64,000 bases of DNA from Endozoicomonas sp. G2_2 (GTDB lineage Bacteria > Pseudomonadota > Gammaproteobacteria > Nevskiales > Salinisphaeraceae). The stretch spans positions 124,001 to 188,000 of the forward strand of contig NZ_JAGHQU010000004.1 of NCBI RefSeq assembly GCF_017744135.1, written 5' to 3'. The notes under the pieces are model-generated. The model did not search any database, was not told the DNA's origin, and saw only the letters and a program-made list of their open reading frames with translations. How positions within the stretch are numbered: the first letter of the stretch is position 1; every line of letters begins with the position of its first letter. The translations under genes were made by a program, and so were the position numbers. Of the stretch, positions 1 to 64,000 are shown piece after piece.

Positions 1-929
1 ATCGGCCACGACCCGGTGTGCACGAGGTGCAGAACGCCGCCGATGATGGTCTGCGGTTCGGTGCTGCCGAGACTCGTCGTCGACATGATCGGGTAGAGAT
101 TGGCCGGAATATACAGGATCGTGGCGGTGACGAGCAGCGCCCAGGTCAGCTGCAGCCTGTCGACGCCGTAATGCGCGTGGCGTCGGCCGCAGCGCGGACA
201 GTGGTGGCGACGGTTGGCGCGAAAGGGCGTGTCGCAGCCGCGACAGACGACCAGTTGCTGACTCGCGCCGGTACGGCCGGTCTGTATGGCGGGCGCGGCT
301 GCCGGCACGGGCGCGAGCCGGTCCCAGAGGCTCGACCAGTCCACCAGCGTCAAGGTGCGCAACAGCAATAGCGCGTAGACACAGAACGCGACGAACGACA
401 GGCCGATGTGTACATCGGCGAGGGTGACGATCTTGATCAGGCTGACCAGCACGCCGACGATGAACACGTCCGACATCATCCAGGGTTCCAGCGGCTTGAG
501 TCGCCGCGCCAGCTGGATCGCGAGGCGATGCCCGCCTTCGCCGCGCGCGGCCACAGCGCACAGATACACGAGTGCGAGCAGGTAAGCGCCCGGCAGACCG
601 ACCGTGGTCAGCAGCAGCAACGTTGCCAGGCTCGGATACGCGTAACCGGCGAGTGCGCCGGCAGCGTCCACGAACGACATCGTATGCCCTATGCCCTGGG
701 TCGAGAAGCTCAGGAAATCGAAGGCGAAGACCAGCCCGAGCATGATCAGCGTGCTCAGCGCCCACGCCAGCGGGCGCTGCATATCGCGCTGCGCGGGCGC
801 CGCCACGTGGTGGTGGCAGCGCGGGCAGTGCGCGGATTCGCCCTCGGCACGCGGCGGCACACGCATCACCCAGTCGCACTCGCGACATAGCGCGATACGA
901 TCGGTGCTTGCGTGGGGTCGGGCGTTCAT
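1..929 (-). CDS. pqiA: Paraquat-inducible protein A family membrane protein, 3' end beyond the window
   Basis: Reading leftward from an ATG at 929, the frame is open to the window edge, giving about 309 residues of a family that is usually near 420. Two zinc-ribbon modules are visible. The first is N-terminal, with C15-x2-C18 and C35-x2-C38. The second lies about 190 residues later, with CRGC and CPRC. Each ribbon is followed by hydrophobic segments, and the stretch EPWMMSDVFIVGVLVS is typical of PqiA. PqiA-type proteins are inner-membrane partners of MCE-domain (PqiB) lipid-transport proteins. The partner, if linked, would lie to the left of the window. It is downstream of gltA on the same strand, but a strong terminator separates the two. 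Family assignment is firm; the transported substrate is unknown. Confidence 0.88.
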   Translation of the reverse strand, partial: MNARPHASTDRIALCRECDWVMRVPPRAEGESAHCPRCHHHVAAPAQRDMQRPLAWALSTLIMLGLVFAFDFLSFSTQGIGHTMSFVDAAGALAGYAYPSLATLLLLTTVGLPGAYLLALVYLCAVAARGEGGHRLAIQLARRLKPLEPWMMSDVFIVGVLVSLIKIVTLADVHIGLSFVAFCVYALLLLRTLTLVDWSSLWDRLAPVPAAAPAIQTGRTGASQQLVVCRGCDTPFRANRRHHCPRCGRRHAHYGVDRLQLTWALLVTATILYIPANLYPIMSTTSLGSTEPQTIIGGVLHLVHTGSWP

Positions 930-972
930 CGTGGTGCCATAGCGCGGACAGGCGGTTACAGGTGCACCGGGC

Positions 973-1001
973 AAAAAAAAGCGGGCCGCAGCCCGCTTTT
1001 T
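973..1001 (-). terminator. Intrinsic terminator of gltA, probably bidirectional
   Basis: A 6-bp GC stem (GCGGGC, loop CGCA, GCCCGC, 981-996) is flanked by eight A on its left (973-980) and five T on its right (997-1001). Read on the minus strand it ends in a run of eight U, 13 bp after the gltA stop. The right-hand T run would also let it stop transcription from the left. Confidence 0.85.
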
Positions 1002-1013
1002 CGCCGCCGCGTG

Positions 1014-2309
1014 CTAGCGGTTGTTGATGTCGACGTAGTCGCGCAGCTGGTAGCCGGTATAGACCTGACGCGGACGCGCGATGCGCATGCCCGGATCGGC
1101 CATCATTTCCGACCAGTGCGCCGCCCAGCCGACCGTGCGCGCGATGGCGAACATGGGCGTGAACATGTTCACCGGAATGCCCAGCGCCTGGTAGATGATG
1201 CCGGAGTAGAAGTCGACGTTCGGATACAGCTTGCGCTCGACGAAGTAGTCGTCTTCGAGAGCGATGCGCTCGAGCTCGAGTGCGAGTTCGAAGAGCTTGT
1301 TGTTCTGCATCCCGTAGTGCTCGAGGATCTCGTGGCAGTAGCCGCGAATGATCTTGGCGCGCGGGTCGAAGTTCTTGTACACGCGGTGGCCGAAGCCCAT
1401 CAGACGGAACGGGTCGTTCTTGTCCTTGGCCTTTTCGAGGTACTTCGGCACCTGCGAGACGTCGCCGATCTGGCCGAGCATGTTCAGCACCGCCTCGTTG
1501 GCCCCGCCGTGGGCCGGCCCCCACAGCGCGGCGATGCCCGAAGAGATCGCGGCGTAGGGGTTGGCGCCGGTGGAACCGGCCATGCGCACGGTCGAGGTCG
1601 AGGCGTTCTGTTCGTGGTCCGCGTGCAGGATGAACAGCACGTCCAGCGCCTTGGCGGCCACCGGATCGACTTCGTATTCCTCGGCCGGCACGGCAAAGCA
1701 CATGCGCAGGAAGTTGGCGGCGTAGTCGAGATGATTCTTCGGGCCGATCTTCGGCTGGCCAATGGAGTGCTTGTAGGCCGCTGCCGCGATCGTCGGCATC
1801 TTGGCGATCATGCGATGAGCGAAGATCGCGCGATGCTCCGGATCCCGGATGTCGGTGGTGTCGTGATAGAAGGCCGAAAGCGAACCCACGATGCCGGTGA
1901 GAATGGCCATCGGGTGGGCGTCGTAATGGAAGCCGTCATAGAACTTCACCAGCGACTCGTTGAGCATCGTGTGATGCGTGATCGCGTGGCGGAAGTCTTC
2001 CATCTCGGTGGCGTTCGGCAGTTCGCCGTTGAGCAGCAGGTAGCACACCTCGAGATAGCTCGAGTGCTCGGCCAGCTGATCGACGGGGTAGCCGCGATAC
2101 ATCAGGATGCCGTTCTCACCGTCGATGAAGGTGATATCCGACTTGCAGCTGCAGGTCGCGGTGAACGCGGGATCGTAGGTGAATACGCCCTGTTTCGTGT
2201 TCAGGCCGCGTACGTCCACGCCCGGCGTACCGAGGGTGCCGTCGACGACCGGCAGCTCGGTGCTGCTGTCGCCCTGCGGATTGCTGATCTTGAAAGCTTC
2301 GCTCGTCAT
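1014..2309 (-). CDS. gltA: Type II citrate synthase
   Basis: This 431-residue protein matches the length of the hexameric, NADH-sensitive type II citrate synthases. It condenses oxaloacetate and acetyl-CoA to open the TCA cycle in the cytoplasm. The catalytic set is visible: His in [10 protein letters not shown] (about residue 265), His in [13 protein letters not shown] (about 306) and Asp in YPNVDFYSG (about 363). The N-terminal domain with [13 protein letters not shown] is the type II signature. It starts with ATG, 45 bp after the end of the malic enzyme gene on the same strand, so the two may be co-transcribed and together link pyruvate/malate supply to TCA entry. An intrinsic terminator lies immediately downstream. 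Confidence 0.97.
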
Positions 2310-2354
2310 CTACGATCTCCCGGGTTTAGTCCGTCATGTCCGGTATCAGGCCTG

Positions 2355-3617
2355 TCAGACCTCGATCACCGGTTGCGGATAATGCGAAGGGTATTCGGTA
2401 CGTGCCACGCCGGTTTCCACGGCAGCCTGGGCCACGGCGGGCGGAATGAAATCGATCAGGCGCGGGTCGAACGGGCTCGGAATGATGTAGTCCGGGCCGA
2501 ACGACATGGCGTCCTGATCGTGGGCTTCCAGCACGCTGTTGGGCACCGGCTGGCGGGCGAGTTCGCCCATGGCGCGGGCTGCGGCGACGCACATGGTCAT
2601 GTTGATGCGCCGCGCGCGCACATCGAGCGCGCCGCGAAAGATATAGGGGAAGCCCAGTACGTTGTTGATCTGGTTCGGATAGTCGCTGCGGCCGGTCGCC
2701 ATGATGAGATCGTCGCGCACGCTCTTGGCGTCCTCGGGCGTGATCTCGGGCGTGGGGTTGGACAGCGCGAACACCACCGGCTTGGCCGGCATCATGCCGA
2801 TCTGTTCCTTGGATACCGTCTCCGGGCCGGACAGGCCGATAAACACGTCTGCCTGCTTCATGGCGTCGTCGACGGTGCGCAGGTCGGTCTTGGTCGCGAA
2901 CTGCGCCTTCTGCTCGGACAGGTCGTCGCGATCGGCGTGGATCACGCCTTTGCGATCGCACATGAACACATTCTCGAGCTGCGCGCCCATCTCCAGCAGC
3001 AGGTTCATCGACGCGACGCCTGCCGCGCCCGCGCCCATGCACACGATCTTCGCATCGGCGAGCTGCTTGCCCTGCAGTTCGAGCGCGTTGATCAGGCCGG
3101 CCGCGACGATGATCGCGGTACCGTGCTGGTCGTCGTGAAAGACGGGAATATCGAGACGTTCGATAAGCGTCTGTTCGATCTCGAAACAGTGCGGCGCTGC
3201 GATGTCCTCGAGATTGATCCCGCCGAACGTCGGCGCGATGCGCATCACCGTATCGATGAAGTCCTTCGGGTCGTCGGCGTCGACTTCGATATCGAAGACG
3301 TTCACGTCGGCAAACTTCTTGAAAAGCACCGCCTTGCCCTCCATCACCGGCTTGCTGGCCAGCGCGCCGGTATCGCCGAGGCCGAGCACTGCGGTGCCGT
3401 TGGAGATCACCGCGACCAGATTGCCCTTGGAGGTATAGCGAAAGGCGTCCTCGGGGTCGTTCTGGATCGCCTTGACCGGTTCGGCCACACCCGGCGTGTA
3501 GGCCAGCGACAGCTCTTCGTACGTGGTAAAGGGCTTGGTGACCGAAATCGCAAGTTTCCCCGGCTTGGGCTTTGCGTGGTAGTCCAGAGCTTCCTGTTTG
3601 CGCGAGTAATCGGCCAT
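2355..3617 (-). CDS. NAD(P)-dependent malic enzyme, short form without phosphotransacetylase domain
   Basis: This 420-residue malic enzyme oxidatively decarboxylates malate to pyruvate. The N-terminal malic domain contains [12 protein letters not shown] and [23 protein letters not shown], and the metal/catalytic region has [14 protein letters not shown]. The Rossmann part follows with [17 protein letters not shown] (from about residue 195). Proteobacterial MaeB normally has about 750 residues because a phosphate-acetyltransferase-like domain is fused to the C terminus. That domain is absent here, so the protein resembles the short Bacillus-type enzymes. The reading frame ends cleanly, so it is not a frameshifted MaeB. 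Cofactor preference cannot be told by eye. gltA lies directly downstream. Confidence 0.93.
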
Positions 3618-3745
3618 GCAGTTTTGCGGCTTTGCGTTCCGGCAGAGGGGCCCGTCAGCGCGCGGTTCGCGGCGCTAGGGCGATTATCAACGAATACCCG
3701 AGTATACCGGCGGTCTCGCCTTGCGACTAGCGATGCCTGTGTGGC

Positions 3746-3934
3746 TCAGCTGTTTTCCGGCTGTGCGTCGACCCCGAGCAGCGCGCCGTCCGGATCGGTC
3801 TCGACGCTGACCGCGATCGGTTGGCAGCACACGAAACAGTCCTCGATATAGCTTTGATCGCCCGCCGAGCAGTCGATGAGCAGGGTGATCGGTTCGCCGC
3901 AGTAGGGGCAGGTCACTGTCGCTTCTTCGAGCAT
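3746..3934 (-). CDS. CPXCG motif-containing cysteine-rich small protein
   Basis: This 62-residue protein contains CPYCG (residues 9-13) and a second cysteine cluster DCFVCCQPI (about 32-40), consistent with one small metal-binding fold. This is a recognised but uncharacterised proteobacterial family. The open frame extends further upstream, but the family starts near MLEEATVTCPYCG, so ATG 3934 is chosen. That start lies 23 bp after the hemW stop on the same strand, making it the likely last gene of rph-rdgB-hemW. Function is unknown. Confidence 0.8.
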   Translation of the reverse strand: MLEEATVTCPYCGEPITLLIDCSAGDQSYIEDCFVCCQPIAVSVETDPDGALLGVDAQPENS

Positions 3935-3957
3935 GCGCGTTTCGTTCGGGCGGTGGT

Positions 3958-5151
3958 TCAGGGCAGCAGTTCGGCGAGAATGGTATCGAGAAAACGCCAG
4001 CCACGATCCGTCGCGCGCAGCCCTCGCGCATCGAACGCCACCAGTCCCCGGGCGATCGGCGTGGCCAGGGCGTCGCCCAGTTCGGCCCAGCACAGGCCGC
4101 TGCGTTGTTCGTATTCCTCGCGCGATACGCCCGCCCGCCGGCGCAGGCCGTTGAGCAGGTATTCGAAACGCGCGTCGTCGGCGGTGAGCACGCGTGTTTC
4201 CGTGATCGACGCAGGCCGGCCGGCCACGCTCATATAGCCCGTGGGCCAGCGCTGACGCGCCGTGCGTTCGATACGCCCGTCGGCGCGAGTGCGCTTGCCG
4301 TGCGCGCCCGCGCCAATGCCCAGATAGTCGCCGAAGCGCCAGTAGTTGTCGTTGTGTCGACACGTCGCGCCGCCTTTCGCCCAGGCCGACACTTCGTACT
4401 GTGCATAGCCGGCAGCAACCAGACGCTTGCCGGCCTGCTCGAAAATCTCGACTACCGTGTCCTCGTCGGGCAGGGCCGGGGGGTGGCGATAGAAGGGCGT
4501 GTTCGGTTCCAGCGTCAGCTGGTAATAGGAGATATGGCCGGGATCGCGCGCGATGATCGGGTCGAGATCCCGCATCGCGCGCTCGACGTCTTGTCCGGGC
4601 AGCCCGAACATCAGGTCACAGTTGAGCGCGTCGAAGCCGCCGGCGCGCGCGTCGTCGATCGCGGCGAGTGCTTCGGCCGCGCCGTGAATGCGCCCGAGTG
4701 TGCGCAGGCAATCCTCGTCGAGACTTTGAATGCCCAGCGACAGCCGGTTCACGCCGACCGCACGCAGATCGGCGAAACGCGCGTGTTCGGTGGTGCCGGG
4801 GTTGGCTTCCAGGGTGATTTCGCAGTCGGCGGCGAGCCCGAGGCGATCATCGATCGCGGTCAGAATGCGGCCGATCGCGGCGGCCGAGAACAGACTCGGC
4901 GTGCCGCCGCCGAAGAACACCGTGTCCACGGTGCGGTTTTCCTGTGTGCACGCCAGAGCCCAATCCGCGAGCAGCGCGTCTATATAGGCCTCTTCCGGCA
5001 GATCGGTCGGCGCCCGATGCGAATTGAAATCGCAATAGGGACATTTGCGCACGCACCAGGGCAAGTGCACGTAGGCCGATAGCGGTACGGCTTCGCGGCG
5101 TGCGACCGCCGGGGCCGGGGTGGCGTTGTCAGTCGCCGTGGCCATGGGCAC
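3958..5151 (-). CDS. hemW: Heme chaperone HemW, radical SAM superfamily
   Basis: This 397-residue protein resembles HemW, formerly misannotated as coproporphyrinogen III oxidase. It carries the radical SAM cluster motif C-x3-C-x2-C in VRKCPYCDFNSH (about residues 33-40), the FFGGGTPSL glycine motif, and the C-terminal HemN-like domain with YEVSAWAKGG and HNDNYWRFGDYLGIGAGAHG. HemW lacks the extra N-terminal residues that true HemN oxidases use, and HemW proteins transfer heme. The start lies inside the end of rdgB (23-bp overlap), implying translational coupling. ATG 5145 is an alternative start two codons in. Confidence 0.93.
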   Translation of the reverse strand: MPMATATDNATPAPAVARREAVPLSAYVHLPWCVRKCPYCDFNSHRAPTDLPEEAYIDALLADWALACTQENRTVDTVFFGGGTPSLFSAAAIGRILTAIDDRLGLAADCEITLEANPGTTEHARFADLRAVGVNRLSLGIQSLDEDCLRTLGRIHGAAEALAAIDDARAGGFDALNCDLMFGLPGQDVERAMRDLDPIIARDPGHISYYQLTLEPNTPFYRHPPALPDEDTVVEIFEQAGKRLVAAGYAQYEVSAWAKGGATCRHNDNYWRFGDYLGIGAGAHGKRTRADGRIERTARQRWPTGYMSVAGRPASITETRVLTADDARFEYLLNGLRRRAGVSREEYEQRSGLCWAELGDALATPIARGLVAFDARGLRATDRGWRFLDTILAELLP

Positions 5152-5740
5152 GCAATTGTTCGACGAGCTGCTGCATCGCCCGGCCCCGGTGGCTGATTTC
5201 GTTCTTGCGCGTTGCGGTCAGCTCGGCGGCACTGGCGTTCTCGCTGTCGACCCAGAACAGCGGGTCGTAGCCGAAACCGCCGTCGCCGCGCACTGCGTCG
5301 AGAATCCACCCGCGCCAGACGCCGTGTGCAATCACCGGCACCGGATCCTCGGCGCCGCGGGTGGCGACCAGGCAGCAGTGGAAGGCGGCGCCGCGCTGTT
5401 CGGCCGGCAGGCCTTCAAGCGCGGCGAGCAGCTTGTCGTTGTTGGCGTTGTCGTCGCCGTGCGTGCCGGCATAGCGCGCCGAGTGGACCCCGGGGGCGCC
5501 CGCCAGGGCATCGACGGCAAGCCCGGAATCGTCAGCGATCGCGGGCAGGCCGGTATGGGCGGCGGCGTGGCGCGCTTTGATCAGCGCGTTGTCGACGAAG
5601 CCGATGCCGGTCTCCTCGGCGGCGGGGACGTCGAATTCGTTCTGGGCAACGAGTTCGATGTCCAGGCCGGCCAGCAGGCTGCGCATTTCGGCGAGCTTGC
5701 CCGCATTGCCGGAAGCCAGGACCCAGCGTCGTGACGACAT
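5129..5740 (-). CDS. rdgB: XTP/dITP diphosphatase (non-canonical purine NTP pyrophosphatase)
   Basis: The protein has 203 residues from ATG 5740; a GTG two codons upstream (5746) is the alternative start. It hydrolyses dITP, XTP and related deaminated nucleotides, keeping them out of DNA. Signature segments are LASGNAGKLAEM at the N terminus, ETGIGFVDNALIKARHAA, and the active-site loop IADDSGLAVDALAGAPGVHSAR. GDGGFGYDPLFW and the final SHRGRAMQQL are also present. It begins 10 bp after the rph stop and overlaps hemW, so rph-rdgB-hemW form one operon, a common gammaproteobacterial arrangement. Confidence 0.96.
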   Translation of the reverse strand: MSSRRWVLASGNAGKLAEMRSLLAGLDIELVAQNEFDVPAAEETGIGFVDNALIKARHAAAHTGLPAIADDSGLAVDALAGAPGVHSARYAGTHGDDNANNDKLLAALEGLPAEQRGAAFHCCLVATRGAEDPVPVIAHGVWRGWILDAVRGDGGFGYDPLFWVDSENASAAELTATRKNEISHRGRAMQQLVEQLRAHGHGD

Positions 5741-5750
5741 GCCCACGCGC

Positions 5751-6473
5751 CTAGCTTTCGCGGGCGGCCCGCTGAAGGGCGATCAGCTCGCCAACGCCTT
5801 TCTCGGCGTGGCCGAGCAGGGCATCCAGTTCGCTGCGCGCAAACGCATGACCTTCGGCCGTGCCCTGAATCTCGACAAAGCCGCCGGCCTCGTTCATGAC
5901 GACATTCATGTCGGTTTCGGCCTGCGAGTCCTCGGCATAGTCGAGATCGAGCACCGGCGTGCCGTCGTAGATGCCGACCGAAACCGCCGCGATCTGGCCG
6001 TGGATGGGGTTGGACTTGAGCTTGCCGGCCTTGACCAGGGTGTCCATGGCGTCCACCAGCGCGATATAGCCGCCGGTGATGGAGGCGGTGCGGGTGCCGC
6101 CGTCGGCCTGAATCACGTCGCAGTCGACGGTTACCGTGCGGCTGCCCAGCGCGTTCATGTCGACGACCGCACGCAGGCTGCGCCCGATCAAGCGCTGGAT
6201 CTCGACGGTGCGACCCCCTTGCTTGCCGCGCGCAGCCTCGCGCCCGTTGCGGCTGCCGGTGGAGCCGGGAAGCATGCCGTATTCGGCCGTCAGCCAGCCG
6301 GTGTTCTGGCCGCGCAGCCACGGCGGCACACGTTCCTCCACGCTGGCGGTACAGATCACGCGCGTATCGCCGAAGCTCACCAGCACGGAGCCGGCGGCGT
6401 GTTTGGTGAAATTGCGTTCGAAGCGCACGTCGCGCAGTTGATCGGCAGCTCGTCCGCTGGGTCGCGTGGTCAA
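5751..6473 (-). CDS. rph: Ribonuclease PH, probable TTG start
   Basis: RNase PH is a phosphorolytic 3'-5' exoribonuclease that trims tRNA 3' ends. The core motifs are visible: [67 protein letters not shown] and [14 protein letters not shown]. The family starts near RPSGR. The only start codon there is TTG 6473, preceded by AAAGG at suitable spacing, giving 240 residues against about 238 in E. coli. The next in-frame ATG upstream (6581) would add 36 residues with no family counterpart. It is divergent from yicC, the classical neighbour. Confidence 0.94.
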
Positions 6474-6642
6474 GGTTTCTGGCCTTTCATCGTCGAGTGT
6501 ATGAGGCCGCAGAGTGTAACAGCGGCCCGCCAGCCGATCTGCCGCCACCCGCGCTGTTCGGTTCGGCCTGGCCTGATCCACCCGTGCCTGTGCGATACTG
6601 CGCCGCCAAGCCCGGTGCCATACAACGTAACGGACTCAGCCG

Positions 6643-7506
6643 ATGACCCGCAGCATGACCGGTTTCGCGCGCAGCCAGACCCAAGGCGACTGGGGCGAGC
6701 TCGTGTGGGAACTGCGCAGCGTCAACCACCGCTATCTGGATATCCATCTGCGTCTGCCCGAGCCGCTGCGCGCGCTCGAGCCGGCAATCCGCGACGCGAT
6801 TTCCCGCGTGCTGTCGCGGGGCAAGGTCGACGTCGCGGCCAAACTGCAGACGGCGGACAATACCCAGACCATCGAGATCGACGAGCAGCGGCTCACGGCG
6901 CTCGCCGATGCGCTGTCTCAGGTGCGCGCCACGGTGATCGACTGTCAGGCGCCGGATGCGCTGCGTTTGCTCAGCTATCCTGGCGTGCAGCGTGAGGTCG
7001 AGCCCGACATGGACGCCATTCATCGCGATGCGTTGACGGCGTTGAACGATGCGCTCGGTCAGCTGCAATCCATGCGCGACGACGAGGGCAGCCGACTGGC
7101 CCAGATGCTCGTGGAGCGGGCACGCCATATTGGCGAGCATGCCGATGCCGCGGCCGCGCGCGTACCGCAGGTGCGCGACAGTTGGCATGCCAAGATGCGC
7201 AGCCGGCTCGACGAGCTGGACACCGAAACCGATCCGGCCCGGCTCGAACAGGAGCTAATATTTACCGCCCAGCGCATGGACGTTGCGGAGGAAATCGACC
7301 GCCTGCACAGCCACGTCGCGGCACTGGAAAGCGCGCTCGAGAAAAGCGAGCCCATCGGCCGGCGGCTGGATTTCCTCATGCAGGAGTTCAACCGCGAGGC
7401 GAACACGCTCGGCTCCAAGTCCCAGGATGCCGAGCTCACCGCCCACGCAGTGGAAATGAAGGTGCTCATCGAACAGATGCGCGAACAGGTTCAGAACATC
7501 GAGTAG
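6643..7506 (+). CDS. yicC: YicC family endoribonuclease
   Basis: This 287-residue protein begins with MTRSMTGFAR, the hallmark of the YicC/YloC family, and has the C-terminal DUF1732 region with HAVEMKVLIEQMREQVQNIE. Family members have been described as endoribonucleases that act on small RNAs and mRNAs. The central segment EEIDRLHSHV is also conserved. It is divergent from rph across about 170 bp and lies 8 bp before gmk. This matches the conserved rph / yicC-gmk-rpoZ-spoT order of gammaproteobacteria. Confidence 0.94.
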   Translation: MTRSMTGFARSQTQGDWGELVWELRSVNHRYLDIHLRLPEPLRALEPAIRDAISRVLSRGKVDVAAKLQTADNTQTIEIDEQRLTALADALSQVRATVIDCQAPDALRLLSYPGVQREVEPDMDAIHRDALTALNDALGQLQSMRDDEGSRLAQMLVERARHIGEHADAAAARVPQVRDSWHAKMRSRLDELDTETDPARLEQELIFTAQRMDVAEEIDRLHSHVAALESALEKSEPIGRRLDFLMQEFNREANTLGSKSQDAELTAHAVEMKVLIEQMREQVQNIE

Positions 7507-7514
7507 CGACGCGC

Positions 7515-8135
7515 GTGAACGATTCCGCTTGTCCATCATCCCGCGGTCAGCTCTACGTCATATCCGCGCCTTCCGGGGCCGGCAAGACGAGTCTGACCCA
7601 TGCCCTGATCGAACGCCTCGCCCGTCATGGCCGCAAGGCGCGCTTTTCCGTGTCCTACACCACGCGTGACGCGCGCCCCGGAGAGGTCGACGGCGAGGAT
7701 TACCATTTCGTGCCTGTCGCCGAGTTCGAGACCATGATCGAGGACGGCGCCTTTCTCGAACATGCGCGGGTCTTCGATCGCTATTACGGCACGTCCGCTG
7801 CCGAAACCGAGCGCTGGCTCGCACACGGCCAGGACGTGGTGCTCGACATCGACTGGCAGGGCGCGCGTCAGGTGCGCGAACGCGCGGCAGGGGTGATCAG
7901 CATCTTCATCCGTCCGCCGTCGCGCGACGAACTCGAGCGGCGGCTGCGTGCGCGCGCTTCCGACGATGAGGCGCAGATTGCGCGCCGCCTGGCCGAAGCC
8001 GACGACGAGCTCGCCCGTGCCGACGAATACGATCATCAGATCATCAACGATCATTTCGACGATGCACTGGACGCGCTGGAGCGGATCTTTCTGTCGGCCG
8101 CACAAGGGCCGTCGGCGCCGCGCTCACAGGCCTAG
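7515..8135 (+). CDS. gmk: Guanylate kinase
   Basis: Guanylate kinase phosphorylates GMP to GDP with ATP. The P-loop SAPSGAGKTSL sits near residue 20. The GMP-binding part includes FSVSYTTRDARPGEVDGEDYHFV and GAFLEHARVFDRYYGT. VVLDIDWQGARQVR and the C-terminal DEYDHQIINDHFDDAL complete the fold. The GTG at 7515, 8 bp after the yicC stop, gives 206 residues, in line with the usual 200-210. The open frame upstream of this GTG only shadows yicC. Confidence 0.96.
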   Translation: MNDSACPSSRGQLYVISAPSGAGKTSLTHALIERLARHGRKARFSVSYTTRDARPGEVDGEDYHFVPVAEFETMIEDGAFLEHARVFDRYYGTSAAETERWLAHGQDVVLDIDWQGARQVRERAAGVISIFIRPPSRDELERRLRARASDDEAQIARRLAEADDELARADEYDHQIINDHFDDALDALERIFLSAAQGPSAPRSQA

Positions 8136-8196
8136 CCGGGCGCGCATGTAGTCGTTATACTGCGCGGTTTGCCAACCTCGTCGCGAGAGTACCGCC

Positions 8197-8526
8197 ATGG
8201 CCCGAGTTACCGTCGAAGACTGCCTTGAGCACGTAAACAACAAGTTCGAGCTCGCCACGATCGCGGCCAAGCGCGCGCGCCAGCTGGCTCGCGGGGCCAA
8301 CGCCCGCTTGGCTTGGGAGGACGACAAGCCCACGGTGATGGCCCTGCGCGAAATCGCGGCCGGCGAAGTCGACATCTCCATTCTCGAAGAGCCGGATCTG
8401 CCGCCGGTGAGCACCGGCATGGACGCGCCCCAGCCGGCCGAGCCGAGCGAGGAAGAGCTGGAAGCCGAGGGCGAGAAGAAAGCCGCCAAGCCGGCCGCCG
8501 ACGCGGACGCCGACACCGACGAATAA
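8197..8526 (+). CDS. rpoZ: RNA polymerase omega subunit
   Basis: This 109-residue omega subunit begins [20 protein letters not shown], the standard start. The conserved segment [12 protein letters not shown] follows, then [11 protein letters not shown]. Omega assists assembly of the beta-prime subunit and forms part of ppGpp site 1 in proteobacteria. The C-terminal 35 residues are rich in Glu, Ala and Asp. A good intrinsic terminator lies 43 bp downstream, so spoT must have its own promoter here. Confidence 0.96.
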
Positions 8527-8568
8527 CGGCACGTTATCGGCCTGTTCGGCTGGCGTTGTGACCGCGAA

Positions 8569-8594
8569 AAGCCGCTGGCGACAGCGGCTTTTTT
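8569..8594 (+). terminator. Intrinsic terminator after rpoZ
   Basis: A 9-bp stem (AAGCCGCTG / CAGCGGCTT) closes a GCGA tetraloop and is followed directly by TTTT (8591-8594). It ends the yicC-gmk-rpoZ transcript. Confidence 0.9.
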
Positions 8595-8732
8595 GTGCGC
8601 GTCGTAAAATCCTTCAAGGCCGTCTTCCGCGAATGAACGCGAATATAAGACAGATATAGGGTGAGGGCGGTTTGGCCGCAGCGGTCTTGCGGCAGGATCA
8701 TCGCTCCTCTTTATGAATGGCAATTAGCCACT

Positions 8733-8756
8733 AAAAAACGCCTCGCGCAAAGGCGT
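8733..8756 (-). terminator. Terminator-like hairpin on the minus strand
   Basis: Read on the minus strand, ACGCCT, a 7-base loop and AGGCGT are followed by six U (complement of the A run at 8733-8738). It sits directly at the stop codon of the unassigned 85-codon minus-strand frame, the only hint that this frame was once transcribed. Confidence 0.45.
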
Positions 8757-8804
8757 CAAGGCGCAAAGTAGAAAATGACTGTCTTCTTGGCGCCTTCGCG
8801 TGAG
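8742..8804. repeat. Inverted repeat of GCGCAAAGGCG type
   Basis: The left arm (8742-8760, CTCGCGCAAAGGCGTCAAG) pairs with the right arm (8786-8804) in 16 of 19 positions across a 25-bp spacer. A further related unit, GGCGCAAAG, follows the left arm. Similar CGCAAAGGCG-type strings occur as dispersed intergenic sequences in other bacterial genomes. Whether this one is multicopy cannot be seen from one window. Confidence 0.55.
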
Positions 8805-9114
8805 CCAAATGCAATGACGCTGTCGCCGGATTTTCCGTCTTCTGTCGTCTTCGCGTTTCGTTTGCGGGCCAATGGGGCCTTGGCACTGGCTGAATGCGGT
8901 GCTGTAGCGATATAGCCGCAAGCCATTAACCGCCTCGCGTGCGACAGTAAATCCAGCGACTCAATATATTCAGTCTCGTTCGCGTCTGTTTCCTTCTTTA
9001 TCTGTCTTCTCATTTGCGGACGATTTCCAGGGGCGAGCTCGAACGCCCGGCCGACCGGGGGACGATTCGGTCGTCCATGTCGTCAAGGCCGTGTTTTCGC
9101 AGTACGCTTGAGCC

Positions 9115-11277
9115 ATGGAACTGACCAGCGGCATCAACCGACTACAGACGCGTATCCGGACCTCGCGTATTTCGCGCGAGTTCGGTATCGATACGCTCGC
9201 CGAGCATCTGGAGAGTTATCTGCCGGAGCCGGCGATCGCGCGCGTGCGCGCAGCCTACGAATTCGGTGAACACCAGCACCGTGGGCAGTTCCGCAAGACC
9301 GGCGAACCCTATATCTACCATCCGCTCGCGGTGGCACGAATCCTGGCCGAGATGCGCCTGGATGCGACCACGCTGATCGCGGCCATCCTGCACGACGTCA
9401 TCGAGGATACCGACGCCGCGCGTGAAGAGGTCGCCAAGCGCTTTGGCAAGGAGGTGGCCTATCTCGTCGACGGCGTAAGCAAACTCGACAAGGCCCAGTT
9501 CCACAGCCGTGAGCAGGCCACTGCCGAGAGCTTTCGCAAACTGATGCTGGCGATGACGCACGATATTCGCGTCATCCTGGTCAAGCTGGCCGACCGCCTC
9601 CACAACATGCGCACGCTCGAGGGCATGACCGCGAAAAAACGCGCCGCGATCGCGCGCGAAACCCTCGAGATCTATGCGCCGATCGCGCGGCGGCTGGGTA
9701 TCAACAGCATGCGCCAGGAGCTCGAGGAACTCGGCTTCGCGAACCTCTACCCGCGTCGCTACGAGGTGTTGCGCCGCGCCAGCCAGTCTGTGACCGGCGA
9801 CCGGCGCAGCCTGTTGCGTGAAATCGAGGAAACACTCTCGCGCGCGCTGGCGGCCGAGGGCATCGGCGCGATGGTCAAGGGCCGGCGCAAGAATCTGTAC
9901 AGCATCTACCGCAAGATGCGCGAAAAGCATCGGCGTTTTCTCGACGTGTTCGATCTGTATGGCGTGCGCGTGATCGTCGATGCCGTGGACGAGTGCTATC
10001 GCGGCCTGGGCATTGTGCATCACCGCTATCGGCCGATCACCGAGCAGTTCAACGATTTCATCGCCAATCCCAAGCTCAACGGCTATCAGTCGCTGCATAC
10101 CACGGTGATGGCGCGCGGCGGGATCAAGTTCGAGGTGCAGATCCGGACCCGCGAGATGGACCAGATCGCGGAGTCCGGCATCGCGGCGCACTGGCAGTAC
10201 AAGCTCGGGGAAAAGGCCGGCAAGCTCGGCAATCTCGATGCCGATGAATGGCTCGGTCATCTGGCCGAGATGCACGAGGGCGAGCGCGATTCGTTGCGTT
10301 TCGTCGACAACCTGCGGATGGACCTGTTTCCCGACGAGGTCTACGTGTTCACGCCCAAGGGCCAGATCATCCGGCTGGCCAAGGGCGCGACCTGTGTCGA
10401 CTTTGCCTATGCCGTGCATACCGAACTGGGGGATCGCTGCGTGGCGGCCCGTGTGGATGGCCATCTGGCGCCGCTGAACAGCCAGCTCGAATCTGGCCAG
10501 ACGGTGGAGATCATCACCGCCAAGCACGCGCGGCCGAACGCTGCCTGGCTGCATTTCCTCAAGACCGCGAAAGCACGTACGGGCGTGCGCAACTTCCTCA
10601 AGAATCAGCGCGAGGACAAGGCCCAGCGTCTGGGCGAGCGGCTTCTCGACAAGTCGCTGAGCGACCTCGGCATGTCGCTGCGGCGCTTGTCGCGCTCGGA
10701 TATCGAGCGTGGCCTGGCCGAGATGGAAGAGCCGAGTCTGCCGGATCTGTATACCGCCATCGGCCTCGGGCGTCGGCTGGCGCCGCTGGTCGCCCGCCAT
10801 TTCCTGGAAAGCGATGCGCCGGTTGCCAAGGGGCGTCGCGCCAAGCCGCTGGCGGTGGAGGGTACCGAAGGGCTGGTGGTCGAGTTCGCCAAGTGCTGTC
10901 ACCCGGTGCCGGGCGACGCCATCCACGGCCAGGCGAGCCTGGGGCGCGGGCTGGTCGTGCACCGGTTTGGCTGTGCGTACTCGACCCGCAAGGGCGCCTC
11001 GGCGGATCGGGTCGAACTGACCTGGGCTGACAACGTCACCGGCGACTACGATGTCGAACTGCGGGTGACGGCCAGCAACAAGCGCGGCCTGCTGGCGACG
11101 CTCACCGCGAAATTTGCCGACGCCGACTGCAATATCGAGAACATCACCTTCCCCGAAAGCAGCGGCGCGTTGATCACCATCCGGTTTCTCATCGACGTGC
11201 GCGATCGTCATCATCTGGCGAACGTGATCCGCCGCCTGCGTCGCATCAGCGCTGTGGAGCGCGTCGAACGCTGCTGA
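9115..11277 (+). CDS. spoT: Bifunctional (p)ppGpp synthetase/hydrolase
   Basis: This 720-residue RelA/SpoT protein controls the stringent alarmone. Its N-terminal HD hydrolase domain is intact, with YHPLAVARILAEM and AAILHDVIEDTDA near residues 65-100. The synthetase domain contains GRRKNLYSIYRKM and NGYQSLHTTVM (about 320-330). TGS (DLFPDEVYVFTPKGQI, about 400), helical and C-terminal ACT (DVELRVTASNKRGLLATL) regions follow. An intact HD site plus the gene order rpoZ-spoT-ridA-recG mark it as SpoT rather than RelA. Some synthetase residues were not checked one by one. Confidence 0.96.
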   Translation: MELTSGINRLQTRIRTSRISREFGIDTLAEHLESYLPEPAIARVRAAYEFGEHQHRGQFRKTGEPYIYHPLAVARILAEMRLDATTLIAAILHDVIEDTDAAREEVAKRFGKEVAYLVDGVSKLDKAQFHSREQATAESFRKLMLAMTHDIRVILVKLADRLHNMRTLEGMTAKKRAAIARETLEIYAPIARRLGINSMRQELEELGFANLYPRRYEVLRRASQSVTGDRRSLLREIEETLSRALAAEGIGAMVKGRRKNLYSIYRKMREKHRRFLDVFDLYGVRVIVDAVDECYRGLGIVHHRYRPITEQFNDFIANPKLNGYQSLHTTVMARGGIKFEVQIRTREMDQIAESGIAAHWQYKLGEKAGKLGNLDADEWLGHLAEMHEGERDSLRFVDNLRMDLFPDEVYVFTPKGQIIRLAKGATCVDFAYAVHTELGDRCVAARVDGHLAPLNSQLESGQTVEIITAKHARPNAAWLHFLKTAKARTGVRNFLKNQREDKAQRLGERLLDKSLSDLGMSLRRLSRSDIERGLAEMEEPSLPDLYTAIGLGRRLAPLVARHFLESDAPVAKGRRAKPLAVEGTEGLVVEFAKCCHPVPGDAIHGQASLGRGLVVHRFGCAYSTRKGASADRVELTWADNVTGDYDVELRVTASNKRGLLATLTAKFADADCNIENITFPESSGALITIRFLIDVRDRHHLANVIRRLRRISAVERVERC

Positions 11278-11356
11278 AAAACGGGTACGCGGCCTCTGCC
11301 ATGGCCGGGCCGCGCTGTGTGACAATGCCGCCAACCCTTTCAACGGCATCGATATC

Positions 11357-11752
11357 ATGATCCAGCCCGCCAGCCATCAGATCATCAACACCAAGGAAGC
11401 GCCGGATGCGATCGGCGCCTACTCCCAGGCCGTGCAGGCCGGGAACACCGTGTATATCTCCGGGCAGATTCCGCTCGATCCGGAAACCGGCACCCTCATC
11501 GACGGCGACATCGAGGCCCAGATCGAGCGCGTGTTTGACAATCTGGATGCGGTGGCGCGCGCGGCAGGCGGCACGCTCACGCATGCGGTCAAGTTCACGA
11601 TCTATCTGACCGACATGGATAACTTCGCGGTCGTGAACAAGGTCATGGAGCGCAAGCTCGCCAAGCCGTACCCGGCGCGTGCCGCGGTCGGCGTGGCCGC
11701 CCTTCCGAAAGGCGCAGGCGTGGAGGCCGATGCCATCCTCGCGCTCGGCTAA
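11357..11752 (+). CDS. ridA: RidA family enamine/imine deaminase
   Basis: This 131-residue RidA (YjgF/YER057c/UK114) protein hydrolyses reactive enamine/imine intermediates such as 2-aminoacrylate to the keto acid and ammonia. Family markers are APDAIGAYSQAVQAGNTVYISGQI split across the first 40 residues and the C-terminal PYPARAAVGVAALPKGAGVEADAI, which supplies the conserved active-site Arg. spoT-ridA-recG is a common gammaproteobacterial order. The last 23 bp overlap recG. Confidence 0.95.
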   Translation: MIQPASHQIINTKEAPDAIGAYSQAVQAGNTVYISGQIPLDPETGTLIDGDIEAQIERVFDNLDAVARAAGGTLTHAVKFTIYLTDMDNFAVVNKVMERKLAKPYPARAAVGVAALPKGAGVEADAILALG

Positions 11753-13862
11753 GGCGGCCCCCAGGCGCGAACGTCGCCGGGCCGGCGATTCCTGCCGGCG
11801 TCTCGAGGGCGTCGGCCCGAAACTGGCCGACAAGCTGGCCACGCTCGGCATCGAGTCGATCGGCGATGTGCTGCTGCATCGCCCCCTACGTTACGAAGAC
11901 CGCAGCCGGGTCACGCCGGTGGCCGAGATCATTCCGCACGGGATGCCGGTTATTGCCGTGGTGCGTGTCGATGCCGCCGAGGTGCGGCACGGCCGGCGGC
12001 GCAGCCTGCTGGTCAGCACCAGTGACGGGGGTGGTCGTTTGTGGCTGCGCTTCTTTCACTTTGCCCCGGCCCAGCAGGCGAAGTTCGCGCCGGGTGCCTG
12101 GTTGCGCGTGTTCGGCGAGCCGCGCGGCGGTGTGTATGGCACCGAGATCGTCCACCCCGAGTATCAGGTGGTCGCCGACGCCGCGGCGGGGCACGATTTC
12201 GTGCCCGAACTGCGCGCGGTGTACCCGGCGACATCCGGTGTAACGCAGAATCGTCTGCGCGACATGGCCGCCCAGGCCCTTGCCATGCTGGAGATGCCCG
12301 ATTTCTGGCCCGACGCACTGCCGCCGGATATCGCTGCCGAGCTGTCCGCGGGCGGGCCCGTGATGGCTGTCGATGCGGCCCTGCGGATGATCCACCGGCC
12401 CGGCCCGAACGTGGACCTGGCCGCGCTGATCGACGGCAGCCATCCCGCCGTCACGCGTCTCGCCTTCGAGGAGCTGCTCGGCCACCAGCTCGGCCTGCGC
12501 AGCCGGCGGCGGCGGATCAAGACCGAACGAGCGCCCGCGCTGGGCGATGCCGGTCAGGGTCTGGCGCCATTGTTCGAGCAGCTGGGTTTTTCGCCGACGA
12601 ACGCCCAGCGACGGGTTATCGGCGAGATTCTGGCCGACATGGCGACGCGCCACCCCATGCTGCGGTTGATCCAGGGCGACGTGGGCTCGGGCAAGACGGT
12701 GGTAGCGGCCGCGGCCGTGCTCACCGCGATCGAGAACGGCTGGCAGGCCGCGTTCATGGCGCCGACCGAACTGCTGGCCGAGCAGCATCATGCCAATCTC
12801 GCCGGCTGGCTCGAGCCGCTTGGGATCTCGGTGCTGCTGGTGACCGGCCGGCGCCGGCGTGACGATGCCGTGCTCGCACCGATTCGCGATGGAACACCGG
12901 CCGTGGTGGTCGGCACGCACGCGCTGTTTCAGGAATCGCTGGATTTCGGTCGTCTGGGCCTGTGCGTCATCGACGAACAGCACCGGTTCGGCGTCGATCA
13001 GCGTCTGGCGCTGCGTAACAAGGCGGCGCGGCATGGCCTGAGCGCGCACCAGCTGATCATGACCGCGACGCCTATCCCGCGCACGCTGGCGATGAGTGCC
13101 TATGCGGATCTGGATACATCGGTCATCGACGAATTGCCGCCCGGGCGCACACCGGTGGTCACGGTCGCGGTACCCAACACCCGTCGCGACGAGGTCATCG
13201 CGCGTATCGGGCGGGCGGTGGCCGGGGGGCGGCAGGTCTACTGGGTGTGCACCCTGATCGAGACGAGCGACAAGCTCGAGGCCCAGGCCGCCGAGGCCGC
13301 GGCCGAAGCGCTATCGGTCGCGCTGCCCGATGTCCAGGTCACGCTGGCCCACGGCCGCATGAAGCCGGCCGCCAAGCAAAAGGCGATGAATGCCTTCAAG
13401 GCGGGCCATATCGACGTGCTGGTCGCCACGACGGTGATCGAGGTGGGCGTCGATGTGCCCAACGCATCGCTGATGATCATCGAGAACGCCGAGCGGCTTG
13501 GTCTGGCCCAGTTGCACCAGTTGCGCGGCCGGGTGGGGCGCGGCTCGGTGGAAAGCCACTGCGTGCTACTTTATCAACCGCCGCTTTCGGAGACCGCGCG
13601 CCGCCGGCTGTCGGTATTGCGCGATACCGGCGACGGTTTCGCCATCGCCCGCGCCGATCTCGAGCTGCGCGGGCCCGGCGAAGTGCTGGGCACGCGCCAG
13701 ACCGGCGCGGCCAGCTTTCGTATCGCCGATCTTGTGCGCGACGGCGTATGGGTGGAAAGAGCGCTTGCCGTGGCCGACGACGTACTGGCCTATCACCCGC
13801 GCGAGGCGGAGCTGCTCGTGGAACGCTGGGCCGGTGGCGGCGGCGGTTATGCCGGCGTCTAG
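11730..13862 (+). CDS. recG: ATP-dependent DNA helicase RecG
   Basis: RecG remodels stalled replication forks and branch-migrates Holliday junctions. From ATG 11730 it has 710 residues, close to the usual 690-700. The N-terminal wedge/OB region starts with LEGVGPKLADKLATLGI. Helicase motifs follow: GDVGSGKTVVAAA (Walker A), the Walker B form DEQHRFG, MTATPIPRTLAM, and VEVGVDVPNASLMIIENAERLGLAQLHQLRGRVGR broken over two motifs. The start overlaps ridA and sits just 3 bases after GGAGG, which is tight spacing, so the exact start is less sure than the gene. Confidence 0.95.
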   Translation: MPSSRSAKAAPRRERRRAGDSCRRLEGVGPKLADKLATLGIESIGDVLLHRPLRYEDRSRVTPVAEIIPHGMPVIAVVRVDAAEVRHGRRRSLLVSTSDGGGRLWLRFFHFAPAQQAKFAPGAWLRVFGEPRGGVYGTEIVHPEYQVVADAAAGHDFVPELRAVYPATSGVTQNRLRDMAAQALAMLEMPDFWPDALPPDIAAELSAGGPVMAVDAALRMIHRPGPNVDLAALIDGSHPAVTRLAFEELLGHQLGLRSRRRRIKTERAPALGDAGQGLAPLFEQLGFSPTNAQRRVIGEILADMATRHPMLRLIQGDVGSGKTVVAAAAVLTAIENGWQAAFMAPTELLAEQHHANLAGWLEPLGISVLLVTGRRRRDDAVLAPIRDGTPAVVVGTHALFQESLDFGRLGLCVIDEQHRFGVDQRLALRNKAARHGLSAHQLIMTATPIPRTLAMSAYADLDTSVIDELPPGRTPVVTVAVPNTRRDEVIARIGRAVAGGRQVYWVCTLIETSDKLEAQAAEAAAEALSVALPDVQVTLAHGRMKPAAKQKAMNAFKAGHIDVLVATTVIEVGVDVPNASLMIIENAERLGLAQLHQLRGRVGRGSVESHCVLLYQPPLSETARRRLSVLRDTGDGFAIARADLELRGPGEVLGTRQTGAASFRIADLVRDGVWVERALAVADDVLAYHPREAELLVERWAGGGGGYAGV

Positions 13863-13905
13863 CGCGTCGCGGTTCGCGTATTCCCTGCGCTCCTAGGAGA
13901 CCTGC

Positions 13906-15843
13906 ATGAAGCTTCTGGCCCGTATCCGCAATCTCGTTCAGTTTCAGCTCGAGCAGTTCATCCTGCGCGGGCCGCTGTCGCGCCTGATGGTGATCGCGCT
14001 GGCCATGGCGCTGATCGCACTCGGCGCGGGGCTGCTGGTCTACAACGCGCCGACCGGTCAGGACTACGACGACCCCTGGTCGGCGATCTGGTGGGCCTTC
14101 TTGCGCCTGACCGACTCGGGCTATCTCGGCGACGACGAAGGCAGCGTGCTGCGGGTGGTCTCGACGTTGCTCACGGTCGCCGGCGTGGTGCTGTTTGTCG
14201 GCGCGCTGATCGCGACCATGACGCAGTGGCTTAACGACACCATCGAGACGCTGGAAGCCGGCTATACGCCGATCGCCAAGAACAACCACGTGCTCATTCT
14301 GGGCTGGAACAACCGCACCGCCGCGATGGTGGAGGATCTGGTCCAGTCCGAAGGGCGGGTGGCACGATTTCTCAGCCGTCACGGTGGGCGCAGCCTGCAT
14401 ATCGTGATCCTGGCTGAACGGGTCACGCCCGCGCTCGCGCAGGAAATTCGCGACAAGCTCGGTCGTGGTTTCGACATGCGCCGCATCACCTTGCGTTCCG
14501 GCACGCCGCTGCGGCTCGACCACTTGCGCCGGGTCGACTATCAGCACGCGGCGGTGATTCTGCTGCCTACGCGCGAATTCGAGGCCGGCAGCGCGCCCGA
14601 CGAGCTCACCATCAAGACGCTGATGAGCGCGGCGCATCCCGACGACGACATCGAGGCGGCCGACATGCCCCTCGTGGTGGCGGAAATCTTCGACGCCGAC
14701 CGGCTCGAAACCGCCCGCCGCGCCTATCCCGGCCCGGCCGAGTTCATCGGTACGCCGCAGATCATCAGTCGCCTGCTGGCCCAGAACACGCGGCATCGCG
14801 GGCTATCGTCGGTATACAACGAGCTGCTCAGCGGGGCGGGCCAGCAGATCTATGTGCGCGAATGCCCGAGCCTGGAGGGTCGGCGCCTGGTCGATATCGC
14901 GGCCTGTTTCGACCAGGCCGTGCTGCTCGGTGTCACCCACGATGGCCGCCTCGATGCGCTGTATGCGGATAATGAACAAACCGTGGCTGCCGCCGACCGG
15001 CTGGCCTTCATCGCCCGCGAGTTCGAGGACTGCACGCCCACGCGAGAACCCGAAAGCAACGCCTCCGGGCGTATCCATGCGGCGTCCGACGCCGAGGTCG
15101 AGGCGCGTCGTCGGCGCGTGCTCGTGCTCGGTTGGAACCAGAAGGTTCCGTCCCTGCTGGCGGAGTTCGATGCCTATACCCGCGAGCGTGTCGAGGTCGA
15201 TGTGTTCTCGCTCCTGGCGGTCGACGAGCGCGAGACCATCCTGCGTCGCAAGGGCGTCATGCTGAATCACGCCCGGGTCCGCCATATCGAGGGCGATCTG
15301 ACCTCGCATTACGAAATGACGCGGCTGGACGTGTCCGGCTACGACAGCATCGTGCTCGTCGCCAGCGATTGGCTCGGTTCCGCCGACGCGGCCGATGCGC
15401 GCATGCTGCTCGGTTACCTGGTGTTGTCGCAGGTGCTCGAGAACGTCGAGACCAAGCCTGCTGTGGTGGTCGAATCGATGTCCACGGATAACGCCAATCT
15501 GTTCGATCAGGCCAACGTGGAACGCCTGGTATCGCCGGATCTGCAGGCCAGCATGCTGACCCAGGTGGCGCTGCGCCGCGAACTTCACTGGGTGCTTGAG
15601 GAACTGTTCAGTGCCGGCGGTGCCGAGATCGAGTTCCGCCACGTCGACCGGCTGGGTCTGGCCGACACGTCCGAAAGTTTCGATACGCTGCGTCGTGCGC
15701 GCGCCGCTCACGGCGAGGTGCTTCTGGGAACACTGCATCGCAGCGACGAGTCGATGCCGCGGCTGTTACTCAATCCCGAGGACAAGTGGGCCCCGATCGC
15801 GTTATCGGCCCGCGACGAACTCGTGGTGCTGGCCATCGGCTGA
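13906..15843 (+). CDS. CASTOR/POLLUX-like two-helix ion channel with RCK-type domains
   Basis: This 645-residue membrane protein has one hydrophobic helix near residues 25-45, a pore-like segment WWAFLRLTDSGYLGDD (about 65-80) and a second helix (about 85-105). Two regulatory Rossmann-like domains follow, each opening with a matching motif: HVLILGWNNRTAAM near 127 and RVLVLGWNQKVPSL near 405. This is the layout of the CASTOR/POLLUX/DMI1 channel family, known from plant nuclear calcium signalling and present in bacteria with poorly known roles. The canonical potassium filter TVGYG is absent; LTDSGYLGDD takes its place. A good TAGGAGA site precedes ATG 13906, 43 bp after recG. The gating ligand and the ion carried are unknown. 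Confidence 0.85.
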   Translation: MKLLARIRNLVQFQLEQFILRGPLSRLMVIALAMALIALGAGLLVYNAPTGQDYDDPWSAIWWAFLRLTDSGYLGDDEGSVLRVVSTLLTVAGVVLFVGALIATMTQWLNDTIETLEAGYTPIAKNNHVLILGWNNRTAAMVEDLVQSEGRVARFLSRHGGRSLHIVILAERVTPALAQEIRDKLGRGFDMRRITLRSGTPLRLDHLRRVDYQHAAVILLPTREFEAGSAPDELTIKTLMSAAHPDDDIEAADMPLVVAEIFDADRLETARRAYPGPAEFIGTPQIISRLLAQNTRHRGLSSVYNELLSGAGQQIYVRECPSLEGRRLVDIAACFDQAVLLGVTHDGRLDALYADNEQTVAAADRLAFIAREFEDCTPTREPESNASGRIHAASDAEVEARRRRVLVLGWNQKVPSLLAEFDAYTRERVEVDVFSLLAVDERETILRRKGVMLNHARVRHIEGDLTSHYEMTRLDVSGYDSIVLVASDWLGSADAADARMLLGYLVLSQVLENVETKPAVVVESMSTDNANLFDQANVERLVSPDLQASMLTQVALRRELHWVLEELFSAGGAEIEFRHVDRLGLADTSESFDTLRRARAAHGEVLLGTLHRSDESMPRLLLNPEDKWAPIALSARDELVVLAIG

Positions 15844-15858
15844 GTGCGGCGCGTCGGA

Positions 15859-16563
15859 TCAGGCCCGCGCTACGCAATAGAGATCGACACGTCCCGCGCC
15901 CGCGCCCAGCAGTGTCCGAGCGACCGCGGTGGCCGTATGGGCGGTCGTCACCACATCGTCGACGATGGCGACATGCTCGCCGGCCAGCGGTGCGCGCACA
16001 GTAAACGCATCGCGGACGTTGGCGGCGCGCCGGTTGGCCGCCAGGGTGCTCTGTGGCGCAGTGTCGCGCGTACGTCGCAGCAGGTTGCTGGCGACGGGGC
16101 TGCCGATCGAGCCCGCCAGGCGCGCGGCGATACGCTCGGCCTGGTTGAAGCCACGGCGGCGATAGCCTGCCGGGTGCAACGGCACCGGAACCAGCATGTC
16201 GGGTAGGTCAAGATCGGCGGCATGGACACGCGTGGCCAGCAGATCGCCGAGTAGCCGGGCATGGTTGAGCCGACCCTGGAACTTCAGTCGCGTGACCAGC
16301 CAGTCGATCGGCGGCGCGTAGTGGAATACCGCGACCGCGCGATCAAAACGGGCGCGCCGGCGACAGTCGCTGCATGCGCGGCTGCTCGCGTCGTTGCTCA
16401 GGGGCAACGCGCAATGACGACAGGCCGCTTCGAGCCAGGGCAGGTCGGCAAGACAGGCGTCGCACAGTTCGCGGCGCAGCGGTGCCGGGGCGGCACACAG
16501 CAGGCAACGGGGCCCGAGCAGGGCGTGTTGCGCACTTTTTAACCATCCGTCAAGAACAGACAC
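15859..16563 (-). CDS. comF: ComF family phosphoribosyltransferase-like protein
   Basis: The protein has 234 residues from the GTG at 16563. The N-terminal zinc-finger part has paired cysteines (CLLC, CDACL, CRHC, CSDC). The C-terminal PRT domain contains PVPLHPAGYRRRGFNQAE and the PRPP loop VAIVDDVVTTAHTATA. ComF proteins assist DNA uptake in competent bacteria and fork restart steps, though the biochemical reaction is unresolved. It is divergent from bioB, as in many gammaproteobacteria (comF/gntX next to the bio operon). An upstream in-frame ATG (16644) would run through the bioB upstream region and is less likely. Confidence 0.9.
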   Translation of the reverse strand: MSVLDGWLKSAQHALLGPRCLLCAAPAPLRRELCDACLADLPWLEAACRHCALPLSNDASSRACSDCRRRARFDRAVAVFHYAPPIDWLVTRLKFQGRLNHARLLGDLLATRVHAADLDLPDMLVPVPLHPAGYRRRGFNQAERIAARLAGSIGSPVASNLLRRTRDTAPQSTLAANRRAANVRDAFTVRAPLAGEHVAIVDDVVTTAHTATAVARTLLGAGAGRVDLYCVARA

Positions 16564-16598
16564 GTTTTCACCTTGACAGCGGGTCGGGGCTGACCAAA

Positions 16599-16620
16599 GC
16601 TTGGGGTTCGAATTCCAAGC
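16599..16620. promoter_or_regulatory. Palindrome upstream of bioB, candidate operator
   Basis: A 22-bp dyad has arms GCTTGG and CCAAGC and a central TTCGAA; 18 of 22 positions are symmetric. It ends 10 bp before the bioB ATG and lies in the comF/bioB divergent region. It follows a TTGACA hexamer (16573-16578) that could be a -35 element. It does not resemble the E. coli BirA operator (TTGTAAACC half-sites). The binding protein is unknown. Confidence 0.45.
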
Positions 16621-16630
16621 CGATACTGCC

Positions 16631-17704
16631 ATGACCGAATCCATCGGTGCCGCGCCGCTGCGTCACGACTGGCGCGCCGAAGAAGTCGCCGAACTCTTTG
16701 CGCTGCCCTTTGCCGACCTGATTTTTCGTGCCCAGAGCGCGCATCGAGCCCACTTCGATGCCAACGCGGTACAGCTGTCCACGCTGATGTCGATCAAGAC
16801 CGGCGCCTGTCCGGAGGACTGCGCCTACTGCCCGCAAAGCGTGCGTTTCGATACCGGCCTCGAGCGCGAAGCGCTGCTGCCGCTGGAGCAGGTGCGCGAT
16901 GCCGCCCAGCGCGCGCGCGCCGCGGGTGCGACGCGGTTCTGCATGGGCGCGGCCTGGCGCAGCCCCAAGGACCGCGACCTGAAAAAGGTCATCGACATGG
17001 TCCAGGCCGTGCGCGACGAAGGGCTGGAGACCTGCGTGACGCTGGGCATGCTCAAGACCCAGCAGGCGAAAAAACTCAAGGAAGCCGGGCTGGACTACTA
17101 CAACCACAACCTCGACACCTCGCCCGAATATTACGAAGACATCATCACCACGCGCACCTATGACGACCGGCTGGACACGCTGGAGCACGTGCGCGACGCC
17201 GGCATCAAGGTCTGCTGCGGCGGTATCGTCGGCATGGGCGAGTCGCCGATGGATCGGGCCGAACTGCTGCGCCAGCTGGCGAATCTGCCCGAGCATCCGC
17301 AAAGCGTGCCGATCAACAATCTCGTTCAGGTCGAAGGCACGCCGCTGCACGGTGTCGATCCGATCGACCCGCTGGATTTCGTGCGCACCATTGCGGTTGC
17401 CAAGATCATGATGCCGGCGTCGTATGTGCGCCTCTCGGCCGGCCGCGAGGAAATGTCGGAAGCGGTGCAGACGCTGTGCTTTCTCGCCGGCGCGAACTCG
17501 ATCTTCTATGGCGATCAGCTGCTGACCACGGCCAATCCCGCCCATCTCAAGGATCTGGCCCTGCTGGAAAAACTCGGCATGGCGCCGGAAGCCTCGCCGA
17601 AATACAGCGATCTGGAGCCGGCAGCCGCGCCCAGCCCCGAGGCTGCGCCCCAGGCGCGCTCGAGCCGGTGCGGCCGGAATACGGCAGCCGCTGGCGCTTC
17701 GTGA
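16631..17704 (+). CDS. bioB: Biotin synthase
   Basis: Biotin synthase is the radical SAM enzyme that inserts sulfur into dethiobiotin. It has 357 residues from ATG 16631. The cluster motif C-x3-C-x2-C is in [14 protein letters not shown] (about residues 57-64). [23 protein letters not shown] and [15 protein letters not shown] are characteristic family stretches, the last contributing to the auxiliary [2Fe-2S] site region. The final 35 residues are an Ala/Pro-rich tail. The stop codon shares GTGA with the bioF start. An ATG 30 bp upstream (16601) is possible but lies inside the palindrome. Confidence 0.97.
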
Positions 17705-18924
17705 CGCGGTCGCTGGCCGCCCATTGTCGCGACCGGCTGGCGGCGGTGCGCGCGGCGGACCGCTTTCGCCGTCGGCGAGTCATCGAAGGGGCGCATGGCC
17801 CTGTGGTCACGGCCGACGGCCAGCGCTGCGTGAATTTCTGCAGCAACGACTATCTCGGTCTCGCATCCGACCCGGATCTGTCTGATCGGCTTGCCAGTGC
17901 TGCGGCCGACGTGGGTACGGGCAGTGCCGCCTCCCAGCTGGTCACCGGCCATAACGCGGAACATGCCGCGCTGGAGGCAGAACTGGCCGACTGGGTCGGG
18001 CGCGAGCGGGCGCTGGTGTTTGCCACCGGGTATGCGGCCAACGTCGGCGTGATCAGCGCGCTGATGGGCAAGGGCGACGATGTCGTATCCGACGCGCTCA
18101 ATCATGCCTCGCTGATCGATGGCGCGCGCCTTTCCGGTGCGCGCAAGCATGTTTATGCCCATGCCGACGCCGTTGATGCCGCGGAAAAACTCGCCGGCTG
18201 CGGCCATGGCAATCGGCTGCTGGTCACCGACAGTGTGTTCTCCATGGACGGCGATACCGCGCCGCTGGCCGATCTGGCCACGCTAGCCAAGCTGGCCGGG
18301 GCCCGCAACGCGGAACCCGCCGCCTGGCTTGCCGTGGACGACGCGCACAGCCTTGGTGTATTCGGCCCACAAGGCGCGGGGCGTGTCGCCGAGGCGGGCC
18401 TGGGCAGCGCCGAGGTGCCCTTGCTCATGGCCACACTGGGCAAGTCGGTCGGCGCGGCCGGCGCGTTCGTCGCCGGCGATGCCGACGTGATCGAGGTCAT
18501 TCTGCAAAGCGCGCGCTCGCTGATCTTTTCCACCGCGCCGCCGCCCGCCGTGGCGGCGGCGGCACGGCGGGGCGTCGCCCTGGCGCGTGCGGGCGATGAC
18601 CGGCGCCGTCATCTCATGCGCCTGATCGAACGGTTTCGAGAAGGCGCGCGGGCGCTGGGCCTGCCGGTCACCGACTCCGACAGCCCCATCCAGCCGCTCG
18701 TGCTCGGGGCCGAGAGCGCGGCGCTCCGGGCCAGCGAGGGGCTTCTGGAGCGCGGTTACCTGGTCGGTGCGATCCGTCCGCCCACGGTCGCGCCGGGTAC
18801 GGCACGCCTTCGCGTCACGATTACGGCGGGCCACGACGAGTGCCAGGTGGACGGCCTCCTGGACGCGCTCGGTGCGGTGGTTGCGCCCATCCGGCATGAC
18901 CTTGCCGCCCGGTGCTCGGCATGA
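17701..18924 (+). CDS. bioF: 8-amino-7-oxononanoate synthase
   Basis: BioF is the PLP enzyme condensing pimeloyl-ACP and alanine. It has 407 residues if translation starts at the GTG at 17701, whose GTGA overlaps the bioB stop. Motifs: [62 protein letters not shown] and the PLP lysine in [17 protein letters not shown] further in-frame GTG (17668) lies inside bioB. It ends in an ATGA overlap with bioH, so the whole bio operon is translationally coupled. Confidence 0.95.
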
Positions 18925-19703
18925 CGCTGCATGTGCGTCGCGTCGGCGAGCAGGGCCCGGATCTGGTTTTCCTGCATGGCTGGGGGCTGTCCGGGCGCAT
19001 CTGGGAGCCGCTGGCGTCGCGCCTGAAACAGGATTTTTGCTGTCACCTGGTGGATTTGCCCGGGCATGGCGAAAGCGCGCCCGGCGCGGCGGGGCTCAAC
19101 AACTGGGTCGACGAAGTGGTGACCGCGATCGGTCGGCCGGCGATCTATATCGGCTGGTCGCTCGGCGGGCTCGTCGCGCTGGGGGCCGCGCGGCGTCATC
19201 CGGACCAGGTTCGGGGGTTGGTGCTGGTCGCGATGCTGGCGCGTTTCATCCGCGAGGCCGGCAACGACTACGGCATGAAAGCGAATGCGATCGAGGCCAC
19301 CCGCGCCGGTCTGGCCGGCGATTTTTCGACCACGCTGAGCGAATTTCTCATGCAGCAGGTGCTTGGCGAGCCCGGGGCCGCGAAGGCGGTGCGCAGCCTG
19401 CGCAACGACCTGATCGATCAGCCGCCGGCCCGGGAAGGGCTGGAACGCGGGCTGGACATCCTGTTCGAAGCCGATTTCCGTGGTCAGCTCGCCGCCGTCC
19501 ATGTGCCCTGTCTGGCGGTCGCCGGGGCGCGTGATCGCATTGCACACCCCGACGGCATGGCGGCCATGGCCGAGCGCATGCCGCAGGCCGATTTATGGCG
19601 TATCGACCGGGCGGCGCACGCGCCGTTCATCTCGCATGAAAAACCGTTTGCCGCGCGTCTGCGCGAATTCATCACGCATCGCGTTGCGGGAGCAGCAGAA
19701 TGA
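18921..19703 (+). CDS. bioH: Pimeloyl-ACP methyl ester carboxylesterase
   Basis: BioH is an alpha/beta hydrolase that removes the methyl ester from pimeloyl-ACP methyl ester. It has 260 residues from ATG 18921 (ATGA overlap with bioF). The catalytic serine lies in IGWSLGGLVALG (about residue 80). An oxyanion-hole segment FLHGWGLSGRIW lies near 20, an Asp in VAGARDRIAH and a His in RAAHAPFISH near 232. Position inside the bio operon supports BioH over other esterases. Confidence 0.94.
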   Translation: MTLHVRRVGEQGPDLVFLHGWGLSGRIWEPLASRLKQDFCCHLVDLPGHGESAPGAAGLNNWVDEVVTAIGRPAIYIGWSLGGLVALGAARRHPDQVRGLVLVAMLARFIREAGNDYGMKANAIEATRAGLAGDFSTTLSEFLMQQVLGEPGAAKAVRSLRNDLIDQPPAREGLERGLDILFEADFRGQLAAVHVPCLAVAGARDRIAHPDGMAAMAERMPQADLWRIDRAAHAPFISHEKPFAARLREFITHRVAGAAE

Positions 19704-20383
19704 CGGCAAAAACGCTGTTCGTTACCGGGACCGACACCGGTATTGGCAAGACACGCATCGCCGTGGCCCTGCTGCACGGGCTGCGCGCGGCGGGCCATCG
19801 CGCGGTGGGCTACAAGCCCGTGGCCAGTGGTTGCGAAACCACGCCCGACGGGTTGCGCAATGAAGACGCGCTGGCGCTCTGGCGCGCCAGTACGCCGGGC
19901 TGGGGTTACGACGACATCAATCCGATCGCGCTGGTCGACCCGATCGCGCCGCATATCGCGGCGGCCGATGCCGGGGTCGCCATCGATACCGGCGTGCTAG
20001 ACGCCGGCCATGCGCGGCTCGCCGCGGCCAGCGACTGGGTCGTTGTGGAAGGCGCCGGCGGGTGGCATGTGCCGCTTTCCGACGAGGCCGATTTCGCCGA
20101 CTGGGCCGGTGCCCACGGCTGGCCGACGCTCCTCGTCGTCGGCATGCGGCTGGGGTGCGTGAATCACGCGGTACTCAGCGCCCGTGCGATCGCTGCGAGA
20201 ACGGCGTTGGTGGGCTGGGTCGCGAACACGCTGCCGCCCGTCCAGCCGCGCCTGGAAGAGAATCTGTCCTGTCTCGAACGCATGATCGATGCGCCGCTAT
20301 GCGCGCGGGTCGACTGCGACCCGCCGGCCGATCTGGCCCTGAATCCCGAGCCGTGGGTGGCGCGTATAAAGCCTCGTGAATGA
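19700..20383 (+). CDS. bioD: Dethiobiotin synthetase
   Basis: BioD is an ATP-dependent carboxylase that closes the ureido ring of dethiobiotin. It has 227 residues. The P-loop is FVTGTDTGIGKTRIAVALL (residues 7-25), followed by VGYKPVASGCE and the glycine-rich VVVEGAGGWHVPLSDE. It overlaps bioH by ATGA. In many gammaproteobacteria bioC lies between bioH and bioD; here the two genes overlap, so there is no room for it. Confidence 0.95.
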   Translation: MTAKTLFVTGTDTGIGKTRIAVALLHGLRAAGHRAVGYKPVASGCETTPDGLRNEDALALWRASTPGWGYDDINPIALVDPIAPHIAAADAGVAIDTGVLDAGHARLAAASDWVVVEGAGGWHVPLSDEADFADWAGAHGWPTLLVVGMRLGCVNHAVLSARAIAARTALVGWVANTLPPVQPRLEENLSCLERMIDAPLCARVDCDPPADLALNPEPWVARIKPRE

Positions 20384-20447
20384 GGGCTTAACTGTTTGCC
20401 AGCGCATTAGTGCTTCGCATAAACTCTCGGCCGGAGGACACGGCGGG

Positions 20448-20933
20448 ATGTCGAGCCGACACGAAACTACCGAACACATGCGTCGACTGGTCATCGCCCC
20501 GAACGGGTCGCTGTCGGTCGCGCAGGCACAGTGGTTCTTCGTCGGCATGTGTGCCGTGTCGTTCGGGATTGCGGGGTTCATGACCGTGTTCGGGCTATGG
20601 CTCGTCTGGCCTTTTGCAGGGCTGGAAATGGCTGCGCTCGGAGCCGGTCTCTACCTGAGCCTTCGCGATAACGGTTACCGCGAGGTCATATCGGTTTACG
20701 AAGATCGAATCGAGGTCGAGGCCGGTCTCAATGAACCGCAGCGTCGTTGGGAGTTTCCGCGTCTGCTGACCCAGGTTCGGCTGAGTCCGGGGGTCTATCG
20801 GAACAGCCCGTCACGCCTGCTGCTGACCCGCCACGGTCGCGGCTGCGAGCTGGGCCGCTGCCTGACCGAGGAAGAGCGTGAGAAGGTCGCCGAACGCCTC
20901 AAGGCCTGGGTGACCGCGCCGGAACTGTCGTGA
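20448..20933 (+). CDS. DUF2244 membrane protein upstream of the cytochrome oxidase genes
   Basis: This 161-residue protein starts at ATG 20448, 10 bp after a GGAGG site. Two hydrophobic segments lie near residues 27-47 and 50-68 (FFVGMCAVSFGIAGFMTVF and WPFAGLEMAALGAGLYLSL). A DUF2244-type domain follows (GYREVISVYEDRIEVEAG; RRWEFPRLLTQVRLSPG). DUF2244 proteins are often found just before coxB in proteobacteria, and the job is unknown. A longer start at 20376 would overlap bioD and is rejected. Confidence 0.82.
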   Translation: MSSRHETTEHMRRLVIAPNGSLSVAQAQWFFVGMCAVSFGIAGFMTVFGLWLVWPFAGLEMAALGAGLYLSLRDNGYREVISVYEDRIEVEAGLNEPQRRWEFPRLLTQVRLSPGVYRNSPSRLLLTRHGRGCELGRCLTEEEREKVAERLKAWVTAPELS

Positions 20934-20974
20934 CAGCGCGCGACGGCCGGCAACGTGTTTTATAGAGAGTGACT

Positions 20975-22477
20975 ATGAATAAAATCAGCATTCTGTCTCG
21001 ATCGGGCCTGGTGGCGCTGGGGGCACTTTTTGTGTCGCCGGCCTACGCCGAATGGACGCTCAACATGAACGAGGGCGTCACCGATCTGACGAGTGAAGTC
21101 TTCGGCCTTCACATGCTGATTTTCTGGATCTGTGTGGTCATCGGCATCGGCGTATTCGGCGCGATGCTGTATTCGGTGATCGTGCACCGCAAGTCCCGCG
21201 GGTTCGAAGCCTCGCATTTTCATGAGTCCACGGTCGTCGAGATCGCCTGGACAGCCGTGCCGTTCATCATTCTGATCGTGGTGGCGATCCCGGCCGCCGG
21301 CACGCTGCTCCAGATCGAGGATTCCAGCGATCCGGACATGACGATCCGCGTGACCGGCCACCAGTGGCTCTGGGAATACGACTATGTCGACCAGGGCGTG
21401 CATTTCTTCAGCCGCCTCGACCGCGACAGCGACAAGGCACGCCAGCAGAACTCCGGGATCGACCCCAATACCGTCGAGCACTATCTGCGCAACGTGGACA
21501 AGGCGATGGTCGTGCCGGTCGACAAGAAAGTGCGTCTGCTGCTGAGCTCCGGCGACGTGATCCACTCCTGGTGGGTGCCGGATCTGGGTGGCAAGAAGGA
21601 CGCCATCCCCGGTTACATCAACGACATGTGGTTCAAGGCCAACGAGACCGGCACCTATCGCGGTCAGTGTGCCGAGCTGTGCGGTCGTGGCCATGCGTTC
21701 ATGCCGATCGTGGTGAAGGTCGTATCGCAGGACGAGTACGACCAGTGGGTCACCGACCAGGGCGGCGACGCCGGCGCCGACTCGCAGCTGGCACAGGGCC
21801 AGCCGAGCACGGATGCCGCCAACGCCCAGGCCCAGACCGAGGCCGACAGCAGCCCGACGGCGGGTAACGCCACCGAGGGTCGCACCGAGGACGGCAGCGA
21901 AGTCGAGCCCGACGAGACGAGCGAGACGCTCGTCGGCGAAGGCGAAGAGAACAACCAGGGTGGCTCGCCCGACGATCAGCGGGACACCGATGCGGCGCAG
22001 GCGTCGTCCGATCGCGGTTCGCCCAAGGTCGAGGACGAGTCCGTCGAGTCCGACGCCGAGGACGGCTCGGATTCCGGCGACGGCGCCGACAACGCAGAGC
22101 AGCAGGGCGACAGTCAGAACGACTCGCCGGCTGGTGGCGATCAGGCCGCGGACGACAGCGCCGGTGGCGAGATGTCCAAGGACGAACTGATGAGCCAGGG
22201 CGAGGAGGTCTACGGCAACCTCTGCGCGGCCTGCCACCAGCCAGATGGCAGCGGTATGCCCGCCGCCGGTTTCCCCGCGATGAAGGGTAGCGCGGTTGCC
22301 ACCGGCGATGTCTCGACGCATATCAGCCAGATCCTCAACGGCAAGGGCGCGATGCCGCCGTACAAGGGGACTCTGGACGACAAGCAGATTGCCGCCGTGG
22401 TCACGTACGAACGCAACGCGTTCGGCAACGAGACCGGCGACGTGGTACAGCCTTCCCAGGTTGCCGAGCAGCGATAA
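20975..22477 (+). CDS. coxB: Cytochrome c oxidase subunit II fused to cytochrome c, with a long acidic linker
   Basis: This is subunit II of an aa3-type oxidase, 500 residues from ATG 20975. In order: signal peptide ending near PAYA, two membrane helices (about residues 42-64 and 88-110), and the cupredoxin CuA domain. The CuA ligand set is visible as His in DVIHSWWVPD and CAELCGRGHAFM (about 225-236). A spacer of roughly 125 residues follows, almost only Asp, Glu, Ser, Gly, Ala, Gln and Asn. The C-terminal cytochrome c domain has the heme motif CAACH and a likely axial Met in GAMPPYKG. The c-domain makes it a caa3-like electron entry. Such a long acidic spacer is unusual. Confidence 0.95.
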   Translation: MNKISILSRSGLVALGALFVSPAYAEWTLNMNEGVTDLTSEVFGLHMLIFWICVVIGIGVFGAMLYSVIVHRKSRGFEASHFHESTVVEIAWTAVPFIILIVVAIPAAGTLLQIEDSSDPDMTIRVTGHQWLWEYDYVDQGVHFFSRLDRDSDKARQQNSGIDPNTVEHYLRNVDKAMVVPVDKKVRLLLSSGDVIHSWWVPDLGGKKDAIPGYINDMWFKANETGTYRGQCAELCGRGHAFMPIVVKVVSQDEYDQWVTDQGGDAGADSQLAQGQPSTDAANAQAQTEADSSPTAGNATEGRTEDGSEVEPDETSETLVGEGEENNQGGSPDDQRDTDAAQASSDRGSPKVEDESVESDAEDGSDSGDGADNAEQQGDSQNDSPAGGDQAADDSAGGEMSKDELMSQGEEVYGNLCAACHQPDGSGMPAAGFPAMKGSAVATGDVSTHISQILNGKGAMPPYKGTLDDKQIAAVVTYERNAFGNETGDVVQPSQVAEQR

Positions 22478-22511
22478 GTAGGCCGCCTGACGGGCGCCCC
22501 AGGAGTTTGTG

Positions 22512-24149
22512 ATGAGCACTGTCAATCCGACCCATTCCCACGACCATCACGGTCACGACGATCACCACCACGGTCCGGTGACGCTGGCCGACGGCGTGTG
22601 GCCGTGGATGAAACGCTGGATCGGCACCACGAACCACAAGGATCTGGGTACGCTGTACCTGATCTTTTCGTTCGTCATGCTGTTTATCGGCGGTCTGATG
22701 TCGCTGGTGATCCGCGCCGAGCTGTTCGCGCCGGGTATTCAGTTCGTCGACCCGGGCTTTTACAACGAGATGATCACGCTGCACGCGCTGGTGATGATCT
22801 TTGGCGGCGTCATGCCCGCGTTCGTGGGTCTGGCCAACTGGATGGTGCCGATGATGATCGGCTGCTCCGATCTGGCGCTACCCCGTGTCAACAACTGGGG
22901 TTTCTGGATCCTGCCGTTCGCCTTCACTATGCTGCTGGGCACGCTGCTCCTGTCGGGCGGCGGGCCGGCTTCGGGCTGGACGATGTATCCGCCACTGGTC
23001 ATGCAGACGGGTAACGCGCTGCCGCTGATGGTGTTTGCGCTCCATCTGGCCGGTATCTCGTCGATCACGGGCGCGATCAATATCGTGGTCACCATTCTGA
23101 ACATGCGCGCGCCGGACATGCCGCTGCTCAAGATGCCGCTGTTCGTCTGGACGTGGTTGATCACCGCCTATTTGCTGATCGCGGTCATGCCGGTACTCGC
23201 CGGTGCGGTCACCATGATCCTGACCGACCACTTCTTCGGTACCACGTTCTTCGACGCGGCCGGTGGCGGTGACCCGGTGCTGTTCCAGCATATCTTCTGG
23301 TTCTTCGGGCACCCCGAGGTCTACATCATGATCCTGCCGGCGTTCGGCATCGTGTCGACCATCATCCCGACCTTCGCGCGCAAGGCGCTGTTCGGGCATG
23401 ACTCGATGGTCTACGCCGTGGCGTCCATCGCCTTTTTGAGCTTCATCGTATGGGCCCATCACATGTTCACCGTGGGCATGCCGGTCTCGGCGGAACTGTT
23501 CTTCATGTTCGCCACCATGCTCATCGCCGTGCCGACGGGCGTGAAGGTGTTCAACTGGGTCGCGACCATGTGGCGCGGCTCCATGACCTTCGAGACGCCG
23601 ATGCTGTTCGCGCTCGGCTTCGTGGTGCTGTTCACCATCGGCGGGTTCTCGGGCCTGATGCTGGCGCTGACCCCGGTCGACTTCCAGTATCACGATTCCT
23701 ATTTCGTGGTCGCGCACTTCCACTACGTGCTGGTTCCGGGCGCGATCTTCTCGATCATCGCCGCGATCTACTACTGGATCCCCAAGTGGACCGGCGTGAT
23801 GTACAACGAGAAGCTCGGCCAGTTTCACTTCTGGTGGAGCGCGGTCTGGATCAACGTGCTGTTCTTCCCGCAGCACTTCCTCGGTCTGGCCGGCATGCCA
23901 CGTCGTATCCCGGACTACGCCGTCCAGTTCACCGACTTCAACATGATTTCCTCGGTCGGCGCGCTGATGTTCTTCCTCGGGCAGTTCGTGTTCATCTACA
24001 ACATGATCATGTGCATGCGCCGCTCGGGTAAGAAGGCGACAGGCCGGGTATGGGAAGGCGCACGCGGTCTGGAGTGGACGGTGGCCTCGCCGGCGCCGTA
24101 TCACACCTTCGAAACGCCGCCGAAGATCGACCCGCGTGAACTGGCGTAA
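22512..24149 (+). CDS. coxA: Cytochrome c oxidase subunit I, A1 type
   Basis: This is the heme-copper catalytic subunit, 545 residues from ATG 22512 with AGGAG 6 bases upstream. The N terminus is unusually His-rich (HSHDHHGHDDHHHG). Twelve or so membrane helices follow. The active-site CuB His-Tyr region is FGHPEVYIMILPAFG (about residues 263-277). The paired CuB histidines are in WAHHMFTVGMP, and heme a/a3 ligands lie in VVAHFHYVLVPG. The EVYI Glu/Tyr pattern marks the A1 subfamily with D- and K-channels. It directly follows coxB. Confidence 0.97.
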   Translation: MSTVNPTHSHDHHGHDDHHHGPVTLADGVWPWMKRWIGTTNHKDLGTLYLIFSFVMLFIGGLMSLVIRAELFAPGIQFVDPGFYNEMITLHALVMIFGGVMPAFVGLANWMVPMMIGCSDLALPRVNNWGFWILPFAFTMLLGTLLLSGGGPASGWTMYPPLVMQTGNALPLMVFALHLAGISSITGAINIVVTILNMRAPDMPLLKMPLFVWTWLITAYLLIAVMPVLAGAVTMILTDHFFGTTFFDAAGGGDPVLFQHIFWFFGHPEVYIMILPAFGIVSTIIPTFARKALFGHDSMVYAVASIAFLSFIVWAHHMFTVGMPVSAELFFMFATMLIAVPTGVKVFNWVATMWRGSMTFETPMLFALGFVVLFTIGGFSGLMLALTPVDFQYHDSYFVVAHFHYVLVPGAIFSIIAAIYYWIPKWTGVMYNEKLGQFHFWWSAVWINVLFFPQHFLGLAGMPRRIPDYAVQFTDFNMISSVGALMFFLGQFVFIYNMIMCMRRSGKKATGRVWEGARGLEWTVASPAPYHTFETPPKIDPRELA

Positions 24150-24167
24150 GCTGGAGCACAGGTTCAG

Positions 24168-24266
24168 ATGTCGCCGAAACGAAAGAACACGCTGCTTGCG
24201 CTCGCCCTCGCGGGCATAGCAGTCGGCGTCTATGTCGCCTTCTTTTTCGAGATGGCGGCCAGATAG
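24168..24266 (+). CDS. 32-residue single-helix membrane protein between coxA and coxC
   Basis: A short gene ATG 24168 to TAG 24266 encodes a Lys/Arg-rich start (MSPKRKN), one hydrophobic helix (residues 8-27) and a short polar end. GGAG lies 11 bases upstream. Tiny single-helix proteins occur at this place in many proteobacterial cox operons and are annotated as cytochrome oxidase small assembly proteins. The position and topology fit, but the sequence is too short for certainty. The larger ctaG/cox11 gene that usually follows is missing. Confidence 0.65.
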   Translation: MSPKRKNTLLALALAGIAVGVYVAFFFEMAAR

Positions 24267-24277
24267 CCGGCCGAGTG

Positions 24278-24306
24278 GCGCTCGCATGCTTGGGGTGTGC
24301 GAGCGC
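24278..24306 (+). promoter_or_regulatory. Strong hairpin in the coxA-coxC spacer
   Basis: A 9-bp perfect stem (GCGCTCGCA / TGCGAGCGC) closes an 11-base loop, with no U run. It sits between the 32-codon gene and coxC and may be an mRNA-stabilising or attenuating structure. The remaining 110 bp before coxC show nothing else definite. Confidence 0.45.
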
Positions 24307-24415
24307 TACCGTCCGGACGCGTAGGGGTACAGGGGCGCGCACTGCGTGTCACGACGCCGGATCGCCTGCCGACGCGGGCGTGAAGCAGCGAAAGTAAAAG
24401 CAAGGAACGAGTGTT

Positions 24416-25294
24416 ATGGCCACGCATACCAGCGAACACCACAAGTATTACGTACCGGAACCGTCGCCATGGCCGTTCATGCTCACGGTGGCCCTGTTCC
24501 TCATGCTGGGTAGCGCGGGCTTCTGGCTGAACGGCAGCACCACGGTCGCACCGTATATCTCGGCGATCGGTCTCGCCATGGTGCTGGTGATGGTGTTCAT
24601 CTGGTTTCGCGACGTGGTGCACGAGAACCGCACCGGCGCCTACGGTGTGCAGGAGGACCGCACCTATCGCTACGCGATGATGTGGTTCATCTTCTCCGAG
24701 GTGATGTTCTTCGCCGCGTTCTTCGGTGCGCTGTACTACACGCGCATGATCGCGCTGCCCTGGCTCAACGGTGAAGGCGAGAAATTCTTCACGAACGTCT
24801 ATCTGTGGCCGCAGTATGAGGGCGCTTGGCCGACCAACGGGCCCGGCGGTATAGGCGGCGACTTCGAAACGGTCAATGCCTGGCATCTGCCGCTGATCAA
24901 CACACTTCTGCTGCTGACTTCCTCGGTCACCATCACCTGGGCACACTGGGGCCTCAAGGAGGACAACCGCTGGAAGCTCTGCCTGGGGCTCGCGGCCACG
25001 GCCGCATTGGGTGCGTTCTTCCTGTACTGGCAGGCGGTGGAGTATGTCGAAGCCTATGAGCATCTGGGCCTGACCCTGGGTTCGGGTATCTACGGCTCCA
25101 CGTTCTTCCTGCTCACCGGCTTCCATGGCATGCATGTGACGCTCGGCACACTGATGTTGATCATCATCCTGCTGCGTTGTCTGAAAGGCCACTTCAGCTC
25201 CCACGACCACTTCGGCTTCGAGGCCGTGGCCTGGTACTGGCACTTCGTGGACGTGGTCTGGCTCGGCCTGTTTATCTTCGTCTACATTCTGTGA
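24416..25294 (+). CDS. coxC: Cytochrome c oxidase subunit III
   Basis: Subunit III has 292 residues and seven predicted membrane helices. Family features include MMWFIFSEVMFFAAFFGALYY split near residues 85-105, WHLPLINTLLLLTSSVTITWAH and the C-terminal HDHFGFEAVAWYWHFVDVVWL. It stabilises the catalytic subunit and proton uptake. The order coxB-coxA-(small gene)-coxC is the standard cox locus apart from the absent ctaG. Confidence 0.96.
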   Translation: MATHTSEHHKYYVPEPSPWPFMLTVALFLMLGSAGFWLNGSTTVAPYISAIGLAMVLVMVFIWFRDVVHENRTGAYGVQEDRTYRYAMMWFIFSEVMFFAAFFGALYYTRMIALPWLNGEGEKFFTNVYLWPQYEGAWPTNGPGGIGGDFETVNAWHLPLINTLLLLTSSVTITWAHWGLKEDNRWKLCLGLAATAALGAFFLYWQAVEYVEAYEHLGLTLGSGIYGSTFFLLTGFHGMHVTLGTLMLIIILLRCLKGHFSSHDHFGFEAVAWYWHFVDVVWLGLFIFVYIL

Positions 25295-25299
25295 CGCTG

Positions 25300-25323
25300 G
25301 CGGCCGGGTTCTAGCCCGGCCGC
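25300..25323. terminator. Perfect hairpin between coxC and the convergent DUF2909 gene
   Basis: Nine base pairs (GCGGCCGGG / CCCGGCCGC) close the loop TTCTAG five bases after the coxC stop. There is no clear U run, so termination may be incomplete or Rho-assisted. Confidence 0.55.
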
Positions 25324-25360
25324 GCCGTTTCGGGCGTTAAAAGCCGGACATCTCCTCGCG

Positions 25361-25570
25361 CTACTGCCCGAGATTGTGCGGCTGCACAATTCCGGTCAGA
25401 TAGCCGATCACCAGCAGGGCGATCAATAGCAGCGACAGACTGATCCGCCATGTCAGCGCCTTTACCGTGCGTCGCGTATCGCCGGTATCGCGTACGAGAA
25501 ACACGAGTCCTGACCCCAGGGCGGCGATAATGGCGATCAGAAACACGACGATGAAGATCTTGAGCATCAT
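25361..25570 (-). CDS. DUF2909 twin transmembrane protein
   Basis: This 69-residue protein has two hydrophobic helices (about residues 4-26 and 45-62) separated by RDTGDTRRTVKALTWRIS, the pattern of the DUF2909 twin-transmembrane family found in cox loci next to SURF1. It is transcribed against the cox genes. Its ATG at 25570 (or 25567) abuts the SURF1 ATG at 25571, with zero intervening bases, so each gene's ribosome binding site must lie in the other's coding sequence. Function unknown. Confidence 0.78.
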   Translation of the reverse strand: MMLKIFIVVFLIAIIAALGSGLVFLVRDTGDTRRTVKALTWRISLSLLLIALLVIGYLTGIVQPHNLGQ

Positions 25571-26308
25571 ATGCGCTTAGGGCGCTATCGGTTCGCGCCC
25601 CCGTTGTGGGGTGTGGTGCTTGCGCTGGTGACCATCGGCTCGATGGCCGGTCTGGGCCTTTGGCAGATCCAGCGGGGTGAAAGCAAGCAGGTGATGCTAG
25701 CGCAGCGCCAGGCTGCGAGCAAAAGCGCCCCGAAGGATTTCGCCAGCGCAAACGACCCGACCAATGCGACGCCCGCCTATGGTCAGCGATACACGGTTAG
25801 CGGGCGCATGGATGCAGACCGCCAGATACTTTTCGACAACCAGGTGCATGACGAGCGGATCGGTTACCGCGTCTGGACGCCTGTGGTGCTGGACGACGGC
25901 CGGCGCGTGCTTGTCGACCGTGGCTGGGTGCCACTTGGCCCGCAGGGCCGTACCGAGCCGCCCGAGCCGTCGGCACCGCAGGGCGAGGTGACCATGACGG
26001 GGCTTTGGCGGGATCTGCCGCGTCCAGGCATGCGCCTTGGCGACACCGCGGCTTGCGATACGCAAGGCTGGCCCCGCGTGTTGAACTACCCGACGATCGA
26101 ACAGCTGCGCTGCCAGTACGCCGGGCGGGTGATAAACGGGCTGCTGCTGCTCGACGCGGCCGACGCGCGTGGCTTCGTGCGTGACTGGAACCAGCAGCTC
26201 GTTCGTATGCCGCCGGTGCGTCATTTCGGCTACGCCCTGCAGTGGTTCGCCATGGCGGTGGCCGTGGCGGTAATTTTTCTCGTGATCAACCTCAGGCGAA
26301 TTCGATGA
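25571..26308 (+). CDS. SURF1 family cytochrome oxidase assembly protein
   Basis: This 245-residue protein has one N-terminal helix (about residues 12-32, ending GLGLWQIQRGESK) and one C-terminal helix (about 220-240) around a periplasmic domain. Family motifs are LWQIQRGE, QILFDNQVHDERIGYRVWTPV and VLVDRGWVP. SURF1 (Shy1) assists heme a insertion into subunit I. The stop overlaps the next start (ATGA). See the DUF2909 entry for the shared start region. Confidence 0.93.
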   Translation: MRLGRYRFAPPLWGVVLALVTIGSMAGLGLWQIQRGESKQVMLAQRQAASKSAPKDFASANDPTNATPAYGQRYTVSGRMDADRQILFDNQVHDERIGYRVWTPVVLDDGRRVLVDRGWVPLGPQGRTEPPEPSAPQGEVTMTGLWRDLPRPGMRLGDTAACDTQGWPRVLNYPTIEQLRCQYAGRVINGLLLLDAADARGFVRDWNQQLVRMPPVRHFGYALQWFAMAVAVAVIFLVINLRRIR

Positions 26309-26880
26309 AGACACAGACTCGCGCCCGCCTCAAGCTGGTGGGCGTGTTCATGATTTTCGTGGGGCCACTGGCGCTGGCCTATCTGCTCTACTACGGCTTG
26401 TCCTACGGTGGCGCCGGTACCAATGGCGGCGAGCTGGTGGACCCGGCCATGCGTCTGCCCGATATCGCGCTTACGGATGCACAGGGCGAAACACGCCCGA
26501 GTGGCGCGCTGTTCGAGCAGAAGTGGACGATCCTGCAGGTCGCTCCCGATGGCTGTGGCGAGGCCTGTATCCAGAGTCTGGAAGAGACGCGCCAGATCCG
26601 TGCGCTGTTGCATCGTCGTGCTGCGCGCGTACAGCGGGTGTTGTTGACCGACATCGATAGCGCGCACCCGCAGATCGAGCGCCAGCCGGACCTCGCGATC
26701 TATCGTGCGCCGCTGGCCCCGATCGACGAGATTTTCGAAAGTCAGGGCGCGACGGCGCCGGGGATGATCTATCTCGTGGATCCTCTGGGCAACTGGATGC
26801 TCTACTATCCGCCTGGCGGTGACGGCGGGGCGTTGTTCAAGGACGTCAAGCACCTGCTCAAGCTGTCGCATATCGGTTGA
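26305..26880 (+). CDS. Membrane-anchored SCO/thioredoxin-like protein of the oxidase assembly cluster
   Basis: This 191-residue protein has one N-terminal helix (about residues 10-32) and a thioredoxin-like domain. A C-x3-C motif is present in PDGCGEACIQSL (about residues 89-93), as in SCO1/SenC copper chaperones, but without the Pro that follows in SCO. The C-terminal His copper ligand normally found in SCO proteins is not evident (MIYLVDPLGNWML). It sits between SURF1 and heme A synthase with an ATGA overlap. A redox or copper-delivery role in CuA assembly is likely but not proven. Confidence 0.75.
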   Translation: MKTQTRARLKLVGVFMIFVGPLALAYLLYYGLSYGGAGTNGGELVDPAMRLPDIALTDAQGETRPSGALFEQKWTILQVAPDGCGEACIQSLEETRQIRALLHRRAARVQRVLLTDIDSAHPQIERQPDLAIYRAPLAPIDEIFESQGATAPGMIYLVDPLGNWMLYYPPGGDGGALFKDVKHLLKLSHIG

Positions 26881-26890
26881 GGACTGCGCC

Positions 26891-27895
26891 GTGACTCGTT
26901 TCCGATTGAACCTGTTGACGATCTGCCTCGCGTTCGTGGTGATCACGCTCGGCGCTTTCGTGCGGCTGTCCGACGCCGGTCTGGGCTGCCCGGACTGGCC
27001 TGGCTGTTATGGGCATCTCGATGTGCCCACGGCGGAAGCCGATGTGGCCGCTGCCAACGAGCGTTTCGCGCATCGGCCGGTGGAGGTGCCCAAGGCCTGG
27101 AAGGAGATGATCCACCGCTATGCGGCCGGCGCTCTGGGGCTGCTGATTCTGGCCATGGCACTGGTTTCGATCCGGCGCACCAGCGACCCGAATCAGCAAC
27201 GGGTTTTGCCCTGGGTGCTCGTCGTGCTCGTGATATTCCAGGCGTTGCTCGGCATGTGGACGGTCACGCTGCTGCTCAAGCCGCTGATCGTGACCGCGCA
27301 CCTGCTCGGCGGCATGGCCACCTTCGCGCTGCTGGGCTGGTGTCTGTTTCGCGAAGGCGGACTGTTCCGCGGTTATCAGGCGGTAAAGCGCGGCGCGTTG
27401 CGGCTGGCGGCCGGTGCGGCGCTCGTCCTGCTGATCGGGCAGATATTCCTCGGCGCATGGACCTCGACCAACTACGCCGCGCTGGCCTGTCCGGACTTCC
27501 CGACCTGCCAGACCTACTGGTGGCCGCCCACCGACTTCAGCACCGCGTTCACGCTTTGGCACGGGCTGGGGATCAACTACGAATACGGCATTCTCGACAG
27601 CATTCCCCGCGCGACCATTCACTGGACACACCGCCTCGGCGCGATCGTGGTCACGCTCGCGCTGGCGGGCCTCGCCGCGGTTCTCTGGCGCCAGTCCGGG
27701 GTCGACCGGCGGTGGCGCGGGCTTGCGGTGGCGCTGCTGGCGGCTCTCGCGCTACAGGTGTCGATCGGTATTTCGGTGGTCGTATTCCACCTGCCGCTGC
27801 CGGTGGCCGTTGCCCACAACGGGGGCGCCGCCCTGTTATTATTGGCGCTTATGGCGATCAACCATGCAGTCTGGAGCGCTAGCGACCATGTCTAG
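26891..27895 (+). CDS. ctaA: Heme A synthase (COX15/CtaA family)
   Basis: CtaA converts heme O to heme A. From GTG 26891 it has 334 residues and eight helices. Conserved features: FVRLSDAGLGCPDWPGCYG (residues about 22-40), His in EMIHRYAAG, His in VTAHLLGGM, a second CPDFPTCQTYWW element and the C-terminal WTHRLGA and AVAHNGGAALLL histidines. It lies 10 bp after the SCO-like gene and overlaps ctaB by 8 bp. Confidence 0.94.
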   Translation: MTRFRLNLLTICLAFVVITLGAFVRLSDAGLGCPDWPGCYGHLDVPTAEADVAAANERFAHRPVEVPKAWKEMIHRYAAGALGLLILAMALVSIRRTSDPNQQRVLPWVLVVLVIFQALLGMWTVTLLLKPLIVTAHLLGGMATFALLGWCLFREGGLFRGYQAVKRGALRLAAGAALVLLIGQIFLGAWTSTNYAALACPDFPTCQTYWWPPTDFSTAFTLWHGLGINYEYGILDSIPRATIHWTHRLGAIVVTLALAGLAAVLWRQSGVDRRWRGLAVALLAALALQVSIGISVVVFHLPLPVAVAHNGGAALLLLALMAINHAVWSASDHV

Positions 27896-28811
27896 CGGGC
27901 ACGGCTCGAGCGCGGCGCTCGATCGGCCGACGCTGTCACAGCGTCTGACCGATTACTACGAGCTCTGCAAGCCGCGCGTGGTGCTGCTGATCGTGTTCAC
28001 CGCCATGGTGGGCATGTTTCTGGCCACGCCGGGCATGGTGCCGATCGATGCGCTGCTGTTCGGCACGCTCGGCATCGGCCTGATGGCGGCGTCTGCCGCT
28101 GCGGTTAACCAGATGCTCGACCGCAAGGCCGATCAGCGCATGGCCCGCACCCGCAAGCGGCCGCTGGTGACCGGTCATCTGGACATGATGCAGTCGGCGC
28201 GCTTTGCGGCCGCTATCGGCCTGATCGGCATGGCGATCCTGCTCTGGCTGGTCAACCCGCTCACCGCTTGGCTTACGCTGGTTACGCTTGTCGGCTATGC
28301 CGGCGTGTATACCGTTTATCTCAAGCGTGCCACGCCCCAGAACATTGTCATCGGCGGCGCCGCGGGTGCCGCGCCGCCAGTGCTCGGCTGGGCCGCGGTG
28401 ACCGGCACGGTCGACGCCCACGCGCTGATCCTGTTCCTGATTATCTTCATCTGGACACCGCCGCATTTCTGGGCTCTGGCCATCGAGCGTCATCGCGAAT
28501 ACGCCGAAGTCGATATTCCGATGCTGCCGGTCACGCATGGCCTGGAGTACACCCGCACCCAGGTGCTGCTCTACACGGTGCTGCTGTTCATCGTGTCGCT
28601 GTTGCCGTTCGCGACCGGCATGAGCGGCCCGCTGTACCTGATCAGCGCGATCGGGTTGTCGGGCTGGTTTCTGATCTACGCGATTCGCCTGAAATATGCG
28701 CCGAAGCCGGGCCTGGCGATGCGCACTTTCGGCTACTCGATTCTCTACCTCATGGCACTGTTCACGGCACTGCTCGTGGACCACTACGTGCCGGCGGTCT
28801 TCGGTAGCTGA
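27888..28811 (+). CDS. ctaB: Protoheme IX farnesyltransferase (heme O synthase)
   Basis: This UbiA-family prenyltransferase adds the farnesyl tail to heme B. It has 307 residues from ATG 27888. The first Asp-rich motif is seen as NQMLDRKADQRMARTRKRPL (residues about 80-99), the second region as YTVYLKRATPQNIVIGG, and WTPPHFWALAIERHREYAEVDIPMLP is the heme O synthase signature. Together with ctaA it completes heme A synthesis for the aa3 oxidase. Confidence 0.96.
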   Translation: MSSGHGSSAALDRPTLSQRLTDYYELCKPRVVLLIVFTAMVGMFLATPGMVPIDALLFGTLGIGLMAASAAAVNQMLDRKADQRMARTRKRPLVTGHLDMMQSARFAAAIGLIGMAILLWLVNPLTAWLTLVTLVGYAGVYTVYLKRATPQNIVIGGAAGAAPPVLGWAAVTGTVDAHALILFLIIFIWTPPHFWALAIERHREYAEVDIPMLPVTHGLEYTRTQVLLYTVLLFIVSLLPFATGMSGPLYLISAIGLSGWFLIYAIRLKYAPKPGLAMRTFGYSILYLMALFTALLVDHYVPAVFGS

Positions 28812-28840
28812 CCGCTGGGCCGGGCGCTAGCAGCCGGTCG

Positions 28841-29185
28841 CTAGCTCGGCGCTTCGCCGTCGGCAATCATGCGGTCGAACCGGCGCAGGTGATCGACCAG
28901 CGTTTGCTTGCCGCGGCGCTCGTCCAGCGCTTCCTCGGCCAACGGCGCGATCGCGCTCGCGCCCGGCAACGTGGCGTTGTCCTCGATCAGCGCGCGCATC
29001 CGCGGAATGAACACGAACTGCAGCCACTCGCTGAACGCGAGTGTGTCGGCGCAGAACGGTGTCCGGCTTGCCATCGCGGCCGGCGAGGGCACCTGGGCGT
29101 GCCAGAAATCGGCCTCGCGCATGGCCTGCTCGATTGCAAGCAGAAGATCGGCCAGGGCGTGCAGTTGCGCGTGTGTCGGCGACAT
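28841..29185 (-). CDS. YqcC family protein (DUF446)
   Basis: The protein has 114 residues and is all helical in appearance. Family segments are LLLAIEQAMREADFW, PFCADTLAFSEWLQFVFIPRM and the C-terminal LVDHLRRFDRMIAD. YqcC proteins often neighbour pseudouridine synthase truC in enterobacteria, but not here. Function unknown. It is convergent with ctaB. Confidence 0.85.
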   Translation of the reverse strand: MSPTHAQLHALADLLLAIEQAMREADFWHAQVPSPAAMASRTPFCADTLAFSEWLQFVFIPRMRALIEDNATLPGASAIAPLAEEALDERRGKQTLVDHLRRFDRMIADGEAPS

Positions 29186-29236
29186 GAGATCCCGTTTGAT
29201 GCGTCGGATGGGTGATGAACAGCGGCGCGGCGAGCC

Positions 29237-29842
29237 CTAGAACGGCCACCACCAGGGGTTTGGATGTTCCAGATCGACACGACACCCCTGTAGCTGGGTC
29301 GCGTAGCGGCCGGCACGTGCATTCACCTTGCCGGCCGTGCGGCGCAGCCAGGCCTTGCGCTTGTACGTGCCGCGCTTATAGCCGGTCTGACCCTCGTGAT
29401 AGGCCAGATACTGACTGTAGGCATCCCATTTCGAGATGCCCAGCATGGCGTTGCTCTTGGCCACATACCAGCCGACGAAATCCGTGGCGTCGTCGAAATC
29501 GTCGCGATCCGCCCAGCCGTTGCCGCTGTCTCGCTTGTACCAGTCCCAGGTGCTGTCCAGCGCCTGGGTATAGCCATAGGCCGAGGTGATATGGGTCCAC
29601 GGGATGAACCACAGCAGGCGTTTGCGCGGTGGGCGCGCATCGCCGACGAAGCGCGATTCCTGATAGATGATCGCCATCTGCACATGAATGGGCGCGCCCC
29701 AGCGATCATAGGCAGCGTCCGCGGCATCGAACCAGCCGTCCTTTTCGTAGAAGATGTCGCAGACATTGCTGGTTGCGCGCGGCGGCGCCGTGGCGCAGCC
29801 GCCGATAAAGGCTGCGAGGACAAGCAGTACGAAGCGGTGCAT
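29237..29842 (-). CDS. Lipoprotein with a lytic-transglycosylase-like fold
   Basis: This 201-residue protein starts with a lipoprotein signal (MHRFVLLVLAAFIGGC, lipidated Cys at residue 16). A likely catalytic Glu sits in MAIIYQESRFVGDARPP (about residue 62), followed by AYGYTQALDSTWDWYK, the SLT-like glycine/tyrosine pattern. Aromatic residues are very frequent. The protein probably cleaves or binds peptidoglycan in the outer-membrane periplasmic face. It is divergent from cysJ over about 210 bp. Confidence 0.82.
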   Translation of the reverse strand: MHRFVLLVLAAFIGGCATAPPRATSNVCDIFYEKDGWFDAADAAYDRWGAPIHVQMAIIYQESRFVGDARPPRKRLLWFIPWTHITSAYGYTQALDSTWDWYKRDSGNGWADRDDFDDATDFVGWYVAKSNAMLGISKWDAYSQYLAYHEGQTGYKRGTYKRKAWLRRTAGKVNARAGRYATQLQGCRVDLEHPNPWWWPF

Positions 29843-29862
29843 GGGTAAAGACTAGCAGAGGC

Positions 29863-30016
29863 TGAAACCGAAACGCCCGTGCAGGGTATAATGCGCCGCC
29901 CGGGCACCGAGGTACGTCGCCTCCATATCCGCCAGGATATGTAAAAAAGTTATAATAAAAGAAAAAAACAGACGTTTTCACGCAGGTAACCGCCCGATAA
30001 CCTGCGCCGTCGCAGG
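29863..30016 (+). promoter_or_regulatory. AT-rich promoter region and leader hairpin before cysJ
   Basis: Two exact TATAAT hexamers (29887-29892 and 29951-29956) lie in the cysJ/lipoprotein divergent region. The first is preceded by TGAAAC at 18 bp spacing. The second sits in a 30-bp A/T-rich block with no good -35, as expected of an activator-dependent promoter such as a CysB target. A 6-bp hairpin CCTGCG-CCGT-CGCAGG (30001-30016) lies in the leader. CysB control is inferred from gene function only. Confidence 0.5.
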
Positions 30017-30053
30017 CCGACGGTCTGGCGAACCAACCTTTTGCGGATTGTTG

Positions 30054-31895
30054 ATGAAGGCGACCCCCATCCAAGAACATACGAGCCCGCTGAATGCGCA
30101 GCAGGCGCAGCAGCTCACGGCGCTGATCGAGACGCTCACCCCCATGCAGGTGACATGGATCAGCGGCTATCTGTCGGGCATCAATGCGTCGGCGGCGACC
30201 GGCGAAGTGGCCGCGCCGGCACAGGCGGCCGCGCCCGCGGCGCAGAGCGAGGCCAGTGAACCGTTGACCATTCTCTACGGTTCGCAGACCGGCAACGCCG
30301 AGGATATCGCGGAGACGCTGCGCGAGCGTGCCGAAGCCGCGGGGCTGAATGCCACCGCGCACGACATGCTCGACTACAAGCCGAAGGATCTCAAAAAGGA
30401 AAAGAACGTCATCGTCTGTGTGTCCACGCACGGGGAGGGCGATCCGCCGGACAACGCCGAGGAGCTGCATGCCTTCATCTACGGCAAGAAGGCGCCCAAG
30501 CTCGACGGTATGAAGTTCTCGGTGCTTGCCTTCGGTGACACCAGCTATGAGCATTTCTGCCAGACCGGCAAGGATTTCGACGCGCAGCTGGAAAAGCTCG
30601 GCGGCAAGCGCCTGACCGATCGTGTCGATCTGGATGTGGATTTCGACGAGGCGGCCGAGGCCTGGATCGAGGCCGTTATCGACACCTACAAGGACGAACT
30701 CGGCGGCGGCGACCAGCCGCATCCGACCGTCACCGCCATGCCCAGCGCAGGCGGTGCAGCCGCGCCGGCGGCCGAGGCCTACTCGCGCAAGAACCCCTAT
30801 GAAGCCGAGGTGCTCGAGAACATCGTGCTCAACGGTCGCGGCTCCGACAAGGAAGTCCACCATATCGAGATGGACACCGAGGAATCGGGGCTCGTCTGGG
30901 AGCCGGGCGATTCGCTGGGCATCATCCCCGAGAACGATCCGTCGGTAGTCGAGGAACTCATCGCCGCACTCGGCCTGTCGCCGGAGGAAAAGGTCACCGG
31001 TATCGACGGCGAGGTCACCCTCCAGCATGCGCTGACCCATCAGTACGAGATCACCACGCTGACGCGGCCGCTGATCGAGAAGTATGCCGTGCAGGCCCAG
31101 AACGAGGCGCTCGACAAGCTGCTCTCCGAAGACCAGCGCGAAGCCCTCGCGGATTACATGCACGGGCGTTTCATCATCGACGTGGTCGAGGACTATCCGA
31201 TCCAGGGCATCACCGGTCAGGACTTCGTGCGGCTGCTGCGCAAGCTGCCGCCGCGGCTGTACTCGATCGCCTCCAGCCATGCTGCCAACCCGGACGAGAT
31301 TCATCTCACCGTGGCGGCCGTGCGCTATGAAAGCCAGGGCCGGGCACGCCACGGCGTGGCGTCGATCCAGCTCGCCGATCGCAGCGAGGACGTGAAGCTG
31401 CCGATCTATATCGACCACAACAAGAACTTCAAGCTGCCCGAGAACGACGAGGCGCCGATCATCATGGTCGGCCCCGGGACCGGCGTCGCGCCGTTTCGCG
31501 CCTTCCTCGAAGAACGCGAGGAGCGCGAGGCCAGCGGCGACAACTGGCTGTTCTTCGGTGCCCAGCACTTCCTGACCGACTTCTATTACCAGACCGACTG
31601 GCTGCGCTGGCGCAAGGACGGCCTGCTCACGCGCATGGACGTGGCGTTCTCGCGCGACCAGGAAGAGAAGGTTTACGTACAGGACAAGATCCGGGCGGCC
31701 GGCAAGGAACTGTTCGACTGGATCGAGCGCGGCGCGACGGTGTATGTCTGCGGTGATGCCAATGCCATGGCCCACGACGTTCACGAAGCGCTGCTCGAGC
31801 TGATCGGCGAACACGCCGGCCTCGACGCAGAGGGCGCCGCCGGGTACCTGAAGAATCTGCAGAAGGAAAAGCGTTACCAGCGCGACGTCTATTGA
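30054..31895 (+). CDS. cysJ: NADPH sulfite reductase flavoprotein alpha subunit
   Basis: This flavoprotein passes electrons from NADPH through FAD and FMN to CysI. It has 613 residues from ATG 30054; TTG codons just upstream are less likely starts. The FMN flavodoxin domain has [15 protein letters not shown] (about residue 75) and [15 protein letters not shown]. The FAD domain has RLYSIASS, and the NADPH domain [16 protein letters not shown] (about 475) and the C-terminal YQRDVY. The N-terminal 60 residues are a helical/Ala-rich lead typical of CysJ. cysI follows 70 bp downstream. Confidence 0.96.
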
Positions 31896-31965
31896 TTGCG
31901 GGCCATCGCAACGCCAGATTCATAGACAGCGCACGCTGCTCAAACAACGATTTCGAGCCAGAGCC

Positions 31966-33717
31966 ATGAGCGACGACAAAGAACTTTCCCCGGTCGAACA
32001 CATCAAGATCGCCAGCAACTATCTGCGCGGCACGATCGCCGACGGGCTGGCCGACGAACTCACCGGTTCGATCGCCGAGGACGACACCCAGCTGACCAAG
32101 TTCTACGGCTTCTACCAGCAGGACGACCGTGACCTGCGCTCCGAGCGCAAGACCTCGAAGCTGGAGCCGCATTACCAGTTCATGCTGCGCCTGCGCCTGC
32201 CGGCGGGCGTGGTCACCGGCGAGCAGTGGCTCAAGATCGACGAACTGGCCCACCAGTACGCCAACGGTACGTTGCGCCTGACCACGCGTCAGACGTTCCA
32301 GTACCACGGCGTGCTGAAGAAGCATCTGCGCCCGCTGCTGCAGGACGCCTACCAGGTCGGCGTCGACGCCCGCGGCGCCTGTGGCGACGTCAACCGCAAC
32401 GTGATGGCCACGGCCAATCCCGATCTGTCCGCGCTGCACCAGGAAGTTCACGACTGGTCGATCAAGATCTCCGAGCATCTGGCGTGGAAATCGCGCGCCT
32501 ACGAGGAAATCTTTCTCGAGCAGAAGCCGCAGGGCGAGGATCACGAGCCGATCTACGGCAAGACCTATCTGCCGCGCAAGTTCAAGATCGCCATCGCCAT
32601 TCCGCCGGAGAACGATGTCGATGTTTTCGCCAACGACATCGGCCTGATCGCGATCGTCGAAAACGACAAGCTGGTCGGCTTCAATATCGCCATCGGCGGC
32701 GGCATGGGCTCGACCCATGGCGACGAAGCGACCTATCCGCGCCTGGGCAGCGTGATCGGCTTCGCCACGCCCGAGAACACGCTCGAGGCGGTCGAGGAGC
32801 TGGTCAAAATCCAGCGCGATCATGGTGATCGCGCGAACCGCAAGCATGCGCGCTTCAAGTACACCATCGACGACCACGGCCTGGGCTGGATTCACGAACA
32901 GCTCGAGGAACGTGCCGGTATCAAGCTCAAGCCGGCGCGCGAATACAAGTTCGAGCGCAACGGCGATCCGCTGGGCTGGGTCGAGGGCGATAACGGCAAC
33001 TGGCACCTGACGTTGTTCATCGAGAACGGGCGCATTGCCGATTTCGACGACAACGGCACTGCGCACTACGGCCAGTACCACGGCCCGGCCGGCTACAAGC
33101 TGATGACCGGCCTGCGCGAACTCGCCAAGATTCATACCGGCGAGTTCCGGCTCACCGGCAACCACAACGTGATCGTTGCCAACGTCAAGCCCGAGGACAA
33201 GGCCAAGGTCGAGGAACTGGTCGAGCATTATGGTCTCGACGACGGCAACAAGTATTCGACGCTGCGGCACTCGGCCATGGCCTGCGTGGCGTTCCCCACC
33301 TGCGGGCTGGCGATGGCCGAGTCCGAGCGCTATCTGCCGGAGCTGGTGACCAAGATCGAGAAGATCGTCACCGACGCCGGCATCGAGAATCAGCCGATCG
33401 TGATCCGCATGACCGGCTGCCCGAACGGCTGCGCGCGGCCGTTCCTGGGCGAGATCGGGTTCGTCGGCAAGGCGCCGGGCAAGTACAACCTGTATCTGGG
33501 CGCCGGTTTCGACGGGGCGCGGCTGAACAAGCTCTATCGCGAGAACATCGGCGAGGAGGAGATTCTGGCCGAACTCACGCCGATCATCGAGCAGTACGCC
33601 GCTGAGCGGAACAAGAGTGAACCGTTCGGCGATTTCGTCATTCGGGCCGGTATCATTGCCGAAACCACCGAAGGACGATACTTCCATGAAAACGTCGGTT
33701 CGCCCGAAGCGGCTTGA
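31966..33717 (+). CDS. cysI: NADPH sulfite reductase hemoprotein beta subunit
   Basis: CysI carries siroheme and a [4Fe-4S] cluster and reduces sulfite to sulfide for cysteine synthesis. It has 583 residues. The cluster/siroheme ligands are visible as C-x5-C ([11 protein letters not shown], about residues 442-448) and C-x3-C ([11 protein letters not shown], about 486-490). The N-terminal siroheme region includes [19 protein letters not shown] and [12 protein letters not shown]. Its end overlaps the following DUF2059 gene by 32 bp in another frame. Confidence 0.97.
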
Positions 33718-34276
33718 TTGCCTGAATAGAAACGGCGCGGGGTTGGGCCTCGCGCTGCTGGCCTCCTCTTTGCTGACTTGGCCACCGCTCGGCCAGACCC
33801 AGGCCACGCCCGCCGCGGGGCAGGGCGCGGCGGCTACCCGTCAGGCGAACACGAACGCCGCGCGCAAGGACGACGTGATTCGCGAGTTGATCGCGCTCAC
33901 CGACGCGGAACAGCTGGAGGCGATCTTCTCGCGTCAGTTCATCGATCGCGTGGCCAATGCCGTGGCGCTGTTTCGGCCCGATCTCGACCCGCAGACCATG
34001 CGCGTGATCCGCCAGGAAGCCACGTCCGTGATTCGCGAGCGGATCGAGTCCGGCGACGCGTTGTATTCGGTGCTCTATCCCGTCTACGAGAAGCACTTCA
34101 ATATCTTCGAGCTCAACCAGCTGGTCGAGTTCTACCAGTCGCCGGTCGGCCAGAAGCTGGTGCGGGTGTCGCCGGAACTGCTGACCGAGTCGCTCGCACT
34201 CGGGCGCGAATGGGGGCTGTCGCTCGTGCCCGAGATCATGGAGCGGGTGCAGACACGTCTCAACGCGACGAACTAG
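33686..34276 (+). CDS. DUF2059 domain secreted protein
   Basis: This 196-residue protein has a signal-peptide-like hydrophobic stretch ([14 protein letters not shown], about residues 19-32), a low-complexity Ala/Gln linker, and a DUF2059 helical domain. Features of that domain are [40 protein letters not shown] and [12 protein letters not shown]. The start ATG 33686 follows AAGGA and lies inside the cysI end, suggesting coupling to cysI. Periplasmic and of unknown function; no tie to sulfur metabolism is evident. Confidence 0.82.
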
Positions 34277-34423
34277 CGCGCCATCGCCGCGACGCTTGGG
34301 CTTCCTCAGGCCCTGTCGGGCCTTATCGTGCCTGGGCCTTTCACCCGAGCGATGAACCTGCCGGTCGACTTGATCGAACGCGGCGCCAGCGGCGTTTTTC
34401 GCTCGTGGCTGATCTGGACCGGT

Positions 34424-35098
34424 CTATGCCGTCGTATCGGCATCGGCGGGGCGGCTTTCCCAGCGCCCCACACCCATGAAGATCAGGCGCAGCTGTTTCT
34501 CCGCGCGCAGCATGAGCGCGTCGTCCTCGGCGTTATCCGGGTCCACGTCCAGAATGCGCTCGGAGAGCGTGATGACGGTGTTGACCACCAGATCCGAGAT
34601 GGTGCGCAGGTCGTCGTGCGAGATGTGCGAGAACTCGTCGAAACGGGCGAGGTCCGCCGCCAGGGCATCGGTCACGAGCAGGATCTCGTTATGGATCGCC
34701 TCGCGCATGGCTACCGTGCCCGAAAAGCGTTCCTTGACCACGAACTGAAACAGCAGCCGGTTGTCGCGCACGTAGTGGGCGAACAGTTCCACGGAATAGC
34801 GGACCAGGCCCTTGAGCGGCAGCGCGGATAGCGAGGCATCGCTCAGAATCTGGCGCAGCGAGCGAAACGTGTTCTCGATGAGCGTCAGGCCCAGCGCGTC
34901 CAGATCCTCGAAGTGGCGATAGAACGCAGTCGGCACCACGCCGGCCTGGCGCGCGATGCGGCGCAGCGATATGGCGGAGAAGTTCGCCTCGCTGGCCACG
35001 AGCTCGAGCGCGGCCTGCATGAGGGCCTCGCGTGCTTCGCCGCGCCGCGGGGCGCCGCGCCGCTGTGTGGCGCGCGTCTTGCTCTCGCGAGAACTCAT
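34424..35098 (-). CDS. TetR family repressor, DesT/FabR-like
   Basis: A TetR repressor of 224 residues from ATG 35098 (ATG 35119 gives seven more). The helix-turn-helix is ISLRRIARQAGVVPTAFYRHFEDLDALG, split here around residues 43-70. This closely follows the FabR/DesT type, where the same TxFYRHF-D-D-LGL pattern is found. DesT senses the ratio of saturated to unsaturated acyl-CoA. It is divergent from the oxidoreductase-desaturase pair, the arrangement known for Pseudomonas desT-desCB, and two matching operators lie in the intergenic region. The 34277-34423 spacer downstream shows no gene. Confidence 0.85.
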   Translation of the reverse strand: MSSRESKTRATQRRGAPRRGEAREALMQAALELVASEANFSAISLRRIARQAGVVPTAFYRHFEDLDALGLTLIENTFRSLRQILSDASLSALPLKGLVRYSVELFAHYVRDNRLLFQFVVKERFSGTVAMREAIHNEILLVTDALAADLARFDEFSHISHDDLRTISDLVVNTVITLSERILDVDPDNAEDDALMLRAEKQLRLIFMGVGRWESRPADADTTA

Positions 35099-35228
35099 GG
35101 GCGTGGAGGGTGCTGCCATTCGGGTGTCACGGGCATGGGTAGCGACCTTAGCCGCTTGTGTGCCGGAAGAAAATACGTGGCGCGGCCGGCGGCCGCACAT
35201 TGCGCCCACAGCGCGCCGAGACATTCTT

Positions 35229-35246
35229 TGTGAACAAGTGTTGACT
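35229..35246. promoter_or_regulatory. Desaturase operator 1 (DesT/FabR type)
   Basis: TGTGAACAAGTGTTGACT is an imperfect dyad with GTGAACA on the left and TGTTGAC on the right. It resembles the DesT/FabR operator class as I recall it (GTGAAC/GTTNAC half-sites). Its right half provides a TTGACT hexamer for the des promoter, so repressor binding would block the -35 region. Confidence 0.65.
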
Positions 35247-35270
35247 TGGGCGTTGCGATACCCCTAAAGT
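35241..35270 (+). promoter_or_regulatory. Predicted sigma-70 promoter of the desaturase operon
   Basis: TTGACT (35241-35246) and TAAAGT (35265-35270) are 18 bp apart. The -35 lies in operator 1 and the -10 touches operator 2. The oxidoreductase ATG is 33 bp beyond. Confidence 0.5.
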
Positions 35271-35285
35271 GTACACGTGTTCACA
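35268..35285. promoter_or_regulatory. Desaturase operator 2 (DesT/FabR type)
   Basis: AGTGTACACGTGTTCACA has a central GTACACGTGT like the FabR palindrome (GTACA-CG-TGTTC). It is 18 bp from the ATG of the oxidoreductase and covers the transcription start region, so binding would repress. Confidence 0.7.
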
Positions 35286-35302
35286 TTCATGAGGAAGCGG
35301 CG

Positions 35303-36364
35303 ATGAAGCCAGTCGTGAAGAAACTGCTCGGTAGCTCCTTTGTCGGCGCGCTCGCCAGCCCGCTGTCGGTGGATGATTATTTATCGCTGATCGACAGCCG
35401 CCTGTCGCTGAGCGAACCGCGCGGGCGTGTCACCCACGTCGTGCGCCAGACGTCGGACAGCGTCACGCTGGAAATCGAGCCCAACGACAACTGGCAAGGC
35501 CACCGGCCGGGTCAGCACGTGCTGCTGGGCGTGGACCTCGACGGCGTACGTCACAGCCGCTGCTTTTCCGTGGTCAGCGCGCCCAACGAGCCGATGATCG
35601 AGGTCACGATCAAACGCAACGGCGATGGTCGGGTCAGCAATTTCCTGGTCGATCACGCCGAGCGCGGTCAGCTCGTGCACCTGAGCCCGGCCGAAGGCGA
35701 CTTCTACCCGCATGCCGAGGCGCCGCGCAAGGCGCTGCTGCTCAGCGCGGGCAGCGGCATCACCCCGGTGATGAGCGTGTTGCGGCACTGGATCGCTCGG
35801 GACGAGGTCGCCGACGTGGTGTTCGTTCACTATGCGCGTACCCGCGACGACATGATCTATGCCGCCGAACTCGAAGCGATGGCCCAGCGCCACGACGGGC
35901 TGCGCGTCGAGACCGTGTTTACCGCGGATGGCGGTCGTCGTCTGGACGATGCCACGCTCGACGTGCTGGTTCCGGATCTCGCGCAGCGGCCGACGTGGCT
36001 GTGTGGCCCGGCCGGCTTCATGGACGCGGCCGAACCGCTGATTGCCGCGCGCAGCAACGAGACCCTGCACCGCGAGCAGTTCGCCGCCACGCGTCGCGAA
36101 GCCGCCCATGGTGAAGGCGCCGTGCGTTTTCTCAACAGTGATGTCGCGGCCTCGGGCGAGAGCGGTTCGCTGCTCGAAGTCGCCGAAGGCGCCGGCCTCA
36201 AGCCGAACTACGGCTGTCGCATGGGCATCTGCCATGCCTGCAAGTGCCGGGTTGCCGAGGGCAGTGTGCGCGATCTGCGCACCAACCGGGTCCGCGACGT
36301 GCGCGACACCGACATCCAGCTTTGTATCCACGCCGCCGCAGGTGACGTGGCGGTCGAGCTCTAG
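35303..36364 (+). CDS. Ferredoxin-type NAD(P)H oxidoreductase supplying the desaturase (DesC-like)
   Basis: This 353-residue electron-transfer protein starts 6 bases after GAGGAA. It has an FAD-binding domain (residues about 40-150, with HSRCFSVVSAPNEP), an NAD(P)-binding domain (LLSAGSGITPVMSVLRHW, about 150; WLCGPAGFMD, about 235), and a C-terminal plant-type [2Fe-2S] ferredoxin with C-x4-C-x2-C in YGCRMGICHACKCRV and a fourth Cys in QLCIHAA. This is the DesC-type partner that feeds electrons to an acyl-CoA desaturase. It lies between the operators and the desaturase gene. Confidence 0.9.
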   Translation: MKPVVKKLLGSSFVGALASPLSVDDYLSLIDSRLSLSEPRGRVTHVVRQTSDSVTLEIEPNDNWQGHRPGQHVLLGVDLDGVRHSRCFSVVSAPNEPMIEVTIKRNGDGRVSNFLVDHAERGQLVHLSPAEGDFYPHAEAPRKALLLSAGSGITPVMSVLRHWIARDEVADVVFVHYARTRDDMIYAAELEAMAQRHDGLRVETVFTADGGRRLDDATLDVLVPDLAQRPTWLCGPAGFMDAAEPLIAARSNETLHREQFAATRREAAHGEGAVRFLNSDVAASGESGSLLEVAEGAGLKPNYGCRMGICHACKCRVAEGSVRDLRTNRVRDVRDTDIQLCIHAAAGDVAVEL

Positions 36365-36434
36365 ACGCAGTTCTCGAGCCGGTCGATCAACGAAATTCAT
36401 CACAGACGCCCAGCGGCGTCCGGGAGTAGAAGAC

Positions 36435-37553
36435 ATGGGTAAGCCCACACATCTGAGCAAGGCCGACATTGCCGAATTCGGCCGCGAACTCGACGCCATC
36501 CGTGACGAGGTCATGAACGACCTCGGCGAGAGCGATGCGCGCTATATCCGCAACGTGCTCAAGACGCAGCGCTACAGCGAAGTCGCGGGCCGGGCGCTGC
36601 TCATGGCCGGCTTTCTGCCGCCGGCCTGGCTGGCCGGTACCGGTCTGCTGTCGTTGTCCAAGATCCTCGAGAACATGGAGATCGGACACAACGTCATGCA
36701 CGGGCAGTGGGACTGGATGAACGATCCGGCGCTGGACTCGTCCACCTACGAGTGGGACAACACCTGCCCCGCGCACCAGTGGAAGCATTCGCACAACTAC
36801 ATGCACCACACCTTCACCAACATCGTGGATCTCGATCGCGATGTGGGCTACGGCATCCTGCGCATGAGCGAGGACCAGGACTGGCGTCCGCAGCATCTGG
36901 CCCAGCCGCTCACGGCGGCCACACTGGCGGCGTTCTTCCAGTGGGGTGTGGCGCTGCACGACCTCGAGGTCGAACGCCTGGGCAAGGACAAGACCTTCAA
37001 GGAAGCAGCGGTGCAGCTGCGCGACATATGGGGCAAGGCGCGCAAGCAGGTGCTCAAGGACTATCTGCTGTTCCCGGCCCTTGCCGGCCCGATGTTCGCG
37101 CCCGTGCTCGCCGGCAACTTCAGCGCCAATCTCAACCGCAACCTGTGGTCGTTTTTGATCATCTTCTGCGGCCACTTCACCGACGAAGTGGAGATGTTCG
37201 ACGAATCGGAAACCGCCGACGAGACGCGCGGCGAGTGGTATCTGCGCCAGCTGCTGGGTTCGTCGAACCTGACCGGCAGCGTGCCGTTCCATATCCTGTC
37301 GGGCCATCTGAGTTATCAGATCGAGCATCATCTGTTCCCGGACATGCCGTCGCACCGGTATCGGGAAGTGGCGCCGAAGATTCAGGAGATCTGCGAGCGC
37401 TACGGCCTGAACTACAACACCGGCCCGCTCTCCAAGCAGTTCGGCGGCGTGGTCAAGCGCATCCTGCGCATGTCGTTGCCGCATCGGCGTAAACGCAATA
37501 CGCTGACCTTTGAGACATCCACGGATGCCCCGGTCTATGCTGAAGCTGCTTGA
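36435..37553 (+). CDS. Membrane fatty acid desaturase (DesB-like acyl-CoA desaturase)
   Basis: This 372-residue integral-membrane di-iron desaturase has three His boxes. They are HNVMHGQWDW (about residue 86), HSHNYMHHTF (about 117-124) and QIEHHLFPDM (about 298-303), with the QxxHH third box of acyl-lipid/acyl-CoA desaturases. Hydrophobic segments lie near 50-80 and 160-180 and again at 220-250. The start ATG 36435 is 8 bases after GGGAG and 70 bp after the oxidoreductase. It probably introduces a double bond in saturated acyl-CoA to adjust membrane fluidity. Regiochemistry is not visible from sequence alone. Confidence 0.9.
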   Translation: MGKPTHLSKADIAEFGRELDAIRDEVMNDLGESDARYIRNVLKTQRYSEVAGRALLMAGFLPPAWLAGTGLLSLSKILENMEIGHNVMHGQWDWMNDPALDSSTYEWDNTCPAHQWKHSHNYMHHTFTNIVDLDRDVGYGILRMSEDQDWRPQHLAQPLTAATLAAFFQWGVALHDLEVERLGKDKTFKEAAVQLRDIWGKARKQVLKDYLLFPALAGPMFAPVLAGNFSANLNRNLWSFLIIFCGHFTDEVEMFDESETADETRGEWYLRQLLGSSNLTGSVPFHILSGHLSYQIEHHLFPDMPSHRYREVAPKIQEICERYGLNYNTGPLSKQFGGVVKRILRMSLPHRRKRNTLTFETSTDAPVYAEAA

Positions 37554-37854
37554 AACCCTCAAGGATTCGGCCGAGTCGACCGTCGACTCGGCCGCTTCGC
37601 GCGTGGAGAACGTGCATCGCCTGATCAGCGGTTATGTCGGCAGCCAGGCGCGCAGGCTGCGTGGGCGGTCCAGGGCGGACGCGCCACCGAACGTCGATAG
37701 CCCTGCGCAAAACGCGGACAGCACCATCTACGACGTGCTGCGCGGCGTGAACCGCGAGATCGGCGAATTCGGCACCGATGTGTTCGAGATCATCGACGAT
37801 GCGCGGGCGCGCCGCGCGGTCGACAAGGAGGGTGACCCGGACAAGCGCGACTGA
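37537..37854 (+). CDS. Small hypothetical protein downstream of the desaturase
   Basis: A 105-residue frame starting at ATG 37537 (ATG 37525 is also possible) overlaps the desaturase end by 17 bp. It has an amphipathic N-terminal helix (MLKLLETLKDSAESTVDSAA), a Pro/Asn-rich middle and a charged C terminus (DVFEIIDDARARR). No family is recognised. Overlap with the desaturase suggests co-expression. The frame could still be chance, but the codon pattern fits the genome. Confidence 0.55.
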   Translation: MLKLLETLKDSAESTVDSAASRVENVHRLISGYVGSQARRLRGRSRADAPPNVDSPAQNADSTIYDVLRGVNREIGEFGTDVFEIIDDARARRAVDKEGDPDKRD

Positions 37855-37916
37855 CGCTCGCCGTCACCCTGCGTGAGCGCGTAGAATCGCTGTGCATCCA
37901 GCCGACTAGGGCGCGC

Positions 37917-40900
37917 ATGGCGGTAGCCGATTTCATACGTCGAAGCATGGCCTGGGCTCTGGTCGTGCTGCTCGTCGCGGTGGCAGCGACAGCCCACGCC
38001 CAGCTGTCGAACGGCGACGCCGAGGCGCAGATCTCGGATCTGCGCAAGCGTGTGGATGCGCTTGGCGCGCGCGACGATGTCGAGTCTGCGGTACGCGAGC
38101 GCGTACGCAACACCTACCAGCAAGCCATCGCATCTCTCGAGGCGGCGCGCAACGCACGCCAGCGCACGCGTGAATTGCGGGAAGAGGCCGGTGAGGCGCC
38201 GTCCCGCATTCGCGAGCTCAAGGCCGAACTTGCCGGGATCGAGGCGCCGCCGCCGATCGACGAACTGCGTGCCCTGTCCGGCGGCACGCTGGCGTCGCGG
38301 GTGGATACAACCAGTTCCAGGCTGGCGGACAGTCAATCCAGCCTTGCCGATCTGCGCGATCAGCTCACGCGCCTGGCACAGCGCCCGGAAGCCGCGCGCC
38401 AGGAACTCGCGGATGCGCGTACCGCGCTGCAGGCCCTGGATACGGCGTCGGCAGACGATACCGGGCAGTCGTCCCTGCTGCTGGAGGCCCAGCGCACGCA
38501 AAACCTGGCACGCCGCGAGGCGCTCACGGCCGAGATCGAAAAGCTGCAACAGGAGCTCGGTAGCCAGGATCCGCGGCAGCGTGAACTCGAAGCGCGTCGC
38601 GCGCTGGCCGAAGCACGGCTGGCGCACGACACCGAACTTCTGGCCGCGCTGCAGCGTGCCCTCGGCGAGCGTCAGAACGAAACCGCGATCGAGCTGCGCA
38701 GCGCCAGCCAGGCCAAGCTTAGCGAGCTGCGCACTGCGGTCGAACCGATCGCCTCGACCGCGCAGCGCAATGTCGAACTGGCCAATCAGCTCACCGACGT
38801 CACCCGCGAAAGCGAAGCGCTGGCGACCCGGCAGGTGCGCGAGCGCAAGCGCGTCGAGGATATCCAGCGACGGCTGAATCTGGTGCAGCGCCAGCTCGAG
38901 ATCGGTGGCTCGTCGGTTGCGCTGGGTGACGTGCTGCGCGCGCAGCGGCGCGATCTGGCCAAACCCAGGCTGTTCGAAACACGCAGCGAATCGAGTGCCG
39001 AGGAGCCGGAGATCGCCTCGGCCGAGCTCATGCGGTTTCAGCTGCAGCAGCAGCGGGTGGAACTCGAGGATATCTCCCGGCGTGTCGGCGATATCCGCGA
39101 CGCGGCCGAGCAGACGCTCGAGCCGGGCCAGATCGACTCGCTGCGGGCGCTGCTTGAGCAGCGGCGCGATATTCTCGATCTGCTGATCGATGCCGAGGGC
39201 CGCTTCATCGAGATCGGCCGCGATCTGCGCGGGCTTTCGCAGCAGCATGAAGAGACCGTCGACTCGTTCAACCGTCTGCTCGACGAAAGACTGTTCTGGC
39301 TGCCGTCGTTCAACCCCATGCAGCTGGACTGGTTTGCGCGTACTGGTCAGGACCTGCCCTGGGCCTTCGAGCCCCAGTCCTGGGAGAAGGCGTTCCTGAG
39401 CGTGGTGGAAGGCGCGCGCACGCGCCCGATCGTCACTTCGGCGGTGCTGCTGTTCATTGCCGCGTTGCTTGGCGTGCGGCGGCCGCTGCGCCATCGTCTG
39501 CGCCAGCTGGCGGAGCCGGTGGGCAACGTGCGCCGCGACACGGCGTGGCTGACCCTGCGCGCGGCACTGATTACCGTGCTGCTGTTCATCCCCATCGTTG
39601 CGGTGCTGCTGCTGGCCGGCTATCTGGCGCGCGCGCCGGGGGATGCCGGCGTATTTACCCAGGCCGTGTCCCAGGTCTTTGTCCAGCTCGCCATTCTGGC
39701 GCTGTTTCTGGAGCCGTTTGCGCAAGTCTGTCGCAAGTTCGGCCTGGCACACAGCCATTTTCTGTGGAGCGACGAGGCGCGCCACGGTCTACACCGCATG
39801 CTGCGCTGGCTGCTTGCAATGCTCGTCATACCCACGATTCTCGTGACCTTCACGGAAGCGTTCGACGACGACGCCAAGCGCGAAACCATCGGCCGCGGGG
39901 CGTTCATGTTCGGATCGCTGGTGATCGCGGTGTTCTCGTGGCGATTGCTGCACCCGGTGCGCGGCGAGCTTGCCGGCGTGATCAACGCCGAGGACGAGTC
40001 GCACTGGCGGCTGGGTTATCTCTGGCTGCCGATAGCGGTCGGCGTGCCCCTGTTGCTGTTCGGGCTGGCCGGTTGGGGGTACTACTACACCGCGCTGCAG
40101 CTGCAGAGCCGTTTCTTCTATTCCGCCGGTCTGCTGGGCGGCTGTTTTGTGCTCTACGCGCTGATCGTGCGCTGGCTGACGGTTGCCGAGCGCCGCCTCG
40201 CGCTCACCCGCGCGCTGCGCAAGCGCGAGGAGGCACGCGAGGCGCGCGCGACGCGTGATGCGGCCGCCGCCGCGGGCGAGAGCACGCCGGAAAATCTCGA
40301 CACGCTCGAGATCGATCTCATGCAGATCAGCGAGCAGACGCGCGGGCTGATCAAGGTCGTAATCGCGCTGATCACGGTCGCGGTGTTGTGGATCATCTGG
40401 TCCGATACGCTGCCCGCCCTGCAGCTGCTGGACAACGTCACGCTCTGGCAGTACGCGACCGAGATCGACGGCAAGTCCCAGCTCACGCGCGTGACCCTGG
40501 GCGCGTTGCTTCTGGCGCTCGCGCTCGGCGTGGTCACGGCACTGGCCGGTCGCAACTTGCCGGGCTTTCTCGAGATCACGGTGTTGCGGCGTTTCTCGAT
40601 GGACGCCGGCAGTCGTTACGCGATGGCCACGCTGTTCCAGTACGCCATCGTGATCATCGGTCTGCTGGGCGCGGTGGCCCTGATCGGCTTTCGCTGGTCC
40701 TCGATCCAGTGGCTGGTGGCCGCGGTTGGCGTGGGTCTGGGTTTCGGCCTGCAGGAGATCTTCGCCAATTTCGTCTCCGGCATCGTGATTCTGTTCGAGC
40801 GCCCCGTGCGGGTGGGCGATACGGTCACGGTCGGCACGCTCACCGGCACGGTGTCGCGTATCCGTATCCGCGCGACCACGGTCACCGACTGGGACAACAA

Positions 40901-41363
40901 GGAAGTGGTGATCCCGAACAAGACGTTCATTACCGAAACGGTGATCAACTGGACGCTCACCGACGACATCACGCGCCTGATCATCCGCGTGCATCTGGCG
41001 CTGGACACGGATACCGAGCTCGCCGAAAAACTGATCATGGACGTGATTCGCGACGAGCCGGTGGCGCTCGACAACCCGGCGCCGACCGTGTTTTTCGTCG
41101 GCTACGACGACAGCGCGCTGATCTACGAGGCGCGCATCTTCTATCACGATCTGTACAACCTGCTGCCGTTGCAGCACGCCATCTACAAGCGTATGCACGC
41201 GGCGTTCAGAGCCAACGACGTGGTGGTGTCGTTTCCGCAACAGGATCTCCACCTGCGCTCGATCGACGAGTCGTTCGGCGAGGTGCTGGGTGCGAAGCGA
41301 AACGCGCGCGGCGCGCAGGACGATGGGGGCGACGGATCGTCGACGCCGTCGCCGGCCCGCTAG
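37917..41363 (+). CDS. Large mechanosensitive channel, MscK/KefA type
   Basis: This 1148-residue protein has a signal peptide (cleavage near TAHAQ, residue 27), a long coiled-coil rich periplasmic region to about residue 460, and roughly ten membrane helices. The C-terminal MscS fold includes VAAVGVGLGFGLQEIFANF (about 932-950) and FVSGIVILFERPVRVGDTV. VVIPNKTFITETVINWT, the beta domain of MscS, follows. MscK/MscM proteins release solutes on hypo-osmotic shock, and MscK gating depends on external potassium in E. coli. It is convergent with the osmoregulated glucan gene opgD. Confidence 0.9.
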   Translation: MAVADFIRRSMAWALVVLLVAVAATAHAQLSNGDAEAQISDLRKRVDALGARDDVESAVRERVRNTYQQAIASLEAARNARQRTRELREEAGEAPSRIRELKAELAGIEAPPPIDELRALSGGTLASRVDTTSSRLADSQSSLADLRDQLTRLAQRPEAARQELADARTALQALDTASADDTGQSSLLLEAQRTQNLARREALTAEIEKLQQELGSQDPRQRELEARRALAEARLAHDTELLAALQRALGERQNETAIELRSASQAKLSELRTAVEPIASTAQRNVELANQLTDVTRESEALATRQVRERKRVEDIQRRLNLVQRQLEIGGSSVALGDVLRAQRRDLAKPRLFETRSESSAEEPEIASAELMRFQLQQQRVELEDISRRVGDIRDAAEQTLEPGQIDSLRALLEQRRDILDLLIDAEGRFIEIGRDLRGLSQQHEETVDSFNRLLDERLFWLPSFNPMQLDWFARTGQDLPWAFEPQSWEKAFLSVVEGARTRPIVTSAVLLFIAALLGVRRPLRHRLRQLAEPVGNVRRDTAWLTLRAALITVLLFIPIVAVLLLAGYLARAPGDAGVFTQAVSQVFVQLAILALFLEPFAQVCRKFGLAHSHFLWSDEARHGLHRMLRWLLAMLVIPTILVTFTEAFDDDAKRETIGRGAFMFGSLVIAVFSWRLLHPVRGELAGVINAEDESHWRLGYLWLPIAVGVPLLLFGLAGWGYYYTALQLQSRFFYSAGLLGGCFVLYALIVRWLTVAERRLALTRALRKREEAREARATRDAAAAAGESTPENLDTLEIDLMQISEQTRGLIKVVIALITVAVLWIIWSDTLPALQLLDNVTLWQYATEIDGKSQLTRVTLGALLLALALGVVTALAGRNLPGFLEITVLRRFSMDAGSRYAMATLFQYAIVIIGLLGAVALIGFRWSSIQWLVAAVGVGLGFGLQEIFANFVSGIVILFERPVRVGDTVTVGTLTGTVSRIRIRATTVTDWDNKEVVIPNKTFITETVINWTLTDDITRLIIRVHLALDTDTELAEKLIMDVIRDEPVALDNPAPTVFFVGYDDSALIYEARIFYHDLYNLLPLQHAIYKRMHAAFRANDVVVSFPQQDLHLRSIDESFGEVLGAKRNARGAQDDGGDGSSTPSPAR

Positions 41364-41390
41364 GCGCGCATTCGCGCCGCGGGCGTTGTG

Positions 41391-43007
41391 CTATGCCTTG
41401 CCGTCGTCCTCGTCGGCGGTGAGCCGGCGCGGTAGCGCCTGCGGATAGTAGGCGTACAGCCAGGTTTCGGTGAGTATGCGGCCCTCGTGGCCGAGCGTGG
41501 CGCGCAGTTCGACGGGCTTATCGTCGGGCGGGAGTTCGCCTTGCCAGTCGAAGATCACGCGCCAGCGGCCGGTATCCTCCACGTGCTGCACGTAGGGATT
41601 GTCGATTCGTCCGTGGGTGGTGGCGACATCGGGTTCGGGTTCGTCGTCCGGCGTGAGGCCGCTAAGTGCGTCGCCGGCGAAATCGATCACGAACTTGCGC
41701 GCAAGGACCGATTGATCCTCGTAGGTGCCGGGCCCGCCGGCGCGGCCGGTGCGTGTCGAGACCACGCGTGCGAGTTCGGGCGGGTAGGGCTCTTCGCTGC
41801 ACCAGTGCAGGCGATAATCGAACCGCCATTCCTGCCCGGCGACCGTCTTGTCCTGCGGGACCCAGAACACGTTGATGTTGTCGTAGACCTCTTCATCGGT
41901 CGGCAGCTCGAGCAGACCGACATGGCCGGCGCCCCAGCCGCCGCGCGGCTCGACCCAGAGGCTGGGGCGCTTCTCGAACCCGACTTCCGGGTCCTGATAG
42001 TGGTCGAACGCCCGATCGCGCTGGAGCAGGCCGAAGCCTTTCGGATCCTGGTCCTGAAAGGCGCTGTACTGTACCCGCGGCGGGTTGCTGAGTGCGCGCC
42101 AGAGGCGTTCGCCCTTGCCTGTGGTCATGGCCAGGCCGTCGCTGTCGTGGATTTCGGGACGCCAGTCCACGCCGCGGCGCGCGTTCGTCTCGGAGAACCA
42201 GAACATGCTGGTCAGCGGGGCGATGCCCAGGCGCTGGACGGCATTGCGCTGGAAAAGCCGTGACTCGATATCCATGATCACGTTGCCCGGGCGGCGCACG
42301 CGCAGGCGATAGGCGCCGGTCAGCGCTTCGCCCTCGAGCAGCGCGCAGATGGTGATTTCACGATCACCCGGGGCAGGCTTGATCAGCCAGTAGGCAGAAA
42401 AGCGCGGAAACGCTTCCTGTTCGCCGTAGCCGGTATCCACCGATATTCCGCGCGCGGACAGACCGTACTGGTTGAGCCCGCCAGGACTGCGGAAATAACT
42501 CGCGCCCTTGAACGCCAGCCATTCCAGCTCGTCACCACTGCGATCCACGAGCCGAAAACCTGCGAAGCCGAGATCGTCCGGCAGCCGTTCGGCGAGTTCC
42601 GGGTCCTCGTAGCTGAACAGGTCGGCGTCGTAGGCGATATGCCGGCTGCGCCCGTCTTCCACGACATGAATATCGACGGGTTCGCGCGCGTTCTGGTCGA
42701 GATGGAAGAACTCGAGCCGTACCGGCGTATCGGAATCCGACCAGAGGGCGGCCTCCTTGCGGGTATCGATCCCCATGAAGGATTCATAGCCCAGATCGTC
42801 GAGCAATTTCTCGTAGTGGTCGGATGGCGGCGTATAGGGTTGCCCGGCCAGCGTACGCGCATGGGCGACGAGGGCGTCGAAACTGAACGGCTGGCCATCG
42901 CCGGGGCGCGCCGCGTGCGCGAGCCGGCTCCAGCCGCCCAACGCAGAAACGCCTGCAAGTGCCGTCGTGGACACAAGCAGGCGTCGTCTACCGAGGTCTG
43001 TTTCCAT
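41391..43007 (-). CDS. Glucan biosynthesis protein, OpgD/MdoD type, Tat-exported
   Basis: This 538-residue protein has a twin-arginine signal (GRRRLLVSTTALAGVSALGG, about residues 6-25) as in OpgD. The OpgG/OpgD domain is marked by KGASYFRSPGGLNQYGLSARG, WLIKPAPGDREITICALLEG, MFWFSETNARRGVDWRPEIHDSDGLAM split, and WVEPRGGWGAGHVGLLELPT. These periplasmic proteins shape osmoregulated periplasmic glucans. E. coli opgD is a stand-alone gene, and so is this one. It is convergent with mscK and just downstream of rpoH. Confidence 0.9.
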   Translation of the reverse strand: METDLGRRRLLVSTTALAGVSALGGWSRLAHAARPGDGQPFSFDALVAHARTLAGQPYTPPSDHYEKLLDDLGYESFMGIDTRKEAALWSDSDTPVRLEFFHLDQNAREPVDIHVVEDGRSRHIAYDADLFSYEDPELAERLPDDLGFAGFRLVDRSGDELEWLAFKGASYFRSPGGLNQYGLSARGISVDTGYGEQEAFPRFSAYWLIKPAPGDREITICALLEGEALTGAYRLRVRRPGNVIMDIESRLFQRNAVQRLGIAPLTSMFWFSETNARRGVDWRPEIHDSDGLAMTTGKGERLWRALSNPPRVQYSAFQDQDPKGFGLLQRDRAFDHYQDPEVGFEKRPSLWVEPRGGWGAGHVGLLELPTDEEVYDNINVFWVPQDKTVAGQEWRFDYRLHWCSEEPYPPELARVVSTRTGRAGGPGTYEDQSVLARKFVIDFAGDALSGLTPDDEPEPDVATTHGRIDNPYVQHVEDTGRWRVIFDWQGELPPDDKPVELRATLGHEGRILTETWLYAYYPQALPRRLTADEDDGKA

Positions 43008-43039
43008 AGGCGCCGGCCGTCAGGCCGAGTGGCTATCGG

Positions 43040-43915
<876 letters not shown>

Positions 43916-44032
43916 GTGCAAAGCCTCCTTGGGACTTTTGCTAGTTGCATCCAGTCTAACAAAAAATCGCGGATTACGAGGGATCGATTATAGGCGCAAC
44001 GGTATGACCGCAACGTTGCCGTTAGGTTCCGC

Positions 44033-45028
44033 CTATCGTGGTTCAATCGCGGCCAGGCGCCGGTTCACGGTCAGTGCACAGCCGGCCCAGCCGAGGCCGA
44101 CGCCCGTGCCGAGCATGACCAGTACGCCCTTGAAGCTCAGACCATGTAGGGCGAGCGCGCCATCGTAGGATCGCGTCAGCGCGCCGAGCGGCTCGGCCAG
44201 CGCGATGAAGCACGCCCCCAGCAGAAGGAGCGCCAGAATCGCCCCCACGAGCCCGTACCAGAAACCGCTGTAGAGAAACGGGCGGCGAATGAATGCGTCG
44301 GAGGCCCCGAGCAGCTTCATCACCTCGATCTCCTCGCGACGATTCTCGATGTCCAGCCGGATGGTGTTGCCGACGATGAACAGCACCGCTACCGACAGCA
44401 GCAGCCCGATCACCCAGGCCGAGCGTTCCATCACCGACAGGATGGCATAAAGCCGGGCCAGCCAGGCCTGATCCAGTTCCGCACGCGCGACCCCCGCCTG
44501 CGACTCTAGATCCACCAGCAGTTCGCCGACTTCGGCGCGCGGCATCTCGGGCCGGGGCGTGACCACGATGACGGCCGGTAGCGGGTTGTCTTCGAGGGCG
44601 TCAAGCGCGGCCCCGAATCCGGAGGATTCGCGAAACTGTTCGAGGCCTGCCTGGGCAGATATGAACCGCGTCTCGGCGACGCTGTCGCGGTCGGCGATCT
44701 TTTCGGCCAGCGCTTCGCCGCTTGCGGTATCGACGCTGTCTTCGAGATAAAGCGATGCCTGGACAGCGCGATGCCAGCTCTGCGACAGGGTGTCCAGATT
44801 GGTCATCAGCACGTACAAGCCGGCCGGCAGAGCCAGTGCGATACCGATGACAAAGGTCGTGAGCAGGCTCGCCACCCAGCGCCGGTGCAGCCGACCCAGG
44901 CTTTCGATCAGGCACCGCGCATGAGCGCTGGCCCAGCCCTGGGCCGGCGCGGCGAGGGTGCTGGGCGTGATCCGCCGGCGGCTGGTATTCACCGCGGCAC
45001 GTTGCGGGGATTGACTACGGCGGGCCAT
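44033..45028 (-). CDS. ftsX: Cell division permease-like protein FtsX
   Basis: FtsX, 331 residues, is the membrane partner of FtsE. It has an Arg/Ser/Ala-rich cytoplasmic N terminus (about 45 residues), a first helix (VASLLTTFVIGIALALPAGL), a large periplasmic loop (about residues 80-195) that signals to cell-wall amidase activators, and three C-terminal helices. It lies 4 bp after ftsE. The family is recognisable by the RREEIEVMKLLGASDAFIRRPF segment. Confidence 0.95.
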   Translation of the reverse strand: MARRSQSPQRAAVNTSRRRITPSTLAAPAQGWASAHARCLIESLGRLHRRWVASLLTTFVIGIALALPAGLYVLMTNLDTLSQSWHRAVQASLYLEDSVDTASGEALAEKIADRDSVAETRFISAQAGLEQFRESSGFGAALDALEDNPLPAVIVVTPRPEMPRAEVGELLVDLESQAGVARAELDQAWLARLYAILSVMERSAWVIGLLLSVAVLFIVGNTIRLDIENRREEIEVMKLLGASDAFIRRPFLYSGFWYGLVGAILALLLLGACFIALAEPLGALTRSYDGALALHGLSFKGVLVMLGTGVGLGWAGCALTVNRRLAAIEPR

Positions 45029-45032
45029 GGCG

Positions 45033-45698
45033 TCAGCCGTTTTCCAGATGGCCGTGATCGAGCCGGATACGGCGGTAGCCCAGCCGCTCGACCAGATCGA
45101 TGGCGTGCGTGGCGATCATGATGCTGGTGCCGGCTTCGTTCAGGCGCGTGAACAGGCGCATGATATCGGCCGAGAGCGCCGGGTCGAGATTGCCGGTGGG
45201 CTCATCGGCGAGTATGAGATACGGCCGATCGACCACCGCGCGGGCGATGCCGACCCGCTGCTGCTCGCCGCCGGACAGCGTGACCGGGAACTTGCGCTCG
45301 TGGGAGAGCAGGCCGACGGTGTCGAGCGCCGCGCGTACCCGGCGCGCGATGTCCGCATGGCCAAGTCCGCGGATCACCAGCGGCAGGGCGACGTTGTCGA
45401 ACACCGTGCGATCGAACAGCAGATTGTAGTTCTGGAAGATCAGCCCGAGCCGCTGGCGATAACGGGGAATCTGGCTGCGCTTGACCGCGCCAAGGTTGGT
45501 GCCGTTGATCACCACCTGACCGCGGGTGGGGCGCTCGATCAGCCCGATCAGTTTCATCAGGGTCGATTTGCCGGCCCCGGAATGCCCCGTCAGAAAAGCC
45601 ATCTCGCCACGCCGCAGATGCAGCGATACGCCATCCAGCGCGATCTTGCCGCCGGGATAGCGCTTGATCACGTTCTTGAAGGCGACGATATCGGTCAT
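45033..45698 (-). CDS. ftsE: Cell division ATP-binding protein FtsE
   Basis: FtsE is the 221-residue ABC ATPase of the FtsEX divisome complex. The Walker A motif is GHSGAGKSTLMKLIG (residues about 38-46), the signature is LSGGEQQRVGIARAVV (about 140), and Walker B plus the catalytic Glu is LILADEPTGNLD (about 162). It starts 18 bp after the end of ftsY and 4 bp before ftsX, and is co-transcribed with both. Confidence 0.97.
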   Translation of the reverse strand: MTDIVAFKNVIKRYPGGKIALDGVSLHLRRGEMAFLTGHSGAGKSTLMKLIGLIERPTRGQVVINGTNLGAVKRSQIPRYRQRLGLIFQNYNLLFDRTVFDNVALPLVIRGLGHADIARRVRAALDTVGLLSHERKFPVTLSGGEQQRVGIARAVVDRPYLILADEPTGNLDPALSADIMRLFTRLNEAGTSIMIATHAIDLVERLGYRRIRLDHGHLENG

Positions 45699-45716
45699 GG
45701 GCGTGCGGCTGGCCGG

Positions 45717-46682
45717 TTACTGCTTGCGATCGAACAGGGCGTCCATGAAGTGCTCGGACTCGAACACGCCCAGATCCTCGACCTTCTCGCCGATGCCGAT
45801 GAAGCGCAATGGCAGGCCGAGCCGCTTGGCGATCGCGAATACGATGCCGCCCGACGCGGTCCCGTCGAGCTTGGTGATGGTGATGCCGGTCAGGCCGACG
45901 GCCTCGTGGAAGGCCACGGCCTGCTGCAGCGCATTGCCGCCGGTGGTGGCATCTACCACGAGCATGACTTCATGCGGCGCGTACTCGTCCTGCTTGCCCA
46001 GCACGCGCTTGACCTTCTTGAGTTCGTCCATGAGATGGCCCTGCGTATGCAGGCGCCCCGCTGTATCCGCGATGAGCACGTCGATGCCGCGCGCCTTGGC
46101 TTTCGAGAACGCGTCGAAGACCACCGACGCCGAGTCGGAGCCGCTGCCCTGGGCGACAACGGGGACGTGGTTGCGCTCGCCCCAGCCCTGTAGTTGTTCG
46201 ACCGCGGCGGCACGGAAGGTATCGCCCGCGGCGAGCATCACCGATTGACCGGCATCCTGGAATTTCTTCGCCAGCTTGCCGATCGTGGTCGTCTTGCCGA
46301 CACCGTTCACGCCGACCATGAGAATGACATAGGGGCGGGTATGCGCGGGGATCTCGAGCGGTTCCTCGCAGGGTGTCAGGATCGCGCCCAGATGCTCGCG
46401 CAGCGACTTGCCAAGATCCTTGCCGGTGCGCAGGCGGCCGCCGTCGTACAGCGTCTGCAGGCGCGCCATCACCTGGCCCGTGGCTTCGACGCCGACATCG
46501 GCAAGCAGCAGCTGGGTCTCGAGTTCGTCGAGCGCGTCCTGGTCGACGGTTTCGCCGGGCAGCAGGTTGCGCAGGTCATAGGTCAGCCACGAGTCGCCCT
46601 TGTTCAGGCTGGCTCGCATACGGGTGAAGAAGCCGGGTTGCTTGAGCTTCGAGGTCTTGCGCGGCTGCGGATCGTTGGCCAT
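45717..46682 (-). CDS. ftsY: Signal recognition particle receptor FtsY
   Basis: This 321-residue GTPase pairs with Ffh to deliver inner-membrane proteins to the translocon. The GTPase domain has VGVNGVGKTTTIGKLAKKF (about residue 123), DTFRAAAVEQLQ, DTAGRLHTQGHLMDELKK and TKLDGTASGGIVFAIA. It lacks the long acidic A domain present in E. coli FtsY (497 residues), starting instead with a short basic segment MANDPQPRKTSKLKQPGFF. Co-directional with ftsE/ftsX. Confidence 0.96.
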   Translation of the reverse strand: MANDPQPRKTSKLKQPGFFTRMRASLNKGDSWLTYDLRNLLPGETVDQDALDELETQLLLADVGVEATGQVMARLQTLYDGGRLRTGKDLGKSLREHLGAILTPCEEPLEIPAHTRPYVILMVGVNGVGKTTTIGKLAKKFQDAGQSVMLAAGDTFRAAAVEQLQGWGERNHVPVVAQGSGSDSASVVFDAFSKAKARGIDVLIADTAGRLHTQGHLMDELKKVKRVLGKQDEYAPHEVMLVVDATTGGNALQQAVAFHEAVGLTGITITKLDGTASGGIVFAIAKRLGLPLRFIGIGEKVEDLGVFESEHFMDALFDRKQ

Positions 46683-46742
46683 TGAGTCTGCGTCGGCTGC
46701 GATGGATTTGAATGAAACGAACGGCCCGGCGCGGCCGTGGGT

Positions 46743-48824
46743 TCACGGCGCGGGCAGGCGGCGCTGATCGGGCGCTACTTTAGCATCGACCTCGGTCTCT
46801 AGCGCGTCGATCAGGAGCACGGGCTCGTCAGGCTTGCCGCGCCGGCGATGTATCACGCCGGCCTCGTCGAGATCGCCGGCCAGTGCCTGCAGGGCCCCGC
46901 CATAGCGGCGCTGGTCGGTCGCGGTGGCAAACAGCTGCAGGCGCTGCTCTACGCGCTGCACATCGGTACTGCCGACCCAGAGCGGCCGGTCGTCCTCGGC
47001 GCGCCGCCGATCGGTGCGCCACAGTCGCAGCACCCGTCGGCGCGTGCGGTCTGCGCCGGCGTCGCCCGGTGCGGGTATCTCGTGTACGAGCGTGATGCCC
47101 GGCTGGCGCCCGTCGTGAATTCGCGGCAGTACGGCGAGCTCGTCGATACCCGTATCTGCCACCAGCCAGCGCAACGGCTGGCTCACGCCGAGATTCGGTG
47201 CGGCGAGCCAACCGGCGCGCCCGAGCGCGGCACGCACCTCGGCCAGGCTGCCGACCGCCTGCACGTTCAGCGGCGCGCTCTCGCGCCCCGCGATGTCCTT
47301 GATGCGTTGATCGAGGCCGGCATAGCCCGTGTCCGGCCAGTCGTGTACCAGCGGCGGCGTGCGCGCGGCCTCGGCCCGGGCCCAGGCGCGATAGGTGGTG
47401 TCCGGGAGAATGCCGGCGACGACGGCAACCATCGCGAAACCGGCCAGCACGCCGAGCACGGGCCCGCCGCGTACCGGGCTCGGGCGCTGACGCCGGTAGC
47501 TGATCACCAGCATGTTCAGCCACACGAAAGCGATGGCCAGGCCGATGAGCAGGTCGCTGGCCCAGTCGAGGCCGAGATACAGCCGCGCGAGCGCGATGAG
47601 CACCACGCCCGCGACGGTGATCGAGTGGTAATAGGGGCGCTCGGTCGGTGGCCGCCCGGCCGCGATCATGATGCCGGCGAGGCCGTAGACCGTGGCGCAT
47701 AGCAACAGATCCTGGCCGCCGCCGGCCAGAAACAGCGGGTCGGTCACACCCCCGTGGAAATAGCCTGTCGGTGCGGGAATCGCCAGCCACCAGCGCAGGA
47801 TCAGCGCGACCAGCGCCGAGAAGCCCAGCGCGACGATCCAGTGCCCGGCGGCCCGCATGTTGCCGATCAGCGCAAGCACGCCGGCCAGCACCGCCGCGAA
47901 TGGCAGGTAGATCAGCGGCGAGCCCATCTGGGCGATGGCGAAGGCGATGTGGTCCGAGATCGGTGTCTGCAGACTCTGGACGATATAGAACGCCAGTGCG
48001 TCGAAGCGCCCGGGAAAAACCGGCCGTTGCCAGCCCCACATGAGCAGGTAGGCCAGCCCGGTCGCGAGCATGAGCAGACCGGCGCCTACTGCGAGGGCGG
48101 GTATTTCCGGCTGGCGCGGATCGGCCAGTGCCGGGCCGAGCAGACCCAGACGGCGATGGCGACGACTCCACGCCATCAGACGCACGGCATAGCGGCGCGT
48201 CACCACACGCCCGCCCGCCAGCAGAAAGCGCACCCCAACGGTGGTGGCCCAGAGAATCGCCACCACCGCGAGCAGCAGAACCGCGAGACGGGTGGCGACC
48301 TGGGCCGCGATATCCAGCGACGCGCCGAACACCACGCCGGGCAGGATATAGCAGGGGGCCCAGATCGCGGTCGCCACGAGATCCATGGCGATGAAACGGC
48401 TCACCGACAGGCCGGCCGCGCCAGCCACGGTCGGCATGATCGGCCGCAGGGCGCCGATCAGGCGGCCAAGGATGATGGCCTTGCCGCCGTGATCGCCGAG
48501 AAAACGTTCACCGCGGGCGACAAGCACCGGGGCGCGCGCAAACCCCGGCAGGGCGGTCAGCCGCCCGACATAACGTCGCCCCAGGGCATAGCTGAGGCCG
48601 TCACCGGCGAGGGTGCCGGCAATGGCGAACGCGAAGGTGGCGCCCAGCGGCAGCAGGTTGGCCCCGATGAGCGCACCGAACGCGAACATGAACAGTGCGC
48701 CCGGCACCAGCAGGCCGAACACGAACAGCGATTCGCCGAGCGCGATCGCGAAGACCAGGGCCAGCGCCGCCCAGGGGTGTGCGCTGACCCAGGCCAGCAA
48801 GGCCGCGAACAGGTCGTGCCCCAT
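46743..48824 (-). CDS. DedA / PAP2-like / LssY-C three-domain membrane protein
   Basis: This 693-residue protein has an N-terminal DedA-type domain (residues 20-210, with ESLFVFGLLVPG and GGKAIILGRLIGALRPIMPTVAG broken at 105-125). A PAP2-type helical domain follows (about 270-450), then a C-terminal LssY-like soluble domain (about 480-690). Active PAP2 phosphatases have KxxxxxxRP, PSGH and SRxxxxxHxxxD. Here the equivalent stretches read RWWLAIPAP, LAGGGQD and ARLYLGLDWASD, so the catalytic Arg, His and His appear lost. DedA proteins move phospholipids or undecaprenyl phosphate across the inner membrane. Its start is 18 bp after hemL. Confidence 0.86.
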   Translation of the reverse strand: MGHDLFAALLAWVSAHPWAALALVFAIALGESLFVFGLLVPGALFMFAFGALIGANLLPLGATFAFAIAGTLAGDGLSYALGRRYVGRLTALPGFARAPVLVARGERFLGDHGGKAIILGRLIGALRPIMPTVAGAAGLSVSRFIAMDLVATAIWAPCYILPGVVFGASLDIAAQVATRLAVLLLAVVAILWATTVGVRFLLAGGRVVTRRYAVRLMAWSRRHRRLGLLGPALADPRQPEIPALAVGAGLLMLATGLAYLLMWGWQRPVFPGRFDALAFYIVQSLQTPISDHIAFAIAQMGSPLIYLPFAAVLAGVLALIGNMRAAGHWIVALGFSALVALILRWWLAIPAPTGYFHGGVTDPLFLAGGGQDLLLCATVYGLAGIMIAAGRPPTERPYYHSITVAGVVLIALARLYLGLDWASDLLIGLAIAFVWLNMLVISYRRQRPSPVRGGPVLGVLAGFAMVAVVAGILPDTTYRAWARAEAARTPPLVHDWPDTGYAGLDQRIKDIAGRESAPLNVQAVGSLAEVRAALGRAGWLAAPNLGVSQPLRWLVADTGIDELAVLPRIHDGRQPGITLVHEIPAPGDAGADRTRRRVLRLWRTDRRRAEDDRPLWVGSTDVQRVEQRLQLFATATDQRRYGGALQALAGDLDEAGVIHRRRGKPDEPVLLIDALETEVDAKVAPDQRRLPAP

Positions 48825-48841
48825 CCGGGTCGTGGGCGGCG

Positions 48842-50167
48842 CTACGCTTGCGCGACGGCGACGAACGCCGCGTCGGCAGCCTCCAGCGTACGCGCGATCG
48901 CAGCGTCGTCATGGGCCTGCGAGATAAACGCCGCCTCGAAGGCCGACGGCGCCAGATAGACACCGTGATCGAGCATGGTGTGGAAGAAGACAGCGAACTT
49001 GTCGGTGTCGCAGGCCGCCACGTCGTCGAAACGGCTCACGCGCGCGGCGTCGGTGAAGAACAGGCCGAACATCGCGCCGACCCGCTGGGTGACAAACGCC
49101 ACCCCGTGTTTGTCTGCGCGCGCCTGCAGGCCGGCCAGCAGGCTGTCCAGTTTAGGCGCGATGGCCTCGTGCACGCTGCCGTCCTTGAGCCGCGATAGCG
49201 TGGCGATACCGGCGGCCATGCCCAGCGGATGGCCCGACAGGGTGCCGGCCTGGTACACCGGCCCGGTCGGCGCCAGCGTTTCCATGACCTGGCTGGGCCC
49301 GCCGACCGCGCCAACCGGCATGCCGCCGCCGACGATCTTGCCAAGCGCGGTAACGTCCGGCGTCACGCCGAAATGGGCCTGGGCGCAGCCGGGATGCACG
49401 CGAAAGCCGGTCATCACCTCGTCGAACACCAGCAGCGCACCGTACTGATCGCACAGGTCGCGAAGGCCTTGCAGGAAGCCGTCTTCCGGGGGCACGCAGT
49501 TCATGTTGCCGGCCACGGGTTCGACCATCACGCAGGCCACGTCGTCGCCATGCGCCTTGAAGGCCTCGGCGACCGAGTCGAGATCGTTATAGGTGGCAAC
49601 CAGGGTGTCCTGCACCACCGCTTCGGGTACGCCCGGCGAGCCGGGAATACCGAGCGTGAGCGCGCCGGAGCCGGCGTTGACCAGCAACGCATCCACGTGG
49701 CCATGGTAGTTGCCGGCGAACTTGATGACCTTCTTGCGGCCGGTGTGGCCGCGCGCGAGCCGCAGCGCGGTCATCGCTGCTTCCGTGCCCGAATTGACCA
49801 TGCGTACCGACTCGATCGAGTCGACCATCGAACAGACCAGTTCGGCAAGCTCCGTCTCGAGCCCGGTCGGCGCGCCGAAGGACAGGCCCTTGGCCGCCTG
49901 TGTCTGGACCGCCTCGACCACCGCCGGGTGCGCATGGCCGAGAATCATCGGCCCGAAGGAGCCGACATAGTCGACGTACTCGTTGCCGTCGACATCGTGA
50001 ATATAGGCGCCCTGGGCGCGATCGATGAAGGCCGGGGTGCCGCCCACGCCGGAAAAGGCGCGAACCGGCGAGTTCACGCCGCCGGGGGTCACGCGGGCGG
50101 CGCGTTCGAACAATTCGGCAGAGCGGGGGCCGGGGCGCTGCCACTGGGCGTTCGCGGTCTGGGTCAT
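48842..50167 (-). CDS. hemL: Glutamate-1-semialdehyde 2,1-aminomutase
   Basis: HemL is the PLP enzyme that makes 5-aminolevulinate in the C5 tetrapyrrole pathway. It has 441 residues from ATG 50167. Motifs: [54 protein letters not shown] and the PLP lysine in [16 protein letters not shown] (about residue 276). The ATGA at 50164-50167 overlaps the thiE stop, so it is coupled to the thiamine genes. Confidence 0.97.
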
Positions 50168-50820
50168 CGAAGATCTCCTGAACAATCATGTGCTGTAACT
50201 GGGCTCGCCGCTGTCCGGTCGAACAGCGCGCATAGCCGGCGTGCGGCCGCGCCGCTGTCCGGGGCCTGAAACAGCGCGCCGGACACCGCGATCAGGTCGG
50301 CGCCGGCGGCGATCACGTCGCCCGCATTGTGCGTATCGATACCGCCGATGGCGACCACCGGTACGCCGAGCGCGCGTGCCTCGCCGAGCACGGACAGATC
50401 GGCCGGCGGCGCGTCCGGCTTGGTGCGCGAGTCGAAAAAGCGTCCGAAGCTGACATAGCTCGCACCGGCCGCGATACCGTCGCGTGCCCGCTGGATACGG
50501 GCCGAGCAGCTCACGCCGATGATGGCATCCGGGCCCAGGGCGGCTCTCGCCTCGGCGACGCTGCCGTCGCTCTGGCCCAGATGCACGCCGTCGGCCCCGA
50601 TGGCGCGCGCGAACCGCCAGTCGTCGTTGACGATGAGTGCCGTGCCTGCGGCCCGGGTGCGTTCACGCAAGACCTGGAGCAGTGTCCGGTCGGGCGCGTC
50701 GGGTCGCTTGTCGCGATACTGCAGCCAGACCGCGCCCGCGGCGAGCACGGCATCCACCCGCGCCAGGTCGTCGTCCAGCGTGGTGCGATCGTAGATGGCG
50801 TAGAGCCCGCGTGCGCTCAT
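50164..50820 (-). CDS. thiE: Thiamine phosphate synthase
   Basis: ThiE joins the pyrimidine and thiazole halves of thiamine. It has 218 residues from ATG 50820. Characteristic features: [10 protein letters not shown] (residues 33-42), [30 protein letters not shown] and [14 protein letters not shown], with [25 protein letters not shown] split at the phosphate-binding end. It shares ATGA overlaps with thiD upstream and hemL downstream. Confidence 0.95.
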
Positions 50821-51599
50821 GAGTCGCGCGCGGGCTGGATGCGTGCCGGAATGTGCTGGCCACGGCCGGCCGCGAAAGCGTTGTCGAGCGTGCGCCAGAC
50901 GTAGGCCTGGGCGCGGCGCACTGCGGTTGCACGATCGTGCCCGTGGGCAAGCTGGGCGGCGAGGGCGCTGGCCAGGGTGCAGCCCGAGCCGTGGAACACG
51001 CCGGGCAGCCGCGGCCAGCGATGCATTTCGCGCGGTTCGCCGGCGACATACTCGCGGTTGATGACTTCGCTGTCGCCTTCGTCGCCGCCGGTAATCAAGG
51101 CGCAGCGGCCGTTGGCGCTGAGGCGCGCACCGCAGCGGTCGATATCGGCCTCGCCGTCGCAGAGCAGGCGCGCTTCGCCGGCATTGGGCGTGACGACATC
51201 GGCGTGCGCGAACAGGTGGTCGCGCAGCGCCTGACCGACGCTGTCGTCGGCGAGCGTGCCGCCACCGGCCGCGCGCAGCACGGGGTCCACCACCAGCGGG
51301 ACGTTCGGCAGGCGTTCGGCCAGGTCGACGATGCGCATCACCTGTTCGGCGTTGGCAATCACGCCGACCTTGATAGCGGCGAAGTCCATATCGGCCAGCG
51401 CGGTCTCGAGGCAGCGGTCGAAAAAATCCGCCGCCACTGCCTCGACGCCATGGACATTGGTGGTGTCCTGACAGGTCAGCAGGGTGATCACGGTGGCTGC
51501 ATGGGCGCCGTTCGCCGCAGCGGCTTCGATGTCGGCCTGAATACCGGCGCCGCCGCTGGGATCGTGGCCCGCAATGACCAGAATATTGGGACGTTTCAT
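50817..51599 (-). CDS. thiD: Hydroxymethylpyrimidine/phosphomethylpyrimidine kinase
   Basis: ThiD phosphorylates HMP and HMP-P for thiamine synthesis. It has 260 residues from ATG 51599 (a start six codons upstream is less likely). Motifs: IAGHDPSGGAGIQADIEAAAANG split, ALITGGDEGDSE, and the catalytic GSGCTLASALAAQLAHG near residue 205. thiD-thiE-hemL is a compact operon, and the 500-bp DnaA-box region lies directly upstream of thiD. Confidence 0.95.
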   Translation of the reverse strand: MKRPNILVIAGHDPSGGAGIQADIEAAAANGAHAATVITLLTCQDTTNVHGVEAVAADFFDRCLETALADMDFAAIKVGVIANAEQVMRIVDLAERLPNVPLVVDPVLRAAGGGTLADDSVGQALRDHLFAHADVVTPNAGEARLLCDGEADIDRCGARLSANGRCALITGGDEGDSEVINREYVAGEPREMHRWPRLPGVFHGSGCTLASALAAQLAHGHDRATAVRRAQAYVWRTLDNAFAAGRGQHIPARIQPARDS

Positions 51600-51638
51600 G
51601 GACGCCGAGTCTATCATCGGCGCCCGCCGGCGGCGGGC

Positions 51639-51647
51639 TTATACACA
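51639..51647 (+). promoter_or_regulatory. DnaA box 1 (TTATACACA)
   Basis: Matches the consensus TTATNCACA. It lies 40 bp upstream of the thiD start. Confidence 0.6.
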
Positions 51648-51791
51648 GTAGAAAACGAGCGTCGTCGGAGCGCGGTGAAAATTTTTCAGGTGCAGGCGTA
51701 CTCGTCTTCTGAAATATCGCAAGTATCTGATAATAAATGCGTGTGTCGAGCTGGTTACAAAATCGCCGCTTCGGGGAAATTACTGAGAACA

Positions 51792-51806
51792 TGCCGTTTA
51801 ACGGCA
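51792..51806. promoter_or_regulatory. 15-bp perfect dyad 1
   Basis: TGCCGTTTAACGGCA, arms of 7 bp around a single T. It shares the frame TG-x-CG-x-TTA-x-CG-x-CA with the dyad at 51970. Confidence 0.55.
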
Positions 51807-51830
51807 CTCGTCCGAACAGTTTCCACACAC

Positions 51831-51839
51831 TTATCCACA
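51831..51839 (+). promoter_or_regulatory. DnaA box 2 (TTATCCACA, consensus)
   Basis: An exact match to the high-affinity DnaA box. Confidence 0.7.
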
Positions 51840-51923
51840 GCTTCTGTGTATTTCTGTTCTTTAGCGTTTGAGCTCAACCGTTTAGCTCGTTTTGCTCATC
51901 GAGTGTCTGCGCCGAGAGGCGGG

Positions 51924-51932
51924 TTATGCACA
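51924..51932 (+). promoter_or_regulatory. DnaA box 3 (TTATGCACA)
   Basis: Matches TTATNCACA, same strand as the others. Confidence 0.6.
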
Positions 51933-51969
51933 GTGTCAACACGGTTGCCGTTGGCGAAAAGGTCTGATA

Positions 51970-51984
51970 TGACGCTTAGCGTCA
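51970..51984. promoter_or_regulatory. 15-bp perfect dyad 2
   Basis: TGACGCTTAGCGTCA, arms of 7 bp around a single T, same architecture as the dyad at 51792. Confidence 0.55.
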
Positions 51985-52106
51985 CATTGTGTTTGTTCGT
52001 AAAATTCTGAAAATAAATAAAAATAATATTCGAATGCCCGGGTTGCCGCCCCTTTGAGCCCGGGCCGGTCAGGTCCGGCTCGCGCGTCCGCAATTCGTCC
52101 CCAGTT

Positions 52107-52115
52107 TTATCCACA
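52107..52115 (+). promoter_or_regulatory. DnaA box 4 (TTATCCACA, consensus)
   Basis: A second exact high-affinity box. It overlaps the final codons of the minus-strand phosphodiesterase gene. Confidence 0.65.
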
Positions 52116-52877
52116 GGCCAGCCGTGCGGCTTCAACGCGACGCACGCGCGATGTCATGTCGCCGTCGGGTGTCAGCGTGAGCACGCGATAGCCCGGTGCG
52201 CGCTGCGCGTCTTCGGCGAAACCGTGCGACTGCGGCAGGAACTGACGCATGGTCGCAGGCGTGACGAAGCAGGGCCGGCCCGCAAACGTGAGCGCTGCCT
52301 GCTGATGGGCATGGCCACAGACGATCGCCCGCACATGCGGGTGTCGCTCGATCACGGCGGCAAGCGCGTCGCGATCCTGCAGACCGATGGCGTCGATCCA
52401 GGCGCTGCCCACCGGGCAGGGCGGGTGATGAACGAACACCAGCGCCGGGTTCGGGTGCCGGCTGAGCTGCGCGTCCAGGTCATGCAGCTGTCGGGCGCCG
52501 ACACGTCCCGCTTCGCTTGAGTCCAGATGGCTGTTCAGGGCAAAAAGCTGCCAGCCGCCGATTTCCAGCCGCGTATGCACGCGGGCATGGCGCAGATGGG
52601 CGGCCATGCGCGCCGGGTCGTCATGATTGCCGGCCATGGCGAGCACCGGACGCCCGAGTGCGGCGAGACGATCATCGAGCCGCGCATAGCCCGCGGCGGT
52701 TTCGTCGTCGACCAGGTCGCCGCCGAGCACGAACGCCGCGGCGTCAGGGACCGCATGGCAGATATCGTCGAGCACGAGCTCGAGGGCGCGCTGCACGTGC
52801 CAGCCGTGCAGCCGGGCGTCGGCCTCGCCGAGCAGGTGAAAGTCGGTGAGGTGGACGAGTCGGACAGAGGGCGGCAT
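52107..52877 (-). CDS. CpdA-like cyclic nucleotide phosphodiesterase (metallophosphoesterase)
   Basis: This 256-residue calcineurin-like metallophosphoesterase has all five metal-site blocks: DFH (HLTDFHLLG, about residue 12), GGDLVDDE (about 51), AGNHDDP (about 82), FVHHPP (about 147) and CGHAHQQA (about 187). The organisation matches CpdA, the 3',5'-cAMP phosphodiesterase. Substrate cannot be fixed from sequence, as other members cleave other nucleotides. Its 3' end touches the DnaA-box region. Confidence 0.85.
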   Translation of the reverse strand: MPPSVRLVHLTDFHLLGEADARLHGWHVQRALELVLDDICHAVPDAAAFVLGGDLVDDETAAGYARLDDRLAALGRPVLAMAGNHDDPARMAAHLRHARVHTRLEIGGWQLFALNSHLDSSEAGRVGARQLHDLDAQLSRHPNPALVFVHHPPCPVGSAWIDAIGLQDRDALAAVIERHPHVRAIVCGHAHQQAALTFAGRPCFVTPATMRQFLPQSHGFAEDAQRAPGYRVLTLTPDGDMTSRVRRVEAARLACG

Positions 52878-52973
52878 GCGTGGTTAACCCGGTGTTGGCA
52901 TGGGGGTATGCTGCCATGAAGACACGTCACGGAAAGGGCGCCGGTCCGTCCGTCCGGCCTTGCGGAGGGATTC

Positions 52974-53618
52974 ATGTTCGACAGCGAACTGGTCACTTAT
53001 CTACGCCATGCGAGCCTGCGCGAAACCGACATCATGGTCGAAAATCGGCGCGTCACCGCGGCGCGGGACGATGCCAACTTGCAGGTCGATCCGGAGCAGG
53101 GCCAGCTGATTGCCCTGCTCGTCCAGCTCATGGGCGCGCGCCGCGGCATCGAGATCGGCGTCTATGCCGGCTATTCGAGTCTGTGGATTGCGCAGAGCCT
53201 GCCGGCCAGCGGTCGGCTGCTGGCCTGCGATATCGACGCCGAGATCACCCAGCGTGCCCAGCGCGACTGGGCGGCGGCCGGGTTGGCCGATCGTATCGAG
53301 CTGCGGCTCGGCCCGGCGCTGGCCACGCTCGACAACGAGATCGCGGCCGGCATGGCGGGTCAATACGACTTCGTGTTCATCGACGCCGACAAGGCCGGAT
53401 ATATCGACTACTACGAGCGCGCGCTCGCGCTCGTGCACGCAGGCGGTCTGATCATTGCCGACAACACGCTCTGGCACGGTCGGGTCATCGACCCCGACGA
53501 TCGCAGTACCGATACCCAGGCGATCCGCGACTTCAACCGCTATCTGCACGGCGACGAACGTATCGACCTGAGTCTGGTGCCGATCGGCGACGGCCTCACG
53601 CTGGCGCGCAAGCGATGA
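52974..53618 (+). CDS. Class I SAM-dependent O-methyltransferase (caffeoyl-CoA OMT-like)
   Basis: This 214-residue protein has the O-methyltransferase family 3 profile. The SAM-binding motif is RGIEIGVYAGYSSLWIAQSL (about residue 62), the following acidic residue is in LACDIDAE, and the metal/Asp motif is DFVFIDADKAGYIDYYE (about 137), followed by IIADNTLWHGRV. Bacterial members methylate small phenolics or other acceptors. The stop overlaps the next start as ATGA. Acceptor unknown. Confidence 0.88.
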   Translation: MFDSELVTYLRHASLRETDIMVENRRVTAARDDANLQVDPEQGQLIALLVQLMGARRGIEIGVYAGYSSLWIAQSLPASGRLLACDIDAEITQRAQRDWAAAGLADRIELRLGPALATLDNEIAAGMAGQYDFVFIDADKAGYIDYYERALALVHAGGLIIADNTLWHGRVIDPDDRSTDTQAIRDFNRYLHGDERIDLSLVPIGDGLTLARKR

Positions 53619-54217
53619 GTGTGCAGATCGGCGACAACAGCGCGGCCGAACGCAACAAGCGTCCGATCTTCGATGCGTTGCTGCCGTGGCTGCGTGATGC
53701 GCATTGCGTGCTCGAGGTCGGCGCGGGCGACGCGACCCATGCACGCCATGCCCGGCAGCGGCTGCCGGAGACCGTCTGGCAGACCAGCGAAGCGCCGGGC
53801 CATCACCGCCGGCTGGTCGCGGCGCTGGCGGATCGCCAGGAACGCCATCTGCCGGCACCGCTGGCGTTGGACGTGCGAGGCCGCTGGCCCGACGGCCCCT
53901 TCGACGCGGTCTACGGGGCCAACGTCGCGCACATCATGGATTGGGTCGCCGTCGAGGCATTGTTCGCCGGCGCGGCGCGAACACTGGCACCGGCCGGTTT
54001 GTTGTGCCTCTACGGCCCGTTCCTGCGCGCAGGCGTCGCGCCCGAGCCCGGCAACGCGGCGTTCGATGCCGCATTGCGGGCTCGCGACCCGGCCATGGGC
54101 CTGCGCGAGATCGAGGCCCTGGATACGCTCGCCGCGCGTGGCGCGCTGACCCGTGTCGACGATATCGCCATGCCGAGCGACAACCGCCTGCTGGTCTGGC
54201 GCAAGCGCGACGTCTAA
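53615..54217 (+). CDS. DUF938 putative SAM-dependent methyltransferase
   Basis: This 200-residue protein of the DUF938 family has a methyltransferase-like core: VLEVGAGDATHARHAR (about residue 32-47), WQTSEAPGHH, and FDAVYGANVAHIMDW (about 97). The family is related to methyltransferases of unknown acceptor. It is coupled to the O-methyltransferase by ATGA. Confidence 0.82.
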   Translation: MSVQIGDNSAAERNKRPIFDALLPWLRDAHCVLEVGAGDATHARHARQRLPETVWQTSEAPGHHRRLVAALADRQERHLPAPLALDVRGRWPDGPFDAVYGANVAHIMDWVAVEALFAGAARTLAPAGLLCLYGPFLRAGVAPEPGNAAFDAALRARDPAMGLREIEALDTLAARGALTRVDDIAMPSDNRLLVWRKRDV

Positions 54218-54236
54218 GGCCTTGCCATGACCGGGG

Positions 54237-55190
54237 TCAGTTCACCCGGTTGCGGGACTCGCCGTTGCGGAAGGCGTCGATATTGGCGGCCACGCCCTCG
54301 AGCATGCGTTGCCGCGCGCCGCGGCTGCCCCAGGCGCTGTGCGGGGTGACGATCAGATTCGGAATCGTGGCATCGGTGAGCGGATGATCGGCGGGCGGCG
54401 GTTCCTCGTCGAGCACGTCCAGCGCCGCACCGGCGATGGTGCCGTTGCGCAGCGCCTGGATGAGCGCGTCGCTGTCCACGATCGCGCCGCGGGCGGTGTT
54501 GACGAGAAATGCGCTGTCTTTCATTCGCGCCAGGGCATCGGCGTCGATGAGATGCCGGGTGTCTTCGGTGAGCGGACAGTGCAGGCTGATCATGTCGGCA
54601 CGTTCGAGAACGTCTTCGATGGCCACGCGGCCGTTGCGGACACTGCGCGCGCCCGGGCGCTCCGCCACCAGCACCTGCATGCCGAAGGCCTCGGCGAGAC
54701 GGGCCACCGCCTGGCCGAGTTCACCGTGGCCGACGAGACCGAGGGTCTGGCCGTCGAGCTCCTCGATCGGGTAGTCGAGAAGGCAGAAGAATTCGCCGGC
54801 TGCCCAGTCGCCGCGCTTGACCGCGGCGTCGTAGCTGGCCCAGCGCGTGGCGTGGGCGAGCATGAGCGCGAGCACGTGCTGGGAGACGGCCGGCGTCGCG
54901 TAGCCGGTGACGTTGACGACCGGTATGCCGTGCGCCGCCGCGGCGGCGGTATCGACGTTGTTGAAGCCGGTGGCCGCCACACAGATCAGCTTGAGACGAT
55001 CGGCGGCGGCGATCGTGTCGGCATCGAGCACCACCTTGTTCGTGACCGCGATATCCACGCCCTGCAGGCGCTCGACGACGGTCTCGCCGGTGGTGTTGTG
55101 GTACCAGCGCCAGTCCTCGACGCTGGACTCCAGACACGACCAGACGAGGCCGTCGCCCATCGAACCGGCATCCAGAAAACAGCCTTGCAT
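54237..55190 (-). CDS. D-2-hydroxyacid dehydrogenase, glycerate-dehydrogenase-like
   Basis: This 317-residue NAD(P)-dependent dehydrogenase of the D-isomer family has the dinucleotide motif GLVGHGELGQAVARLAEAFG (about residue 148). Catalytic Arg, Glu and His are seen in VNTARGAIVD (about 230), LDVLDEEPP (about 258) and VTPHSAWGSRGARQRM (about 286). ICVAATGFNNVD is typical of the glycerate/hydroxypyruvate reductase branch. Substrate is not fixed. It faces away from the MarR gene across 208 bp. Confidence 0.88.
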   Translation of the reverse strand: MQGCFLDAGSMGDGLVWSCLESSVEDWRWYHNTTGETVVERLQGVDIAVTNKVVLDADTIAAADRLKLICVAATGFNNVDTAAAAAHGIPVVNVTGYATPAVSQHVLALMLAHATRWASYDAAVKRGDWAAGEFFCLLDYPIEELDGQTLGLVGHGELGQAVARLAEAFGMQVLVAERPGARSVRNGRVAIEDVLERADMISLHCPLTEDTRHLIDADALARMKDSAFLVNTARGAIVDSDALIQALRNGTIAGAALDVLDEEPPPADHPLTDATIPNLIVTPHSAWGSRGARQRMLEGVAANIDAFRNGESRNRVN

Positions 55191-55398
55191 CGCAACTCCC
55201 TAATTTCGATATACAATGCGGATCGTAACCGAGGCGTGCCGATAACGCTGCGCCGATCGAGGGTCGCATCGTGTTCTCACGTGGCTTCCCGCGGTGTGAA
55301 ATCATGTGTCGCGTACATCGTGTAAGATGCAAGCGTTCGCCGAAAGGGGGCGGAATCCGACATTTTCCGGGTATTCAACCGAGGCTGACGAATCAACC
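55191..55398. promoter_or_regulatory. Divergent promoter region between hydroxyacid dehydrogenase and MarR genes
   Basis: A 208-bp non-coding region holds both promoters; no operator stands out. A frame continuous with the MarR gene (from 55306) extends through part of it, so the MarR start may be earlier than called. Confidence 0.4.
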
Positions 55399-55890
55399 AT
55401 GATCCACAGGACAGAAGAACACGACGAGTCGCTGGGAAACCATCTGCCCACGACTTGCCCGTCTGTGGAAGCGCTGGAATACGAACTGGCGTTTCTGGTC
55501 CGCCGGCTGGAAGCCGCGCGGCGGCGTTTCAACTTCGGTCTCGAGCGTGCCCACTATCTGCTGCTGATCCTGCTCGAGCGCAAGGATCGCCAGTCGGTGG
55601 GCGCATTGGCAGAGCAGGTCAATCTGGACGCATCGACCGTAACCCGCCAGGTGGCGGCGATGAAGCAGGCTGGCCTGGTCGACAAGCTCGACAATCCCGA
55701 CGATCGTCGCGGCGGTTTCGTGACCATTACCGATGCCGGCCGCGATGCCGCGGCGCGCGTGCGTGATCGGCGTCTCGAACGCGTGGAGAAGGCGTTCGAC
55801 GAATGGTCCGAGCAGGAGCGCCAGGAGTTCGCGCGGCTGACGGCGCGTTTCAACGACGCCATGCGCGAGGAACTCAACGACGTCTCATAG
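55399..55890 (+). CDS. MarR family transcriptional regulator
   Basis: The protein has 163 residues from ATG 55399. The winged helix has VGALAEQVNLDASTVTRQVAAMKQAGLV (about 65-92) and the wing motif DNPDDRRGGFVTITDAG (about 96). MarR proteins sense small aromatic or oxidative ligands. It is likely to regulate itself and the divergent dehydrogenase. The start is uncertain, because upstream ATG 55327 is in frame. Confidence 0.85.
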   Translation: MIHRTEEHDESLGNHLPTTCPSVEALEYELAFLVRRLEAARRRFNFGLERAHYLLLILLERKDRQSVGALAEQVNLDASTVTRQVAAMKQAGLVDKLDNPDDRRGGFVTITDAGRDAAARVRDRRLERVEKAFDEWSEQERQEFARLTARFNDAMREELNDVS

Positions 55891-55923
55891 GACGTCCCAT
55901 CGTCTTCGCTATAGCCCGTGGCG

Positions 55924-55952
55924 TCGCCGCCGACCACACACGTCGGCGGCGA
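55924..55952. terminator. Long hairpin between convergent MarR and metF genes
   Basis: A perfect 11-bp stem (TCGCCGCCGAC / GTCGGCGGCGA) closes a CACACAC loop. No U run is present, but the position between two stops fits a bidirectional terminator. Confidence 0.55.
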
Positions 55953-55977
55953 ACATGCGGGCGCGGCGTATGGCCGC

Positions 55978-56853
55978 TCAGCCGGTCTGGCTGGCGCGGC
56001 CTTGCGGTACCGGCAATCCGAGATCGCGCCAGAGCGCAACGGTCGGCGCGGCCTTGTTGAGGCTGTAGAAATGCAGCCCGGGGGCGCCGCCGGCCAGTAG
56101 CTGTTCGCACAGGCGCGTGACCACCTCGTGGCCGAAGGCCTGCACCGAGGCCTTGTCGTCGCCGTAGCCTTCCATCTTCTGGCGGATCCAGCGCGGAATG
56201 TCCGCCCCGCACATGGCCGAGAAGCGCGAGACCTGCCCGAAGTCGGTGATCGGCATGATGCCGGGCACGATAGGGATATCCACGCCCCGGGCCGTGACTT
56301 CATCCATGAAGTTGAAATAGGCGTCGGCGTTGTAGAAATACTGGGTCATCGCCGAATCGGCACCCGCGTTCACCTTGCGCACGAAGTTGTCCACGTCGTC
56401 GGCCGGGGTGGGCGCCTGCGGGTGATATTCCGGGTAGCAGCCGACTTCCAGATGGAAATCGTCGCCGTGGCGTTCCTTGATATAGGCAACCAGTTCGTTG
56501 GCGTAGCTGAACACCCCGGGCTTGTCCATGCCCTCGGGCAGATCGCCGCGCAGCGCGACGATGCGATCCACGCCGGCACTCTTGTAGTTGTCCAGCAGTT
56601 CGTCGATCGACTCGTAAGTGCCTTCGATACAGGACAGATGCGGTGCCGCGGCGATGCCGGTGCTTTCCATGCTTTGTTGCACCGTCTCCAGCGTACCCGA
56701 GCGGGTCGTGCCGCCGGCGCCGAACGTCACCGAAAAGAAATCCGGGCCCAGGGTGGCGAGTTCCGCGCGTGCCTTGTCGAGACGCGCGGCGCCTTTCGGA
56801 CCCTTGGGCGGAAAGAATTCGATACTGAAAGAGTTCTGCGAGATATGCGTCAT
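55978..56853 (-). CDS. metF: Methylenetetrahydrofolate reductase
   Basis: MetF reduces 5,10-methylene-THF to 5-methyl-THF for methionine synthesis. It has 291 residues from ATG 56853. Typical sequence: SIEFFPPKGPKG, FFSVTFGAGGTT, ALRGDLPEG (about 114) and MTQYFYNADAYFNFMDE (about 172). It is the short NADH-type enzyme. It follows ahcY on the same strand across a terminator-like hairpin, so the two may be partly uncoupled. Confidence 0.95.
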   Translation of the reverse strand: MTHISQNSFSIEFFPPKGPKGAARLDKARAELATLGPDFFSVTFGAGGTTRSGTLETVQQSMESTGIAAAPHLSCIEGTYESIDELLDNYKSAGVDRIVALRGDLPEGMDKPGVFSYANELVAYIKERHGDDFHLEVGCYPEYHPQAPTPADDVDNFVRKVNAGADSAMTQYFYNADAYFNFMDEVTARGVDIPIVPGIMPITDFGQVSRFSAMCGADIPRWIRQKMEGYGDDKASVQAFGHEVVTRLCEQLLAGGAPGLHFYSLNKAAPTVALWRDLGLPVPQGRASQTG

Positions 56854-56900
56854 GTCGTCATCCACGAGCAGGGGCAGGGCGCTGTGGCTGCCCGCCGCAT

Positions 56901-56935
56901 AAAAAAACCCGACCCACGCGGTGCGCGGGCCGGGT
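56901..56935 (-). terminator. Intrinsic terminator after ahcY
   Basis: Read on the minus strand, a stem of 8 of 9 pairs (ACCCGGCCC / GGGTCGGGT) is followed by seven U (complement of the A run at 56901-56907). It lies 40 bp after the ahcY stop and before metF. Confidence 0.7.
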
Positions 56936-56974
56936 CGATGCAATGGCCTGCGCTATCAGGCGGCCGAACAGCCG

Positions 56975-58396
56975 TTAATAGCGGTAGTGGTCCGGCTTGT
57001 ACGGGCCGTCGACCGGCACGCCGAGATAGTCCGCCTGCGACTGCGTCATCTTGGTCAGCTTGGCGTTGACCCGCGCCAGATGCAGCTTGGCGACCTTCTC
57101 GTCGAGATGCTTGGGCAGCACGTAGACCTTGTTCTCGTAGCGGTCGCGATGGTTCCAGAGCTCGATCTGGGCCAGCACCTGGTTGGTGAACGAGTTGGAC
57201 ATCACATAGCTCGGGTGGCCGGTGGCACAGCCCAGGTTCACCAGGCGGCCTTCGGCCAGCAGAATGATCTTCTTGCCGTCCGGGAAGGTGATGTGGTCCA
57301 CCTGCGGCTTGATCTCTTCCCACTCGTACTGCTCGAGCGAGGCCACGTCGATCTCGTTGTCGAAGTGACCGATGTTGCACACGATCGCCTCGTTCTTCAT
57401 CCGCTTGAGATGATCGTGGTTGATCACGTGGTAGTTACCGGTGGCGGTCACGAAGATATCCGCCTGCTCGACCACGCCCGGGTCGTCCAGATCCACGACG
57501 CGCAGGCCTTCCATGGCTGCCTGCAGGGCGTTGATCGGGTCGATCTCGGTCACGCATACGGTCGCGCCCAGACCGCGCAGCGACTGCACGGAGCCCTTGC
57601 CGACGTCACCGTAGCCACACACCACGGCGACCTTGCCGGCCACCATGACGTCGGTGGCGCGCTTGATGCCGTCGACCAGCGACTCGCGACAGCCGTAGAG
57701 GTTGTCGAACTTGGACTTGGTGACCGAGTCGTTGACGTTGATGGCGGGGAAGGTCAGGCCGCCTTCCTTGGCCATGTGGTACAGGCGATGCACGCCCGTG
57801 GTCGTTTCCTCGGACACGCCGGTGATGGCCTTGCCGAGCTTGGTATAGAAGTCCGGCTGCTCCGCCAGGCGCTTCTTCATCACCTTGAACAGCGCCTTTT
57901 CCTCGTTCGAGCCCGGGTTGTCGAGCAGGGACGGATCCTCGGTGGCCTTGACGCCGAAGGTGGCCAGCGTCGTGGCGTCGCCGCCATCGTCCAGGATGAG
58001 GTTCGGCAGGCCGCCGTCATGCCAGTCCATGATGGCGTGGATGTATTCCCAGTACTCCTCCTGCGACTCGCCCTTGTAGGCGTAGACCGGAATACCGCGG
58101 TCGGCGATGGCGGCCGCCGCGTGGTCCTGGGTGGAGAACACGTTGCAGGACGCCCAGCGGATATCGGCGCCGAGTGCGGCCAGCGTCTCGATCAGCACGG
58201 CCGTCTGGATGGTCATGTGCAGCGCGCCGGCGATACGTGCGCCCTTGAGCGGCTGCTGGTCGCCAAATTCCTCGCGCAGGGCGACAAGACCCGGCATCTC
58301 GGTTTCGGCGATCTCGATCTCGCGACGACCCCACGGGGCCAGCGAGATGTCGGCGACGACGTAATCCTGATCGATCTTCTCGGCAGGTGTGCTCAT
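56975..58396 (-). CDS. ahcY: Adenosylhomocysteinase
   Basis: AhcY splits S-adenosylhomocysteine to adenosine and homocysteine and recycles SAM products. It has 473 residues, the size of bacterial enzymes with the 40-residue insertion. Features: [40 protein letters not shown] broken over residues 55-95, the NAD-binding [20 protein letters not shown] (about 258), and the C-terminal KPDHYRY. Upstream metK and downstream metF complete the SAM cycle. I looked for the SAH riboswitch motif in the 98-bp spacer before it and did not find it. Confidence 0.97.
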
Positions 58397-58494
58397 ATTC
58401 GGTTACTCCTGATGGAATCTTTCGGGACGACCCGCCCCGCCGCGCCGGCATGGCGCGCTGTCGGGGCAGGGCGTGTGTCGGGGTGTGGTGCGCC

Positions 58495-59670
<1,176 letters not shown>

Positions 59671-60037
59671 AGACGTTATCTCTCTATCCGGATGAACGGA
59701 TTTGAGTATACGTAAGACCCTCGCCGGTTTCCATGTCGACGGGCAAATCGGCATGAAGCCATATCGCTGTCGGGCGCTGCGGCCGCGGCTCGTTCCAGGT
59801 TCTGCATGTCTCGTGATCGCGCGAAGTTGTTGAGCTGACTTGCTTTACGGCGCGCATACACCTGGGTGCCGCGCTCTACGGCTGCGGCGAGACGGTTTTT
59901 GCGGTGGCGCGCAGAACAGGGCGAACGCCGCGAGGACGCTTCCGCCAGAAAGCGATTGCGTTCGGTGACGGCGCCCGGTAACGTGACATCAAACAATGTC
60001 ACACTAAAAAAAGACAACAACTGCCGAGGACGCCGCG
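59671..60037. other. 367-bp intergenic region between metK and the SDR gene
   Basis: Divergent promoters are expected here; no gene was found. It contains a short stem-loop on the metK side (ATCCG/CGGAT, 59683-59698). A GTGACAT-N6-ATGTCAC dyad (59983-60002) lies 35 bp before the SDR ATG. The middle 250 bp showed nothing definite. Confidence 0.5.
59983..60002. promoter_or_regulatory. Operator-like dyad upstream of the SDR gene
   Basis: GTGACAT and ATGTCAC form a perfect 7-bp inverted repeat around CAAACA. The spacing fits a dimeric regulator of the TetR or FNR/CRP size class. The cognate regulator is unknown. Confidence 0.55.
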
Positions 60038-60898
60038 ATGTTTCGTTCCAGAAAACTTTCCCGCCAGGCGAACGCCGTGATCACCGGTGCCGGTAGCGGC
60101 ATCGGTCAGGCCTTTGCCATCGAGCTGGCCGCCCGTGGCGGCGCCGTCGTGTGTTCGGATATCGACAAGGCGCAGGCCGAAGTCACGGTCGCACGTATCG
60201 AAGCCGAAGGCGGCCGCGCGCTGGCCACGGTCTGCGACGTGACGAAACTCGACGACGTGGAAACACTCGCCGACACCGCCGAAGCGTGGTTTGGCGGGCC
60301 CGCGGACCTGGTCATCAACAACGCCGGTGTGGGTGCCGGCGGCCACGCGATCGGCGAAATAACCCTGGCCGACTGGCGATGGGTGCTCGATATCAACATG
60401 TGGGGCGTGATCCACGGCTGTCACGTCTTCGCGCCCAGGCTGCGCGAAGCAGGGCGCGGCGGCATCATCAATGTCGCCTCGACCGCGAGCTTCGCGGCGG
60501 CGCCGCGCATGGGCGCCTACAACGCCAGCAAGGCGGCCGTGCTGGCCGTCACGGAAACGCTCGCCGCGGAACTGGCGGACACACCCATCCGTGTCACCGC
60601 ACTGTGTCCCACCTTCGTGCAGACCAACATCATGAAAGCCGGGCGTATCAGCGCGTCGTCGTCGAAGATTGCCGACAACCTCATGCGCTGGACGGGTGTC
60701 CCGGCCGACACGGTGGTCAAGAGCGCGCTGGCCGGTCTCGATCGCGGTCAGCTTTACGTGTTGCCGCAGTTCGACGCGCGTCTGGTGTGGCGTCTCAAGC
60801 GTCTGCTGCCGGCCGGGTATACGAAGGGCGCGGGTTTCATCAATCGGTTTGCCGCCAACGACACGCCCGATCGCGCTCGCGTTTCGGCTTGCGAATAA
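60038..60898 (+). CDS. Short-chain dehydrogenase/reductase
   Basis: This 286-residue SDR has the classical pattern TGAGSGIGQAFAIEL (about residue 17, cofactor motif TGxxxGxG), NNAGVGAGG (about 91), the catalytic Ser in VASTASFAA (about 143) and YNASK (about 157-161). The C terminus extends beyond the core with a basic segment (VWRLKRLLPAGYTKGAGFINRF). Very near downstream is the remnant of a Baeyer-Villiger monooxygenase, and SDR-monooxygenase pairs are common in alkyl and cyclic ketone degradation. Substrate unknown. Confidence 0.9.
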   Translation: MFRSRKLSRQANAVITGAGSGIGQAFAIELAARGGAVVCSDIDKAQAEVTVARIEAEGGRALATVCDVTKLDDVETLADTAEAWFGGPADLVINNAGVGAGGHAIGEITLADWRWVLDINMWGVIHGCHVFAPRLREAGRGGIINVASTASFAAAPRMGAYNASKAAVLAVTETLAAELADTPIRVTALCPTFVQTNIMKAGRISASSSKIADNLMRWTGVPADTVVKSALAGLDRGQLYVLPQFDARLVWRLKRLLPAGYTKGAGFINRFAANDTPDRARVSACE

Positions 60899-60901
60899 AT
60901 C

Positions 60902-61177
60902 GTGCGCGGCATCGGCACCATTCTGGAATATGACCTGCGCGCGCTCGATGTTCGTGAAGACGCCCAGGCCAAACACAACGCCGCGTTGCAAAAGCGCCTG
61001 GCGAGGACCAACTGGAACTGTGGCTGTTCGAGCTGGTATCTCACCGAGGACGGTTTCAACGCCACCATGTATCCGGGTTTCGCCACCCAGTACAAGAAGC
61101 AGATGGCGCACTTCGTCGCCGAGGACTATCGCGCGATTCGCTACGACCCGACGTTTTCCAGAACGGCGGAGGGGTAA
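60902..61177 (+). pseudogene. C-terminal remnant of a Baeyer-Villiger (flavin) monooxygenase
   Basis: A 91-codon frame (possible GTG start at 60902) encodes NAALQKRLARTNWNCGCSSW and YLTEDGFNATMYPGFATQYKK. This is the family's C-terminal end: conserved W-N-gap-C-S-S-W-Y-L and the ending W/YPGF segment. The normal N-terminal FAD and NADPH domains (about 430 residues) are absent and do not lie in the SDR gene upstream. It is therefore a truncated relic or very late fragment. Translation starting inside is unlikely to give a functional protein. Confidence 0.7.
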
Positions 61178-61474
61178 GCGGCCACCAGGCCGCTCGATCT
61201 CGGATCACTGATGGCGGCGGTAGAAAGCAAGCCCAGCGTATTCAAGATGGTGGCTATCACGCGCACGGCCGCGCGCCATGCCAGGTCGAGACACACTACT
61301 TAAACAGACCGCGAGGCCAGCGATTTCAATCGTTGTCGCCGATAGGCGCTGAACGGGCGCCAGAAACGAGTGCGTGCGTCACTGCGCGACCGGAAAAGTC
61401 GTCGCCGTCAGGCACTGCCGGTGCGCTTTCGGGCGGCCGCTGAGCGTGGGGCGTCATCCGGGGGCGCGCAACGC
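61178..61474. other. 297-bp region between the monooxygenase remnant and the TetR gene
   Basis: No gene was recognised; open frames here are short. A 6-bp hairpin AGCGGC/GCCGCT (61178-61195) lies just past the remnant and may end its transcript. The rest looks like degraded sequence. Confidence 0.35.
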
Positions 61475-62089
61475 TTACGGCTTGGCGATCGCCCGCCAGA
61501 GCATTTCGAACAGCACGTTGACCTGTTGCGACAGCGGCGGTTCCTGCTGGCGCAGGTTCTGCATTTGAATCAGCCGCGCGAGCACGCCGTAGAAATAGTC
61601 GAGCAGGATCGCTTCGCTGACCTGGTCGTTGAGAATGCCGCGTTCGCGGCCCTCGGCCAGCACTTCCATGAACAGATTGGTCAGCCGCCGCTGTTCGGCC
61701 GTCACGTCGTAGCGCATCGCGCCGGGGTAGACCGAGCCGAGGATCATGCGCGCGACCTTAGGGTGCTGCTCGAAGAAGTCGAGCACGACCCAGAACACCT
61801 TTCGTAGCCGGTCCTTGTAGGTCTCGATGCCTATGAGGTGATCGGTCATGCGCGCCGCGAGGGCGTTCGCCCAGTTGAGGACGCAGGCATCGAGCAAGGC
61901 CTGTTTGTCGCCGTAATGGCGATAGATGGTCTGCAACGAGGCGCGGGCGGCGCGCGCGATTTCATCCAGCCGGACTTCGTGGAAGGCGCGCTCGGCGAAC
62001 AGATCGAGCGCTGCGGCCTCGATTCGTTCGCGTGCAGCCACGGCGGCAGTCGTGGTCGCCGGCCGGTATGGAATCGTTGAATCGCTCAT
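61475..62089 (-). CDS. TetR family regulator divergent from the fadI-fadJ operon
   Basis: The protein has 204 residues. The helix-turn-helix reads VRLDEIARAARASLQTIYRHYGDKQALLDAC, split around residues 39-65, and the ligand domain is helical, ending LIQMQNLRQQEPPLSQ. It is likely to repress fadI-fadJ and itself, as for PsrA- or FadR-like TetR regulators of fatty acid breakdown. This is inferred from position and the two repeated sites in the intergenic region. Confidence 0.85.
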   Translation of the reverse strand: MSDSTIPYRPATTTAAVAARERIEAAALDLFAERAFHEVRLDEIARAARASLQTIYRHYGDKQALLDACVLNWANALAARMTDHLIGIETYKDRLRKVFWVVLDFFEQHPKVARMILGSVYPGAMRYDVTAEQRRLTNLFMEVLAEGRERGILNDQVSEAILLDYFYGVLARLIQMQNLRQQEPPLSQQVNVLFEMLWRAIAKP

Positions 62090-62107
62090 GAGACGGGCAT
62101 TATCTGC

Positions 62108-62128
62108 GTGTACATAGAATTACACTAC
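62108..62128. promoter_or_regulatory. Operator-like site A of the TetR-fadI region
   Basis: Begins GTGTACATAGAATTAC; a 5-bp dyad GTGTA-N8-TACAC is inside. It is 15 of 21 identical to site B at 62227 in the same orientation. It lies 18 bp upstream of the TetR start. Confidence 0.55.
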
Positions 62129-62134
62129 AGTAAT
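62119..62134. promoter_or_regulatory. ATTAC-N6-GTAAT inverted repeat
   Basis: A perfect 5-bp inverted repeat overlapping site A. Either this or site A could be the actual operator. Confidence 0.45.
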
Positions 62135-62226
62135 AAAGAAAATATTGTTTTCCACAATTGTTGACATCAGGCGATGACAAAGACTATCAATACGCGAAAG
62201 CGCGTCGCCTTAGTGCGATGCAGCAA

Positions 62227-62247
62227 GTGTAAATAGTGTTACGTCAC
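62227..62247. promoter_or_regulatory. Operator-like site B of the TetR-fadI region
   Basis: Begins GTGTAAATAGTGTTAC; a direct repeat of site A with six mismatches in 21. It lies 29 bp before the fadI ATG. Confidence 0.5.
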
Positions 62248-62276
62248 ACGGTTCAAGATTCGAACAGGACAGTCTC

Positions 62277-63623
62277 ATGGCGGCAGAGAGCGCGAAGACC
62301 CGGAGCGCGGGTCGGTCGGATTCCCAGGCGATGAAAGGCCCGGGTGGGCGTATCGCCATCGTGGCCGGCGTGCGTACGCCGTTTGCACGCATTGCCACGG
62401 CGTTTCGCGATGCGGACGCCGTGGACCTGGGCGCGATGGCCGCGGCTGAAGTCCTGGCGCGCACCGGGCTCGCGGCCGGCGAGATCGAACAGGCCATTTT
62501 CGGCATGACGGTCATGAAGCCGGAGGCGCCGTTCATCGGCCGCGAGATCGTGCTCGCGTCGGGCATGGACCCGCGTACCGACGCGTATTCCATCACCCGC
62601 GCCTGCGCGACGAGCTTTCAGACCGCGGCCAGCGGCGCCGAGGCCATCGCCCTGGGCCACGCCAACGTGGTGATGACCGGCGGTACGGATTCCACCTCGG
62701 ATATCTCGGTACCGTTGTCCAAGCGCATGGCCGATGCGCTGCGCGATGCCTCGCAGGCGAAGACCAACGGCGACCGGCTCAAGATCCTGTCGCGGCTGCG
62801 CCCGAAAGACCTGGTTCCGCGCAAGCCGTCGATCACCGAGTATTCCACCGGCAAGACGATGGGCGAATCCGCCGAGCAGATGGCCAAGACCTGGGGCGTG
62901 ACCCGCGCCGAGCAGGATGATCTGGCCCATGCCTCGCACAGCAATGCGGCGGCCGCGCTTGCTGACGGCCGTCTCGACGAACAGCGTATGACCGCGTTCG
63001 TGAGCGCGGGCGACAAGACCGTGCCGGTCTCCGACGACAACCTCGTGCGCAAGAACAGCCAGCGCGAAGGCTACGACAAGCTCAAGCCGGTGTTCGACAA
63101 GAAGCTCGGCAGCGTGACCGCGGCCAATTCGAGCCCGCTCACCGACGGCGCGGCGGCCATGATCCTGATGAGCGAGGCGCGTGCCAAGGCGCTCGGCTAC
63201 GAGCCGCTGGCCTATATCCGCAGCTATGCGTTTGCCGCCAAGACGCCGGAACGCGACCTGCTGATGGGGCCCGTACTTGCAGCACCCGTGGCGCTGGAGC
63301 GCGCCGGCCTGTCGCTGTCCGATCTCACGCTCATCGACATGCATGAAGCGTTCGCCGCCCAGGTCGAGGCCAATATTCGCGGCATGGAATCCCGGACCTA
63401 TCTTAAGGAGATGACCGGCCGCGGGCCGCTGGGCACGATCGACCGCGACATCCTCAACGTCAACGGCGGCTCCATCGCTTACGGCCATCCGTTCGGTGCC
63501 ACCGGCGCGCGCATCCTCATCCAGACCGCACACGAGCTCAAGCGCCGCGGCGGCGGGCTGGCGATGACCACGGCCTGCGCGGCCGGCGGGATCGGAGCCG
63601 CCATGATTCTCGAGCGCGACTAG
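62277..63623 (+). CDS. fadI: Acetyl-CoA C-acyltransferase, FadI type
   Basis: This is the thiolase (beta subunit) of the fatty acid oxidation complex, 448 residues. The nucleophilic Cys110 is in SITRACATSFQTAASG. The second-site residues are His in DMHEAFAAQVEAN and Cys in TTACAAGGIG, with NVNGGSIAYGHPFGATGA carrying the conserved GHP. The length and RPKDLVPRKPSITEYSTG insertion resemble FadI rather than the shorter FadA. fadJ begins 40 bp downstream. Confidence 0.93.
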   Translation: MAAESAKTRSAGRSDSQAMKGPGGRIAIVAGVRTPFARIATAFRDADAVDLGAMAAAEVLARTGLAAGEIEQAIFGMTVMKPEAPFIGREIVLASGMDPRTDAYSITRACATSFQTAASGAEAIALGHANVVMTGGTDSTSDISVPLSKRMADALRDASQAKTNGDRLKILSRLRPKDLVPRKPSITEYSTGKTMGESAEQMAKTWGVTRAEQDDLAHASHSNAAAALADGRLDEQRMTAFVSAGDKTVPVSDDNLVRKNSQREGYDKLKPVFDKKLGSVTAANSSPLTDGAAAMILMSEARAKALGYEPLAYIRSYAFAAKTPERDLLMGPVLAAPVALERAGLSLSDLTLIDMHEAFAAQVEANIRGMESRTYLKEMTGRGPLGTIDRDILNVNGGSIAYGHPFGATGARILIQTAHELKRRGGGLAMTTACAAGGIGAAMILERD

Positions 63624-63663
63624 GCGGCGAATTTTCTAAAGACTTGCACAGCGATACCCGAAC

Positions 63664-64000
63664 ATGAGTACAGCGACAGCAACCAGGCAGGCGCCGGCGG
63701 GCGACGATATCTTCAAGCTCGAGAAACACGCGGACGGCATCGTCGTGCTGCGCTTCGGCGTGCCGGGCGCGAGCCAGAACACGATCAAGGCGGATTTCGC
63801 GGATGCCTTCGATGATGTGCTCGAAAAACTCGAGCACGACACCGAAGTGATCGGCGTGGTGCTGATCTCGGACAAACCCGGCTCGTTCATGGCCGGCGCC
63901 GATATCGGCCTGTTCAACGGCGTGAAATCCGCCAGCGAGGTCGAAGCGTTGTCGCTGGCCGCGCAAGCGGGCTTCAAGCGCTTGTCCAGGCTGCATGTAC
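63664..64000 (+). CDS. fadJ: Fatty acid oxidation complex alpha subunit, FadJ type, 3' end beyond the window
   Basis: About 112 residues of the N-terminal crotonase domain are visible. They include GVPGASQNTIKADFADAF, VVLISDKPGSFMAGADIGLF (oxyanion/crotonase motif near residue 80) and the start of the active-site helices. FadJ unites enoyl-CoA hydratase, 3-hydroxyacyl-CoA dehydrogenase and epimerase activity with FadI. The pair is placed as in fadIJ operons. The rest lies right of the window. Confidence 0.9.
   Translation, partial: MSTATATRQAPAGDDIFKLEKHADGIVVLRFGVPGASQNTIKADFADAFDDVLEKLEHDTEVIGVVLISDKPGSFMAGADIGLFNGVKSASEVEALSLAAQAGFKRLSRLHV

Follow-up and report, generated by a model that had tools for sequence, protein, structure and literature searches.

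Two tandem DnaA-box modules beside thiD resemble DARS2 and datA and form a candidate DnaA control site

DARS2 and datA, two loci of DnaA control, were worked out in Escherichia coli and are described for its near relatives; the 2009 DARS paper is reportedly cited for wide conservation. At the DARS core of E. coli, ADP-DnaA molecules pair head to head and release ADP, and DARS2 is activated by IHF and Fis, according to the available text of four papers (PMC4245941, PMC8682772, PMC10380432, PMC5742627). DARS1 works without IHF and Fis in the accounts available in those papers, while minimal datA, which inactivates ATP-DnaA, is described in the accessible parts of two others as having a single IHF site and none for Fis (PMC10950094, PMC4585315). 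The DARS2 core, the Fis sites FBS2-3 and the boxes are displayed, in the available sections of one study, for seven E. coli-proximal species including Vibrio cholerae and Shewanella denitrificans (PMC8682772), and sequences like DARS1 and DARS2 are conserved across many proteobacteria according to the available portion of another (PMC10380432).

Here we describe a locus in a 64-kb stretch of DNA (the window) that we read, with a probability of roughly 0.65, as a DnaA control site and not an origin: module A would be DARS2-type with a full parts list, module B datA-like, and the two a tandem of one module family (Table 1). All four copies of the DnaA-box pattern TTATNCACA in the window lie on the + strand between thiD and the phosphoesterase gene. 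Only 0.34 copies were expected and none of 100 shuffles of the window reached four, confirming the original prediction of a genuine one-strand cluster of four boxes within 480 bp. The genome-wide scan for DnaA boxes found 26 copies of TTATNCACA in the 3.73-Mb genome, compared to 11 for the reversed-pattern control, and four of the 26 fall inside these 477 bp, the densest group in the genome. The segment is AT-rich as claimed (G+C of 0.509 at 51618-52106 vs 0.652 for the whole window) and mostly intergenic, but it is not strictly gene-free because the stop codon of the phosphodiesterase ORF and the last box overlap. The A/T-only block, put at about 30 bp, is in fact 21 bp at its longest (52010-52030), and of two perfect dyads claimed one, TGACGCTTAGCGTCA at 51970-51984, is visible directly in the sequence. 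An inverted-pair scan (arms of at least 9 nt) gave three pairs, only one of them 100% complementary and spread over 224 nt. A search of Rfam up to E = 1 gave no match in the segment and one chance CRISPR repeat match outside it.

Table 1 Features of the locus and its two flanking genes (positions in the window)
Feature	Position	Strand	Sequence or remark
thiD	50817..51617	-	Phos_pyr_kin, PF08543; adjoins module A
Module A (DARS2-type, predicted)	51639..51853	+	left DnaA box, IHF-type site, Fis-type site, three-box core
Left DnaA box of A	51639..51647	+	TTATACACA
IHF-type site of A	51720..51732	+	CAAGTATCTGATA, 1 mismatch to YAANNNNTTGATW, 111 bp before right box
Fis-type site of A	51753..51767	+	GGTTACAAAATCGCC, 1 mismatch to GNNYANNNNNTRNNC, 78 bp before right box
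Weak DnaA box of A	51819..51827	+	GTTTCCACA, at place of DARS core box III
Right DnaA box of A	51831..51839	+	TTATCCACA, at place of DARS core box II
Inverted weak DnaA box of A	51845..51853	-	AAATACACA, 6/8 match, 5-bp gap, at place of DARS box I
Module B	51924..52115	+	box, IHF-like site, box; without Fis-type site and box I
Left DnaA box of B	51924..51932	+	TTATGCACA
Weak IHF-like site of B	52000..52012	+	TAAAATTCTGAAA, 2 mismatches, adjoins A/T-only run
Degenerate box of B	52095..52103	+	TCGTCCCCA, 12 bp before right box
Right DnaA box of B	52107..52115	+	TTATCCACA, overlaps stop codon of phosphodiesterase ORF
Calcineurin-like phosphoesterase	52107..52877	-	PF00149, short name cpdA; adjoins module B

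Both modules of the window are about 200 bp long and consist of TTATNCACA, about 80 bp, an IHF-type site, about 110 bp and TTATCCACA. The step from TTATNCACA to TTATCCACA was constant at 185-193 bp, and the pattern used to search for modules was TTATNCACA-N168..190-TTATCCACA. Within the order it matched 71 of 85 genomes and 20 of 21 genera, leaving 14 genomes without an exact match; the reversed pattern gave no match there, and none of the 85 genomes matched when the gap was shifted to 191-213. In the class sample the pair was present in 205 of 369 genomes, from 153 of 271 genera (164 genomes without an exact match), and one reversed-pattern match (G321) was seen in the class-sample table. Many genomes have one to three exact module copies; that of the window has two, both at this locus, in tandem. 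When the 531-bp segment was used as a DNA query, matches were found in 17 of 61 genomes (its own and 60 relatives), including seven other members of the genus, and the best conserved part lay around 51727-51862. Module A is conserved noncoding DNA in these seven genomes and could be aligned in eight, and most columns of its Fis-type site are invariant across nine aligned genomes.

The anatomy of the modules was examined in 154 distinct sequences (identical modules counted once) from 98 genomes, with 52 of the order's 71 matching genomes and 46 further genomes represented. In 96 of the 154 modules the right box was preceded, at 108-113 bp, by an IHF-type site (YAANNNNTTGATW, one mismatch or none), as against a mean of 0.66 and a maximum of 4 in 200 rounds in which the inner bases were shuffled. 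In 58 modules a weak same-strand box preceded the right box by exactly 12 bp, with none at any other spacing between 9 and 29, and an inverted box followed the right box at a gap of 5 in 58 modules and at another gap in one. Modules were called A-type if they had TGT or GTG at the 5-bp gap (box I), which gave 104 A-type and 50 B-type modules; under this rule, which replaced an earlier split by box I score (96 and 58), a priA-linked module (G031, L164) falls among the A-type by chance, and overlapping matches led to a double count of one module of G017. Of the A-type modules, 91 of 104 had a Fis-type site 77-79 bp ahead of the right box, vs 3 of 50 B-type modules (shuffle control for A-type: mean 4.1, maximum 10). 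This agreement between box I and the Fis-type site is informative because the split did not use the Fis site, with the related genomes not being independent of each other. Of the B-type modules, 24 of 50 had an IHF site within one mismatch.

We then compared both modules to the E. coli loci, for which the DARS1 and DARS2 cores were read from NC_000913. Both cores have the same III-3-II-5-I arrangement as the A-type modules, with gaps of 3 and 5 bp, and module A reproduces it at 51819-51853 with exact gaps, an inverted box I, and weak boxes III and I. As in E. coli DARS2, the IHF site of A has the same orientation and lies at a fixed distance on the box III side, but at 111 bp from box II, as against 99 bp for IBS2 of DARS2, its arm exceeds that of DARS2 by about one helical turn. 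The IHF pair of DARS2 was located 3 bp apart, agreeing with the available text of PMC4245941, while no IHF match within one mismatch was found in the stretch of E. coli DARS1 examined. Module A and DARS2 also have in common a Fis site (in A a predicted one, matching the consensus with one mismatch at -78), an intergenic place and a position between origin and terminus. The order of the sites is different: in A it is core, Fis, IHF and not the E. coli order of core, IHF, Fis (FBS2-3), since the Fis-type site of A lies between core and IHF site, whereas the essential FBS2-3 of DARS2 lie beyond IHF as seen from the core (PMC4245941, available text). A one-mismatch Fis match was also seen 55 bp from box II of DARS2. 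There is no box in DARS2 at the place of A's left TTATNCACA, box V pointing the opposite way, and the B module in tandem is a further difference from DARS2 (rppH/ygdT-mutH region).

Similar to both modules here, E. coli datA (glyVXY-queG) has a box (+), an IHF site and a box (+) in the same order and orientation, with arms of 65 and 97 bp compared to about 78-81 and 108-111 bp. The affinity order of its two boxes differs from that of the modules. Module B has the two boxes of this layout on one strand together with a weak IHF match (two mismatches). The inverted box that follows box 3 of datA after 3 bp is absent from B, and no inverted box lies beside its right box that could correspond to the third essential box of datA (box 7, which in our own reading is the inverted match at 7919 in the datA stretch, L143). 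Since A has the parts of DARS2 and B is without a strong IHF match and a third box, A is best read as a DARS2-type DnaA-reactivating site with its IHF and Fis sites in permuted order, fused to a module that would at best work like datA. The seven species displayed in the available sections of PMC8682772 keep the E. coli site order, whereas the modules here come from an order that those sections do not mention. Neither the core-Fis-IHF order nor the priA-linked second module nor the tandem was found described in the accessible text of the open-licence literature, including PMC7174414, a search in which the term "datA" was blunted by the word "data"; an earlier report outside that literature is possible.

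The two module types differ in their neighbours. By tblastn, 43 of 48 A-type modules of the order adjoin thiD (one adjoins priA, four neither), while 25 of 35 B-type modules adjoin priA, 7 thiD and 3 neither, these last three having an ORF of the PriA cluster within about 80 bp. The seven thiD-side B-type modules include the overlapping double count of G017 and one module in a sister genus (G015). A scan of a contig collection with the ThiD of the window found no relative. Six of the 14 genomes of the genus carry the exact tandem of A and B (G000, G003, G004, G005, G011, G012) and the other eight lack it, and alignment showed that the B half is eroded in G001, G002 and G008. In the sister-genus genome G015 the priA module is intact, and there is in addition a tandem, with TTTTGCACA as the left box of its A copy. 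The weak box contains CCCC[AG] in 5 of 7 tandem B modules, 10 of 25 priA-linked B modules of the order and 0 of 43 thiD-linked A modules, and a GTCAA word stands near the left box in 5/7, 19/25 and 2/43, respectively. With these shared features, tandem B resembles the priA kind and looks like a copy of such a module rather than a duplicate of A. Upstream of priA itself, 13 of the 14 genomes of the genus have a lone TTATCCACA (L227-L240) with an IHF match no better than 6/9, and the left box is missing in most of these loci; the rest of that module seems to have eroded in the genus.

From the sequences, spacing, conservation and chromosomal place of the modules we infer the following binding events and biochemical steps. 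The stretch between the core of A and its distal box would be bent by IHF and Fis, and on boxes I and II of the core ADP-DnaA would pair head to head and lose its ADP; the freed DnaA could then be recharged as ATP-DnaA and promote initiation at an origin near dnaA. DnaA bound to module B would be held in a loop and titrated or inactivated, as at datA. The genome encodes IhfA and a Fis homologue with 53% identity to E. coli Fis, and Fis was present in 21 of 21 genomes searched. Box I of A, which matches at only 6 of 8 positions, the two mismatches in the IHF match of B and the 8 of 14 genus genomes without an exact tandem speak against this reading of A and B, as do the differences from DARS2 in the place of the Fis site and in the left box. 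A broader proposal, which we advance tentatively and regard as doubtful, is that Salinisphaera has fused within 480 bp a recharging site (A) and a discharging or sequestering site (B) that are separate in other families of the order. The two would be copied together at each passage of the fork, and the on/off balance would be set inside one locus and not, as in E. coli, by the unequal gene dosage of two distant loci; both would stem from a DnaA-IHF-DnaA family old in Gammaproteobacteria, of which E. coli datA and DARS2 would be two derived forms.

Alternatively, the locus could be a passive titration site (a reservoir) without a catalytic role, at which IHF and Fis merely shape the DNA. We consider this unlikely: each module does contain several consensus boxes, and titration has been argued for such E. 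coli loci (PMC12371093, in its available part), but titration alone needs no fixed spacing of 190-200 bp, no three-box core and no IHF and Fis sites at fixed places. The "datA-like reservoir" of the original prediction was apt in that this is a DnaA-regulatory locus with IHF-type sites, whereas its first half is better matched by DARS2 and there are two modules. A DnaA-regulated promoter, also proposed there, has most room at module B. DnaA is known to regulate promoters too, and the linkage in the order of A-type modules to thiD and of B-type modules to priA, with the right box of B often within some 10 bp of the priA ORF, would suit DnaA- and IHF-controlled promoters for these two genes, B having been carried along beside the phosphodiesterase gene. 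However, outside the order none of 56 A-type modules in the class sample adjoins thiD and 24 of 56 adjoin priA with the inner geometry unchanged (B-type: 6 of 15 adjoin priA, none thiD), the B module of the window adjoins the 3' end of a gene, and no such boxes are found upstream of E. coli priA, all of which makes promoters a quite improbable explanation.

The cluster had also been proposed as a chromosomal oriC in an unusual place, in line with its box density, its low G+C and the 21-bp A/T run. This is highly improbable, as the GC-skew minimum is not here. On the 312-kb contig of the locus (C28), GC skew is positive in 16 of 16 stretches, and motifs of the KOPS type (which we take to be GGGNAGGG) number 29 forward and 1 reverse. 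The dnaA gene lies on another contig (C29:17757), and within 40 kb of it the skew turns from slightly negative to positive. In the complete single-contig genome of the same genus, G008, where skew was sampled in 35 stretches of 20 kb, dnaA is at 1.4537 Mb and the homologous locus at 0.433 Mb, that is 1.0 Mb or half a replichore away. Skew there is negative to about 1.44 Mb and positive from about 1.48 Mb, turning at about 1.44-1.50 Mb beside dnaA, with one slightly negative stretch at 1.60 Mb, and reverses again between about 3.46 and 3.50 Mb. No ORF resembling mnmG was noted at 44-64 kb of the window, and the one to three exact copies of the module in many genomes also argue against an origin. 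A proposal that B lies nearer to the origin than A, as datA does, was dropped: it held in all 3 genomes of the order that have A, B and dnaA on a single contig (G080, G036, G022) but is no rule in the class, in which the priA-linked modules of G439, G366 and G167 have the opposite order of origin distance.

If the reading of the locus as a DnaA control site is true, then, with the module in roughly half of the gammaproteobacterial genomes sampled, control of the nucleotide bound to DnaA through DNA loci would be an old trait of the class, one that could be tested in many organisms. The tandem would serve as a natural experiment, showing whether it matters how far apart the two kinds of site lie on the chromosome. 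Candidates can now be found by a simple pattern, two boxes at 168-190 bp. A pattern for a triple-box tandem, run across a broad contig collection, matched at least 117 stretches but was rejected as a specific finder, since many of the matches listed were in lactobacilli, Rubrobacter, Bacteroidota and others. Among the 14 loci examined of the 80 listed, Oleibacter marinus (L299) and an Oceanospirillaceae record (L316) have two modules in tandem besides Salinisphaera, both IHF-type sites matching at 8/9 in each, and Parathalassolituus penaei (L300) has one such IHF-type site and one poor one; the tandem modules of this group (L299/L300/L316) are about 100 bp apart. The other ten loci showed a weaker fit or none.

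A few further arrangements were seen in single genomes. At L192 (G149), two A-type modules about 2.2 kb apart flank one short gene group, and genes related to the flanking ones also stand next to modules in G280, G383 and G317. One 124-kb stretch (G042:C1:388102-512443) holds 28 of the 65 copies of TTATNCACA in its genome, 24 of the 28 on the + strand. G329 gave 19 matches to the DnaA ATPase family, mostly of 98 aa and alike, which are probably a multicopy transposon helper.
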